Shown here one piece after another: positions 1-44,848 of a DNA stretch of 44,848 bases. Each line of letters starts with the position of its first letter. Positions within the stretch are counted from its first letter, which is position 1. Under the pieces are notes generated by a model, which made no database searches, was not told where the DNA came from, and worked only from the letters and a program-made list of their open reading frames with translations. The stretch comes from Wenjunlia vitaminophila DSM 41686. GTDB lineage: Bacteria; Actinomycetota; Actinomycetes; Streptomycetales; Streptomycetaceae. The stretch covers positions 142-44,989 of the forward strand of contig NZ_KB904682.1 in NCBI RefSeq assembly GCF_000380165.1, written 5' to 3'. The position numbers and the translations under genes were made by a program.

Positions 1-142
1 ACGCGGGCCAGAACCCACCCATCCGGGGGTATCAACTAATCTGGCGTTGATTTTTGGTACGCTGTTGAGTTCTCAAGGAACGAACGCTTCCTTCAAGACC
101 CTTTCACCGGTCTCTCCGGGCGCTTTCCGTTCGGTGATCCAG
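1..142 (-). other. Leader of an rRNA operon (16S lies off the left edge)
   Basis: Read on the minus strand, this stretch closely resembles the 16S rRNA leader of streptomycetes as I remember it: a TGATAGAGT promoter element, a GAAGGAAGCG...TTCCTTGAG hairpin, the antitermination-like block CTTGAGAACTCAACAGCG (rc of about 61-78), AAAAATCAACGCCAGA, then AGTTGATACCCC. The 16S gene itself is not in the window. By analogy it would begin roughly 150-250 bases beyond position 1. The block around GAGAACTCAAC is the likely boxA-type antitermination and RNase III processing region. The match is from memory, not from alignment. Confidence 0.8.
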
Positions 143-148
143 ACTCTA
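143..148 (-). promoter_or_regulatory. -10 element of the proximal rRNA promoter
   Basis: TAGAGT on the minus strand inside the conserved TCTGATAGAGTCTGG block that, in streptomycete rRNA leaders, forms the -10 region of the promoter nearest 16S. I see no good -35 hexamer at 16-18 bases (GACTCA-like sequence around 166-173), which is also usual for this promoter class. Confidence 0.6.
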
Positions 149-412
149 TCAGAAGATTTCCCGACCTGAGTCCTTCTCGTTTTCGCCTTGGCCTTTCGGC
201 TTCGGCATGTCCACTACGTTAGCGCATTCCTTCGCGGCTTGCGAATTCCTGACTCGGAGGCCTTCCTCGCACTTTCCATGCCGTATCGACACGAGCGCGC
301 AAAGGTGCGCCCGAGTTGATTCGGGTCAGATCGTAAGAGGAGATTCGCGTAGTGGTTGCCGCCAGCGAGGTTCCGGGTGCACCGGCCGTCCCGCTGTCAA
401 GCGGCTCAGGCC

Positions 413-441
413 ACGTTACGCATTCAGGTCCGCGGAGTCAA
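413..441 (-). promoter_or_regulatory. Distal rRNA-operon promoter, TTGACT-N17-TAACGT
   Basis: On the minus strand a near-consensus -35 TTGACT (436-441) lies exactly 17 bases before TAACGT (413-418). It starts just after the tyrS terminator hairpin and points into the rRNA leader, so it is best read as the upstream promoter of a multi-promoter rRNA operon. A second TAACGT occurs on the minus strand near 217-222 without a convincing -35. Confidence 0.6.
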
Positions 442-447
442 GTTCGG

Positions 448-491
448 CCCTTCGCCCCGGGACGGTGGAGGCACCGTCCCGGGGCGAAGGG
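448..491 (-). terminator. tyrS terminator hairpin, 20 bp perfect stem
   Basis: Arms 448-467 and 472-491 are perfectly complementary over 20 bp around the 4-base loop 468-471. The hairpin lies 13 bases after the tyrS stop and only 6 bases before the -35 of the distal rRNA promoter. There is no U-tract on the minus strand. Confidence 0.8.
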
Positions 492-504
492 CGTCGTCCA
501 CCGG

Positions 505-1770
505 TCAGTCCGTCGCCACTTCGACGGCCGCGAGGTGCTTCTTGCCCCGGCGCAGCACCAGCCAGCGACCGTGGAGCAGGTCCTCGGGAGCTGGCACGGC
601 GTCCTCCGCGGTGACCTTGGTGTTGTTCACGTAGGCCCCGCCTTCCTTGATGGTGCGCCGGGCGGCGGACTTGCTGCTGACCAGGCCCGATTCCGCGAGG
701 AGGTCCACCACCGGAGCCAGGTTGCCCACCTTCGCGTACGGCAGTTCGGCGAGGGCGGCCGTCAGCGTGGAGCGGTCCAGGTCGGCGAGGTCCCCCTGGC
801 CGAACAGTGCCCGCGAGGCCGCGACCACCCGTTCGCAGTGGTCGGCACCGTGGACCAGGGATGTCATCTCCTCGGCCAGCGCCCGCTGGGCGGCTCGGGC
901 CGCGGGGCGTTCCCTGGTGAGCGTCTCCAGCTCCTCGATCTCCTCGCGGCTCCGGAAGCTGAAGATGCGCAGCAGCGTGGGGACGTCCCGGTCCTCGGCG
1001 TTCAGCCAGAACTGGTAGAAGGCGTACGGCGTGGTCAGCTCGGCGTCGAGCCAGATGGTGCCGCTTTCCGTCTTGCCGAACTTGGTGCCGTCCGCCTTGG
1101 TGATCAGCGGAGTGGCCAGGGCGTGGACCGATGCCCCGGTGACTCGGTGGATCAGGTCGATCCCCGCGGTCAGGTTGCCCCACTGGTCGCTGCCACCGGT
1201 CTGGAGGGTGCAGCCGTAACGGCGGTACAGCTCGAGGTAGTCCAGGCCCTGGAGGATCTGGTAGCTGAACTCGGTGTAGCTGATGCCCAGGTCGGAGTTG
1301 AGCCGACGGGCCACCGCCTCCTTGGCGATCATCTTGTTGACCCGGAAGTGCTTGCCCACGTCCCGCAGCAGCTCGATCGCCGAAAGACCGGACGTCCAGT
1401 CCAGGTTGTTGACCATGACGGCCGCGTTGGGCCCCTCGAAGGTGAGGAACGGTTCGATCTGGGACCGGACGCGCTCGACCCAGTTGGCGACGGTCTCGGG
1501 GGCGTTGAGCGCCCGCTCCGCTGTCGGCTTGGGGTCCCCGACGAGCCCGGTGGCGCCACCGACCAGGCCGAGGGGACGGTGTCCCGCCCGCTGGAAGCGG
1601 CGGAGGGTGAGGATCTGCACCATGTTGCCGATGTGCAGGCTGGGAGCAGTCGGGTCGAAACCGCAATAGACCGTGACAGGGCCGTCCGCGAGCGCCTTAC
1701 GCAGTGCGTCCTCGTCGGTGGACAGGGCCAGCAGCCCGCGCCACTTCAGCTCGTCGACGATGTCCGTCAC
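505..1770 (-). CDS. tyrS: Tyrosine--tRNA ligase
   Basis: Cytoplasmic class I aminoacyl-tRNA synthetase that charges tRNA-Tyr with tyrosine. The 421-residue product has the usual bacterial TyrRS length. Visible marks are the HIGH-type motif LHIGN at about 45-49, the tyrosine pocket region YTEFSYQ near 165-171, GGSDQWGN near 192-199, the KMSKS-type loop KFGKT at 230-234, and a C-terminal S4-like RNA-binding region from about 350 ([17 protein letters not shown]). The start is GTG at 1770, with AGGAG about 10 bases upstream. It is the last protein gene before the rRNA operon and is separated from it by a strong hairpin. The glycosylase gene lies 182 bases upstream on the same strand. Confidence 0.97.
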
Positions 1771-1889
1771 GGGTCCGTGTCTCCTTGGGGTTCCGCTTGG
1801 TTCCTCCCGGACCGGGTGGTTCCGGGCCAGGTGCGGGGGTCCGCCCTACGAGCCTACGCGGTCGCCGCTCCGCGTCCGAGCCCGACCGT

Positions 1890-1911
1890 CCCGGGGGCGG
1901 ACACCCCCGGG
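1890..1911 (-). terminator. Possible terminator between the glycosylase gene and tyrS
   Basis: CCCGGGGG (1890-1897) and CCCCCGGG (1904-1911) form an 8 bp stem with a 6-base loop in the 182-base gap. It lies about 40 bases after the glycosylase stop, so it could end that transcript or act in the tyrS leader. There is no U-tract. Confidence 0.4.
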
Positions 1912-1952
1912 CAGGGGGTGCGCGGCCGGGGACGTGGGTCGCCGGCCGACGG

Positions 1953-2627
1953 CTACGGGGCGACCGTGCCCGCCCTGACCGGGCGCCGGCGCGGCACGTG
2001 CGGCCGGTAAGGGCTGACCGTCGGGTCCCCGGCGATCCAGAACCGCCAGGGCGTTGCGGCTCCGTCCCCGCTGAGCCCGGTGCGGGGTCCGGCCAGGACG
2101 GTGTCCGGGTCCGCAGGAGCACCGCGCAGCACCCGGAACGGGGTGTCGGTGGCGGGAACCGGGGGCGGGCAGACGTCTGCGCCGTACTGCGTGAGGTCCA
2201 CGTCGAGGGCGGTGGCCAGCCGGGCCGGCCCCTTGGCCAGCTCACTGTCCCTGCGGGCGGTGGGGCGGCGGCCACGCGCCTGTTCGACCCCTCGGATGAT
2301 CTCCCCCGCGCGCAGCAGCACTCCGGACGCCTTGTCCTCCGGTCCGCAGACCAGGTTCAGGCAGTGCCACATGCCGTAGGTGAAGTAGACGTAGGCGTGC
2401 CCCGGGGGGCCGAACATGGCGGCGTTGCGGTCCGTGCGTCCGCGGTACGCGTGCGACCCGGGGTCGTCCGCTCCGTCGTACGCCTCGACCTCGGTCAACC
2501 GCAGTTCGATCGGGCCCCGTGGGGTCGTCCGGACCAGGACCCTGCCGAGGAGGTCCCGGGCCACCTCGGTGACGTGGCGGTCGAAGAAGGTCCGGTCCAG
2601 GGGGGTACGGTCGAGTTCGTCGGGCAT
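1953..2627 (-). CDS. DNA-3-methyladenine glycosylase (AAG/MPG family)
   Basis: Base-excision repair enzyme that removes alkylated purines from DNA. The 224-residue product shows family blocks in order: [11 protein letters not shown] near the N-terminus, [25 protein letters not shown] with the catalytic-site EAY and SHAY(R)GRT elements, [33 protein letters not shown], and [12 protein letters not shown] near the C-terminal third. The reading frame is open far upstream, but family homology begins only at the ATG at 2627 ([19 protein letters not shown]), so I place the start there. No strong ribosome site is visible. It is divergent from Spo0M with about 160 bases between them. Confidence 0.9.
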
Positions 2628-2773
2628 GCCGGCGAGGTTAGTGCAACGCTGCCCCGCGCCGACGTCGGCCCGGGCTGCCACGGCGGGCGGGGCCGAGCGG
2701 AACCACGCGGGCTGTTTCGACGTGTGTGGCGTGTATACAGTGCGCCAGGGTTGAGTAACCGAGTGTCGCAGTC

Positions 2774-2780
2774 GAGAGGA
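2774..2780 (+). promoter_or_regulatory. Ribosome binding site fixing the spo0M GTG start
   Basis: GAGAGGA ends 6 bases before the GTG at 2787. The reading frame runs open for about 1.1 kb upstream, so this site decides the start. Confidence 0.75.
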
Positions 2781-2786
2781 ACGAAC

Positions 2787-3569
2787 GTGGGCTTCAAGAA
2801 GCTGCTTGCCAGTCTGGGCGCCGGTGGCGCCTCGGTGGAGACCGTCCTGACCGAGCCCAACGTCGTTCCCGGCGGAGTGGTGCAGGGAGAGATCCGGATC
2901 CAGGGCGGTTCGGTGGCCCAGCAGGTCGAGGGTCTCTCGGTCGGCCTCCAGGCGCGCGTCGAGGTCGAGTCCGGGGACGGCGAGTACCAGCAGGACGTGC
3001 AGTTCCACAAGCAGCGACTCGGCGGCGCCTTCGAGGTACGGGCCAACGAGGTCCACACGGTGCCGTTCGGGCTGGAGATCCCCTGGGAGACCCCGATCAC
3101 GATGTTCGAGGGCAGGCACCTCACCGGAATGAACGTGGGGGTGGTCACCGAGCTGGAGATCGCCCGTGCGGTGGACTCCGGGGACCTCGATCCGGTCAAC
3201 GTGCACCCGCTGCCGGCCCAGCAGGCCGTCCTGGACGCGTTCGGCTCCCTGGGGTTCCGCTTCAAGAGCGCGGACCTGGAGCGGGGCCGGGTGCACGGGA
3301 CCAGGCAGGGGTTGCCGTTCTACCAGGAGATCGAGTTCCACGCGCCGTCGCAGTTCCGCGGGCTGAACCAGGTGGAGCTGACCTTCGTGGCGGACTCCCG
3401 GGAGATGGACGTGGTGCTGGAGATGGACAAGAAGCCCGGTCTGTTCTCCGAGGGGAGTGACTCCTACCGTGCGTTCAAGATGCCGCTGAACGGCTTCCAG
3501 AACACCGACTGGACGGCCTACCTCAACCAGTGGATCTCCGAGGTCGGTGGGCGCCGCAACTGGTTCTGA
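2787..3569 (+). CDS. Sporulation-control protein Spo0M family
   Basis: Arrestin-like Spo0M family protein of 260 residues. In Bacillus the family influences sporulation; in actinobacteria its role is not settled. The sequence starts [21 protein letters not shown], then shows the family's beta-sandwich pattern: [31 protein letters not shown], the [12 protein letters not shown] motif, a middle linker, and a second sandwich ending in [14 protein letters not shown]. There is no signal peptide or membrane segment, so it is likely cytoplasmic. The start is GTG at 2787 with a good ribosome site. A stem-loop follows at 3627-3659, so it is probably transcribed alone. Confidence 0.85.
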
Positions 3570-3626
3570 GCCGGGCCGGCGATCATCGCCGCGTGCGGCG
3601 CGTCGGTCGGGGAGTCGTCACGGTCA

Positions 3627-3659
3627 GGGGGCGTGGTCGCCGGGTGCGATCACGCCCCC
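3627..3659 (+). terminator. Terminator after spo0M
   Basis: A 14 bp stem (3627-3640 with 3646-3659, one G-U pair) around the loop CGGGT lies 57 bases after the spo0M stop and before the PEBP ribosome site. The following bases are CTTGG, with only a trace of a U-run. Confidence 0.6.
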
Positions 3660-3727
3660 CTTGGTGTCGGGCGGGTCTAGGGTGACTGCTGACCACCGAG
3701 TCCCGCACTTCCCCGGGAGGACTGACC

Positions 3728-4261
3728 GTGACCGAGTCGAACCGGCCCCCGCTCCCCCACGACTTCCTGCCCCCGGTGCCGTCGTTCACCGTGGTCAGTG
3801 ACGACCTGGTACCGGGGGCGGTACTGGCTGACGCGCAGGTCCACGCGAAGGGGAACACGTCCCCGCACCTGCGCTGGGAGGGGTTCCCGGAGCAGACCCG
3901 CAGTTTCGCCGTGAGCTGTTTCGACCCTGACGCGCCGACCGGCAGCGGGTTCTGGCACTGGGTGCTCTTCGACGTCCCGGCGACGGTGACCGAGCTCCCG
4001 GCGGGCGCGGGCAGCGCGGGCTTCGTGGGGCTCCCCGACGGGGCGGTGCACGCCCGGAACGACTACGGGACCAGGGACTTCGGTGGCGCCGCGCCGCCCG
4101 CGGGGGACCCGGCGCACCGGTACATCTTCACCGTGTACGCGGTGGACACCGACACGCTGGGGGTGGGCGCGGACGCCTCGCCCGCTGCGGTCGGCTTCAA
4201 CCTGCGCTTCCACACGTTGGCCCGGGCGCACGTGATCGGCGAGTACGCGACGCCGGAATGA
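3728..4261 (+). CDS. PEBP family protein (YbhB/YbcL type, Raf kinase inhibitor-like)
   Basis: 177-residue phosphatidylethanolamine-binding-protein fold. The family binds anionic ligands or phospholipid headgroups; its bacterial function is poorly defined. Family signatures visible are [13 protein letters not shown] near 45, the ligand-pocket block [26 protein letters not shown] (the DPDAP and HW motifs), [30 protein letters not shown] with the GxxPP and GxHRYxF-type motif, and a conserved C-terminus around [12 protein letters not shown]. No signal peptide is seen. The start is GTG at 3728 with GGGAGGA about 6 bases upstream. It appears to be monocistronic. Confidence 0.92.
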
Positions 4262-4657
4262 GAAAACCCGTTGCGGGTACGGCCCGGTGACGGCACAGTA
4301 GGCCTGTTCGACGCACACCTCATGGTCGTCGGGCAGTCGGCACCGCAGTGGCGGGGCGGACGGAGCCGTGAGAACCGGCTCGGTCCGCTGCCGGAGCCTC
4401 GGTCGTCAACCGGGCGTCCGCGCCGACTGCCGTCCCCTTCCGGTGCGCCCCGGTCGGGTGCCCCGGTTCGTGGGTGGCGATCCACCTCGTCGTCGTTCCC
4501 GCGCGGTTCGGCCGTGCTCCCGTTGCTTCCCCCGCACCTGGCCTGATCTGTGCCCACGTCCTGTCCGCCGGGAAATTGCGTTGTTCGGGGCCTGGCGCGC
4601 TCGGCACAGTGGAGTCACCTCGCCAGGGGGCGGGGCGGGTCCGTGGAGGTGGGCAGG
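4262..4657. other. Gene-free gap between PEBP and HNH genes
   Basis: 396 bases. Apart from a short ACCCG/CGGGT hairpin at about 4266-4278 just after the PEBP stop, I see no clear promoter, RNA gene or coding potential. Open frames here are short and not protein-like. Confidence 0.4.
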
Positions 4658-5161
4658 GTGCAGCAGACGTTGGTCCTCAACGCGAGCTTCGAGCCGCTGG
4701 CGACGGTGTCCCTGCGGCGCGCGGTGGTGCTGGTGCTCCAGGACAAGGCGGTGGTGGAGCAGGAGCATCCGGGGCTGCGGTTGCGTGCCGCGACGGTGGA
4801 GCTGCCGGTGCCCCGGGTGATCCGACTCTGCCGGTACGTCCGGGTGCCGTTCCGACAACGGGCGGCCTGGTCGCGGCGCGGCGTGCTGGTGCGGGACCGG
4901 CACCGGTGCGCGTACTGCGGACGCCGGGCGACCACCGTCGACCACCTGGTACCGCGCTCCCGGGGTGGCGCCGACTCCTGGCTGAACACGGTGGCGGCCT
5001 GCGCGGCGGACAACCAGCGCAAGGCGGACCGCACGCCGGAACAGGCGGGGATGACCCTGCTCAGCGCCCCGTTCGAGCCGACCCCGGGGGACGCTCTGGT
5101 GCTGGCGTTGGGCCTGGCTGAGCCGGACGCGCTGCCACGGTGGCTGGCGGTGTCCGCGTAG
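4658..5161 (+). CDS. HNH endonuclease
   Basis: 167-residue protein of the small actinobacterial HNH nuclease group. It is probably a DNA-binding nuclease; the substrate is unknown. It begins MQQTLVLNASFEPLATVSLRRA, a conserved start for this group. The HNH module is complete: CxxC zinc ligands C84 and C87, catalytic D95-H96, N110 (SWLN), a third Cys in AACAADN and the terminal DNQRK. The GTG at 4658 is preceded 7 bases upstream by GGAGGT, which decides the start over upstream in-frame codons. No methyltransferase or toxin partner is adjacent, so nothing suggests restriction or defence. Confidence 0.88.
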   Translation: MQQTLVLNASFEPLATVSLRRAVVLVLQDKAVVEQEHPGLRLRAATVELPVPRVIRLCRYVRVPFRQRAAWSRRGVLVRDRHRCAYCGRRATTVDHLVPRSRGGADSWLNTVAACAADNQRKADRTPEQAGMTLLSAPFEPTPGDALVLALGLAEPDALPRWLAVSA

Positions 5162-5198
5162 CGGTCGCCAGGGGGCGGTTCGGGGCCGTGCACGACGT

Positions 5199-5228
5199 CG
5201 GGCCCGCCCCCGGTCGGGGGCGGGCCCG
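5199..5228. terminator. Bidirectional terminator between convergent genes
   Basis: A 13 bp perfect GC stem (5199-5211 with 5216-5228) with a GGTC loop sits in the 90-base gap between the HNH gene and the oppositely oriented beta-propeller gene. Confidence 0.75.
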
Positions 5229-5251
5229 GCGGTCCGCGTCCGGGCGGTGGG

Positions 5252-7207
5252 TCACTTGGGGCCGAAGGCGACGACCCTGGGGTTGTAGCTGGAGGCGTAC
5301 GCCTCCACGCCGAATATCAGGTCACCCTTGAGTACGAGCTGGTTGAAGTCCAGCGACGTCATCACCGAGGAACCCGAGGGGAAGGAACCGCCCTCGGTCT
5401 GCTTGCCGGAGTCCAGGGCGATGCTGACGAGCTTCCCCGAGGTGTCGTAACCGCCTTCCTTCGCGGCCACCACCGAGGTGTCGTTGACCGCGAGGATCTG
5501 GGCGCCCTTCTCGGCGGTCCCGATGTCCTGGTGCCACTTCTCCGCGCCGGTGGTCAGGTCGAAGGCGGCCACCGTGGCACTCTTGCCGCTGCTGCCCTTG
5601 CCCACGGCGGTCACCATGGTGGTGCCGGTGAAGTAGTACCTGGGGAGTCGGCCGAGCACCGAGGTCCGGTCGGGCAGGTTGCCGAACGCCTGGGCCATGG
5701 GTATCTGCCGGCCCGGCTTGCCCTTGGCGTCGAACGCCACGATGTTGCCGCGGGCGGCGGCACTGCCCTCGTTGACCAGGGCGACGGCGGGGGCGGCGGA
5801 GAGTATGGAGACCTTGGTCTGTGAGTCACCGGGCGCGGAGTAGGTCCACAGGCTCTTGCGGCCGTTGTTGAGGTCCAGCGAGTGGATGACGGTCTTGTCG
5901 GAGTCGAAACAGGTCTGCTCGACGAGGACCGCCGTCGGGGTGGCCTCACCGGTGATGTTGCAGTACTCCTTGCCACCGGCGTCCCAGTTCTTCTTGCCGG
6001 CGTCGAGCGAGTAGGAGAAGACCATCTCGGCGGTGATGGCGAAGACCCGGTTGTTCTTCTCGTCGATGGCGACGTCGCCGTAGTCGCCGTCCTCCGCACC
6101 GGGCTTGACGTCCTTGAACCACACGGGGCGGCCGGTCTTGGTGTCGATGATGGTCAGCAGGGTGCACGGGTGGAAGGACTCCGCGCTCGCCTTGCGGAAC
6201 AGCACCGCGGCCTTGCCGTCGGAGGTGATCTCGTCGGACATGTAGCAGGGCACGGCGTTGGACTCGGGGGCCTCGACGTCCCAGGCCTTCTCGCCGGTCT
6301 TCAGGTCGTAGGCGGTGATGGACTGCTCGTCGCCGAGGATGAAGTTGTTCCCGGACAGCCAGTTGCCCACCAGGCCGGTGGATGACGAGGGAGAGGTGTC
6401 CGCGGCGGTCTTGGCCTTCCACAGCGTGGTTCGGTCGGGCTCGAGTTGGAACGTGCTGGTGCTCAGCGCCAGCCCGTCCTTCCCCTCGTTCTCGTTGCCC
6501 TTCTTCTCCGGGTCGTCCGTCGACGGCCCGCCGTTCTGGCCGCTGGTCGTGCCGCCGGTCTTCGCCTCGTCGTCCTTGCCGTCGTCGCCGGTGAGGACGA
6601 CGACCGCGCCGATCGCCAGGGCGAGCGCCACGACACCGCCGACGACGCCGAGGACCACCCCGTTCTTCCGGCCGCCCCCGCCGCCCGTGGGTGAGGGAGG
6701 CGTCGGGTAGCCCGGCTGCTGGGGGTAGCCGCCGCCCCAGCCTGGCTGGCCCGGTACGCCTGGCTGGCCCGGTACGCCTGGCTGGCCCGGTACGCCTGGC
6801 TGGCCGTACGGCGCCGGCTGCGGGTAGCCGTACCCCGGCTGGGGCTGGGGCGTGCCGTACCCCGGCGGGGGCGGAGGGGCGCCGTAACCGGACTGGGGTT
6901 GCGGGTATCCGTACCCTCCGGGCTGGGCGGGCGGTGCCGGCGGCGGGGGTGTCGCCGGTGCGCCGGGCGTCGCCGGAGGGGGCGGTCCCGTCCAGGCCTG
7001 CGTCGGGGCGTAGTGCGCTCCGGCGCCGGGCGGGGGCTCCGGTGGCTGGCCGAACTGGCCTGCCGCTGGTGGCGGCGGGGGCGGCTGTTGTCCGGACTGC
7101 CCCGGTGGCGGGGGCGGATCGCTCGGGCCCGTCCACGCCTGCGTCGGGGCGTAGTGCCCGTCGGGCTGGTCGTTCTGCCCGTGGGTGCCATGTGGTTGGT
7201 CGGCCAT
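5252..7207 (-). CDS. Membrane-anchored PQQ-type beta-propeller protein with proline-rich N-terminus
   Basis: 651 residues in three parts. Residues 1-180 are a low-complexity Pro/Gln/Gly/Tyr region, probably cytoplasmic, with HYAPTQAWTGP twice (18-28 and 65-75) and GQPGVP repeats at about 135-152. Residues 183-207 are one hydrophobic membrane segment, followed by an acidic, Gly-rich linker. From about 255 to the end is a PQQ/pyrrolo-quinoline-like beta-propeller with repeated ITAYDLKTGEKAWD- and VAAFDLTTGAEKWHQD-type blades, presumably outside the cell. The architecture suits a cell-surface sensor or scaffold. No enzyme active site is evident. Similar proline-rich N-termini occur on actinobacterial membrane proteins and Ser/Thr kinases. 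Start ATG at 7207. Confidence 0.85.
   Translation of the reverse strand: MADQPHGTHGQNDQPDGHYAPTQAWTGPSDPPPPPGQSGQQPPPPPPAAGQFGQPPEPPPGAGAHYAPTQAWTGPPPPATPGAPATPPPPAPPAQPGGYGYPQPQSGYGAPPPPPGYGTPQPQPGYGYPQPAPYGQPGVPGQPGVPGQPGVPGQPGWGGGYPQQPGYPTPPSPTGGGGGRKNGVVLGVVGGVVALALAIGAVVVLTGDDGKDDEAKTGGTTSGQNGGPSTDDPEKKGNENEGKDGLALSTSTFQLEPDRTTLWKAKTAADTSPSSSTGLVGNWLSGNNFILGDEQSITAYDLKTGEKAWDVEAPESNAVPCYMSDEITSDGKAAVLFRKASAESFHPCTLLTIIDTKTGRPVWFKDVKPGAEDGDYGDVAIDEKNNRVFAITAEMVFSYSLDAGKKNWDAGGKEYCNITGEATPTAVLVEQTCFDSDKTVIHSLDLNNGRKSLWTYSAPGDSQTKVSILSAAPAVALVNEGSAAARGNIVAFDAKGKPGRQIPMAQAFGNLPDRTSVLGRLPRYYFTGTTMVTAVGKGSSGKSATVAAFDLTTGAEKWHQDIGTAEKGAQILAVNDTSVVAAKEGGYDTSGKLVSIALDSGKQTEGGSFPSGSSVMTSLDFNQLVLKGDLIFGVEAYASSYNPRVVAFGPK
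6741..6805 (-). repeat. 18-bp in-frame tandem repeat encoding GQPGVP
   Basis: Three identical 18-base units (6741-6758, 6759-6776, 6777-6794) plus a partial fourth lie within the proline-rich N-terminal part of the beta-propeller gene. Identity at the DNA level suggests recent slippage, so copy number may vary between strains. Confidence 0.85.
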
Positions 7208-7500
7208 GTCCCCGTTCCCGTTTCATCCCCGTGTTGCGGCCTGCTCGGTGAGTCCTCACCACGCCGCTTGCACCGCGAGCCAACAGGGCCTTCCGCCGGG
7301 GGCCCGGTGACTCGCGGCGCGGCCGGCCAGGTCAGGACCCCCGGGAAGGCACAATATGGATCCCCCGCATGGTAGCGAGGGTTCCACCTCAGGGCTGAAC
7401 GGGCATGGGCGTCGGCGGAAACGGTGACGGGAACGAGACACACGCCGGCGCGTGGATTCCGTTATGTGGGCTTCCGTCGGGGTGCGTGATGGGTCGTCGC

Positions 7501-7791
7501 TCACTCGTTGTCAGTGACGGCGTCGATGCGCTGGGCGAGCTGGATGTCGAGTTCGGTGAGGCCTCCCACGGAGTGGGTGCTCACGGCGAAGTGCAGGGTC
7601 CGCCAGCGGATGTCGATGTCCGGGTGGTGGTCCATCTCCTCGGCCACCCGGGCGACCTCGTCGACGACGGCGATGGCTGCGGGGAAGTCACGGGCCTGCA
7701 CGGTGCGGCGCAGGGTGTCGCCGTCGCGCCGCCACTGCGGGAGCCGGGCGAGGTGGCTGGTGAGCTGGTCTTCGGTCAGTTTCTCTGGCAT
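7501..7791 (-). CDS. 4a-hydroxytetrahydrobiopterin dehydratase (PCD/DCoH family)
   Basis: 96-residue pterin-4a-carbinolamine dehydratase, the usual size. The conserved active-site block EEMDHHPDIDIRW (the HHP at 55-57) and the later THSVGGLTELD carry the histidines used in dehydration of 4a-carbinolamine. In bacteria lacking phenylalanine hydroxylase the protein may act in other pterin or molybdopterin recycling. It lies 12 bases downstream of the TauE/SafE permease gene on the same strand, so the two are probably co-transcribed. Confidence 0.92.
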   Translation of the reverse strand: MPEKLTEDQLTSHLARLPQWRRDGDTLRRTVQARDFPAAIAVVDEVARVAEEMDHHPDIDIRWRTLHFAVSTHSVGGLTELDIQLAQRIDAVTDNE

Positions 7792-7803
7792 GGGCCCAGC
7801 CTC

Positions 7804-8571
7804 TCAGCCGAGCACCAGTTTCGCGACGGCGACGAGGCCGACGACGACGATGACGCCGCGCAGCACCGTGGGGGACAGCCGCCGGCCGATCTTCGCGCCG
7901 ATCTGTCCGCCGATGGCCGCTCCGACGGCGAGCAGGCCCACGGCGCTCCAGTCGAAGTCGGCCACGAAGAGGAAGACCACGGCGGCGACCCCGTTGACGA
8001 TCAAGGCCAGGACGTTCTTGATCGCATTGATCCGCTGGATGTCCTCGGTGAGGGCGAGCCCCATCATGCCGAGCAGCAGGACGCCCTGGGCGGCACCGAA
8101 GTAGCCGCCGTAGATCCCACAGAGCCCGATGCCCACGGTGAGCAGGGGCCCACCGTAGTGGGAGGGTTCGGTGCCGTCGCGTTCCCGGCGGGCCGCGACG
8201 GCGCGGGCGAGACGGGGTTGTAGGACCACCAGGACCAGGGCGATGCAGATCAGGGCCGGAACGATGGCGTCGAACGCCGCGGAGGGGAGTTGGATCAGCA
8301 GGAAGGCGCCGGTGAGGCCGCCGAGCAGGGAGGCGGTCCCGAACCGCAGGACCCTGGAGCGCTGGCCGACGAGTTCGCGACGGTACCCCACGGCGCCGCT
8401 GACCGAGCCGGGGACCAGGCCCAGGGTGTTGGAGACGTTGGCGGTGATCGGCGGGAGGCCGACGGCGAGCAGCACCGGGAAGGTGATCAGCGTGCCGGAG
8501 CCGACGATGACGTTGATCGTCCCGGCACCGATGCCCGCGGTGAGGACCGCGAGCGCTTCCAGGACGGTCAT
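7804..8571 (-). CDS. TauE/SafE family membrane transporter
   Basis: 255-residue integral membrane protein of the TauE/SafE (DUF81) family, associated with export or uptake of sulfonates, sulfite or other small anions. The N-terminus (VLTAGIGAGTINVIVGSGTLITFPVLLAVGLPP) is the first family repeat with its glycine-rich GxGGG-like turn. The second repeat begins near GIGLCGIYGGYFGAAQGVLLLGMMGL. About seven or eight hydrophobic segments are visible. The substrate cannot be told from the sequence. Start ATG at 8571. It is the first gene of a likely two-gene unit with the dehydratase. Confidence 0.88.
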   Translation of the reverse strand: MTVLEALAVLTAGIGAGTINVIVGSGTLITFPVLLAVGLPPITANVSNTLGLVPGSVSGAVGYRRELVGQRSRVLRFGTASLLGGLTGAFLLIQLPSAAFDAIVPALICIALVLVVLQPRLARAVAARRERDGTEPSHYGGPLLTVGIGLCGIYGGYFGAAQGVLLLGMMGLALTEDIQRINAIKNVLALIVNGVAAVVFLFVADFDWSAVGLLAVGAAIGGQIGAKIGRRLSPTVLRGVIVVVGLVAVAKLVLG

Positions 8572-8660
8572 GCTGCCCCTCTTCGCTGGTTCTGGGATCG
8601 TCGCAGGGTGCCTCGATCATGCCCGAAGAGGGACGGCGTGGCGGCTGGGGGGGCGGGAGG

Positions 8661-9662
8661 TCAGGTGCCCTCGCCGAAGAGCGGGTTCTCCCGCCGGGTG
8701 GGCAGCGGCTTGGGCTCGACGGTGGGGGCGGGGCCGGCGGGGGGTCGGCTGCCACCGTTGGACCCGTTCCCGCCGGGGGCCGGGGGCTGGGGGGCCATGC
8801 CCCCCAGGACGCCGCCGAGGCCCTTGAGCGCGTCGCCGAGCTCGCTGGGGATGATCCACAGCTTGTTGGCGTCGCCTTCGGCGATCTTGGGGAGCATCTG
8901 GAGGTACTGGTAGGCGAGGAGCTTCTGGTCCGGATCGCCGTCGTGGATGGACTGGAAGACGGTGCTGATGGCCTTGGCCTCGCCCTCGGCGCGCAGGGCC
9001 GCCGCCTTGGCCTCGCCCTCCGCGCGGAGCACCGCGGACTGCCGTTCGCCCTCGGCGGTGAGGATCTGGGACTGCTTGATCCCCTCGGCGGTGAGGATGG
9101 CGGCACGCTTGTCCCGGTCGGCCCGCATCTGCTTCTCCATCGAGTCCTGGATGGAGGTGGGGGGTTCGATCGCCTTCAGCTCGACGCGGTTGACCCGGAT
9201 GCCCCACTTGCCGGTGGCCTCGTCCAGCACGCCGCGCAGGGCCGCGTTGATCTCCTCACGGGACGTCAGGGTCCGCTCGAGGTCCATGCCGCCGATGATG
9301 TTGCGCAGGGTGGTGACGGTGAGCTGCTCGATCGCCTGGATGTAGCTGGCCACCTCGTAGGTCGCGGCCCGGGCGTCGGTGACCTGGTAGTAGATGACGG
9401 TGTCGATGTTCACCACCAGGTTGTCCTGGGTGATGACCGGTTGCGGCGGGAAGGGGACGACCTGCTCCCGGAGGTCGATCCGGTTCCGGATCGTGTCGAT
9501 GAACGGAACGACGATGTTCAGGCCCGCGTTGAGGGTGCGGGTGTACCGGCCGAAGCGCTCGACGATGGCGGCGCTCGCCTGCGGAATGACCTGGACGGTC
9601 TTGATCAGTGCGATGAACACCAGCACGACCAGGATGATCAGGACGATGATGATGGGCGTCAC
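8661..9662 (-). CDS. SPFH/band 7 domain protein (stomatin/QmcA-like)
   Basis: 333 residues: an N-terminal membrane helix (about 3-22, IIIVLIILVVLVFIALI), then the SPFH domain from TVQVIPQASAAIVERFGRYTRTL to about 200 with the RIDLREQV and DTVIYYQVTDA blocks. A long Ala/Glu-rich coiled coil follows (about 200-265, AEGERQSAVLRAEGEAKAAALRAEGEAK), then a Pro/Gly-rich tail. Family members form membrane-associated oligomeric scaffolds that organise microdomains. The gene follows nfeD by 34 bases on the same strand, the classic NfeD-stomatin pairing, so both are likely expressed and act together. Confidence 0.93.
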   Translation of the reverse strand: MTPIIIVLIILVVLVFIALIKTVQVIPQASAAIVERFGRYTRTLNAGLNIVVPFIDTIRNRIDLREQVVPFPPQPVITQDNLVVNIDTVIYYQVTDARAATYEVASYIQAIEQLTVTTLRNIIGGMDLERTLTSREEINAALRGVLDEATGKWGIRVNRVELKAIEPPTSIQDSMEKQMRADRDKRAAILTAEGIKQSQILTAEGERQSAVLRAEGEAKAAALRAEGEAKAISTVFQSIHDGDPDQKLLAYQYLQMLPKIAEGDANKLWIIPSELGDALKGLGGVLGGMAPQPPAPGGNGSNGGSRPPAGPAPTVEPKPLPTRRENPLFGEGT

Positions 9663-9696
9663 GCCGCTCAGTCTCCCTTAAGCACGATGAGGCCAG

Positions 9697-10122
9697 CTAG
9701 ACGACGACGGCGGTGGCGCCGTCGATCTCCACGACGTCGACCTGCTGCCCTGCCTCGAAGATCTGTCCGTCGTCGAGCGCGCGGGCGGACCACACTTCAC
9801 CGGCCAGTTTGATCCGGCCGTTGCCGCTGTTGTCCACCCGCTCCAGAACCACCGCCTGGCGGCCGCGGAGCGCGTCGATGCCGGTCCTGGCCTCCATGGG
9901 CGGTCTCTGGTTACGCCTCGCGATGGGGTTCACCACCACCAGCAGGGCGGTGGACACCACGGCGAAGGTGACGACCTGCACCACGATGCCGCCGCCGACG
10001 GCGGAGACGATCGCTGCGGACAGGGCACCACCCGCGAACATGGCGAATTCCGGCATCGCGGTCACTACCAGGGGAATACCCAGGCCAACCGCGGCGATCA
10101 ACCACCAGATCCAAGCGTCCAC
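9697..10122 (-). CDS. NfeD family membrane protein
   Basis: 141-residue short NfeD1b-type protein: two or three membrane segments in residues 1-65 (WWLIAAVGLGIPLVV, FAGGALSAAIVSAVGGGIVVQVVTFAVVSTALLVV) followed by a soluble OB-fold-like domain (GIDALRGRQAVVLERVD...GEVWSARALDDGQIFEAGQQVDVVEIDGATAVV). There is no ClpP-like protease domain, so it is the short form. It is upstream of the SPFH gene on the same strand. NfeD proteins partner stomatin-type proteins in membrane quality control or microdomain organisation. Confidence 0.92.
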   Translation of the reverse strand: MDAWIWWLIAAVGLGIPLVVTAMPEFAMFAGGALSAAIVSAVGGGIVVQVVTFAVVSTALLVVVNPIARRNQRPPMEARTGIDALRGRQAVVLERVDNSGNGRIKLAGEVWSARALDDGQIFEAGQQVDVVEIDGATAVVV

Positions 10123-10283
10123 CTACTCATCGTAGGCGTGTCACCGCCCTTCGTACGAGGGGCAATTGGGGTGCACACCGGTGTTTCCCTCATGGCCTGC
10201 CGGTTTGTCGCGTGATCGGGTGGTACTGCGGCCGGCGGCCCGTGACCCGCCCCGGCTGTGGACTCCCCCGAGCCGGGTTCCGG

Positions 10284-11078
10284 TCAGGAGTTCAGGGGCA
10301 GCCCGTAGGCGGTCCAGCGGTCCTCGCGGCGTTCCACCACCAGGGGCAGACCGAAGCACAGCGAGAGGTTGCGGGAGGTGAGTTCGAGTTCGATGGGGCC
10401 GGCCGCGATCACCTTTCCCTGACGCAGCATCAGGACATGGGTGAATCCCGGCGCGATCTCCTCGACGTGGTGGGTGACCATGATCATGGACGGGGCGATG
10501 GGGTCGCGCGCCAGCCGACCGAGGCGCCGCACCAGGTCCTCACGTCCACCGAGGTCAAGGCCGGCCGCGGGCTCGTCGAGGAGCAGCAGCTCGGGGTCGA
10601 TCATGATGGCGCGGGCGATCAGGGTGCGCTTGCGCTCGCCTTCGGACAGGGTGCCGAAGGTCCGGTCGGCGAACTCGGCCATGCCGAGCCGGTCGAGGAT
10701 CATCCGGGCCCGGGTCTCGTCGGTCTCGTCGTAGCTCTCCCGCCAGTGGGCGGTCATGCCGTACGCGGCGGTGAGCACGGTGTCCAGGACGGTCTGCCGG
10801 CGGGGCATCTTCTCGGCCATGGCGACGCCGGCCATGCCGATCCGCGGGCGGAGCTCGAACACGTCGACGGCTCCGAGCCGGTCACCCAGGATGCTGACGG
10901 TGCCCGTGGTGGGGAACAGGTAGCTCGACGCGAGGTTGAGCAGGGTGGTCTTCCCCGCGCCGTTGGGGCCGACGATCACCCAGCGCTCACCCTCCGAGAC
11001 CTTCCAGGAGACCTGGTCCACCAGCGGGCGGCCATCGCGGACCACGGATACGTCCACCAGCTCCAGCACGTCACTCAT
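10284..11078 (-). CDS. ABC transporter ATP-binding protein
   Basis: 264-residue stand-alone ABC ATPase. Walker A GPNGAGKTT is at 37-45, the signature LSEGERKR near 140, Walker B LLLLDEPAAGLD near 155-166, and the switch histidine in MVTHHVEEI. No permease gene is adjacent, so the membrane partner is elsewhere or it acts as a soluble ABC protein. I chose ATG at 11078 (MSDVLELVDVSVVRDG), the position where streptomycete homologues begin as I recall them. An in-frame ATG at 11096 would add six residues. The C-terminus LGLPLVVERREDRWTA follows a conserved non-transporter-like pattern. Confidence 0.88.
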   Translation of the reverse strand: MSDVLELVDVSVVRDGRPLVDQVSWKVSEGERWVIVGPNGAGKTTLLNLASSYLFPTTGTVSILGDRLGAVDVFELRPRIGMAGVAMAEKMPRRQTVLDTVLTAAYGMTAHWRESYDETDETRARMILDRLGMAEFADRTFGTLSEGERKRTLIARAIMIDPELLLLDEPAAGLDLGGREDLVRRLGRLARDPIAPSMIMVTHHVEEIAPGFTHVLMLRQGKVIAAGPIELELTSRNLSLCFGLPLVVERREDRWTAYGLPLNS

Positions 11079-11197
11079 GTGCCCGTTGTCTCCCATGCAG
11101 TGTGGTCATCTGAGGTCTTGTCCCCGGCCGGCGCCGCGCGGACGCCTAGGCAAAACCTACGCCACCGGCTGTCCGGGCCGGTCCATAGGCTGGGGGC

Positions 11198-12052
11198 ATG
11201 CTTGAGGAACGTCGCTCAGGGCGGTTCGTCGCGTGGGGAAACGCCACGATCGCCGGACTTGTCGCACCGGATGACGCCGCGGGGAAGGTCCGCGGCACGG
11301 ACACCGTGCACCACGTCGAAGGCCTGCCCACCGCCGGTGGGCAGCCGTCAGCCGAGCGCGTGGCGCTCGCCTGGGGCCTGGGCCGGCTGCGGGCCCTGGG
11401 GGTGCGCGGGTTCCGGCTGGCCCTTCCGGTGCCCGGGCACCCGCTGGGGCTGAGCGGTCCGCCGGATTTCAACGTCCTGGCGCTCGAGGCGGGCGAGGCC
11501 GTGATCGCCGTGCTGTCCGACGCCGGGCCGGGTGACCACGTGCGGGGCGCGGAGGGCGGCGGGGGTCTCGGTCTCGTGCCGGAGGTGACCGCGGCCGGGC
11601 CGCAGGGTGACCAGCACGTGGCGGTGGTGTGGCGCTGCCTGCCGGTGCTCGGGGGCCCGCCCGCCGACGTCCCCTCGCTCGCCGAGGCCGAGCGGGAGCT
11701 GTCCCAGGCGCTGCGGGAGGCGACCAGGACGCTGACCGCGCTGGACGTCGCCGGGTCAGCCGGCCCGGCACGGACGGCCCTTGACGCGCTCAGGTCCGCG
11801 GGGCCGCGCCCCCTGTTGGCGCCGGGTTACCCGGGCCGGGCCGTGCGGGTGCTGGAGACGGCGCAGCGGGTGGCCTCGCTCGTGGGCATCGCGATGGGCG
11901 GCTCGGGTTCCGGCGAGCACGGGACGGCGATCACCGCCTCCCAGGTGGCGGCGCGCACGGCGGCGCTGCGGACGGTGGAGCGCACCGCCCGTCGGGCCCA
12001 GACCGCGGCCTACAACGCGTACCTGGAGGAGCGTGACCGGGGCCGCGCGTGA
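11198..12052 (+). CDS. Conserved actinobacterial hypothetical protein
   Basis: 284 residues and no catalytic motif I can name. The N-terminal half (RFVAWGNATIAGLVAPDDAAGKV...VALAWGLGRLRALGVRGFRLALPVPGHPLGLSGPPDFNVLALEAGEAV) looks like a compact soluble domain. The C-terminal half is Ala/Arg-rich and helical, ending in a conserved-looking AARTAALRTVERTARRAQTAAYNAYLEE. There is no signal peptide. TAGGCT at 11186-11191 lies 6 bases before the ATG, suggesting a leaderless transcript. It is divergent from the ABC ATPase (119 bases), an arrangement I believe is conserved in actinobacteria, but the functional link is unknown. Confidence 0.8.
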   Translation: MLEERRSGRFVAWGNATIAGLVAPDDAAGKVRGTDTVHHVEGLPTAGGQPSAERVALAWGLGRLRALGVRGFRLALPVPGHPLGLSGPPDFNVLALEAGEAVIAVLSDAGPGDHVRGAEGGGGLGLVPEVTAAGPQGDQHVAVVWRCLPVLGGPPADVPSLAEAERELSQALREATRTLTALDVAGSAGPARTALDALRSAGPRPLLAPGYPGRAVRVLETAQRVASLVGIAMGGSGSGEHGTAITASQVAARTAALRTVERTARRAQTAAYNAYLEERDRGRA

Positions 12053-12075
12053 CCCCGCCCCGTGCGGCGGCGGGG
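12053..12075. terminator. Possible terminator between convergent genes
   Basis: CCCCGCC (12053-12059) pairs with GGCGGGG (12069-12075) in the 55-base gap before the oppositely oriented response regulator. The stem is short (7 bp) with a 9-base loop. Confidence 0.4.
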
Positions 12076-12107
12076 CCCGGCGGCGAGTGGTGACCGGCGC
12101 GGGCGGG

Positions 12108-12764
12108 TCAGTCCGCCATGTCGTGGCGGACCGCCCACAGCGCAGCCTGGGTGCGGTCGGCCAGGTCCAGCTTCATCAGGATGTTGGACACGTGGGTCTT
12201 GACGGTCTTCTCGGAGAGCAGCAGGGCCCGGGCGATCTCGCGGTTGGACCGGCCGTTGGCGATCAACGCCAGGACCTCGCGTTCCCGTTCGGTGAGCGTG
12301 CCGCCGCGGCCCTGCCCGCCGTTGGGGGCGTCGGGGCTCAGCAGGGTCTCGGCGACCTCGGGTTGGAGCAGCACATGGCCGGCGTGCACCGAGCGGATGG
12401 CACTGGCCAGGGCTTCCGGGTCGATGTCCTTGTAGACGTAGCCCATCGCTCCGGCGCGCAGCGCGGGGATCACCGACCGCCGCTCGGTGAAGCTGGTGAT
12501 GACGAGGACCCGGGCGGTGCTGCCGCGGTCCCGCAGGGCCCGGAGCGCTTCGATCCCGTCCATTCCAGGCATGGCCATGTCCATCAGGACCACGTCGGGA
12601 CGCAGCTGCGTGGCCCGCTCCACGCCCTGGGCCCCGTCGCCGGCCTCGCCGACCACCTCGATGTCCCCCTGGACCTCGAGGAAGGTGCGCAGCCCCCGGC
12701 GGACCACCTGGTGGTCGTCCACCACCAGCACCCGGATCCGCTGTGCCGTCTCCTGGTCAGCCAC
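12108..12764 (-). CDS. LuxR/NarL-family response regulator
   Basis: 218-residue DNA-binding response regulator. The receiver domain (9-125) has the acidic pair D16-D17, phospho-acceptor D62 (LMDMAMPGMDG), T90 and K112. The C-terminal LuxR-type helix-turn-helix (about 153-215) reads LTEREREVLALIANGRSNREIARALLLSEKTVKTHVSNILMKLDL. The GTG start at 12764 overlaps the kinase stop by 8 bases, so translation is probably coupled. The nearest relatives by eye are LiaR/VraR- or DevR-type regulators of stress responses. Candidate targets are the two palindromes at 14115 and 14185. Confidence 0.93.
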   Translation of the reverse strand: MADQETAQRIRVLVVDDHQVVRRGLRTFLEVQGDIEVVGEAGDGAQGVERATQLRPDVVLMDMAMPGMDGIEALRALRDRGSTARVLVITSFTERRSVIPALRAGAMGYVYKDIDPEALASAIRSVHAGHVLLQPEVAETLLSPDAPNGGQGRGGTLTEREREVLALIANGRSNREIARALLLSEKTVKTHVSNILMKLDLADRTQAALWAVRHDMAD

Positions 12765-13947
12765 CGGGCACCACCATCTCGACCACGGTGCCCCGTCCGG
12801 GCGCCGATGTGATGTGCAACGTTCCGCCCACCGCCCTGGCCCGGTCCCGCATCGAGACGAGCCCCAGGTGTCGCCCGGCCCGCCGAACGGCGTCGGGGTC
12901 GAAGCCCCTGCCGTCGTCGGCCACCCGCAGCACGGCTCCCCTGCCGTGTGCGCCGCCCTCGCCGTCGCCACCGGCCAGGTCCATCCGGACGGTGTCGGCC
13001 CCGGCGTGGCGCAGCGCGTTGTGCAGCGCCTCCTGGGCCACCCGCAGCAGCGCCTCTTCCTGGGCGGAGGGGAGGGGGTGTGCGTGGTGGCAGGCGAAGG
13101 TGACGTGGGCGGAGTGCGCCCGGTTCAGCACCTCCGCCTGACTACGGAGGGTGGCCACCAGCCCGTCCTCGTCCAACCCCGCGGGGTGCAGCTCCACCAC
13201 CACCGCGCGCAGCTCGTCGGTGGCCTCGGCGGCGAGCTCCGCGACCTGGGCGAGTTCCGCCCTGGCCCGGCCCGGGGCGCGGTCCACCAGGGTGGCCGCT
13301 GCCTGGGCGGTGAGTCGCAGCGAGAACAGCTTCTGGGAGACGGCGTCGTGCAGCTCCCTGGCGATCCTGGCGCGTTCCTCGGCGATGGTCAGTTCGCGGC
13401 TCCGCTCGTACAGGCGGGCGTTGGTCAGGGCGATGGCGGCGTGCGCGGCCAGCAGGCGCAGCAGCGCCTCGTCCCGGTCGGTGAAGGCGCACCTGCCGTC
13501 AACGCAGGAGTCGCTGTCGTTCGCCAGGAACAGGGCGCCGAGGACCTCGTCGCCGTGCAGGACGGGCACGCCGAGGAAGTCCCCGAGGTTGGGGTGGGCG
13601 CGGGGCCAGCCCCCGAACCTGGGGTGTTGCTGGACGTCACCGAGCCGCTGGGGGGTGGCCTCGCGCAGCATCACCGCGAGGATGCCGTGCTGGCGGGGCA
13701 GTGGGCCGATGGCCTTCCACTGGTCCTCGCTGATCCCGTCCACCACGAACTGGGCGAAGCCCCCGTGGTCGTCGGGCACCCCGAGGGCGGCGTAGTCGGC
13801 TCCGAGGAGTTCCCTGGCCGAGGAGACGATGGTCTGGAGCACCTCGCTGACCTCGAGCTGTCGGCTCATGGCCAGCACGGCGGCGCTGATCGCCTCGATG
13901 CCCGTGGCGGGGCCGGGCCGGCGGTCGCCGGGGTCGGAGGTGGACAT
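12757..13947 (-). CDS. GAF-domain sensor histidine kinase (HisKA_3/HPK7 type)
   Basis: 396 residues with no membrane segment, so a cytoplasmic sensor. An N-terminal GAF domain spans about 32-178 (ELLGADYAALGVPDD...FLGVPVLHGDEVLGALFLAND...AIALTNARLYERS). The HisKA_3 dimerisation helix has phospho-acceptor H200 in ERARIARELHDAVSQKLF. The ATPase domain has an N-box around N310, G1 DDGRGFD at 344-350, G2 GLVSMRDRA and GRGTVV. A single GAF distinguishes it from the double-GAF DevS/DosS kinases. The ligand or redox cofactor cannot be told. I chose ATG at 13947 because the sequence upstream is Arg/Pro-rich and not protein-like. Confidence 0.92.
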   Translation of the reverse strand: MSTSDPGDRRPGPATGIEAISAAVLAMSRQLEVSEVLQTIVSSARELLGADYAALGVPDDHGGFAQFVVDGISEDQWKAIGPLPRQHGILAVMLREATPQRLGDVQQHPRFGGWPRAHPNLGDFLGVPVLHGDEVLGALFLANDSDSCVDGRCAFTDRDEALLRLLAAHAAIALTNARLYERSRELTIAEERARIARELHDAVSQKLFSLRLTAQAAATLVDRAPGRARAELAQVAELAAEATDELRAVVVELHPAGLDEDGLVATLRSQAEVLNRAHSAHVTFACHHAHPLPSAQEEALLRVAQEALHNALRHAGADTVRMDLAGGDGEGGAHGRGAVLRVADDGRGFDPDAVRRAGRHLGLVSMRDRARAVGGTLHITSAPGRGTVVEMVVPGG

Positions 13948-14100
13948 GTGCCTCACGGTACCCGCGCGGAACGGAGGCCGGGGTGGCCGTGGTCGGGGGC
14001 CCGTCCGCGGTGTGAGCGGGGTCACCCCGAGCCGGGGCGGGCGGGCACGGTGTGTGCTCCGGTGGGGACGCTGAGCGGTGGCGGCTGTGAGCTGACCCAT

Positions 14101-14114
14101 AGGACTTAGGTCCT
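14101..14114. promoter_or_regulatory. Imperfect palindrome next to the twin operator sites
   Basis: AGGACTTAGGTCCT has 5-base arms AGGAC/GTCCT and abuts the first 19-bp palindrome. It loosely resembles DevR/DosR-type boxes (GGGACTnnnGTCCC), but one site is weak evidence. Confidence 0.35.
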
Positions 14115-14133
14115 CTACGACCGCGCCTCGTAG
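14115..14133. promoter_or_regulatory. Palindrome copy 1 (candidate regulator site)
   Basis: CTACGACCGCGCCTCGTAG: 6-base inverted arms CTACGA/TCGTAG in a 19-base site. A second copy of the same length and arms lies 70 bases downstream. Both sit between the divergent kinase and transglycosylase genes. Confidence 0.6.
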
Positions 14134-14184
14134 GCGGCTCGGTGTTCGCCGCCGTCGGCGGGGCAGCAACGGCCACGGTGGGAG

Positions 14185-14203
14185 CTACGACCGGGGGTCG
14201 TAG
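14185..14203. promoter_or_regulatory. Palindrome copy 2 (candidate regulator site)
   Basis: CTACGACCGGGGGTCGTAG: 8-base inverted arms with a GGG centre, extendable by one G/C pair on each side. It ends 9 bases before the candidate -35 at 14213, so its centre falls near -54 of the predicted start, typical of an activator site. Confidence 0.65.
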
Positions 14204-14212
14204 CGGGGATGC

Positions 14213-14241
14213 TTGTCCGGTTTGGGGTCGATCGTCATATT
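14213..14241 (+). promoter_or_regulatory. Candidate promoter of the transglycosylase gene
   Basis: TTGTCC (14213-14218), 17-base spacer, CATATT (14236-14241); each hexamer matches consensus at 4 of 6 positions. It predicts a 5' leader of about 115 bases. Confidence 0.45.
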
Positions 14242-14364
14242 GGTTGGCGTCGCACATGGTCACGGCGGATCCGTGGCACCGACGTACCCCCACCCGTAGC
14301 GGCCCGGCGCACGAGCGCCCGGAGCGGGCATCGTCCAGGCGACTTCCCCACCCGGAAGGTGTTC

Positions 14365-14793
14365 ATGCGTATGCCGATCAAGACGATCAAGCGACTCTCC
14401 CCGCGGAGGGCCGTCGTGGCCGGTGCCGCCGTGCTGGTCGCTTCGGGAGGCGCCGTGGCGATGGCCTCGCCCGCCAACGCGGCACCGACCGACTCCGCCC
14501 CGGCGAGCAGTTCGCGCCAGATCGCCCGGCAGATGATCCCGAACGACACCCAGTACTCGTGCTTCAGCAACATCGTGCAGCACGAGAGCAGCTGGGACCA
14601 CACCGCTGTGAACCCGACCAGCGGTTCCTACGGTCTGGTGCAGGCGCTGCCGGCGACCAAGATGGCCTCGGCGGGCAGCGACTGGAAGACCAACCCGAAG
14701 ACCCAGATCAAGTGGGGTTTGGACTACATGAACGACCGCTACGGCAGCCCGTGTGACGCCTGGGCGTTCTGGCAGAACCACCACTGGTACTGA
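14365..14793 (+). CDS. Secreted transglycosylase-like (SLT-type) protein
   Basis: 142 residues. The N-terminus is a clear Sec signal peptide: Arg/Lys-rich start, hydrophobic core AVVAGAAVLVASGGAVAMA, Ala-rich cleavage region PANAA near 36-40. The mature part of about 100 residues has FSNIVQHESSWDHTAVNPTSGSYGLVQALPATKM, the SLT/lysozyme-like pattern with probable catalytic E74, then a conserved WGLDYMNDRYGSPCDAWAFWQNHHWY end. C66 and C123 may form a disulfide. It is likely to cleave peptidoglycan or remodel the wall. GAAGG lies 6 bases before ATG 14365; an in-frame ATG follows 6 bases later. It may be controlled by the neighbouring two-component system. Confidence 0.88.
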   Translation: MRMPIKTIKRLSPRRAVVAGAAVLVASGGAVAMASPANAAPTDSAPASSSRQIARQMIPNDTQYSCFSNIVQHESSWDHTAVNPTSGSYGLVQALPATKMASAGSDWKTNPKTQIKWGLDYMNDRYGSPCDAWAFWQNHHWY

Positions 14794-14817
14794 TCTGACC
14801 CCGGCCGGCCCGGTCAG

Positions 14818-14863
14818 ACGGAACGAGGGTGGTGACCCCTGCGGGTCACCACCCTCGTTCCGT
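14818..14863. terminator. Bidirectional terminator, 21 bp perfect stem
   Basis: 14818-14838 pairs perfectly with 14843-14863 around a CTGC loop, between the convergent transglycosylase and FHA-ABC genes. There is no U-tract. Confidence 0.85.
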
Positions 14864-14886
14864 GCTCCCCGCGGGGAGCGCGCCGG

Positions 14887-17556
14887 TCAGCGGCGCATGA
14901 CCTCCGGCTCGTGCCGGCGCAGCAGCCGGATCACGATCACGCCGCACAGCACGCCCATCCCGAACAGCACGCCGACGTCGAACAGCCACTGTCCGCGGGT
15001 CGCCTCCCACAGCGGGTCGGTGTTCCCCGGGTTCTGTTTGTCCCACGGCGCCATCAGGGTGGCGAGGCGGGCCGTGGTTCCCTCGGCGGCCACCGCCCAC
15101 CTGGAGGGCATCAGCCAGGCGACCTGCTCGAGGCCCGGCTTGTCGTAGACCTGGAAGAGGACCCCGGTGAAGACCACCTGGACGATGGCGAAGAGCACCA
15201 GCAGCGGCATGGTCTTCTCCGCGGTCTTCACCAGCGCGGAGATGATCAGTCCGAACATCATCGAGGTGAAGCCGAGGGCCACCATGCTCACGGTCATCTC
15301 GATGGCCGGGGTGTTCTCCACGATCAGGCCCTCGGCCGGCATCTCGCGGGGGGCGAAGCCGATCGCACAGATGATCACACCCTGGAAGGCCGTGATCAAT
15401 CCGAGCACGATGACCTTCGACATCAGGTAGGCCGAACGGGACAGTCCGGTTGCCCGTTCCCGTTCGTAGATCACCCGTTCCTTGATCAGTTCCCGGACGG
15501 AGTTGGCCGCTCCGGAGAAGCACATGCCGATCACCAGGACCAGCAGGATGGTGCCCGCGGCCTGGTTGAACTGGACCTTGCCCTGTTTGGTCAGGGGTGG
15601 TTGGGACAGGCCGAACTCGGCGGGGATGACCACGCTGACCACGCCCAGGATGATCGGCAGGACCAGCATCAGCGCGATGAAACCGCGGTCGGAGGCGATC
15701 ACCGACCCGTAGCGGCGGACCAGCGTCCAGAGCTGCGAGCCCCAGCTCTGCGGTTTGTGCGGCCGGACCATCGACGGCGGCTGCACCGGCATCGCCTGCG
15801 GGGGCGCGGCGTCGATGTCGGCGGCGTACCGCTGGTAGTGGGCCGAGCCGTGCCAGCGGCCTCCCCAGTCGTGGTCGCGGTAGGTCTCGAACGCCTGGAA
15901 GACGTCGGCCCAGGTCTCGTACCCGAAGAACTCCAGTGCCTCGTTGGGCGGCCCGAAGTACGCGACCGAACCCCCGGGGGCCATCACCAGCAGTCGGTCA
16001 CACAGGGCGAGTTCGGCCACCGAGTGGGTGACCACCAGCACCGTGCGGCCGTCGTCGGCCAGCGCCCGCAGCAACTGCATGACGTCGCGGTCCATGCCCG
16101 GGTCCAGGCCGGAGGTCGGCTCGTCGAGGAAGATCAACGAGGGCTTGGTGAGCAGTTCGAGGGCGACCGAGACGCGCTTGCGCTGGCCGCCGGACAGGGA
16201 GGTGATGCGCTTGCCGGCGTGGATGTCCAGTTTGAGCTCGCCCAGCACCTCCTCGACCCGGCGGTTGCGCTCGGCGGTCTCGGTGTCGCCGGGGAACCGC
16301 AGCTTGGCCGCGTACCGCAGGGCGGTGCGCACGGTGAGCTGGGGGTGCAGGATGTCGTCCTGGGGAACCAGACCGATGCGCTGGCGCAGTTCCGCGAACT
16401 GCTTGTAGAGGTTGCGGTTGTCGTACAGGACCTCGCCCTCGTCGGCCGGCCGGTAGCCGGTGAGCGCGCGCAGCAGGGTGGACTTCCCCGAGCCGGAGGG
16501 GCCGATGACGCCGATCAACGACTTCTCCGGGACGCCGAAGCTGACGTTGTTCAGGATCTTCTGCCCGCCGCCGACCTTCACCGTGAGCCGGCGGGCCGAG
16601 AAGGAGACGGCCCCGGTGTCGACGAACTCCTCGAGCTGGTCACCGACCAGACGGAACGTGGAGTGGCCCACGCCCACGATGTCGTCCGGACGCAGCAGGT
16701 GGCGTTGGATGGGCTGACCGTTGACGTAGGTGCCGTTGTGGCTGCCGAGGTCAACGATCTCGTAGCGGCCGTCGGCGGTGGCCCGGAACTCGGCGTGGTA
16801 CCGGGAGACCTGCAGGTCGGAGACGACGTGGTCGTTGTCGAGGGCGCGGCCGATCCGGGTGACCCGCGTGGTGAGGTTGCGGATCATCGTTGGCCCACGG
16901 CTGCCCCCGGGGCCGGGGTACTGCAGGCCCGGCTGGGGCTGGCCGTAGGGCGGCTGGGCGGCCGGGGGGTGTTGGGGGCCGGGGCCCGCCGGGGCCCCCG
17001 GCTGGCCGGGGGCGAACGCGGCCCCGCCCTGCCAGGCCCCCGGAGCACCGGCTGGTTGGGGTTGGCCGGGGTGCGGTGGCTGTCGCTGCGGCTGGTAGGG
17101 CCCTTGCGCCTGCTGTGGTACGTGTGGCTGGGGTGGCTGTTGATGGGGCGGCTGCCCCGCGGGCTGCGGGGTGCGCGGCGGGGCCATCCCGGCCTGGCCC
17201 TGGGCGGCGATCCCCGGGGCCATGGCGGTGGGCGCGCTGTAGACGTCGGGCCGTGCCGCGGCAAAGGTCAGGCGGGGGCCGTCGGTGGCGTTGCCCAGGT
17301 GGACGACCGAACCCGGGCCGACCTCGACCTGTTGGACTCGTCGTCCCTGTGCGTAGGTGCCGTTGGTGCTGCCCTGGTCCTGGAAGACCCAGGCCCGTCC
17401 GTTCCACCCGATGCTGGCGTGCCGCCATGAGACCCGGGCGTCGTTGAAGACCACGTCGGCCTGCGGATCACGACCAAGCAAATATGACCGGGACGGCTCA
17501 AACGTCCACGTTTGTCCGTTCAATTCCAGTACGAGTTCCGGCACTCCATGCCCCAC
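14887..17556 (-). CDS. Double-FHA ABC exporter (Rv1747-like)
   Basis: 889 residues. FHA domain 1 is at about 5-100 (GRD at 28-30, SWRH, GSTNGT). A Pro/Gln/Gly linker spans about 105-220. FHA domain 2 is at about 228-310 (IGRALDND, SRYH, GSHNGT). The ABC ATPase is at about 320-560 with Walker A GPSGSGKST (352-360), signature LSGGQRKR (454-461) and Walker B LIFLDEPTSGLD. An ABC2-type permease with about six helices follows from about 630. Layout and length match mycobacterial Rv1747, which is controlled by phosphothreonine binding and Ser/Thr kinase PknF and linked to cell-envelope glycolipid export. No kinase gene is adjacent here. Start GTG at 17556; GTG at 17544 is an alternative. Confidence 0.93.
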   Translation of the reverse strand: MGHGVPELVLELNGQTWTFEPSRSYLLGRDPQADVVFNDARVSWRHASIGWNGRAWVFQDQGSTNGTYAQGRRVQQVEVGPGSVVHLGNATDGPRLTFAAARPDVYSAPTAMAPGIAAQGQAGMAPPRTPQPAGQPPHQQPPQPHVPQQAQGPYQPQRQPPHPGQPQPAGAPGAWQGGAAFAPGQPGAPAGPGPQHPPAAQPPYGQPQPGLQYPGPGGSRGPTMIRNLTTRVTRIGRALDNDHVVSDLQVSRYHAEFRATADGRYEIVDLGSHNGTYVNGQPIQRHLLRPDDIVGVGHSTFRLVGDQLEEFVDTGAVSFSARRLTVKVGGGQKILNNVSFGVPEKSLIGVIGPSGSGKSTLLRALTGYRPADEGEVLYDNRNLYKQFAELRQRIGLVPQDDILHPQLTVRTALRYAAKLRFPGDTETAERNRRVEEVLGELKLDIHAGKRITSLSGGQRKRVSVALELLTKPSLIFLDEPTSGLDPGMDRDVMQLLRALADDGRTVLVVTHSVAELALCDRLLVMAPGGSVAYFGPPNEALEFFGYETWADVFQAFETYRDHDWGGRWHGSAHYQRYAADIDAAPPQAMPVQPPSMVRPHKPQSWGSQLWTLVRRYGSVIASDRGFIALMLVLPIILGVVSVVIPAEFGLSQPPLTKQGKVQFNQAAGTILLVLVIGMCFSGAANSVRELIKERVIYERERATGLSRSAYLMSKVIVLGLITAFQGVIICAIGFAPREMPAEGLIVENTPAIEMTVSMVALGFTSMMFGLIISALVKTAEKTMPLLVLFAIVQVVFTGVLFQVYDKPGLEQVAWLMPSRWAVAAEGTTARLATLMAPWDKQNPGNTDPLWEATRGQWLFDVGVLFGMGVLCGVIVIRLLRRHEPEVMRR

Positions 17557-17792
17557 AACGTTGTCCCCCGAGTTGTCCCCCCGTGCGGGGAGTCTAGGGA
17601 TGCTGAATATCGGGTGGAACTATTGCAGGCCGCGGGGTCGAACAGAAAGCTGGGTGTGATCCCGCAACACAGTTGTCGACGAACCGTGGAACGAGTGCCA
17701 CGAACCGTGCGCGGAACGGCCCCTCCGGGGCTGTCCGGCTGGCGGAACGCCGGGTGGCCAGTTCACTCGTGGCCGCTACCGTGGGGCTCATC

Positions 17793-19010
17793 ATGAGAGA
17801 TTCCAGCGCCCGAACGGATGTTCCCACCCTTCTCGTCAAGATCTTCGGCAAGGACCGTCCAGGCATCACGGCCGGCCTGTTCGACGTGCTGGCCGGGTTC
17901 GGCCTGGACGTGGTCGACATCGAGCAGGTCGTCACCCGGGGGCGGCTGGTGCTGTGCGCCCTGGTCACCCATCCGGCGCAGGGCCAGGCCACCGAGGGCG
18001 AGGTGCGGGCCACCGTGCACCGCTGGGCCGAGTCCATGAAGCTCGACGCGGAGATCCTCTCCGGCGTGGGCGACAACCGGCCCAGGGCCGAGGGCCGCTC
18101 CCACGTCACCGTGCTCGGCCACCCACTGACCGCCAGGTCCACCTCCGCCATCGCCGCGCGCATCGCCGACTGCGGAGGCAACATCGACCGCGTCTTCCGG
18201 CTGGCCAAGTACCCGGTGACGGCCGTCGAGTTCGCCGTGTCCGGGGTGGCCACCGAGCCGCTGCGCACCGCCCTGGCGGCGGAGGCGCACCAAAGGGGCG
18301 TGGACATCGCCGTGGTCAGCGCCGGCCTGCACCGCCGGGCCCAGCGCCTGGTGGTGATGGACGTGGACTCCACGCTCATCCAGGACGAGGTGATCGAGCT
18401 GTTCGCGGCGCACGCCGGCTGCGCGGAGAAGGTGGCCGCGGTCACCGCCGCCGCGATGCGCGGGGAACTGGACTTCGAACAGTCGCTGCACGCCCGGGTG
18501 GCGCTGCTGAAGGGCCTGGACGCGCGGGTGGTGGACAAGGTGCGCCAGGAGGTGCGGCTGACGCCGGGCGCGCGCACCCTGATCCGCACCCTCAAACGGC
18601 TCGGCTACCAGGTGGGCGTCGTCTCCGGTGGGTTCACCCAGGTCACCGACGACCTCAGGGTACGCCTCGGGCTCGACTTCGCCGCGGCCAACACCCTGGA
18701 GGTGGTGGACGGGCGGCTCACCGGGCGGGTCGTCGGCGAGCTGGTGGACCGGGCGGGCAAGGCGCGGATACTCGCCAGGTTCGCCGCGGAGGCAGGTGTG
18801 CCGCTGGCGCAGACCGTGGCCGTCGGGGACGGGGCCAACGACCTCGACATGCTCAACACTGCGGGACTCGGGGTCGCGTTCAACGCCAAGCCGGTGGTGC
18901 GCGAGGCCGCGCACACCGCGGTCAACTTCCCGTTCCTGGACACCGTGCTGTACCTGCTGGGGATCACCCGCGAAGAGGTCGAGGCCGCGGACCTGGTGGA
19001 CGGGGCCTGA
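17793..19010 (+). CDS. serB: Phosphoserine phosphatase
   Basis: 405 residues; last step of serine synthesis, hydrolysing phosphoserine to serine. The N-terminal half contains ACT-type regulatory sequence (LVKIFGKDRPGITAGLFDVLAGFGLDVVDIEQVV, and a second similar stretch from about 103). The HAD catalytic half has the nucleophile motif VVMDVDSTLIQDE (D190, D192), VVSGGFTQV, and GDGANDLDML (345-354). The length agrees with actinobacterial SerB. ATG at 17793 has TACCGT ending 10 bases upstream, so the mRNA leader is very short or absent. It is divergent from the FHA-ABC gene and convergent with the SixA-like gene. Confidence 0.95.
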   Translation: MRDSSARTDVPTLLVKIFGKDRPGITAGLFDVLAGFGLDVVDIEQVVTRGRLVLCALVTHPAQGQATEGEVRATVHRWAESMKLDAEILSGVGDNRPRAEGRSHVTVLGHPLTARSTSAIAARIADCGGNIDRVFRLAKYPVTAVEFAVSGVATEPLRTALAAEAHQRGVDIAVVSAGLHRRAQRLVVMDVDSTLIQDEVIELFAAHAGCAEKVAAVTAAAMRGELDFEQSLHARVALLKGLDARVVDKVRQEVRLTPGARTLIRTLKRLGYQVGVVSGGFTQVTDDLRVRLGLDFAAANTLEVVDGRLTGRVVGELVDRAGKARILARFAAEAGVPLAQTVAVGDGANDLDMLNTAGLGVAFNAKPVVREAAHTAVNFPFLDTVLYLLGITREEVEAADLVDGA

Positions 19011-19021
19011 CAGCCGCCGGT

Positions 19022-19046
19022 CGGGCCCCGAACGGGTCGGGGCCCG
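19022..19046. terminator. Bidirectional terminator between serB and sixA-like gene
   Basis: CGGGCCCCGA (19022-19031) pairs with TCGGGGCCCG (19037-19046) over 10 bp with a 5-base loop in the 41-base convergent gap. Confidence 0.75.
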
Positions 19047-19051
19047 GCTCC

Positions 19052-19570
19052 TCAGTCGTGCGGTGACCAGTAGGCGGTCAGCCTGGCCACTCCGTGCTCG
19101 ACGGACTTCCACGGCCCGGAGAAGGTGAGCACCGCGGCGGCACAGGTCGGGAAGCCGTAGCTGACCAGCCGGGCCGCGCTCTCCGGTTCCGCGGCGCCGG
19201 CCAGCGCGTCCACCAGGGCGTGCATGCCCGGGTTGTGGCCGATCACCACCAGGTCACCGACGTCGTCGGGGACCTCGGTGAGCAGGGCGAGCAGGTCGCC
19301 GAGGCTCGCCTCGTACAGCCGCTCCTCGTACACGGTCCTGGGGCGGCGGGGCAGCTCGTGGGCCACGAGCTTCCAGGTCTGCCTGGTCCGCACCGACGTG
19401 GAACACAGGGCGAGGTCGAGGTCGATGCCGGACCCGGCGAGCCAGTGGCCGGCCGCCGGGGCGTCCCTGCGGCCGCGGTCGGCGAGGGGTCGCTCGTGGT
19501 CGGGCACCGACGGCCAGTCGGCCTTGGCGTGGCGGAGTACGACGATCCTGCGGGGCGTGTCGACGCTCAT
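19052..19570 (-). CDS. SixA-type histidine phosphatase
   Basis: 172-residue histidine phosphatase superfamily protein. The RHAKADW motif (R13-H14) is the phospho-histidine active site of the SixA branch. The downstream RTRQTW arginine block, the acidic EERLYEAS and the second histidine in VVIGHNPGMH complete the catalytic set. SixA in E. coli dephosphorylates phosphohistidine proteins; the target here is unknown. No signal peptide is seen. Start ATG at 19570. Downstream is the serB terminator; upstream on the same strand is a small membrane protein gene, 108 bases away. Confidence 0.9.
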   Translation of the reverse strand: MSVDTPRRIVVLRHAKADWPSVPDHERPLADRGRRDAPAAGHWLAGSGIDLDLALCSTSVRTRQTWKLVAHELPRRPRTVYEERLYEASLGDLLALLTEVPDDVGDLVVIGHNPGMHALVDALAGAAEPESAARLVSYGFPTCAAAVLTFSGPWKSVEHGVARLTAYWSPHD

Positions 19571-19678
19571 GCTCCTCAGCTTCGCAGAAAACCCGCGGGG
19601 CGGCGCGCCCCGGGGGGCACCACGACCCCGGCCCCGCCGGTGCGGGCGGGAGGCCGCCGGAGGGGGCTTGGGGTGGCC

Positions 19679-19900
19679 TCAGTGGACCAGGAAGTCGAGG
19701 ACCACGTCCGGCAGCACCCGTTGGACCTGCTCCATGACCGGGTGCTGCCCCCGGTCGGGCCGCTCCGTCGCCCGCGCGGGACACGCGGCGAGCGCGAGCA
19801 GCGTCACGAACGCGGCCACCGGCAGGGCGAGCGCCGCCCACCACCCCACCCTCGTCAGCGGCTTGGCGCTCGAGGGTGCCGGGTACTGCCGAGGGTGCAT
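19679..19900 (-). CDS. Small single-pass membrane or secreted protein, unknown
   Basis: 73 residues: a short polar N-terminus, then one hydrophobic stretch (about 22-40, GWWAALALPVAAFVTLLALAAC) followed by CPARATERPDRGQHPVMEQVQRVLPDVVLDFLVH. It could be a membrane-anchored peptide, or a lipoprotein with Cys in LALAAC, although the N-terminus is long for a lipoprotein. GGAG lies 5 bases before the ATG at 19900, which favours this start over an in-frame start at 19975 whose extra residues are Pro/Gly-rich. I do not recognise a family. Confidence 0.55.
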   Translation of the reverse strand: MHPRQYPAPSSAKPLTRVGWWAALALPVAAFVTLLALAACPARATERPDRGQHPVMEQVQRVLPDVVLDFLVH

Positions 19901-20031
19901 GGCCGCTCCAGGGTCTCGTCCGTCCTCGCCCCGTGGCGCTCCGGGCGGGGCGCCGGGTGCCCCCGGCGTACCCATGACGTTAGGGGGAGCGGGCGTCCGT
20001 TCCCATCAGGCGGACCACCCAGTTATCCCTG

Positions 20032-20070
20032 AACCCACCCCCAGGTCGGGGGTGGGGTTAACCCCACCCC
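20032..20070 (-). terminator. Overlapping alternative hairpins after the MFS gene
   Basis: A perfect 22-base palindrome (20049-20070) lies 2 bases beyond the MFS stop. Its inner half can instead pair with 20032-20042 (AACCCACCCCC) across an AGGTC loop. The two hairpins share 20048-20059 and are mutually exclusive, a layout seen in terminators and attenuators. Confidence 0.55.
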
Positions 20071-20072
20071 GC

Positions 20073-21401
20073 TCAGCCGCTGACCGGACGCCGCCGAAGC
20101 TGGTCCTCGACGTGCCCGGCCCGACCGGCGAGCACCCCGGCGGCTACCTGGGGCAGCAACAGCGCGGCGATCAACGCGATCGGGAGGTCCCAGTCGCCGC
20201 TGTGGTCGTACAGGGCCCCGACCGCGATGGGCCCGGGGATGGAGATCAGGTACCCCACCGACTGGGCGAACGCGGAGAGCTTGCCCACCCCCACCGCGCT
20301 GCGGGCCCGCAGCCCCACCATGGTCAGCGCGAGCGGGAACGAGCAGTTGGAGACGCCGAGCAGCACGGCCCACACCCAGGGCGCCTGGGCCGGCGCCAGG
20401 GCCAGCCCCAGGTAGCCGACGATCCCGAAGAGACCGAGCCCGACCACGAACCCGCCCTGGTTGCGGTAGCGGGCGGCCATCGCCGGCAGCACGAACGCCA
20501 GCGGCACGCCCATCCCCATGGTGACCGCCAGCAGCACCCCGGCCTGCCCCGCGGAGACCCCGGCGTCCCGGAAGATCTGCGGCAGCCAGCCCATGGTGAT
20601 GTAGGCGCCGGTGGCCTGGAGGCCGAAGAAGACGGCCAGCGCCCAGGCGGTGCGGCTGCGGCTGATCGGGAAGGCGGGGACGGCGGGTCGCGGCCCGTCC
20701 TCCGGCCGCGCCCGGTCCTCGGTGCGGGCCCGGAGCACGATCACCGCCCAGGGCAGCACCGCCACCGCCGCGAGCACCGCCCACGAGCCGAGACCCAGCC
20801 GCCAGCTCCCGCCCAGCGCGTCGGCCATCGGCACGGTGACCGCCGCCGCGGTGGAGGTACCCAGGGCGAGCGCCATCGAGTACAGGCCGGTCATCGGCCC
20901 GATCCGGTCGGGGAACCAGCGTTTGACGATCACCGGAAGCAGCACGTTGGAGACCGCTATGCCGGCCAGCGCCACGGCACTGAACAGGAGGAACAGCGCC
21001 GTGCCACCGGACACCGCGCGCACGGCGAGGCCGGCGGTGATCGCGACAAGACCGGCCCCCACCACGGCGGCCGGGCCGGACCGGCGGGCGAGCCGGGGGG
21101 CGAGCCCACCGAAGACCGCGAAGCACAGGGCGGGCACCGAGGTCAGCATCCCGGCGACGGTGCCGCTCATCCCGAGCCCGTCCCTGACCTCCTCCATCAG
21201 CGCGCCGAGGCTGGTCACGGCGGGCCGCAGGTTGACCGCCGCCACCACGAGCCCGACCATCACCAGCCATCGCACCCCGGGAGCCCGACGAACGGTCGGT
21301 CCCTCGGCGCCGGCTCCGACCGCCGGCCGGTCCACCGCCCCGTCCGGGCGTCCCGGTCCGGACTCCCTGGTCCGCGTTCCCGCGGCACTGTCCTCTTGCA
21401 T
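20073..21401 (-). CDS. MFS transporter, CynX/NimT (cyanate permease-like) family
   Basis: 442 residues with about 12 hydrophobic segments after a 40-residue polar N-terminus. The first helix carries the family motif VNLRPAVTSLGALMEEVRDGLGMS, followed by TSVPALCFAVFGGLAPRLARRSG. A central charged loop around RARTEDRARPEDGPRP splits the two halves. The family includes cyanate and 2-nitroimidazole transporters, but the substrate cannot be assigned. It is transcribed away from a GntR regulator 48 bases off, which very likely controls it. A TATGAT hexamer (minus, 21408-21413) sits inside the shared operator and would give an almost leaderless mRNA. Confidence 0.88.
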   Translation of the reverse strand: MQEDSAAGTRTRESGPGRPDGAVDRPAVGAGAEGPTVRRAPGVRWLVMVGLVVAAVNLRPAVTSLGALMEEVRDGLGMSGTVAGMLTSVPALCFAVFGGLAPRLARRSGPAAVVGAGLVAITAGLAVRAVSGGTALFLLFSAVALAGIAVSNVLLPVIVKRWFPDRIGPMTGLYSMALALGTSTAAAVTVPMADALGGSWRLGLGSWAVLAAVAVLPWAVIVLRARTEDRARPEDGPRPAVPAFPISRSRTAWALAVFFGLQATGAYITMGWLPQIFRDAGVSAGQAGVLLAVTMGMGVPLAFVLPAMAARYRNQGGFVVGLGLFGIVGYLGLALAPAQAPWVWAVLLGVSNCSFPLALTMVGLRARSAVGVGKLSAFAQSVGYLISIPGPIAVGALYDHSGDWDLPIALIAALLLPQVAAGVLAGRAGHVEDQLRRRPVSG

Positions 21402-21404
21402 GCC

Positions 21405-21423
21405 CCCATCATAGAATCATGGG
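21405..21423. promoter_or_regulatory. GntR-type operator overlapping divergent promoters
   Basis: CCCATCATAGAATCATGGG is an inverted repeat with CCCAT/ATGGG outer and AT/AT inner matches, typical in size for a FadR-subfamily operator. It contains TAGAAT (21412-21417) as a plus-strand -10 for the GntR gene and TATGAT (21408-21413) as a minus-strand -10 for the permease, so binding would block both. Confidence 0.65.
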
Positions 21424-21449
21424 ATGTATTCGTTCTGCTCGGGAGTGAC

Positions 21450-22115
21450 ATGCCGCTGACCGCGCCCCACCGCTCGGCGCTCGCCGCCCAGGTGATCGCC
21501 CAACTCAGGAACCAGATCACCTCGGGCGAGTGGCCCGTGGGCACCCGCATCCCCACCGAGCCGGAGCTGGTGGCGCAGCTCGGGGTGGCCCGCAACACCG
21601 TCCGGGAGGCGATCAGGGCGCTGGCGCACAACGGACTGCTCGACATCCGCCAGGGCTCGGGCACCTACGTGGTGGCCACCAGCGAACTCGCCGGGGTGAT
21701 GCAACGCCGGTTCGCCGGGGCCGACCACCAGCACGTCGGCGAGCTGCGCAGCGCCCTCGAGGCGGCCGGGGCCCGGCTGGCCGCGGTCCGCCGCACCGAC
21801 GCCGACCTGCGACTCCTGCACGGCGCACTCGCCCGGCGTGAGGACGCCTGGAGGTCGGGCGACACCGAGACGTTCGTACAGGCCGACGCGACCCTGCACC
21901 AGGCCGTCGTGGCCGCGTCGCACAACGACGTCCTGGCCGCCCTCTACGCCGACCTCGGCGAGGTGCTCCGGGACAACCTGCGCCGGAACGTCGGCACCGA
22001 CCTGGAGTCCGCGGAGTACAAGGACCACTCGCGACTGATCATCGCCATCGAGGCCGGGGACGCGCTGGAGGCCGCCGCGCTGGCCGCCTCCTACGCCCCC
22101 CGCTGCGCCCCCTGA
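21450..22115 (+). CDS. GntR-family regulator, FadR/FCD subfamily
   Basis: 221 residues. A winged helix-turn-helix at 8-76 reads ALAAQVIAQLRNQITSGEWPVGTRIPTEPELVAQLGVARNTVREAIRALAHNGLLDIRQGSGTYVV, the GntR signature. The rest (about 85-215) is a helical FCD effector domain with acidic and His residues (VGELRSALEAAGARLAAV, ADATLHQAVVAASHN, DHSRLIIAIEAGD) that in relatives bind a metal and a carboxylate-type ligand. GGGAG lies 4 bases before ATG 21450. It probably represses itself and the divergent MFS permease through 21405-21423. Confidence 0.92.
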   Translation: MPLTAPHRSALAAQVIAQLRNQITSGEWPVGTRIPTEPELVAQLGVARNTVREAIRALAHNGLLDIRQGSGTYVVATSELAGVMQRRFAGADHQHVGELRSALEAAGARLAAVRRTDADLRLLHGALARREDAWRSGDTETFVQADATLHQAVVAASHNDVLAALYADLGEVLRDNLRRNVGTDLESAEYKDHSRLIIAIEAGDALEAAALAASYAPRCAP

Positions 22116-22133
22116 CGCCCCGGCCGGGGAACG

Positions 22134-22168
22134 CGCGAGCCACGCCGGCAGGGCCGGCGTGGCTCGCG
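22134..22168. terminator. Bidirectional terminator, 16 bp perfect stem
   Basis: 22134-22149 pairs with 22153-22168 around a 3-base loop, between the GntR gene and the convergent fabI. Confidence 0.8.
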
Positions 22169-22183
22169 GTCAGACAGTCCCGG

Positions 22184-22951
22184 TCACGCCCCGACGGCGT
22201 GCACCCCCCCGTCCACGTGCAGGATCTCTCCCGTGGTCTTGGGGAACCAGTCGGACAGCAGGGCGACGACCCCCCGGGCCGGGGGCTCCGGGTCGGCGAG
22301 GTCCCAGGACAGCGGGGCCCGCTCGTCCCAGACCTTGGTCAGCCCGTCGAAGCCCGGGATGGACTTCGCGGCCATCGACTTGATCGGCCCGGCGGAGACC
22401 AGGTTGACCCGGATGTTCCGGGGGCCGAGGTCGCGGGCGAGGTAACGGGCGGTGGAGGCCAACGCCGCCTTGGCGACGCCCATCCAGTCGTACTGCGGCC
22501 AGGCCACCGACGCGTCGAAGTCCATGCCGACGACCGACCCGCCCTGCTCCATCAGCGGCAGCGCGGCCATGGTCAGCGACTTCAGGGAGTAGGCGGAGAC
22601 CTGGAGCGCGGTGGCCACCGAGTCCCACGGGGTGTTGAGGAAGTTGCCGCCCAGGGCGTCCTGCGGCGCGAAGCCGATGGAGTGCACCACCCCGTCCAGG
22701 CCGTCCACGTGCTGACGCACCCGTTCGGCGAGGCTGTCGAGCTGCTCCTGGTTGGAGACGTCGAGTTCCAGCACCGGTGCCGGCTTGGGCAGCCGGGCCG
22801 CGATCCGCTCGACCAGGCTGAGCCGTCCGAATCCGGTCAGCACCACCTCGGCGCCCTGCTCCTGGGCGAGTTTGGCGCTGTGGAAGGCGATCGACGACTC
22901 CAACAGGACGCCGGTGACCAGAATCCGCTTGCCGTTGAGAAGTCCACTCAT
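22184..22951 (-). CDS. fabI: Enoyl-[acyl-carrier-protein] reductase (NADH)
   Basis: 255 residues; reduces the enoyl-ACP double bond in the last step of each type II fatty-acid elongation cycle. The sequence has the FabI-type nucleotide site GKRILVTGVLLESSIAFHSAKLA, DVSNQEQ, HSIGFAPQDALGGNF, the catalytic Tyr-x6-Lys in YDWMGVAKAALASTARYLARDLGPRNIRVN, the SAGPIKSMAAKSIPGF lid region, and TGEILHVDGGVHAVGA. This is the InhA/FabI class targeted by isoniazid and triclosan. ATG at 22951 is 4 bases after the fabG stop, so the genes are co-transcribed. An upstream ATG at 22978 overlaps fabG and is not favoured. Confidence 0.95.
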   Translation of the reverse strand: MSGLLNGKRILVTGVLLESSIAFHSAKLAQEQGAEVVLTGFGRLSLVERIAARLPKPAPVLELDVSNQEQLDSLAERVRQHVDGLDGVVHSIGFAPQDALGGNFLNTPWDSVATALQVSAYSLKSLTMAALPLMEQGGSVVGMDFDASVAWPQYDWMGVAKAALASTARYLARDLGPRNIRVNLVSAGPIKSMAAKSIPGFDGLTKVWDERAPLSWDLADPEPPARGVVALLSDWFPKTTGEILHVDGGVHAVGA

Positions 22952-22955
22952 GATG

Positions 22956-23675
22956 TCAGTGCCCCATGCCCAATCCACCGTCGACGGGAACGACGGCTCC
23001 GGTGATGTACGTGGCCTGGTCAGAGGCGAGGAAGCGCACCGCGTCGGCCACCTCCTCGGGCTGCGCGTACCGACCGAGCGGCACCTGGCGGAGGATCTCC
23101 GCCTTGCGCTCCTCGCCGACCACCTGGGTCATGGCGGTGTCGACGAAGCCGGGGGTGATGACGTTGACGGTGATGTTCCGCGAGCCGAGCTCACGGGCCA
23201 GGGAGCGGGCGAACCCGACCAGACCGGCCTTGGAGGCGGCGTAGTTGGCCTGACCCGCCGCGCCGCTGAGGCCGACCACCGAGGAGATCAGGACGATCCG
23301 GCCCGAGCGGGCCCTGAGCATCCCCCGGCAGGCCCGCTTGACCGTGCGGAAGGTGCCGGTGAGGTTGGTCTGCAGGACGGCTTCGAAGTCCTCCTCGGAC
23401 ATCCGCAGGAGCAACTGGTCACGGGTGATGCCCGCGTTGGCGACCAGCACCTGCACCGGACCGTGGCTCGCCTCGACCTCCTTGTAGGCCGACTCCACCT
23501 GCTCGGGGTCGGTGATGTCGCACTTGACGCCGAGGACGCCGAGCGCGGTCAGTTCCTCCGGCGGCTCACCCGAGCGGTATGTGATCGCGACCTTGTCGCC
23601 TCCGTCCGCGAAGGCACGGGCGATGGCCAGGCCGATCCCTCTGTTGCCTCCGGTGACGAGTACCGAGCGGCTCAA
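22956..23675 (-). CDS. fabG: 3-oxoacyl-[acyl-carrier-protein] reductase
   Basis: 239-residue SDR that reduces 3-oxoacyl-ACP with NADPH in fatty-acid synthesis. It has the cofactor motif TGGNRGIG (8-15), NAG at 80-82, catalytic S132, Y145 and K149 (YAASK), and a C-terminal TYITGAVVPVDGG. The start is TTG at 23675, giving MSRSVLVTGGNRGIGLA, the natural start for the family; GGGGTGGA lies about 5 bases upstream. The order fabG-fabI with a 4-base gap matches the mabA-inhA arrangement of actinobacteria. Confidence 0.95.
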   Translation of the reverse strand: MSRSVLVTGGNRGIGLAIARAFADGGDKVAITYRSGEPPEELTALGVLGVKCDITDPEQVESAYKEVEASHGPVQVLVANAGITRDQLLLRMSEEDFEAVLQTNLTGTFRTVKRACRGMLRARSGRIVLISSVVGLSGAAGQANYAASKAGLVGFARSLARELGSRNITVNVITPGFVDTAMTQVVGEERKAEILRQVPLGRYAQPEEVADAVRFLASDQATYITGAVVPVDGGLGMGH

Positions 23676-23915
23676 CGGTCCACCCCTGTCCTGATGGGAA
23701 TCCGTGCGTCGGACACGGAACGTACCCTACGAAAGCTATCGGTCCGCTCGGGACCAGGAGGACTCCGGCCCCCACAGCGCCCCAGGACCGGCTCTGTCGG
23801 ATTCCACCAAGCCCGGCGGGCGGCGGCGGGCCCGGTCGGGAGGTTATCCACTGGGCCGGGACCGATCGGCACGTCATGATTCACTGCGAACGACCCGACA
23901 CCGAACGGAGGCGCT

Positions 23916-25442
23916 GTGCCCCATCAGATCGATCCGGCGTTCCTGGCCCATCCCCTGCGCACGCTCGCCGACGCCGCGTTGCAGCGGGCTCGGGAGCTGG
24001 GCGCGGAGCACGCGGACTTCCGCTTCGAGCGGGTGCGCAGCGCCGCCTGGCGGCTCCGGGACGCCCACCTCGCCGGCTCCTCGGACACCACGGACACCGG
24101 GTTCGCGGTGCGCGTGGTGCACCGGGGAGCCTGGGGGTTCGCCTCGGGGGTGGACCTGACGGCGGACGCGGCGGCCCGGGTCGCCGAACAGGCGGTGGCC
24201 ATGGCCCGGTTGTCGGCGCAGGTGGCGGTGGCCGCGGGTTCCGGTGACCGGGTGGAGCTGGCCGACGAACCGGTGTACCCGGACGCCACCTGGATCTCCT
24301 CGTACGAGGTCAACCCGTTCGACGTCCCGGACCGGGAGAAGACGGACCTGCTGACCGCGTGGAGCGAGCGGCTCCTCGCCGCGCGGGACGTGTCCCACGT
24401 GGACGCCTCGCTGCTCGCGGTGCAGGAGAACAAGTTCTACGCGGACACCGCCGGCACCAGCACCACGCAGCAGCGGGTACGGGTGCACCCCGTGCTCACC
24501 GCGGTCGCGGTGGACGCCGCGTCGGGGGCGTTCGAGTCGATGCGCACGTGTGCGCCACCGGCCGGGCGCGGCTGGGAGTACCTGACCGGGACCGGCTGGG
24601 ACTGGGACGACGAGCTGGCGCGGATTCCGGGGTGGCTCGCCGAGAAGCTCCACGCGCCCAGCGTGGAGCCGGGCAGGTACGACGTGGTGATAGACCCGTC
24701 GAACCTGTGGCTGACGATCCACGAGTCCATCGGCCACGCCACCGAGCTGGACCGGGCGTTGGGTTACGAGGCGGCGTACGCGGGCACCTCCTTCGCCACC
24801 TTCGACCAGCTCGGAACGCTGCGGTACGGCTCGGAGCTCATGAACGTCACCGGGGACCGCACCGTGGACCACGGTCTGGCCACCGTCGGCTACGACGACG
24901 AGGGCGTGGCCGGGCAGTCCTGGGACCTGGTCCGGGACGGGGTGCTGGTGGGTTACCAGCTCGACCGCGGGATGGCCCGGCGGTCGGGCTTCGAACGGTC
25001 CAACGGCTGCGCCTTCGCGGACTCGCCCGGCCACGTCCCGGTGCAGCGGATGGCGAACGTCTCCCTGCGGCCGGCGGCGGACGGCCCGTCCACCGAGGAG
25101 CTGATCTCGGGGGTGGAGCGCGGGCTCTACCTGGTCGGGGACCGGTCCTGGTCGATCGACATGCAGCGGTACAACTTCCAGTTCACCCAGCAGCGGGCCT
25201 ACCTGATCCGTGACGGCCGGCTGGCCGGGCAGCTCAGGGACGTCGCCTACCAGGGGGTGACCCCGCAGTTCTGGGGTTCGCTCAAGGCGGTCGGCGGTCC
25301 GCAGACGTATGTCCTGGGTGGGGCGTTCAACTGCGGGAAGGCGCAGCCCGGGCAGATCGCGGCGGTGAGCCACGGCTGTCCTTCCGCCCTCTTCAGCGAC
25401 GTCAACGTCCTCAACACGGCGCAGGAGTCCGGCCGTTCCTGA
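23916..25442 (+). CDS. TldD/PmbA family metallopeptidase (TldD-like, catalytic)
   Basis: 508 residues. The zinc motif HExxxH occurs as HESIGHATELD (H269, E270, H274). Other conserved blocks are RSGFERSNGCAFADSPGHVPVQRMANVSL, DRSWSIDMQRYNFQFTQQ and the C-terminal VSHGCPSALFSDVNVLN. In Enterobacteria TldD pairs with TldE (PmbA) to form a heterodimeric protease that trims microcin leader peptides and degrades CcdA. GTG at 23916 has GGAGG 5 bases upstream. The partner gene follows by 124 bases. The substrate in this organism is unknown. Confidence 0.93.
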   Translation: MPHQIDPAFLAHPLRTLADAALQRARELGAEHADFRFERVRSAAWRLRDAHLAGSSDTTDTGFAVRVVHRGAWGFASGVDLTADAAARVAEQAVAMARLSAQVAVAAGSGDRVELADEPVYPDATWISSYEVNPFDVPDREKTDLLTAWSERLLAARDVSHVDASLLAVQENKFYADTAGTSTTQQRVRVHPVLTAVAVDAASGAFESMRTCAPPAGRGWEYLTGTGWDWDDELARIPGWLAEKLHAPSVEPGRYDVVIDPSNLWLTIHESIGHATELDRALGYEAAYAGTSFATFDQLGTLRYGSELMNVTGDRTVDHGLATVGYDDEGVAGQSWDLVRDGVLVGYQLDRGMARRSGFERSNGCAFADSPGHVPVQRMANVSLRPAADGPSTEELISGVERGLYLVGDRSWSIDMQRYNFQFTQQRAYLIRDGRLAGQLRDVAYQGVTPQFWGSLKAVGGPQTYVLGGAFNCGKAQPGQIAAVSHGCPSALFSDVNVLNTAQESGRS

Positions 25443-25566
25443 GCCGGCACGCCGCTGCCGGCGGCACGCCGCACCACGAGTACCGGACGTGCCGCGCGTG
25501 GACCACCAGGCCACCAGCCCACCCGCCGCGGTCACTCCGGCGGAGAAGCGAAGGAAGAGGAGACAG

Positions 25567-26973
25567 ATGAGTTCCCCGGTTGCCCCGCACGAGGTCGTCG
25601 AGCGTGCCCTCGAGCTGTCCCGCGCCGACGGCTGCGTTGTGATCGCCGACGAGCACTCCACCGCCAACCTGCGCTGGGCAGGCAACGCCTTGACCACCAA
25701 CGGCGTGACCCGCGGGCGCACCCTGACCGTGGTGGCGACGGTGGACGGAGCCCAGGGCACCGCGTCGGGGGTGGTCTCCCGCTCCGCCGTCACCGCGGAC
25801 GAGCTGGAGCCGCTGGTGCGCGCCGCGGAGGCCGCCGCCCGGGACGCCGGGCCGGCCGAGGACGCCCAGCCGCTGGTCTCCGGGGTGCCGCGGAGCCCCG
25901 CGTTCACGGACGCGCCGGACGAGACGTCGGGGGAGGTCTTCGCCGCGTTCGCCCCCGCCCTGGGCGAGGCGTTCGCCAGGGCCAGGGCAGGGGACGCCGC
26001 GGGACCGCGGGAGCTGTACGGCTTCGCCCAGCACACCGTGACCTCCACCTACCTGGGGAACTCCGCGGGGCTGCGGCTGCGCCACGACCAGCCGACCGGG
26101 TCGGTGGAGCTGAACGCCAAGTCCCCGGACCGGGCGCGCTCGGCCTGGGCCGGCGCCAGCACCCGCGACTTCACCGACGTGGACCTGGTTGCGCTCGAGG
26201 ACGAACTGGTCCGGCGGCTGGAGTGGGCACGGCGCGCCGTGGAGCTCCCGGCCGGTCGGTACGAGACGCTGCTGCCCCCCACCGCCGTCTCCGACCTGCT
26301 GGTCTACCAGTACTGGTCGTCGGGCGCGCGGGACGCCAAGGAGGGTCGGACGGTCTTCAGCAAGCCGGGGGGCGGCACCCGGGTCGGTGAGCGGCTGTCC
26401 CCGCTGCCCCTCACCCTGAGCAGCGACCCGTGGGAGCCGGGCCTCGAGGCGGCGCCCTTCGTGATCGCGCACGCCTCGGGTGACGACTCCTCGGTGTTCG
26501 ACAACGGCCTGCCGCTGGAGCGGACCGACTGGATTCGGGACGGGGCGTTGAACGCGCTGCTCACCAGTCGCCACTCGTCGGGCCTGACCGGTCTGCCGGT
26601 GCGGCCGGGCGTGGACAACCTGGTGCTGCGCAGCCCGGAGGGGACCAGGTCGCTGGACGAGATGGTGGCGGCGACCGAACGCGGGCTGCTGCTGACCTGT
26701 CTGTGGTACATCCGCGAGGTGGACCCGGCGACGCTGCTGCTCACCGGGCTCACCCGGGACGGGGTGTACCTGGTGGAGGGCGGCGAGGTCACCGGGGCCG
26801 TCAACAACTTCCGGTTCAACGAGTCGCCGGTGGACGTGCTGGGCCGGGCGGTGGAGGTGGGCCGGACCGAGCGGACCCTGCCCCGGGAGTGGGGTGACTA
26901 CTTCACCCGGGCGGCGATGCCGGCGATGCGGGTGCCGGACTTCAACATGAGCTCGGTGAGCAAGGGGGTGTGA
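25567..26973 (+). CDS. TldE/PmbA-like partner protein
   Basis: 468 residues of the TldD/PmbA superfamily without an HExxxH motif, as expected of the non-catalytic TldE half. The N-terminal domain has ADGCVVIADEHSTANLRWAGNALTTNGVTRGR. The C-terminal half contains LPAGRYETLLPPTAVSDLLVYQYW, LERTDWIRDGALNALLTSRHS and LTGLTRDGVYLVEGGEVTGAVNNFRFNESPVDVL. I place the start at ATG 25567, which has a GAGGAG ribosome site; the open frame continues 26 codons upstream without family-like sequence. Expected to form a heterodimer with the preceding product. Confidence 0.9.
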   Translation: MSSPVAPHEVVERALELSRADGCVVIADEHSTANLRWAGNALTTNGVTRGRTLTVVATVDGAQGTASGVVSRSAVTADELEPLVRAAEAAARDAGPAEDAQPLVSGVPRSPAFTDAPDETSGEVFAAFAPALGEAFARARAGDAAGPRELYGFAQHTVTSTYLGNSAGLRLRHDQPTGSVELNAKSPDRARSAWAGASTRDFTDVDLVALEDELVRRLEWARRAVELPAGRYETLLPPTAVSDLLVYQYWSSGARDAKEGRTVFSKPGGGTRVGERLSPLPLTLSSDPWEPGLEAAPFVIAHASGDDSSVFDNGLPLERTDWIRDGALNALLTSRHSSGLTGLPVRPGVDNLVLRSPEGTRSLDEMVAATERGLLLTCLWYIREVDPATLLLTGLTRDGVYLVEGGEVTGAVNNFRFNESPVDVLGRAVEVGRTERTLPREWGDYFTRAAMPAMRVPDFNMSSVSKGV

Positions 26974-27099
26974 GCGGCTCGAACCGGTGGGAGGGCCGCC
27001 ACGCGGGGCGCCCCGGTCTCGATGGGAGCGGGGTCCCGGCGTACCGTGGAGCAGTCCGGGACCGGCTCCCGGTTCTTCGACGCAACCGGACGGTGAGGG

Positions 27100-27804
27100 A
27101 TGCGGAAGCAGAGCGGAGGTCCCGGGGTATTCCGGATCACCGGCGCCAGGACCGGGCTCACCGAGGACGTCGGGGGCAGGCAGCGCCGCTATGTGATCTC
27201 CATGGTCGTCCGGTCCCTGTGCGTGCTCCTCGCGGTGCTGCTGTGGAACGTCTCCCGTCCGTTGGCGTGGGCCGCGCTGGTCGGGGGTGCGCTGTTGCCG
27301 TACGTCGCGGTGGTGATCGCCAATGCCGGTCGGGAGAACGCCCCGGGGTTGCCCACCACCGTGCTCCCCCCGCTGCTGCGCCGCCAGTTGCCGGCCCCCG
27401 CCCCCGCCCCCGGCGCTTCGGCGGACCAGTCAGAACAGCCAGACCAGTCAGAACAGCCAGACCAGTCGGCGCAGTCAGACCAGTCGGCCGAGTCAGCCGC
27501 GGGACACACGGAGCGCGTGGAGCGCGTGGTCCACACGGGTACCGTGGTGTCCACGGGTTGCGAGGGGCACCCGGGTGCCGGGAGCGACACAGGTGTGGTA
27601 GGCGACACGGGCGCAGTGGGTGACGCCGGTGCCGCAGCACGCCCCGCTGACCCCGAGCCGGCGGGTGGAGACGGGGCGGACGCCGGGCCGGTACATTCGG
27701 CCACGTCGGCCGAGGAGCAGCCGGTCGGCAGCCACGCAGGTCACGGCGGCGCTCCACCGTCCGAGCAGCGACAATCCGGACGGGCACCGTCCGAATTCCG
27801 CTGA
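27100..27804 (+). CDS. DUF3099 membrane protein with a repetitive C-terminal tail
   Basis: 234 residues. Residues 8-80 are the actinobacterial DUF3099 region: VFRITGARTGLTEDVGGRQRRYVISMVVRSLCVLLAVLL, with two membrane helices (about 33-49 and 55-75) and a basic loop. The remaining two-thirds is low-complexity: DQSEQP repeats, then Gly/Asp/Ala-rich GDTGAVGDAG-type repeats and a polar end, far longer than the short tails usual in the family. Function is unknown. The tail is likely cytoplasmic and disordered. Start ATG at 27100; no good ribosome site (GAGGG abuts the ATG). Confidence 0.82.
   Translation: MRKQSGGPGVFRITGARTGLTEDVGGRQRRYVISMVVRSLCVLLAVLLWNVSRPLAWAALVGGALLPYVAVVIANAGRENAPGLPTTVLPPLLRRQLPAPAPAPGASADQSEQPDQSEQPDQSAQSDQSAESAAGHTERVERVVHTGTVVSTGCEGHPGAGSDTGVVGDTGAVGDAGAAARPADPEPAGGDGADAGPVHSATSAEEQPVGSHAGHGGAPPSEQRQSGRAPSEFR
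27424..27495 (+). repeat. 18-bp tandem repeat, four units, in the DUF3099 gene
   Basis: Two identical 18-base units (27424-27441, 27442-27459) and two diverged ones (27460-27477, 27478-27495) encode DQSEQP, DQSEQP, DQSAQS, DQSAES. The stretch is lower in GC than its surroundings. Confidence 0.8.
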
Positions 27805-27806
27805 AT

Positions 27807-27825
27807 GCTCAAGAAAAGCTCAAGA
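27807..27825 (+). promoter_or_regulatory. Direct repeat GCTCAAGA, 11-base period
   Basis: GCTCAAGA at 27807-27814 and 27818-27825 lie one helical turn apart in an AT-richer patch upstream of a candidate -10 CATACT (27867-27872). This is a plausible regulator or sigma-factor contact site for the small gene at 27973. Confidence 0.4.
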
Positions 27826-27909
27826 GAATCAACGAATTCTGCTGCACCCCGGGGGCTGGCCCGTGCCATACTTCGTACGCGCTCCGTATCCCCCGTCGGA
27901 GCGACGGAC

Positions 27910-27947
27910 CGACGCCGGGCGGCTCCCCCCGTGGCTGCCCGGCGTCG
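27910..27947 (+). terminator. Hairpin in the leader of the 73-residue protein gene
   Basis: 11 bp stem (27910-27920 with 27937-27947) and a 16-base loop, 26 bases before the next start codon. It may end read-through from the DUF3099 gene or act in the leader of the following gene. Confidence 0.45.
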
Positions 27948-27972
27948 CCCATGTCTGGCCGAGGTGAGGATC

Positions 27973-28194
27973 GTGACGCAGCGTGCGGCAGCGGAGCCGA
28001 TCTGCTCCGCCAAGGGATGCCGTCAACCGGCCGAGTGGGTCCTCGCCTGGAACAATCCCAAGATCCACACCCCGGACCGGCGCAAGACCTGGCTGGCCTG
28101 TTCCGGCCACCGTGAGCACCTGTCGTCGTTCCTCGGGGTGCGGGGGATGCTGAAGGACGTGGTCCCGTTCGCCCAGTGGACGGCACAGCAGTAG
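27973..28194 (+). CDS. Small conserved actinobacterial protein with Cys/His pattern
   Basis: 73 residues: MTQRAAAEPICSAKGCRQPAEW, then VLAWNNPKIHTPDRRKTWLAC and SGHREHLSSFLGVRGMLKDVVPF. The CxxxxC...WxNPKIHTPxRxKTWLACxxHREHL pattern, with three Cys and several His, looks like a small zinc-binding module. I recall similar short proteins across actinobacteria under inconsistent names, none with an established function. GTG at 27973 has GAGGTG 6 bases upstream; GTG at 27964 is an alternative. Confidence 0.75.
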   Translation: MTQRAAAEPICSAKGCRQPAEWVLAWNNPKIHTPDRRKTWLACSGHREHLSSFLGVRGMLKDVVPFAQWTAQQ

Positions 28195-28229
28195 TCCCCC
28201 GGCCCGGCGGCACCGGCGAACGCCGCGGT

Positions 28230-29234
28230 TCAGCCGCCGATCGCGGACATCGGGCGGTCGGGCTGGAGGAAGGCGGGATCGTCCAGGCCGCTGCCGGCCT
28301 TCTTCCCCCACATGGCGATCCGCCACAGCTCGGCGATCTCCGCGTCGCTGGCTCCGGCCCGCAGACTCGTCCGCAGGTCGGACTCCTCCCGGGCGAACAG
28401 GCAGGTGCGGACCTGGCCGTCGGCGGTGAGTCGGGTGCGGTCGCAGGCGCGGCAGAACGGGCGGGTCACGCTGGCGATCACGCCGACCCTGGCCGGGCCG
28501 CCGTCCACCAGCCAGCGTTCCGCCGGGGCGGAGCCCCTCCGGTCGTCCAGCTCCGGGGTGAGGTCGAACCGCTGGGTGAGCCGCTGGAGGATCTCCGCGG
28601 CGGTGACCATGTCCGAGCGCTGCCAGCCGTGCTGGGCGTCGAGCGGCATCTGCTCGATGAAACGCAGCTCGTAGTCGTGCGCCAGGGCCCAGGACAGCAG
28701 GTCGGCGGCCTCGTCGTCGTTGATCCCGCGCATCAGCACCGCGTTGACCTTCACCGGGGCCAGTCCTGAGGCCCTGGCCGCCAGCAGGCCCTCGATCACG
28801 TCGCCGTGCCGCCTGCGGCGGGTCAGCCGCTGGAAGACGTCGGGCCGCAGGGTGTCCAGTGAGACGTTGACCCGGTCGAGCCCGGCCTGGCGCAGCGCGG
28901 CGGAGTTGCGGGCCAGGCCGATGCCGTTGGTGGTCAGGGACAGCCTGGGGCGGGGCCGCAGCTCGGCGCAGGCGGCGACGATGCCGACGAGGCCGGGGCG
29001 GAGGAGTGGTTCACCTCCGGTGAAGCGCACCTCGCGCACCCCCAGCTCCGTGACCGCGATCCGGACCAGCCGGACGATCTCCTCGTCGGTGAGGAGCTCG
29101 GACTTGGCCAGCCACTGGAGCCCTTCTTCGGGCATGCAGTAGGTGCAGCGGAGGTTGCACCGGTCGGTCAGGGAGACCCGCAGGTCGGTGGCGATGCGTC
29201 CGAAGCTGTCGATGAGAACGACGTCCACCTCCAT
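28230..29234 (-). CDS. moaA: GTP 3',8-cyclase (molybdenum cofactor biosynthesis protein A)
   Basis: 334-residue radical SAM enzyme that converts GTP to 3',8-cyclo-7,8-dihydro-GTP in the first step of molybdopterin synthesis. The radical SAM cluster site is CNLRCTYC (C26, C30, C33). FTGGEPLLRPG and NVSLDTL are family motifs. The C-terminal cluster ligands lie in PFCRACDRTRLTADGQVRTC. The chain ends in the functionally needed Gly-Gly. The ATG at 29234 or the GTG at 29228 could be the start; homologues usually begin near VLIDSFGR. No other Moco gene is adjacent. Confidence 0.96.
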   Translation of the reverse strand: MEVDVVLIDSFGRIATDLRVSLTDRCNLRCTYCMPEEGLQWLAKSELLTDEEIVRLVRIAVTELGVREVRFTGGEPLLRPGLVGIVAACAELRPRPRLSLTTNGIGLARNSAALRQAGLDRVNVSLDTLRPDVFQRLTRRRRHGDVIEGLLAARASGLAPVKVNAVLMRGINDDEAADLLSWALAHDYELRFIEQMPLDAQHGWQRSDMVTAAEILQRLTQRFDLTPELDDRRGSAPAERWLVDGGPARVGVIASVTRPFCRACDRTRLTADGQVRTCLFAREESDLRTSLRAGASDAEIAELWRIAMWGKKAGSGLDDPAFLQPDRPMSAIGG

Positions 29235-29371
29235 TCGCGGCGGGCGCTGCCCGCGCCCGCTTCGCCCTCAAGATTAGGACGGTCGTCCGACATTTGCCCC
29301 GTCGTTTCCCGGTGCCACGTCTCGATCCCGCGACACTTACGGAACATTCACCATCGGATCGGACATATCGA

Positions 29372-29385
29372 CCAGGTACACCTGG
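29372..29385. promoter_or_regulatory. 14-base palindrome upstream of moaA
   Basis: CCAGGTACACCTGG has perfect 6-base arms around AC. On the minus strand it lies between a candidate promoter TTGTGG-N16-TACTCT (29464-29491) and moaA, so it would be in a leader of about 220 bases, as a hairpin or an operator. Confidence 0.4.
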
Positions 29386-29547
29386 CTCTTCGGGGTCGTG
29401 AGGGGACGCGGGCGCCAGCCAGTGCGCAAGGGGTTGACGTGACCGGCGCCCGTGTCTGGCCGCAGAGTACGCCAGAACGCGTATACCACAACAGCCTGTC
29501 TCACCCATGGCCAACGCCTTTTGGGGGATGCCGTCGTGGCCACGATG

Positions 29548-29593
29548 CGGGGTCGCCCCGGTCCCTACCGCCGTAGGGACCGGGGCGACCCCG
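29548..29593 (-). terminator. Terminator after the symporter gene, 21 bp perfect stem
   Basis: 29548-29568 pairs with 29573-29593 around a CGCC loop, about 48 bases after the symporter stop. Directly before it in the transcript, 29596-29604 (CCGGACGTC) pairs with 29629-29637 (GACGTCCGG), giving two tandem hairpins. No U-tract follows. Confidence 0.8.
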
Positions 29594-29641
29594 AGCCGGA
29601 CGTCCCGGCCGCCGGTGCGACCGGCCGCGACGTCCGGTGAC

Positions 29642-31273
29642 TCAGTGCGCGCCGGCTCCGGTCAGCGAGCGCACCTCCAGCTCCGCGTACTTCTTCACGT
29701 CGGGCTCCTCCTTGGACAGCAGGGTGGCGATCCAACCGAGCAGGAAGCCGAGGGGAATGGAGACCAGGCCCGGGTTCTCCAGCGGGAACCAGGCGAAGTC
29801 CACGCCGGTGAACAGGGACTTCTCCTCTCCTGAGACCACCGGGGAGAAGACGACCAGGAGCACCGAGGAGGTCAGTCCTCCGTAGATGCTCCACAGCGCC
29901 CCCTGGGTGGTGAACCGCTTCCAGAACAGGCTGTACAGCATCGTCGGCAGGTTGGCGGACGCGGCGACCGCGAAGGCCAGGGCGACCAGAGCGGCGGTGT
30001 TCAGCCGGTCCGCGAAGATGCCGAGCACGATGGCGACGGCGCCGATGCCGACCGCCGCCAGCTTGGCCACGGCCAGCTCCTCCTTCTCCCCCGCCTTGCC
30101 CTTGCGGATCACGTTGGTCCACAGGTCGTGGGCGAACGACACCGAGGAGGCGAGGGTGAGCCCGGCCACCACGGCCAGGATGGTGGCGAAGGCCACCGCG
30201 GAGATCACCGCCAGCAGGATCGCCCCGCCGGTGGAGTCGGGACCGCCACCGACCGCCTCGGCGAGCAGCGGCGCCGCCGTGTTGCCCGCGGGGTTGGACT
30301 CGGTGATCCGATCCGGACCGACCATGGCCGCCGCGCCGAAGCCCAGCGCGATGGTCATCAGGTAGAAGGCCCCGATGATGCCGATGGCCCAGTTGACCGA
30401 GGTGCGGGCGGCGCGCGCGGTGGGCACGGTGTAGAACCGGACCAGGATGTGCGGCAGTCCCGCGGTGCCCAGGACCAGGGCCAGACCGAGCGAGATGAAG
30501 TCCAGTTTGCTGGTGCCGTCCTTGCCGTAGCGCAACCCGGGTTCCAGGAAGGCGTCACCGTGGCCGCTGGAGTCGGCCGCCGCGCCCAGCAGGGTGGAGA
30601 CGTTCCAGTCGAACTCGTTGAGCACCAGGATGGTGACCAGCAGGGTGCCGCTGATCAGCAGCACCGCTTTGATCATCTGGACCCAGGTGGTGCCCTTCAT
30701 CCCACCGATGGTCACGTAGACCACCATGGTGAGTCCGACCAGGGCGATGACCAGGCGGCGGGCGGCCTCCCCGTCGATCCCCAGCAGGAGCGCCACCAGC
30801 GTGCCCGCGCCGACCATCTGCGCCAGCAGGTAGAAGATCGACACCACGATCGTGGAGGTACCGGCGGCGGTGCGCACCGGGCGCTGCCGCAGCCGGAACG
30901 CCAGCACGTCGGCCATGGTGAACCGGCCGGAGTTCCGCAACGGCTCGGCCACCAGCAGCAACGCCACCAACCAGGCGACCAGGAAGCCGATGGAGTACAG
31001 GAACCCGTCGTACCCGTACAGGGCGATGGCGCCGGCGATGCCCAGGAAGGAGGCCGCCGACATGTAGTCGCCGGAGATCGCCAGTCCGTTCTGGAAGCCG
31101 GTGAAGGAACGCCCGCCGGCGTAGAAGTCGGTGGCGCTCTTGCTCTTCCGCCCCGCCCAGACGGTGATCGCCAGGGTGGACACCACGAAGAGCGAGAACA
31201 GGCTCAGGATGAGTGTCCTGTGGTCGCTGGCCTCGCTCTCGGCGAGGTACGTCATGGTCGCGTGGCCGGTCAT
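29642..31273 (-). CDS. Sodium:solute symporter, acetate permease ActP type
   Basis: 543-residue SSS-family transporter with about 13 hydrophobic helices. ActP-type features: an extracellular N-terminus, RKSKSATDFYAGGRSFTGFQNGLAISGDYMSAASFLG, IGGMKGTTWVQMIKAVLL, and GLPHILVRFYTVPTARAARTSVNWAIG. It likely imports acetate or a similar short monocarboxylate with sodium. ATG at 31273 overlaps the DUF485 stop by 4 bases (ATGA), as in the yjcH-actP pair of Enterobacteria. A CRP-like palindrome lies upstream of the operon. Confidence 0.93.
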   Translation of the reverse strand: MTGHATMTYLAESEASDHRTLILSLFSLFVVSTLAITVWAGRKSKSATDFYAGGRSFTGFQNGLAISGDYMSAASFLGIAGAIALYGYDGFLYSIGFLVAWLVALLLVAEPLRNSGRFTMADVLAFRLRQRPVRTAAGTSTIVVSIFYLLAQMVGAGTLVALLLGIDGEAARRLVIALVGLTMVVYVTIGGMKGTTWVQMIKAVLLISGTLLVTILVLNEFDWNVSTLLGAAADSSGHGDAFLEPGLRYGKDGTSKLDFISLGLALVLGTAGLPHILVRFYTVPTARAARTSVNWAIGIIGAFYLMTIALGFGAAAMVGPDRITESNPAGNTAAPLLAEAVGGGPDSTGGAILLAVISAVAFATILAVVAGLTLASSVSFAHDLWTNVIRKGKAGEKEELAVAKLAAVGIGAVAIVLGIFADRLNTAALVALAFAVAASANLPTMLYSLFWKRFTTQGALWSIYGGLTSSVLLVVFSPVVSGEEKSLFTGVDFAWFPLENPGLVSIPLGFLLGWIATLLSKEEPDVKKYAELEVRSLTGAGAH

Positions 31274-31695
31274 CGCGCGTCACTCTCCGGGGCCGCCTTG
31301 GTGGTGCTGGTGGTGGTGCCGGCGTCGAACGTCCCGCCGCCGGTGTCGGTGTCGAGGTTCGCCAGCGACGCCTCCAGCGACGCCCTGATGAGGTCGGCGC
31401 GCGGGTCCAGCCTGGCGTTGGCGTGGCGCGCGTACCACCAGGCGATGAGGAACGTCGTCAGGAACTGGAGGAGCCCGAACACGAACGCCGTGTTGATGTT
31501 GCCGACCACCGTGCTCGCCATGAAGTCACCGGCGTAGTTGGACAGCAGCACGTACAGCAGGTACCAGGAGATGAACGCGACGGTCAGCGGGAAGGCGAAC
31601 CTGCGGTAGGAACGGCGCAGTTCACCGAACTCGGGGCCGGCTTGTACCTGCGAGTACGGATCGTCCGGCGGCACCGGACGGTGAGCGGTATCCAC
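31270..31695 (-). CDS. DUF485 (YjcH-like) membrane protein
   Basis: 141 residues. The DUF485 core at about 18-85 reads FGELRRSYRRFAFPLTVAFISWYLLYVLLSNYAGDFM, with two membrane helices. It is followed by TAFVFGLLQFLTTFLIAWWYARHANARLDP and a polar Thr/Asp-rich tail. These proteins accompany acetate symporters and may assist them. I place the start at GTG 31695, with GGAG 5 bases upstream; the open frame has nine further upstream codons without ribosome-site support. Translation is probably coupled to the symporter by the 4-base overlap. Confidence 0.9.
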   Translation of the reverse strand: MDTAHRPVPPDDPYSQVQAGPEFGELRRSYRRFAFPLTVAFISWYLLYVLLSNYAGDFMASTVVGNINTAFVFGLLQFLTTFLIAWWYARHANARLDPRADLIRASLEASLANLDTDTGGGTFDAGTTTSTTKAAPESDAR

Positions 31696-31757
31696 TCGAT
31701 CTCCTGGGGGGCGGGCCCGCACTCGGGCGGGCTACGGGCACACGGGCACGCGTGACA

Positions 31758-31775
31758 ACGTGACGCGCGTCACGT
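31758..31775. promoter_or_regulatory. CRP/GlxR-like palindrome upstream of DUF485-symporter
   Basis: ACGTGACGCGCGTCACGT is an 18-base perfect palindrome of the form GTGA-N6-TCAC, the CRP-family recognition pattern. Extra GTGAC and GTCAC half-sites flank it (31752-31756 and 31774-31778). Its near edge is 63 bases upstream of the DUF485 start. Confidence 0.55.
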
Positions 31776-32184
31776 CACCAGATGGTTCCGCGCATGCTAG
31801 GGGTGTGCGCGAGCCCCGGAGAAGGGGGAACGGGGCCACGGTCCGCCCAAGCGCCACCACCACGCGCCAAACGGTTCGTTCCACAGGACGAACGGCTCCG
31901 CCGCCGCCGACCGGACACTCACCCGTTCGACGGAACCCGCGGGTTTCGGCCGCATTGACACGGTGGGTGCGGGAGTTGGCTCAGCGTCAGGCAGACGCGG
32001 GCACGCCGCACCTCTTCTTGTGCGCTCGCCGCCGGCCGCTTGGAGAGCCCCTGCCCACGTTCCTCGGCAGGGGCGCGGCCTTCGGCGACCGTCGCCCGGC
32101 GACAACCGGCTGGTCCGGTTTCGTCACCGGTGTCACACCGCGTGGTGCCGGTGCGTGATTTTGCCGCAGATGACCAAGAAACCA

Positions 32185-32214
32185 TTGAGTGGGTGGCCTG
32201 GTCAGCGATAGCTT
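32185..32214 (+). promoter_or_regulatory. Candidate promoter of the subtilase gene
   Basis: TTGAGT (32185-32190), 18-base spacer, TAGCTT (32209-32214); predicts a leader of about 70 bases. Confidence 0.4.
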
Positions 32215-32291
32215 CACTCGATCGCTGTGCCGCCGTCGACCCGATCGCGCGGTACGCGTTGTTGAGGCTTTTCTCGGCGAATGGAGAACCC

Positions 32292-33836
32292 ATGAGTGCT
32301 GTTCCAGCCCGTCGGCGTCGCGCCGCGACCGTTCCGTTGAGCATCGTTGCGGCGGCGGTCCTGGCGTGCACGCCCCTGGGCGTCAGCGCGGCGTCCGCGG
32401 ACAGCGGCGGTGACGGCGAGCGGGCCACCGCCGCCGCGGAAGGCCCCACCATGAGCTACGTGGTGAACACCAGAACCGGCTCCGGGGCGATCCACCTCGC
32501 GGAGAAGGCGGTCAAGAAGGCCGGCGGCACCGTGGTCATGTCGTACCCGCAGATAGGCGTGGTCGTCGCGCACTCCACCAACCCGCAGTTCGCCCAGGAG
32601 ATGCGGTCCGTCCGCGGCATCTCCTCCGTCGGTTCCACCCGCACCGTGCCGATCCGCTCCGCGGCGACCACCGAGGTCGGGAAGCCGACCATGGTGAGCG
32701 CCGAGCAGTCGGCCGAGGCCGAGGCGCAGGCGACCGCGGGCCAGGAGCCCAAGGAGCCGTTGCAGTGGGACCTGCCCGCCATCAAGGCGGACAAGGCACA
32801 CGCCATCTCCACCGGCAGCAGCAAGGTGAACGTCGCCGTCATCGACACCGGCGTCGACGACACCCACGAGGACCTGAAGGCCAACTTCGACCGGGACTCG
32901 TCGGTCTCCTGCGTCGGCGGTGCCCCGGACACCTCCGACGGCGCCTGGCGGCCCTTCCCGGACTCCGACGGCAACTACCACGGCACCCACGTCGCGGGCA
33001 CCATCGCGGCTCCCCGCAACGGCACCGGCGTGGCCGGCGTCGCTCCCGGGGTGAAGGTCTCCGCGATCAAGGTCAGTGAGCCGGGCAACAGCCTGTTCTA
33101 CTCCGAGAGCGTGGTCTGCGGGTTCGTCTGGGCTGCCGAGCACGGGGCCGACGTCACCAACAACAGCTACTACGTGGACCCGTGGCTGTTCAACTGCCCG
33201 AGCGACCCCGACCAGAAGGCCATCGCCGAGGCGGTGGGCCGGGCCGCCGCCTACGCGCAGCACAAGGGCGTCCTGAACGTGGCCGCCGCGGGCAACGACT
33301 ACTTCGACCTCGCCGCCGACGAGCTGGTGGACGAGTCCAGCCCGGACGACAGCGAGGCGGTGTCGCGCACCATCGACCCGAGCGTCTGCCTCGACGTCCC
33401 GGGCCAGCTCCCCGGCGTGGTCACCGTCTCCGCCACCGGGGCGAAGACCGGTAAGTCCTACTTCTCCAACTACGGCCTCGGCGTGATCGACGTCGCCGCG
33501 CCCGGCGGCGACCGCCGGGTGGCCCCGGACGCGCCCTACGAGGACGGGCGCATCCTGTCCACCCTGCCGAACAACGAGTACGGCTACCTCCAGGGGACCT
33601 CGATGGCCAGCCCGCACGCCGCGGGTGTCGCCGCCCTGCTGAAGAGCACCCACCCCTGGGCCTCGCCGAAGGTCCTCCAGATGATGATGAAGGCCCAGGC
33701 GGACCCGGTGGCCTGCCCGGAGCTGTACGACTACAACGGTGACGGCAAGGCCGACGCCGTCTGCGAGGGCACCAAGGAGTACAACGGGTTCTACGGGCAC
33801 GGCCTGGTTGACGCGCTGGACGCGGTGCGCCGGTAG
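32292..33836 (+). CDS. Secreted S8 family serine protease (subtilase)
   Basis: 514 residues. The N-terminus is a signal peptide (Arg-rich start, hydrophobic SIVAAAVLACTPLGVSAASA, cleavage near 36). Residues about 50-150 form an inhibitor-like propeptide (AIHLAEKAVKKAGGTVVMSYPQIGVVVAHS). The catalytic domain has D185 (VAVIDTGVDD), H230 (NYHGTHVAGTI) and S437 (GTSMASPHAAG), plus the AAAGN oxyanion region. Near the end, YDYNGDGKADAVC is a DxNxDGxxD-type calcium-binding loop. It is probably an extracellular protease matured by propeptide removal. ATG at 32292 has GGAG 5 bases upstream. Confidence 0.94.
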   Translation: MSAVPARRRRAATVPLSIVAAAVLACTPLGVSAASADSGGDGERATAAAEGPTMSYVVNTRTGSGAIHLAEKAVKKAGGTVVMSYPQIGVVVAHSTNPQFAQEMRSVRGISSVGSTRTVPIRSAATTEVGKPTMVSAEQSAEAEAQATAGQEPKEPLQWDLPAIKADKAHAISTGSSKVNVAVIDTGVDDTHEDLKANFDRDSSVSCVGGAPDTSDGAWRPFPDSDGNYHGTHVAGTIAAPRNGTGVAGVAPGVKVSAIKVSEPGNSLFYSESVVCGFVWAAEHGADVTNNSYYVDPWLFNCPSDPDQKAIAEAVGRAAAYAQHKGVLNVAAAGNDYFDLAADELVDESSPDDSEAVSRTIDPSVCLDVPGQLPGVVTVSATGAKTGKSYFSNYGLGVIDVAAPGGDRRVAPDAPYEDGRILSTLPNNEYGYLQGTSMASPHAAGVAALLKSTHPWASPKVLQMMMKAQADPVACPELYDYNGDGKADAVCEGTKEYNGFYGHGLVDALDAVRR

Positions 33837-33854
33837 TCCCCCGGGTCACGCCCG

Positions 33855-34928
33855 TCAGCCAGGCGCGGCGGACGACCCACGGGCCGGGCGGGGAGGTTCC
33901 ACTCCCCGCCCGGCCCTTTCCCGTCCGGCCTCCCGTCCGGCCGGCCAGGGCCGCCGGAGCGCGCCGATGACCAGCAGGAACTCCGCCGTGATGTAGGTCG
34001 CCATGACCCAGAGACCGGCCATCGGGGGGCGGGGCCACTCCGCGATGTCGAACGCGATCAGGGTGTCGGAGAACAGGAACAGCGCGCCTCCCACGGCTGC
34101 GCGCACATCGAGGCCGACGGCGGTGGCCGCGGTGGCCGCGAGCAGCAGTCCGTAGCCGGCGACCGGCAGCCGCAGGGCTCCGAGGTCGGGCCACAGCAGG
34201 GCGATCCCGGTCAGCCAGACGGCGCCGTAGGCCGTCGCGGCGGCCCGGACCCGCGCCGGCGAGGACAGCGCCCCGCCGCGCACGAAGTGCCCGACGAAGC
34301 ACAGGTGTGCCGCACCGAAGCAGGCCATCCCGCACAGGAACGCCACGTCCGCACCCACCTGGAGCAACACGTCACCGGCGCAGCTCAGCAGCAACGCCGC
34401 CACCAGGAGCCGGGAGGCGCCGCGGGCGACGGCGTAGGCGGCCAGCATCGGCATCAGGGCGGGCTTGGTGAGCTTGGTCAGGAGGTCCGTCTCGGCGGTC
34501 AACGAGGCCAGGTGCAGCGCGCTGACCGCGCCGAAGGCCGCGAGCAGGGCGGCGCTGAGGGGGCCGGTGGCCGACCCGCCGCGCCGGACGGCGAGGCGCA
34601 GCCCGACGGTCCCCCCGATCCGCCCGAGCGCACCGGTTCCCCTGGGCGCACCGGCCCGCCGGGGCGTCCGTGGCCGACCCGACCACCGGTGGAGCGGCGA
34701 CAGGAGCACCGGGGGGCGACGGGCGGCGGGGCGGGAGGACAGGGGTGGGGGTCCGGCCGGCGGGTGGTCGGTGGCCGCCCGCCGGGACGAGCGGTCGTCC
34801 GGTGACCGTTCGTCGGACGGCCGCTCGCCGAGCGGTCGTCCTTCAGGGGGCCGGCGGCCCGGTGGACGGTTGTCGGGTGGGGAGCCCGGGCCGGTGGGGC
34901 GCTGGTCGTGCGGCTTCGGTGATCTCAC
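33855..34928 (-). CDS. YhhN family (lysoplasmalogenase-like) membrane protein with long disordered N-terminus
   Basis: 357 residues as called. The C-terminal part, from about residue 120, is the YhhN/TMEM86 fold with about eight helices: LAAFGAVSALHLASL...LTKLTKPALMPMLAAYA, LLLSCAGDVLLQVGADVAFLCGMACFGAAHLCFVGHF, ALFLFSDTLIAFDIA. TMEM86 members hydrolyse the vinyl-ether bond of lysoplasmalogens. Before it lies a Pro/Arg/Ser/Asp-rich, probably disordered region of about 110 residues. GTG at 34928 shares GTGA with the stop of the desaturase-like gene, so I favour the coupled start; GTG at 34709 is an alternative. The last codons overlap the subtilase terminator. Confidence 0.75.
   Translation of the reverse strand: MRSPKPHDQRPTGPGSPPDNRPPGRRPPEGRPLGERPSDERSPDDRSSRRAATDHPPAGPPPLSSRPAARRPPVLLSPLHRWSGRPRTPRRAGAPRGTGALGRIGGTVGLRLAVRRGGSATGPLSAALLAAFGAVSALHLASLTAETDLLTKLTKPALMPMLAAYAVARGASRLLVAALLLSCAGDVLLQVGADVAFLCGMACFGAAHLCFVGHFVRGGALSSPARVRAAATAYGAVWLTGIALLWPDLGALRLPVAGYGLLLAATAATAVGLDVRAAVGGALFLFSDTLIAFDIAEWPRPPMAGLWVMATYITAEFLLVIGALRRPWPAGREAGRERAGRGVEPPRPARGSSAAPG
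33881..33916 (+). terminator. Subtilase terminator lying inside the end of the YhhN gene
   Basis: 15 bp perfect stem (33881-33895 with 33902-33916), 6-base loop, followed on the plus strand by TTTCCCG. It is 44 bases after the subtilase stop, yet within the last codons of the oppositely oriented YhhN gene. Confidence 0.7.
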
Positions 34929-35812
34929 GCTGCGGGGTCCTGTCGTGCGGGCATCAGCGGCAGCAGCCTGATCGGTGGGGCCTGGTCCGGCTGCCACCCC
35001 GGTCCCCTGAAGACATACCCACAACGCTCCCGCCAGGACCGCGTGCCACGGACGTCGCGGGCGATGGCGGCGTACTCGTGGGTGGCCACCCGGAGCGGGT
35101 TGTGGGTGGCGATGTTCTTGGTGAGCCCGTAGACGCAGCGTTCGCCCTCGGGAGTGAACGAACGGAAGAGGCGGTCCCAGACGATCAGTATCCCGCCGAA
35201 GTTCCGGTCCAGGTAGCCGCCCTGGGACGCGTGGTGCACCCGGTGGTGGGACGGAGTGTTGAACACCGACTCCACCGGTCGGGGGAGCCTGTCGATCCGT
35301 TCGGTGTGGATCCAGAACTGGTACAGCAGGTTGACCGAGGAGCAGAAGGCGAGCGTTGCGGGGTGTACTCCGGCCAGCACCACCGGGACGTAGAAGATCC
35401 AGGTGGTGAGGCTGGTCCAGGGCTGGCGCAGCGCGGTGGAGAGGTTGAACCGCTGGCTGGAGTGGTGCACCACGTGGCAGGCCCACAGCAGGCGGACCAC
35501 GTGGTGGCCGCGGTGGGACCAGTAGTAGAAGAAGTCCTGGACCAGCAGGAGCAGCGGCAGGGTCCACCAGAGCACCGGGACGCGGAACGGAGTGAGTGCG
35601 TAGAGGCCGGCGTAGGCGGCGACGATCGGCACCTTCCACAACAGGTCGAACCCGATGCTGCCCAGCCCCATGGTCAGGCTGGTGGCGGTGTCCTTGACGG
35701 CGTACCCGCGCTCGTCCTCGTCCGGATGGAAACGGTAGGAGACGATCTCGACCGCGGTGAGCAGCACGAAGGCCGGTATGGACAGCAGCACGACGTTGGG
35801 AAACCCGGTCAT
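34925..35812 (-). CDS. Sterol desaturase/fatty acid hydroxylase superfamily protein
   Basis: 295-residue membrane di-iron hydroxylase. The histidine clusters expected for the family are present: FYYWSHRGHH, CHVVHHSSQ and PSHHRVHHA, with helices around residues 6-25, 50-95 and 140-170. The superfamily covers sterol desaturases, fatty-acid hydroxylases and alkylglycerol monooxygenase. The YhhN gene follows with a 4-base overlap, which hints at ether-lipid or vinyl-ether metabolism. ATG at 35812 is preceded 7 bases upstream by TACCCT, so the transcript may be leaderless. The open frame continues far upstream but with no family similarity. Confidence 0.88.
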   Translation of the reverse strand: MTGFPNVVLLSIPAFVLLTAVEIVSYRFHPDEDERGYAVKDTATSLTMGLGSIGFDLLWKVPIVAAYAGLYALTPFRVPVLWWTLPLLLLVQDFFYYWSHRGHHVVRLLWACHVVHHSSQRFNLSTALRQPWTSLTTWIFYVPVVLAGVHPATLAFCSSVNLLYQFWIHTERIDRLPRPVESVFNTPSHHRVHHASQGGYLDRNFGGILIVWDRLFRSFTPEGERCVYGLTKNIATHNPLRVATHEYAAIARDVRGTRSWRERCGYVFRGPGWQPDQAPPIRLLPLMPARQDPAA

Positions 35813-36091
35813 ATCAGGCAGGGTAGGCGTGGCATCCCGCCCCGGGCCAGATGTGGTTACTAGTGAGTAAGAAAAATCTGGCGCCCGTTGGTCCCTGGCG
35901 CCCCAGGAGCCCCAGTGGCACTCCCGTCCGGTCGCGGACCACCGCTCGGCACCTGTGGGGGCGAGCCCAACTGAGGCTCCCTCACCCCACACCACCTCAC
36001 CACTGTGTGGTGGCACGCCGGTTGGTCGGGCGCTGGACAGCACCGGTCCTTCCGCGGACCGGTGTCCGAAGTGGCCCGTATCCTCAACGCC

Positions 36092-37096
36092 ATGCTGGAC
36101 ATGAGCGCAGCCGCATCGCGGCGCCCCTGGCCGGCCGCCTACCCCGACGGTTACGCGGTCGTTGACGTGGAGACCACTGGTCTGGCCCGCCATGACCGGA
36201 TCGTGTCGGCCGCGGTCTACCGGCTGGACACCCGGGGGAACGTCCAGGACCACTGGTACTCCCCGGTCAACCCGGAGCGCGATCCGGGCCCGGTGTGGAT
36301 TCACGGGCTCACCGAGGAACTGCTCGCCGACGCACCCCTGTTCGGGGAGGTCGTGGACGAGCTCACCGAACGGTTGACCGGTCGGGTGCTGGTCGCCCAC
36401 AACGCGGTGTTCGACTGGTCGATGCTGGCCCGGGAGTACGCCCGCAGCGAGCGGCAGCCCCCGGTCAGGACCCGGCTGTGCACCATCCACCTCGCCAAGG
36501 ACCTGGGGCTTCCGCTTCCCAACCACAAGCTGGAGTCGCTCGCCGCCCACTACGGGATCGTCCAGCGGCAGGCCCACCACGCCCTGGACGACGCCCGTGT
36601 GCTCGCCGAGGCGTTCCGGCCCAGCCTGCACCTGGCCGCCGCGGCCGGTCTGCGCCTGCCCCTGCTCGCCTGCAGGCCGCTGGACGTCCCGCTGCCCCAG
36701 CCACGGGACGCCCCGCCGGCGTCGGCAGCCGGGTCGGCGCCGTGGCAGGGCTGGCGGCCGACGCGTCGGCTGCCGCCGTGCCCGCACCCCAACCCCGGCC
36801 GGCTCCGGCCCGGCGGATCGCTGGTCCAGGGGATGCGGGTGGCGTTCTCCGGGGACACCGGCATCGAACGCGAGGAGCTCGAGGACCGCGCCACCGCCGC
36901 CGGGCTGCACGTGTCCCGCAGCATCAGCCGGCTCACCAGCGTGCTGGTCACCAACGAGCCGGACTCGGGCACCGGCAAGGCCCGGCGGGCACGGGAGGTG
37001 GGCACGCCCGTGGTGGACGAGCGCACCTTCGTCTCGCTCCTCGAGGCGGTGCTCCCCGCGCCCAGGGCCCCGGCGCCGGGGGCCGGTCCCACCTGA
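36092..37096 (+). CDS. DnaQ-like 3'-5' exonuclease with C-terminal BRCT domain
   Basis: 334 residues. The RNase T/DnaQ exonuclease domain is at about 18-180: Exo I DVETTG (D25, E27), Exo II AHNAVFDWSML, Exo III HHALDDARVL. A Pro-rich linker follows (about 195-245). A BRCT domain spans about 250-322 (LVQGMRVAFSGDTGIEREELEDRATAAGLHVSRSISRLTSVLVTNEPDSGTGKARRAREVGTPVVDERTFVSLL). It is likely a DNA repair or replication-associated nuclease. TATCCT (36079-36084) lies 7 bases before the ATG, suggesting a leaderless mRNA. A second in-frame ATG is at 36101. Confidence 0.93.
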   Translation: MLDMSAAASRRPWPAAYPDGYAVVDVETTGLARHDRIVSAAVYRLDTRGNVQDHWYSPVNPERDPGPVWIHGLTEELLADAPLFGEVVDELTERLTGRVLVAHNAVFDWSMLAREYARSERQPPVRTRLCTIHLAKDLGLPLPNHKLESLAAHYGIVQRQAHHALDDARVLAEAFRPSLHLAAAAGLRLPLLACRPLDVPLPQPRDAPPASAAGSAPWQGWRPTRRLPPCPHPNPGRLRPGGSLVQGMRVAFSGDTGIEREELEDRATAAGLHVSRSISRLTSVLVTNEPDSGTGKARRAREVGTPVVDERTFVSLLEAVLPAPRAPAPGAGPT

Positions 37097-37251
37097 CGCC
37101 CGCCACGGCAGGCGGTACCTGACACGCCCCGCCACGGCGGGCGGCCGACGCGGGGCTCCGTCGGCTTCCCGCATGGGGTGTCCGGAGTGGACCCGTTCGG
37201 CGGCGGTACCCGGCCCGCGTCGGGCGTCCCCCGGAGCGGTACCGTCGAGGG

Positions 37252-38124
37252 GTGTCGTACCGCTTTCTCCTCTCCCGCCGGTGGCTGCTGCTCACCCTGC
37301 TGGGCCTGGTGCTGATCCCGGTCATGGTGAAGCTGGGGTTCTGGCAGTTCCACCGCCATGAGGACCGGGTGGCGAACAACGACCAGATCGCGGCGACCCT
37401 GAAGTCCCGGCCCGTCCCGGTGGGCGAGCTGACCGCTCCCGGCCGCGAGGTCTCCGGCGACCGCGTCTGGCGCTCGGTGACCGCCACCGGCCGCTACGAC
37501 ACCAGGCACGAGGTGGTGGCGCGCCAGCGGACCGCTGCGGACGAGGCCACCATCGGCTACTTCGTGATCACGCCCCTGGTGATGGACGACGGGAACGCCC
37601 TGCTGGTCAACCGCGGCTGGGTGTCGCCCGGGAACGACATCACCACCTACCCGGACGTTCCGCCGGCCCCCCGGGGCGAGGTCACGGTCACCGGCCGGCT
37701 GCGGCCGGACGAGACCACGGGGAACAGCGGCATCAAGAACAAGCAGGGCCTGCCCGACCGCCAGATCATGTTGATCAACAGCGAGCTGCTCGCGGGGGGC
37801 CTTCCGTATCCGCTGGTCGGCGGCTACGTCGAGCTGTCCGGGACCTCGCCGCAACCCAAGGGCGAGCAGCCCGAGCTGGTCCCGGGACCGGACCACTCCA
37901 GCATCGGCAACCACCTCGCCTACGCCATCCAGTGGTGGCTGTTCACGGCGATGGTCCCGGTCGGCTGGGTGGTCCTGGCCCGGAGGGAACACCGGGACCT
38001 GCTGGCCCAGGCGAACGGCACCAGGCCGCCCGCCGGTGGCGCCGCGGGACCGGGCGGTACCGTCCCGGCCCCCGCGCCCGACGCCGACCAGCGGCCCGAG
38101 CCCGCCCAGGCGACCCGACCCTGA
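37252..38124 (+). CDS. SURF1 family protein
   Basis: 290 residues. SURF1 is an assembly factor for cytochrome c oxidase that assists heme a insertion. There are two membrane helices, one at about 10-30 (WLLLTLLGLVLIPVMVKLGFWQFHRHEDR, with the family's LGxWQ motif) and one near 223-243 (NHLAYAIQWWLFTAMVPVGWVVL, with the conserved HLxYAxQWxxF motif). A large extracytoplasmic domain lies between them, with VTATGRYD and LLVNRGWV. A Pro/Ala-rich cytoplasmic tail ends the protein. GTG at 37252 follows TACCGT (37240-37245) by 6 bases, again a leaderless arrangement. Confidence 0.93.
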   Translation: MSYRFLLSRRWLLLTLLGLVLIPVMVKLGFWQFHRHEDRVANNDQIAATLKSRPVPVGELTAPGREVSGDRVWRSVTATGRYDTRHEVVARQRTAADEATIGYFVITPLVMDDGNALLVNRGWVSPGNDITTYPDVPPAPRGEVTVTGRLRPDETTGNSGIKNKQGLPDRQIMLINSELLAGGLPYPLVGGYVELSGTSPQPKGEQPELVPGPDHSSIGNHLAYAIQWWLFTAMVPVGWVVLARREHRDLLAQANGTRPPAGGAAGPGGTVPAPAPDADQRPEPAQATRP

Positions 38125-38253
38125 CCATGCCCGGCCCTGACCACGGGCGGCCCGCTCCGCCCCGGTGAGGCCCGGGCCGTTGTCCGTCACCCCGCCGTCC
38201 CCAGGAACCGGGGACGGATCAGGAGTACCCGGCCGTGACACGGGCAGACGAAT

Positions 38254-38280
38254 CCCTGCCCGGTATCACGCCGGGCAGGG
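38254..38280. terminator. Hairpin between SURF1 and GH15 genes
   Basis: CCCTGCCCGG (38254-38263) pairs with CCGGGCAGGG (38271-38280), 7-base loop. It is 130 bases after the SURF1 stop and 43 bases before the GH15 start, so it may end the SURF1 transcript or lie in the GH15 leader. Confidence 0.5.
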
Positions 38281-38322
38281 GCGGCCGTGCCCGGGTCGGT
38301 GTCGTGGAAGGGGGCGCAAGCG

Positions 38323-40113
38323 GTGGCATGGCGGATCGAGGACTACGCGCTGGTCGGGGACCTGCACACGGCTGCCCTGGTCAGCAGGGACGGCTCCATC
38401 GACTGGCTGTGCCTGCCCCGGTTCGACTCCGGCGCGTGCTTCGCCGCCCTCCTCGGCGACGAGGAGAACGGTCACTGGCGGATCGCCCCCTGCGGGGAGC
38501 ACGGCTGCACCCGGCGGGCGTACCGGGGGGACACCCTGGTCCTGGAGACGTTCTGGAACACCAGCACCGGCTCGGTGAAGGTCATCGACTTCATGCCGCA
38601 CCGGGACGAGCTGCCCGACCTGGTCCGCATCGTCGAGGGCCTGCGGGGCGAGGTCCGGATGGAGAGCGAGGTGCGGCTGCGCTTCGACTACGGGCGGATC
38701 ATGCCGTGGGTGCGCCGCAGCGGTCACTCCTGGACCGCCATCGCCGGCCCCGACTCCGTCCGGCTCGGCACCGACCCGCGTTCCCACACGCACAGCGCGG
38801 GCTTCCGCACCCGTTCTGAGTTCACCGTGCGGGCCGGTGAACGGGTGCCGTTCACCCTGATCTGGCACCCCTCCCACGAACCGGGCCCTCCTCCGGAGGA
38901 CCCGGAGACGGCGCTGGCGTCCACGATCCGGGTGTGGGACGAGTGGGCGGCGGGGTGCGCCTACCGGGGCCCGTGGCGGGAGGCCGTGGTGCGGTCCCTG
39001 ATCACGCTGAAGGCACTGACGTACCGGCCCACCGGCGGTGTGGTGGCGGCGGCCACCACCTCGTTGCCCGAGGTCATCGGCGGCCAACGCAACTGGGACT
39101 ACCGGTACTGCTGGCTCCGGGACGCCACGCTGACCCTGGCCGCCCTGGTCCGCAACGGCTACCTGGAGGAGGCGGGTGCCTGGCGCGAGTGGCTGCTGCG
39201 GGCGGTCGCCGGCGACCCGGCGGACCTGCGGATCATGTACGGGCTCGCCGGCGAGCGCCGCCTGCCCGAGATGACCCTGGACTGGCTGCCGGGCTACGCC
39301 GGGTCGTTCCCGGTCCGGATCGGCAACGCCGCTGCCGAGCAGCTCCAGCTCGACGTCTACGGACAGGTCGTGGACACGCTGTTCCTGGCCCGGCAGGCCG
39401 GGCTCGGCGCCGAGGTGGACGTCTGGCGCCTCCAGCGCGCCCTGCTCGACCACCTGGAGTCCAACTGGCGCCAGCCGGACGAGGGGCTGTGGGAGGTCCG
39501 GTGCGAGCGCCGGCACTTCGTGCACTCCAAGGTGATGGCCTGGGTGGCGATGGACCGCGCGGTGCGTACCGTCGAGGCGGGGGACTACCCGGGGCCGGTG
39601 AAGCGGTGGCGGGCGCTGCGGGACGAGATCCACCGCGAGGTGTGCACGCGCGGCTACGACACCGAACGGGGCACCTTCACCCGTTCCTACGGCTCCCGCG
39701 AGCTGGACGCGGCCACCCTGGTCATCCCCCGGGTGGGGTTCCTCCCCCCGGACGATCCGCGGGTGGTCGGGACGGTGACCACGATCGCCCGCGAGCTGGA
39801 GCACGGCGGGTTGGTCCGGAGGTACGCCGATCCGGTGGACATCGCGGTGGACGGGGTACCGGGGACCGAGGGGGCCTTCATCGCCTGCTCGTTCTGGCTC
39901 GCCAACGCCCTGCACACCATCGGCGAACACACCGCGGGCCGAGACCTGTTCGAACGGGTGCTCGACCTGCGCAACGACGTGGGCCTGCTCGCCGAGGAGT
40001 GGGATCCGGTCACGGGACAACAGGTCGGCAACTTCCCCCAGGCCTACAGCCACATCGACCTGATCAACACCGCCTGCGTACTCTCCGGCCACGAAGTCAC
40101 GCCCGCGCAGTAG
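38323..40113 (+). CDS. Glycoside hydrolase family 15 protein (trehalase/glucoamylase-like)
   Basis: 596 residues as called. The N-terminal beta-sandwich begins IEDYALVGDLHTAALVSRDGSIDWLCLPRFDSGACFAALLG, followed by an (alpha/alpha)6 barrel. Catalytic-region motifs are RNWDYRYCWLRDA, LPEMTLDWLPGYAGSFPVRIGNAA (general-acid region) and LLAEEWDPVTGQQVGNFPQAYSHIDLIN near 555-582 (general base). Actinobacterial members include trehalases of this type; the substrate is otherwise uncertain. There is no signal peptide, so it is cytoplasmic. I prefer GTG at 38323 because family similarity starts there; GTG at 38287 would add 12 residues. The SDR gene follows after 10 bases. Confidence 0.9.
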   Translation: MAWRIEDYALVGDLHTAALVSRDGSIDWLCLPRFDSGACFAALLGDEENGHWRIAPCGEHGCTRRAYRGDTLVLETFWNTSTGSVKVIDFMPHRDELPDLVRIVEGLRGEVRMESEVRLRFDYGRIMPWVRRSGHSWTAIAGPDSVRLGTDPRSHTHSAGFRTRSEFTVRAGERVPFTLIWHPSHEPGPPPEDPETALASTIRVWDEWAAGCAYRGPWREAVVRSLITLKALTYRPTGGVVAAATTSLPEVIGGQRNWDYRYCWLRDATLTLAALVRNGYLEEAGAWREWLLRAVAGDPADLRIMYGLAGERRLPEMTLDWLPGYAGSFPVRIGNAAAEQLQLDVYGQVVDTLFLARQAGLGAEVDVWRLQRALLDHLESNWRQPDEGLWEVRCERRHFVHSKVMAWVAMDRAVRTVEAGDYPGPVKRWRALRDEIHREVCTRGYDTERGTFTRSYGSRELDAATLVIPRVGFLPPDDPRVVGTVTTIARELEHGGLVRRYADPVDIAVDGVPGTEGAFIACSFWLANALHTIGEHTAGRDLFERVLDLRNDVGLLAEEWDPVTGQQVGNFPQAYSHIDLINTACVLSGHEVTPAQ

Positions 40114-40116
40114 CCT
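40111..40116 (+). promoter_or_regulatory. -10 element of a leaderless SDR transcript
   Basis: TAGCCT overlaps the GH15 stop codon and ends 7 bases before the SDR ATG, the spacing expected for transcription beginning at the start codon. Confidence 0.45.
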
Positions 40117-40123
40117 GAGCCCC

Positions 40124-40885
40124 ATGGATCTCGGACTGTACGGGCGGACCTACCTCATCACCGGTGCCACCCGTGGACTCGGACTCGCCACCGCGCGCAC
40201 CCTCCTCGACGAGGGTGCCCAGGTCGTGATCACCGGGCGCAAGGACTCCTCGGTGGCCGAAGCGGTCGCCGCGCTCGACGTCCCTGAACGGGTGTTCGGC
40301 ATCACCGCCGACAACGCGGACCGCGGCGCGGCCGAGCGCCTGGTCACCGCCACGAAGGACCGTTTCGGCTCCTTCGACGGCATCCTGATCAGCGTCGGGG
40401 GTCCCCCCGCCGGGCCGGCCACGGCGGTCGAGGACGACCAGTGGCGGGAGGCGTTCGAGGAGGTCTTCCTCGGCGCGGTGCGGATGGCGCGCACCGCAGC
40501 CGCGGCCCTGGAGGCGGGAGGAGTGATCGGCTTCGTGCTCTCCGCATCGGTCCACCAGCCGATCCCCGGCCTCGCCATCTCCAACGGGCTGCGCCCGGGC
40601 CTCGCCGGGGTCGCCAAGACCCTCGCCGACGAGCTCGGCCCGCGTGGCATCCGCGTGGTGGGCCTGCTCCCGGCCCGGATCGACACCGACCGGGTACGGG
40701 AACTCGACGAGCTCAGCGGCGACGCCGAGGCGGCCAGGGCCAGGTTCAGCGCGCTGATCCCGCTGGGCCGCTACGGAACCCCGGAGGAGTTCGGCCGGAC
40801 CGCGGCCTTCCTCCTGTCGCCGGCGGCGTCCTACCTGACCGGGATCATGGTCCCGGTGGACGGCGGTGCGGCTCGCGGCTGGTGA
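40124..40885 (+). CDS. SDR family protein with non-canonical active site
   Basis: 253 residues with a Rossmann fold of the classical SDR type: TGATRGLG (13-20), ITGRK, TADNAD, and the C-terminal SPAASYLTGIMVPVDGG. The active site is unusual. Aligning GLAGVAKTLADELG with the FabG segment GLVGFARSLARELG places S153 and R157 where the catalytic Tyr and Lys should be (SNGLR instead of YxxxK), and the NAG motif is replaced by SVGGPP. The substitutions sit in an otherwise well-kept stretch, so this looks like a distinct subfamily rather than a decaying gene. The reaction is unknown. It is convergent with AmaP, 7 bases apart. Confidence 0.9.
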   Translation: MDLGLYGRTYLITGATRGLGLATARTLLDEGAQVVITGRKDSSVAEAVAALDVPERVFGITADNADRGAAERLVTATKDRFGSFDGILISVGGPPAGPATAVEDDQWREAFEEVFLGAVRMARTAAAALEAGGVIGFVLSASVHQPIPGLAISNGLRPGLAGVAKTLADELGPRGIRVVGLLPARIDTDRVRELDELSGDAEAARARFSALIPLGRYGTPEEFGRTAAFLLSPAASYLTGIMVPVDGGAARGW

Positions 40886-40892
40886 CCGGCCG

Positions 40893-41519
40893 TCACTCCA
40901 CCCGGGTGGCCGGGTGGCGGTCGCCGCGCAGCCTGACGTCCGTGGGCAGCACGGGCAGCCCGACGGAGGCCCGGGCGTCGGCGATCTGCTCGTGGTGCAG
41001 GCGTTCCACGATCGACGCGGGCCTGGCGTGCGGGGCCAGGGTGAGGATCATCCTGGCCCCGGGGACGCCCCGGCGGGTGTGCAGCGTCACCGTCGCCCCG
41101 TCCACCCCGTCCATCCGGCGGGTCTCCACCTCCAGGGCGTCCTCCAGCGCCCGGCCCCGCAGCCAGGCGGAGCCGGCGTCCTCCCGGTCGGGGTCCCCGA
41201 AGTGACCGAGCAGGACCCGGCCGAGCCGACGGCCGTGGAGCTGCGCCAGCAGCCACCACAGGCTCAGCAGCACCAGCAGCCCCAGGGCGGTGAAGACCAC
41301 GGGCCACCACCAGCCCTCGTCCCGGTAGCGGGTGCGGTCGGCCTCGCTCAGCACCGGCTGGTCCGGCCGGTCCAGCGGCCACCACGACGGCAGGGTGAAG
41401 TTCCAGTGCCGCTCCAGGTCCAGGCCGCTCACCAGCACCAGCAGCCCTCCGGCGAGCAGCACCAGACCGGCCAGGGCCAACAACACCCGGTTGACCAGGG
41501 TGCGTGCGGACCAGCTCAT
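40893..41519 (-). CDS. AmaP-like Asp23 membrane anchor protein
   Basis: 208 residues. There are two membrane segments, about 10-32 (VNRVLLALAGLVLLAGGLLVLVSG) and about 70-92 (WWWPVVFTALGLLVLLSLWWLLAQL), then a cytoplasmic domain (GSAWLRGRALEDALEVETRRMDGVDGATVTLHTRRG...). This resembles the C-terminal half of AmaP, which tethers Asp23 to the membrane in Staphylococcus. It is the last gene of the six-gene Asp23 operon; its ATG shares ATGA with the stop of the DUF6286 gene. Confidence 0.85.
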   Translation of the reverse strand: MSWSARTLVNRVLLALAGLVLLAGGLLVLVSGLDLERHWNFTLPSWWPLDRPDQPVLSEADRTRYRDEGWWWPVVFTALGLLVLLSLWWLLAQLHGRRLGRVLLGHFGDPDREDAGSAWLRGRALEDALEVETRRMDGVDGATVTLHTRRGVPGARMILTLAPHARPASIVERLHHEQIADARASVGLPVLPTDVRLRGDRHPATRVE

Positions 41520-42121
41520 CCGCCGTTCACCTCCCGCAGGACCACGGTCAGTCGAGGCGGCCGGGTCAGGCCGAGCCCGGTCACCTCACCCGGGAGCAGT
41601 GCCTCCAGTTCCCGGCGCACCTCCGCGGGATCACGGAAGTGGACATCGACGCGGACCTTGATCCGCCGTCGGCCGGTCTTCACTCGGACCCCACGCACCC
41701 CGGACACCCGCAGCACGTCGTCCCGCAGCACCAGCGCGACCGCCTTGCGGTCGAGGCCGGCCCGCATGGCGGGGGCGGGGGTGTTCATCGGCAGGACCGC
41801 CCGCAGTCCCGGGCTGAGCGCCAGCCACAACAGCCACAGGCCGAGCACGGCCGCGACCGCCGCGCCGAGCAGCACCCACGGGTCGTCGAGGTGACGGGAC
41901 GCCAGTTGGTCGGCGAGTTCGCGCCGCCACCGCCCGGCCCTGCGGTGGGCGCCGTGGACCGCGACGGTGTCGTAGAGCAGTGCGCCGGACGCCACCAGCA
42001 CCACCGCGGCGACCACGGCCGACGGAATCCGCCGCGAGGACCAGAACCGGTGCGGGCCGCGCACCGGGGCCGGCTCGGGGCGCTCAGCCTCTGCGGCCGG
42101 CACGACCTGGGTCTGCGTCAC
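41516..42121 (-). CDS. DUF6286-type membrane protein of the Asp23 cluster
   Basis: 201 residues: a polar N-terminus, two helices (about 33-52, IPSAVVAAVVLVASGALLYD, and about 82-106, WVLLGAAVAAVLGLWLLWLAL), and a C-terminal alpha/beta domain (AVALVLRDDVLRVSGVRGVRVKTGRRRIKVRVDVHFRDPAEV) like that of AmaP and Asp23 proteins. It starts at GTG 42121, overlapping the Asp23 stop (GTGA), and ends overlapping amaP. Probable second membrane anchor for Asp23-type proteins. Confidence 0.82.
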   Translation of the reverse strand: MTQTQVVPAAEAERPEPAPVRGPHRFWSSRRIPSAVVAAVVLVASGALLYDTVAVHGAHRRAGRWRRELADQLASRHLDDPWVLLGAAVAAVLGLWLLWLALSPGLRAVLPMNTPAPAMRAGLDRKAVALVLRDDVLRVSGVRGVRVKTGRRRIKVRVDVHFRDPAEVRRELEALLPGEVTGLGLTRPPRLTVVLREVNGG

Positions 42122-42510
42122 TGCGCCCTCCCCTGCGACTCGTCGAGCCCCGCCCTCGGATGCAGTCGCTCCACCTGGACCGTCACCTCGGGCACCGCCA
42201 TGCCGGTGAGCACCCGGACCCGCTCGACCACTTCGCCGCGCAGCGCGGCGCAGACCGCGGCGACGTCGCAGGGGTAGGCGAGTTCCACGGCGAGGCGGAT
42301 CCGGGCGCTGCCCGCGCGGACGGCGACCGAGGCGTGCGGTGCCCGGCCGGTGTGCGGCCGGCCCTGTTGCGCGGTGGTGTCCAACGCCTCCCTGGCGGCC
42401 TGGCCGGCGACCTTGGCCACCACCCGGTCGGCGATCCTGAGGGCTCCGCGATCCGCGGCGGGCACGCGTTCCAGGACCTGGCCGCCGGTGGCGGAGGGCG
42501 GCACCGTCAC
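42118..42510 (-). CDS. Asp23/Gls24 family protein, short copy
   Basis: 130 residues. An Asp23-like core runs from about 22: ALRIADRVVAKVAGQAAREAL, ASVAVRAGSARIRLAVELAYPCDVAAVCAALRGEVVERVRVLTGMAVPEVTVQVERL. This matches the alpha/beta pattern of the family (start helix IADRVVAKVA, then alternating strands, RVRVLTGM helix and VTVQVE). GTG at 42510 shares GTGA with the stop of the upstream 60-residue gene. Second Asp23 paralogue of the operon. Confidence 0.85.
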   Translation of the reverse strand: MTVPPSATGGQVLERVPAADRGALRIADRVVAKVAGQAAREALDTTAQQGRPHTGRAPHASVAVRAGSARIRLAVELAYPCDVAAVCAALRGEVVERVRVLTGMAVPEVTVQVERLHPRAGLDESQGRAQ

Positions 42511-42689
42511 CGCCGCCGGTTGCGGGGACGGAAGAAGTCGCCCGGCTCGAGGTCGCCGTCGAGGAAGCGACCAGCGATGAAGCCGACGGCGCCGAGCGCC
42601 GCCACCAGCAGGAAGGCCCCGAAGCCGCCGAAGTACCCGGCGAATCCCAGGGCCATGCCGACCACCAGGCCGATGACGGCCATGCTCAT
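42507..42689 (-). CDS. Small membrane protein (DUF2273-like) of the Asp23 cluster
   Basis: 60 residues with two hydrophobic segments: MSMAVIGLVVGMALGFAGYF and GAFLLVAALGAVGFIAGRF, followed by DGDLEPGDFFRPRNRRR. Small proteins of this form accompany Asp23 genes in Gram-positives. It ends overlapping the short Asp23 gene by 4 bases. Confidence 0.85.
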   Translation of the reverse strand: MSMAVIGLVVGMALGFAGYFGGFGAFLLVAALGAVGFIAGRFLDGDLEPGDFFRPRNRRR

Positions 42690-42748
42690 GGTGCCTCCTT
42701 GTGTTCAGCGGCGTTGCGGTCCATGGTCCCGCGGGTCGCCGTGGCCAG

Positions 42749-43096
42749 TCACCGCACCCTGGTCCGACGTCTGCGGCGCAGCGCCGCGGCCAGGGCCCTG
42801 CCGCAGCGCACCGGCCAGGAACCACGGCGGTAGGCGGTCACCCGGGGTTCGCCGGGTACCGGCCCCCTGCCACGGGGACCCGCCCGGGAGCCGGTGGCGT
42901 GGTCCTCCCCGGCCGGGCTCGGGCCGGGGACCCGGGCCGGCTCGGCGAGCACCGCCCGCCAGTGGCGCAGCCCGGCCACGAACAGCTCCGGGTCGCCGCC
43001 GCGGTCGGGGTGACAGTCGCGCACGAACGCCCGGTACTCCTGGCGCCTGCGGGCTCGTTCCGCCGTGCCGTCGGGGCCGGGCGCCCTGCCCGTCAC
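42749..43096 (-). CDS. Small HPD-motif (mini J-domain-like) protein in the Asp23 operon
   Basis: 115 residues. Residues 15-50 read ARRRQEYRAFVRDCHPDRGG then DPELFVAGLRHWRAVL, which looks like helix II, the HPD tripeptide (29-31) and helix III of a DnaJ-type domain, with no clear helix I. HPDxGGD also occurs in Tim14/Pam18 and viral T-antigen J-domains. The rest is Pro/Gly/Arg-rich with a very basic C-terminus (RRRRRTRVR). It starts at GTG 43096, 33 bases after the large Asp23 gene, and precedes the small membrane gene by 59 bases. HPD alone is short, so a chance match cannot be excluded. Confidence 0.72.
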   Translation of the reverse strand: MTGRAPGPDGTAERARRRQEYRAFVRDCHPDRGGDPELFVAGLRHWRAVLAEPARVPGPSPAGEDHATGSRAGPRGRGPVPGEPRVTAYRRGSWPVRCGRALAAALRRRRRTRVR

Positions 43097-43129
43097 GCCG
43101 TCACCTTCCTCCTGGCCGTGCCCGGTTCG

Positions 43130-43624
43130 CTACTGGATCCGGGGCTCGGGCTCCTCTTCCTCCTCGTCGGGGAGCTTGACGTCGCCGACGGCGATGTTGA
43201 CCTCCACGACCTCAAGACCGGTCATCCGTTCGACCGCGCTGATCACATTCTCCCGCACGGCACGTGCCACATCAGCGATGGCCACTCCGTAGTCCACCAC
43301 GATGTCCAGGTCGAGGGCGGTCTGCACCTCTCCCACCTCGGCCTTGACGCCCCGGGTGACGCTGGGCTTGCCGCCGGGCACCCGATCCCGGACTGCGCCG
43401 AACGTCCGTGCGAAACCGGTGCCCATGGCATGCACACCGACCACGTCGCGGGCCGCCATTCCGGCGATCTTCTCCACCACTCCGTCGGAGATCGTCGTCT
43501 TCCCCCGTGCCGCGGGCGCCGCCAGGGTGCGCCTGGCGGTGCTCACCGCCTTGCCCTCGCCGGCGCCCTCCCTGGCCTCGGCCGTGGGGTTCTCGTTGCC
43601 GCCTCGATACCCGATGTCCGTCAT
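43130..43624 (-). CDS. Asp23/Gls24 family envelope stress response protein
   Basis: 164 residues. A variable 50-residue N-terminus precedes the Asp23 domain: GKTTISDGVVEKIAGMAARDVVGVHAMGTGFARTFGAVRDRVPGG, then VKAEVGEVQTALDLDIVVDYGVAIADVARAVRENVISAVERMTGLEVVEVNIAVGDVKLPDEEEEEPEPRIQ. These are the standard family motifs. Asp23 in Staphylococcus is an abundant membrane-associated protein linked to cell-envelope homeostasis. ATG at 43624; the upstream open frame is not family-like. First gene of the operon, divergent from the gene at 43819. Confidence 0.93.
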   Translation of the reverse strand: MTDIGYRGGNENPTAEAREGAGEGKAVSTARRTLAAPAARGKTTISDGVVEKIAGMAARDVVGVHAMGTGFARTFGAVRDRVPGGKPSVTRGVKAEVGEVQTALDLDIVVDYGVAIADVARAVRENVISAVERMTGLEVVEVNIAVGDVKLPDEEEEEPEPRIQ

Positions 43625-43818
43625 GAGCCCAGTTCCTTTCCCAGCGCTTGCGTCAACCCTATGGTCGTCTGCCCACAACCGCCCGGGTTATTGGGCAGGA
43701 CGACGACGGCCGTTCGAGTGGACCGGACACCGGGCGGACCGGGCAGGATGGGCACCATGCGACCGTGCCACCAGCCACCGGAACCCCAGACCCGTCGACG
43801 CCGTGGGAGGGAGCGCCC

Positions 43819-44688
43819 GTGAGCGAGCAGCCCGGACCGAAGCCCAACGGGGCGACCGGAGGCCTGACCGCGGCGGTGCGGTACCAGGTGGGACTGGGCC
43901 AATTCCTTCCCCTGGGCGAGGCCGGGGACGACGCCTGGATCGCCGAGGCTGCGGCGGCCTCCCTACTGCGCGCGGCGGGGGAGGCGGTGGACGGCGTGTG
44001 GGTCACGCGGATGCGGGTGCGCCCGGACGACGGCGGCGGGCCGCCACCCTCGGCGGCGCCCGTCCCCGCGGGCGCGGCGCCCCGGGTCCCGCTCCGGGTG
44101 TGCGTCGATCTGGAGGTGGCGCTGGACGCCCTGCACCGGAGTTCCCTGCCCGACCTCACCGACCAGGTGCGGCTGGCGCTGCTCCGGGGCGCGGACACCT
44201 GGGTGGGCCTGCGGGTCTCCGCGGTGGACCTGTCGGTGGTGAACCTGCGGGACCGCCCCTCCCCCGGGGACCCGCACGGCGCCCCGGGGACGCCGGACGG
44301 CGACGGGCCCGCGGACGGCGACACTGCGGGAGCGGCCCTGGTCGGACGGGGAGACGAGGGACCGGGGCCGGGGCCCGAGGGGCGCGCCGCCCGTGCGGCG
44401 CTCGCGGTGCCGGGCGTCGCCGGCCTGGACGCCGGGCTCGGCGGTCTGCTCCCGGGCCGGGTACCCGGTGTCCGGATCGAGGACGACGGGGTACTGGTGC
44501 ACCTCCGGGTCGCCCCGGGGCACCGCCCGCTCGACGTGGCCCGGGCGGTCCGTGGCCCGGTCGCCGCGGCGGTGCCGGACGGGGACGCCCACCCGGGTCG
44601 GGTGCCGGTCACCGTGGTGGTCACCGGGGTCCGCGAGCCCGACACGGGGGCGGGCGGCTCGGGGACGGGCGGAACCAGCACCGGATAG
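43819..44688 (+). CDS. Asp23-cluster-associated protein with two similar modules
   Basis: 289 residues, soluble. Residues about 14-140 (AAVRYQVGLGQFLPLGEAGDDAWIAEAAAASLLRAAGEAVDGVWVTRMRV...LRVCVDLEVALD...LTDQVRLALLRGADTWVGLRVSAVDLSVVNL) and about 190-275 (ALAVPGVAGLDAGLGGL...GVRIEDDGVLVHLRVAPGHRPLDVARAVRGPVAAAVPDG...VPVTVVVTGV) both show the helix-strand pattern of Asp23-type domains, joined by a Pro/Gly/Asp linker. I recall similar streptomycete genes beside Asp23 clusters under the misleading name 'nucleopolyhedrovirus P10 family'. GTG at 43819 has GGGAGG 8 bases upstream. Confidence 0.8.
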   Translation: MSEQPGPKPNGATGGLTAAVRYQVGLGQFLPLGEAGDDAWIAEAAAASLLRAAGEAVDGVWVTRMRVRPDDGGGPPPSAAPVPAGAAPRVPLRVCVDLEVALDALHRSSLPDLTDQVRLALLRGADTWVGLRVSAVDLSVVNLRDRPSPGDPHGAPGTPDGDGPADGDTAGAALVGRGDEGPGPGPEGRAARAALAVPGVAGLDAGLGGLLPGRVPGVRIEDDGVLVHLRVAPGHRPLDVARAVRGPVAAAVPDGDAHPGRVPVTVVVTGVREPDTGAGGSGTGGTSTG

Positions 44689-44691
44689 GGC

Positions 44692-44848
44692 CTGTCTGAT
44701 AAGTAGCGCCGTCCGCCCGGAGGGCGGGGGTCGCGGCGTCTGGTGCGTGCGATCGCAAGGCGGAGGGTCGTCCTCGTACTGGGCGTACATGGACGATCCC
44801 GACAACGCAGCGAGCGTGCGTGCCAGGCGTCACGACCCAGGCGGGATT
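44692..44848. repeat. Putative palindromic repeat or element end at the right edge
   Basis: After a short CCGCCC/GGGCGG hairpin (44713-44727), the sequence contains a long imperfect palindrome at about 44765-44800 (GGGTCGTCC...GGACGATCCC around a GTAC-rich loop), bounded by GCGATCGCAAGG and CGACAACGCAGCGAGCG. It begins with GGGCCTGTCTGATAAG. The layout looks like a dispersed non-coding repeat or the end of a mobile element, cut by the window edge. I cannot confirm copy number. Confidence 0.4.

Follow-up and report, generated by a model that had tools for sequence, protein, structure and literature searches.

In Actinomycetota, the genes of the Asp23 envelope system are linked to a gene for a truncated J-protein, a linkage found repeatedly but patchily over the phylum. 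In the window (the whole 44,848-nucleotide stretch analyzed here), the gene lies at 42749..43096 on the minus strand, begins with a GTG codon and encodes a protein of 115 amino acids; its annotation is based on homologues, an AlphaFold2 model and dN/dS. As judged from sequence comparisons, the protein almost certainly descends from a J-domain. With moderate confidence, we regard it as a minimal J-protein dedicated to the Asp23 envelope system, with the task of bringing DnaK to the Asp23 layer; both the co-chaperone role and the recruitment to this layer are what we infer. Engagement of DnaK by the J-protein is quite likely, action at the Asp23 layer is probable, and the Asp23 polymer may perhaps be the client.

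The ORF at 43096..42749 contains YRAFVRDCHPDRGG followed by DPELFVAGLRHWRAVL, as the earlier note on this DNA had described, and GGAGGAAGG is located directly upstream of the start codon. From the N terminus, the parts of the protein are helix II, the HPD loop, helix III, a linker, a basic C-terminal helix and the tail TRVR. The J-like hairpin (42944..43075, minus strand; residues 8 to 51) consists in the AlphaFold2 model of helix II (residues 8 to 28), HPDRGGD (residues 29 to 35) and helix III (residues 36 to 51). The basic helix predicted at residues 94 to 110 and the C-terminal RVR tail, which is common to operon proteins, extend over 42752..42817 on the same strand. Two further points raised earlier also hold, in that helix I is absent from both the ORF sequence and the model, and the C terminus is very basic, being arginine rich in a protein with a net charge of +15. 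No G/F or zinc region was seen in the window protein, nor was there a confident prediction of a membrane helix. We also considered a membrane-binding amphipathic C-terminal helix, but its moment of 0.41 was equaled or exceeded by 464 of 5,000 shuffles, so this idea is not significant and is unsupported.

The dN/dS ratio (Nei-Gojobori) was below 1 in all nine J gene pairs (range, 0.13 to 0.53) and was 0.34 between the window gene and its nearest relative, L002. Together with homologues that carry the same core in the same slot across many genera, this range argues that the ORF is more than a chance reading frame; a spurious ORF was ruled out by conservation, position and dN/dS.

The J gene is part of a same-strand string in the order Asp23a, J, small transmembrane (TM) protein, Asp23b, DUF6286 protein and AmaP-like protein. 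Its placement between Asp23 and membrane-anchor genes, proposed in the earlier note, is borne out by Pfam and NCBIfam matches of the neighbors. Asp23a, the first Asp23-family protein, is encoded at 43130..43678 (minus strand; PF03780, E = 3.6e-29), with the true start possibly inside the ORF. Past the J gene, and likewise on the minus strand, are a 60-amino-acid, DUF2273-like membrane protein found in the same slot in relatives (42507..42689; PF10031, E = 0.022, below the gathering score); Asp23b, the second Asp23-family protein, whose start codon is uncertain and whose domain runs to the stop (42118..42450; PF03780, E = 2.8e-8, matching residues 126 to 219 of ORF 42118..42825); a DUF6286 protein (41516..42121; PF19803, E = 1.9e-28); and an AmaP-like membrane anchor (40893..41519; NF033218, 51.3 bits versus a cutoff of 55). 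Asp23, DUF2273-type and AmaP-type genes, the marks of an Asp23 operon, are thus joined in one string, with the DUF2273 and AmaP matches falling below curated cutoffs. The J gene starts ∼34 bp past the stop of the Asp23a ORF and ends ∼60 bp ahead of the 60-amino-acid TM gene. A scan for promoters and terminators gave no promoter-like site, and the single terminator-like site that it found, a weak one, falls within the string. Beside the operon, a divergent plus-strand ORF (43648-44688) apparently contains Asp23-like half domains when inspected by eye; the only Pfam match of this ORF was to DUF6286 (E = 0.032).

We investigated the distribution of the J gene at several taxonomic depths. Clear homologues (E ≤ 1e-8) were present in 8 of the 61 genomes of the relatives set (the genome itself, one congener, three genomes of genus g2 and three of g5); these close homologues keep HPDRGGDP and adjoin Asp23 and TM genes. 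Run on 391 genomes of the order, a sample in which one genus dominates among the matches listed, a profile yielded three matches at E ≤ 0.001, namely, the genome itself, G037 and G269. The gene string of G037 is the same as that of the window. The G269 match was rejected as a J homologue, as two in-frame stops interrupt the matched stretch, which belongs to a different gene. When 296 genomes of the phylum were searched, 28 matched, many with ordinary J-domain proteins; short ORFs beside TM and Asp23 genes were found at L035, L038, L040, L041, L042, L053 and L058, with only the downstream TM and Asp23 genes detected within the locus at L041, L042 and L058.

A scan of named contigs with an HPD pattern gave at least 71 loci, 37 of which contain Asp23. 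All 37 are from Actinomycetota by title, and they include Embleya, Streptomyces sp. SID3343, Pseudonocardia, Frankia, Actinokineospora, Nakamurella, Dactylosporangium and Actinomadura as well as metagenome-assembled genomes of Nocardioidaceae, Pseudonocardiales and unplaced Actinomycetota. Among the matches listed, Asp23a precedes and a TM gene follows the J gene in 37/37 of these loci, with DUF6286 downstream in 34/37 and AmaP in 32/37; the five incomplete strings are loci of 3.4 to 5.5 kb that end early. The 34 loci without Asp23 among the matches listed comprise 28 from other phyla and six from Actinomycetota (L081, L108, L110, L116, L119 and L120), with L081 having AmaP without Asp23 within a short locus.

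To make the selection of loci independent of HPD, we also ran an Asp23a profile on 197 genomes of the class, which at E ≤ 1e-20 found 86 places in 69 genomes, including the window. A J gene was present at 18 of the 86 places (the window included), corresponding to 18/69 genomes and 8/14 families, as tallied with a loose motif (PD preceded by any residue and followed by any residue and GG), with the false hits L170 and L174 excluded and L214 (the gene also listed as L053) included by eye. The remaining 68 places include L219, which is uninformative on J because contig ends fall inside loci L201 and L219. In this survey, genus g9 contributed 25 places, none of which showed J (at four of these, L194, L218, L234 and L239, no TM gene was seen after Asp23a), and J was likewise not seen in f86 or f88. 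Many genomes manage the Asp23 system without J, which counts against the reading put forward above, and J is thus an optional but recurrent member of the string.

At places without J, Asp23a mostly leads straight into the TM gene or is separated from it by a gap with a half-size Asp23-like ORF, while some places have a lone Asp23 gene. The gap before the TM gene is at least 150 bp at 28 J-less places, and a pattern for the half-size Asp23-like ORF matched at 25 of them, with no match to this pattern in the gaps at L195, L204 and L232. Many actinomycete operons (e.g., L168, L182 and L233) have this half-size ORF, with its YLPGRRVxGV-type motif, after Asp23a and ahead of the J or TM gene.

The HPD motif, whose loss from a homologue in the same position would speak against a J-protein, was retained throughout. 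Searching with a profile in which the HPD columns were masked (X), built from members originally found by unmasked profiles, we recovered 76 loci in Asp23 context. Merging repeats leaves 59 distinct genes (16 from Asp23-anchored loci), with HPD present in 59/59, as it is in 18/18 J genes of the Asp23a survey; no case of a J gene having lost HPD was found in either set of loci. HPD is also present in 62/62 nonredundant J domains from Asp23 context, and HPDxGG is invariant in the 48 members of alignment A4.

Parts of PMC13012618 and PMC1906734 describe Y25, K26, H33, D35 and F47 as DnaK-contact residues, the former from simulations in which J-domain residues contact the nucleotide-binding domain or linker of Hsp70 and the latter from genetic tests in which the contact residues matter. 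In the window J-protein, the equivalents of Y25, K26 and F47 (Escherichia coli DnaJ numbering) are Y21, R22 and F39. Across A4, the K26 equivalent is arginine in 47/48 members, the F47 equivalent is phenylalanine in 45/48, and the Y25 equivalent is Y, F or W in 34/48. The F47 equivalent is located 9 to 10 residues past the histidine, compared with 14 in E. coli DnaJ, because the loop is shorter. The window protein has HPD between two helices, in both its sequence and its model, and a basic helix II with the Hsp70-contact residues, as J-domain proteins do.

AlphaFold2 predicted the antiparallel helix II/III hairpin expected of a J-domain, placing helices at residues 8 to 28 and 36 to 51 with HPD at 29 to 31 between them, and a further helix at 94 to 110 (mean pLDDT, 74.6; pTM, 0.44; residues 11 to 50 at 90 to 96). 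The suggested likeness to Tim14/Pam18 is tentative: of five weak Foldseek matches to the window model, Tim14 (2guz_A) was the first, at E = 2.8, whereas with VIA-align 2 it came last of seven (Z = 3.6), behind six unrelated chains. The lack of a confident structure match is explained by the size of the two-helix hairpin, which is too small to decide by fold. Tim14 has a short HPDxGG loop, as does the window J-protein, which differs in having no confidently predicted membrane helix and in being encoded in a bacterial envelope operon. The model of L107, a relative with helix I (helices at 3 to 7, 15 to 29, 37 to 52 and 69 to 78), gave 83 Foldseek matches at E ≤ 10, the best at 0.017. Nearly all of the best 50 of these 83 have J-domain titles, and a few are chains from large complexes; the Foldseek probability against J-domains, including DnaK-bound 5nro_B, reached 1.00. 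At E = 0.001, Foldseek found no match for either model.

Profile comparisons gave evidence on descent. Against the window J-protein itself, Pfam and NCBIfam returned no family at E ≤ 10, PF00226 included, and yet PF00226 matched 11 of the 48 A4 members at E ≤ 0.1 (best, 4.5e-8). The A4 profile had 33 matches at E ≤ 1 among PDB sequences, 30 of which are J-domains by name or fold (8iuf_E6 by fold); the other three are a selenoprotein W-related protein, a zinc finger protein and cs074A. With a profile of the 36 members without helix I, seven PDB matches were obtained, five of them to J-domains (best E = 0.009, a marginal value) and the others to the same selenoprotein W-related protein as before and to a ribosome hibernation factor. 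Aligned with E. coli DnaJ by hhalign, A4 gave an E value of 2.2e-4 over 39 columns (probability, 45) and A6 one of 0.0024 over 27 columns (probability, 12).

Helix I is kept in L035, L038, L040, L041, L042, L058 and L107. It is absent from the window protein and the inspected Actinomycetes members, many of which start ∼14 to 26 codons before HPD. As the PDB matches of the helix-I-less members are marginal, their link to J-domains leans on the helix-I-bearing relatives; these relatives, with their Pfam DnaJ matches, make J-domain descent well supported. In the simplest history, helix I was probably lost secondarily from a complete J-domain. Alanine at Y7 or L10 of helix I caused partial or complete loss, respectively, in the J-domains tested in the relevant part of PMC1906734, which, with helix I missing here, suggests that the hairpin alone may be unstable or partner dependent.

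Compared with J-domain proteins (DnaJ/Hsp40, class C; PF00226), the window protein shares helix II, HPD, helix III, the basic nature of helix II and the contact residues. It differs from them, as do many actinomycete members, in lacking helix I, and it has its own basic C terminus with an R[VIL]x tail and an Asp23 operon setting. Since neither the ORF nor the model has a helix I to pack on helices II and III and Pfam finds no match, we file the protein as a truncated J-domain derivative, which by inference works like a class C J-protein.

In the window, the C-terminal tails of Asp23a, the AmaP-like protein and J are PRIQ, TRVE and TRVR, respectively (C termini at 43133, 40896 and 42752). In the Asp23-anchored set, the R[VIL]x tail is found in 78/85 Asp23a, 44/70 AmaP, 21/65 Asp23b and 8/17 J proteins and is absent from TM proteins (0/74) and rare among DUF6286 proteins (1/68) and background ORFs (3/164, picked by codon-position GC rather than by annotation). 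Counted as distinct proteins over both sets, the tail is present in 111/127 Asp23a, 68/99 AmaP, 39/60 J, 51/100 Asp23b, 1/106 DUF6286 and 0/110 TM proteins; the rows of these counts are related genomes and not independent. Because operons lacking J have the tail as well and 21/60 J proteins do not, the tail is no specific mark of the J link and instead belongs to the Asp23 layer as a whole.

In Staphylococcus aureus, Asp23 lines the membrane via AmaP and polymerizes into filaments, according to parts of PMC6954212. In the mechanism that we favor, the hairpin would bind ATP-bound DnaK and trigger ATP hydrolysis, while the basic C terminus and R[VIL]x tail would address the J-protein to the membrane-bound Asp23/AmaP layer. 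DnaK would then work on Asp23 polymers, an arrangement resembling the delivery of Hsc70 to clathrin coats by auxilin. A bolder version, which we hold tentatively and consider rather doubtful, is that of a bacterial auxilin counterpart, in which a hairpin-only J-domain would bring DnaK to the membrane-lining Asp23 polymer and drive its remodeling, the R[VIL]x tail carried by Asp23, AmaP and J would be a docking code that assembles the layer, and partner binding would make up for helix I.

The family could also consist of J-derived scaffolds that no longer stimulate DnaK, with the hairpin serving as an Asp23- or AmaP-binding module in the manner of Tim16/Pam16, in which the J-like fold is kept and no such activity is known. 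That many members are without helix I fits such a loss of activity, but conservation across a divergent family extends to HPD, the arginine of helix II and the phenylalanine of helix III, and HPD is lost in Tim16-type proteins, making this explanation unlikely. Improbable as well is a true co-chaperone that has a client other than the Asp23 polymer and uses DnaK for the insertion or folding of TM, DUF6286 or AmaP-like proteins or for the membrane generally. The J gene directly precedes the TM gene in 37/37 named loci (among the matches listed), and its product has a basic C terminus, with a hydrophobic stretch in Pseudonocardia; against this, many J-less operons also contain TM and DUF6286 genes, and the common tail ties J to Asp23 and AmaP, not to the TM or DUF6286 proteins. 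The charge and the arginine-rich C terminus described above would suit a small basic protein that binds nucleic acids or polyanions, with HPD merely structural, yet the helix-I-bearing relatives that match PF00226 share the same operon context, and we regard such a binding protein as very improbable.

For the favored reading, a J-protein that brings DnaK to the Asp23 layer, auxilin (DNAJC6) offers a working analogy only, being a J-protein through which Hsp70 reaches a single membrane-associated coat (part of PMC13254874). The relation as shown is limited to the J hairpin, and coat disassembly would apply to the Asp23 J-protein by analogy alone. Like the S. aureus system, the window combines Asp23 and an AmaP membrane anchor in one operon (part of PMC6954212). 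The actinobacterial string goes further, with DUF6286, additional Asp23 copies and a J gene that only some lineages have; the available part of PMC6954212 mentions no J-protein for S. aureus. Among the literature matches listed, none describes an Asp23-tied J-protein, and the catalogue of bacterial J-proteins by Barriot et al. (2020), cited in the part of PMC13254874 available, may list such proteins. A recurrent operon J-protein provides a testable handle on the function of the Asp23 layer, which PMC6954212 treats as a question, and on its turnover, with DnaK as a candidate actor; the common C-terminal tail provides a second handle, on layer assembly. The family also lends itself to testing how small a portion of a J-domain suffices to work on Hsp70.

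Two other kinds of J-like proteins were seen during the searches. On two contigs of genome G269 (L033 and L034), a different small protein ends in a J-like hairpin (HPDRGGSSEAF in L033), and neither locus contains an Asp23 match. Family f25 has a separate, recurrent J-protein type (L036, L037, L039, L051 and L054), with open frames of ∼250 to 370 amino acids in which the J-domain is N-terminal and precedes a GRPSRP- or GRPSTP-like segment.
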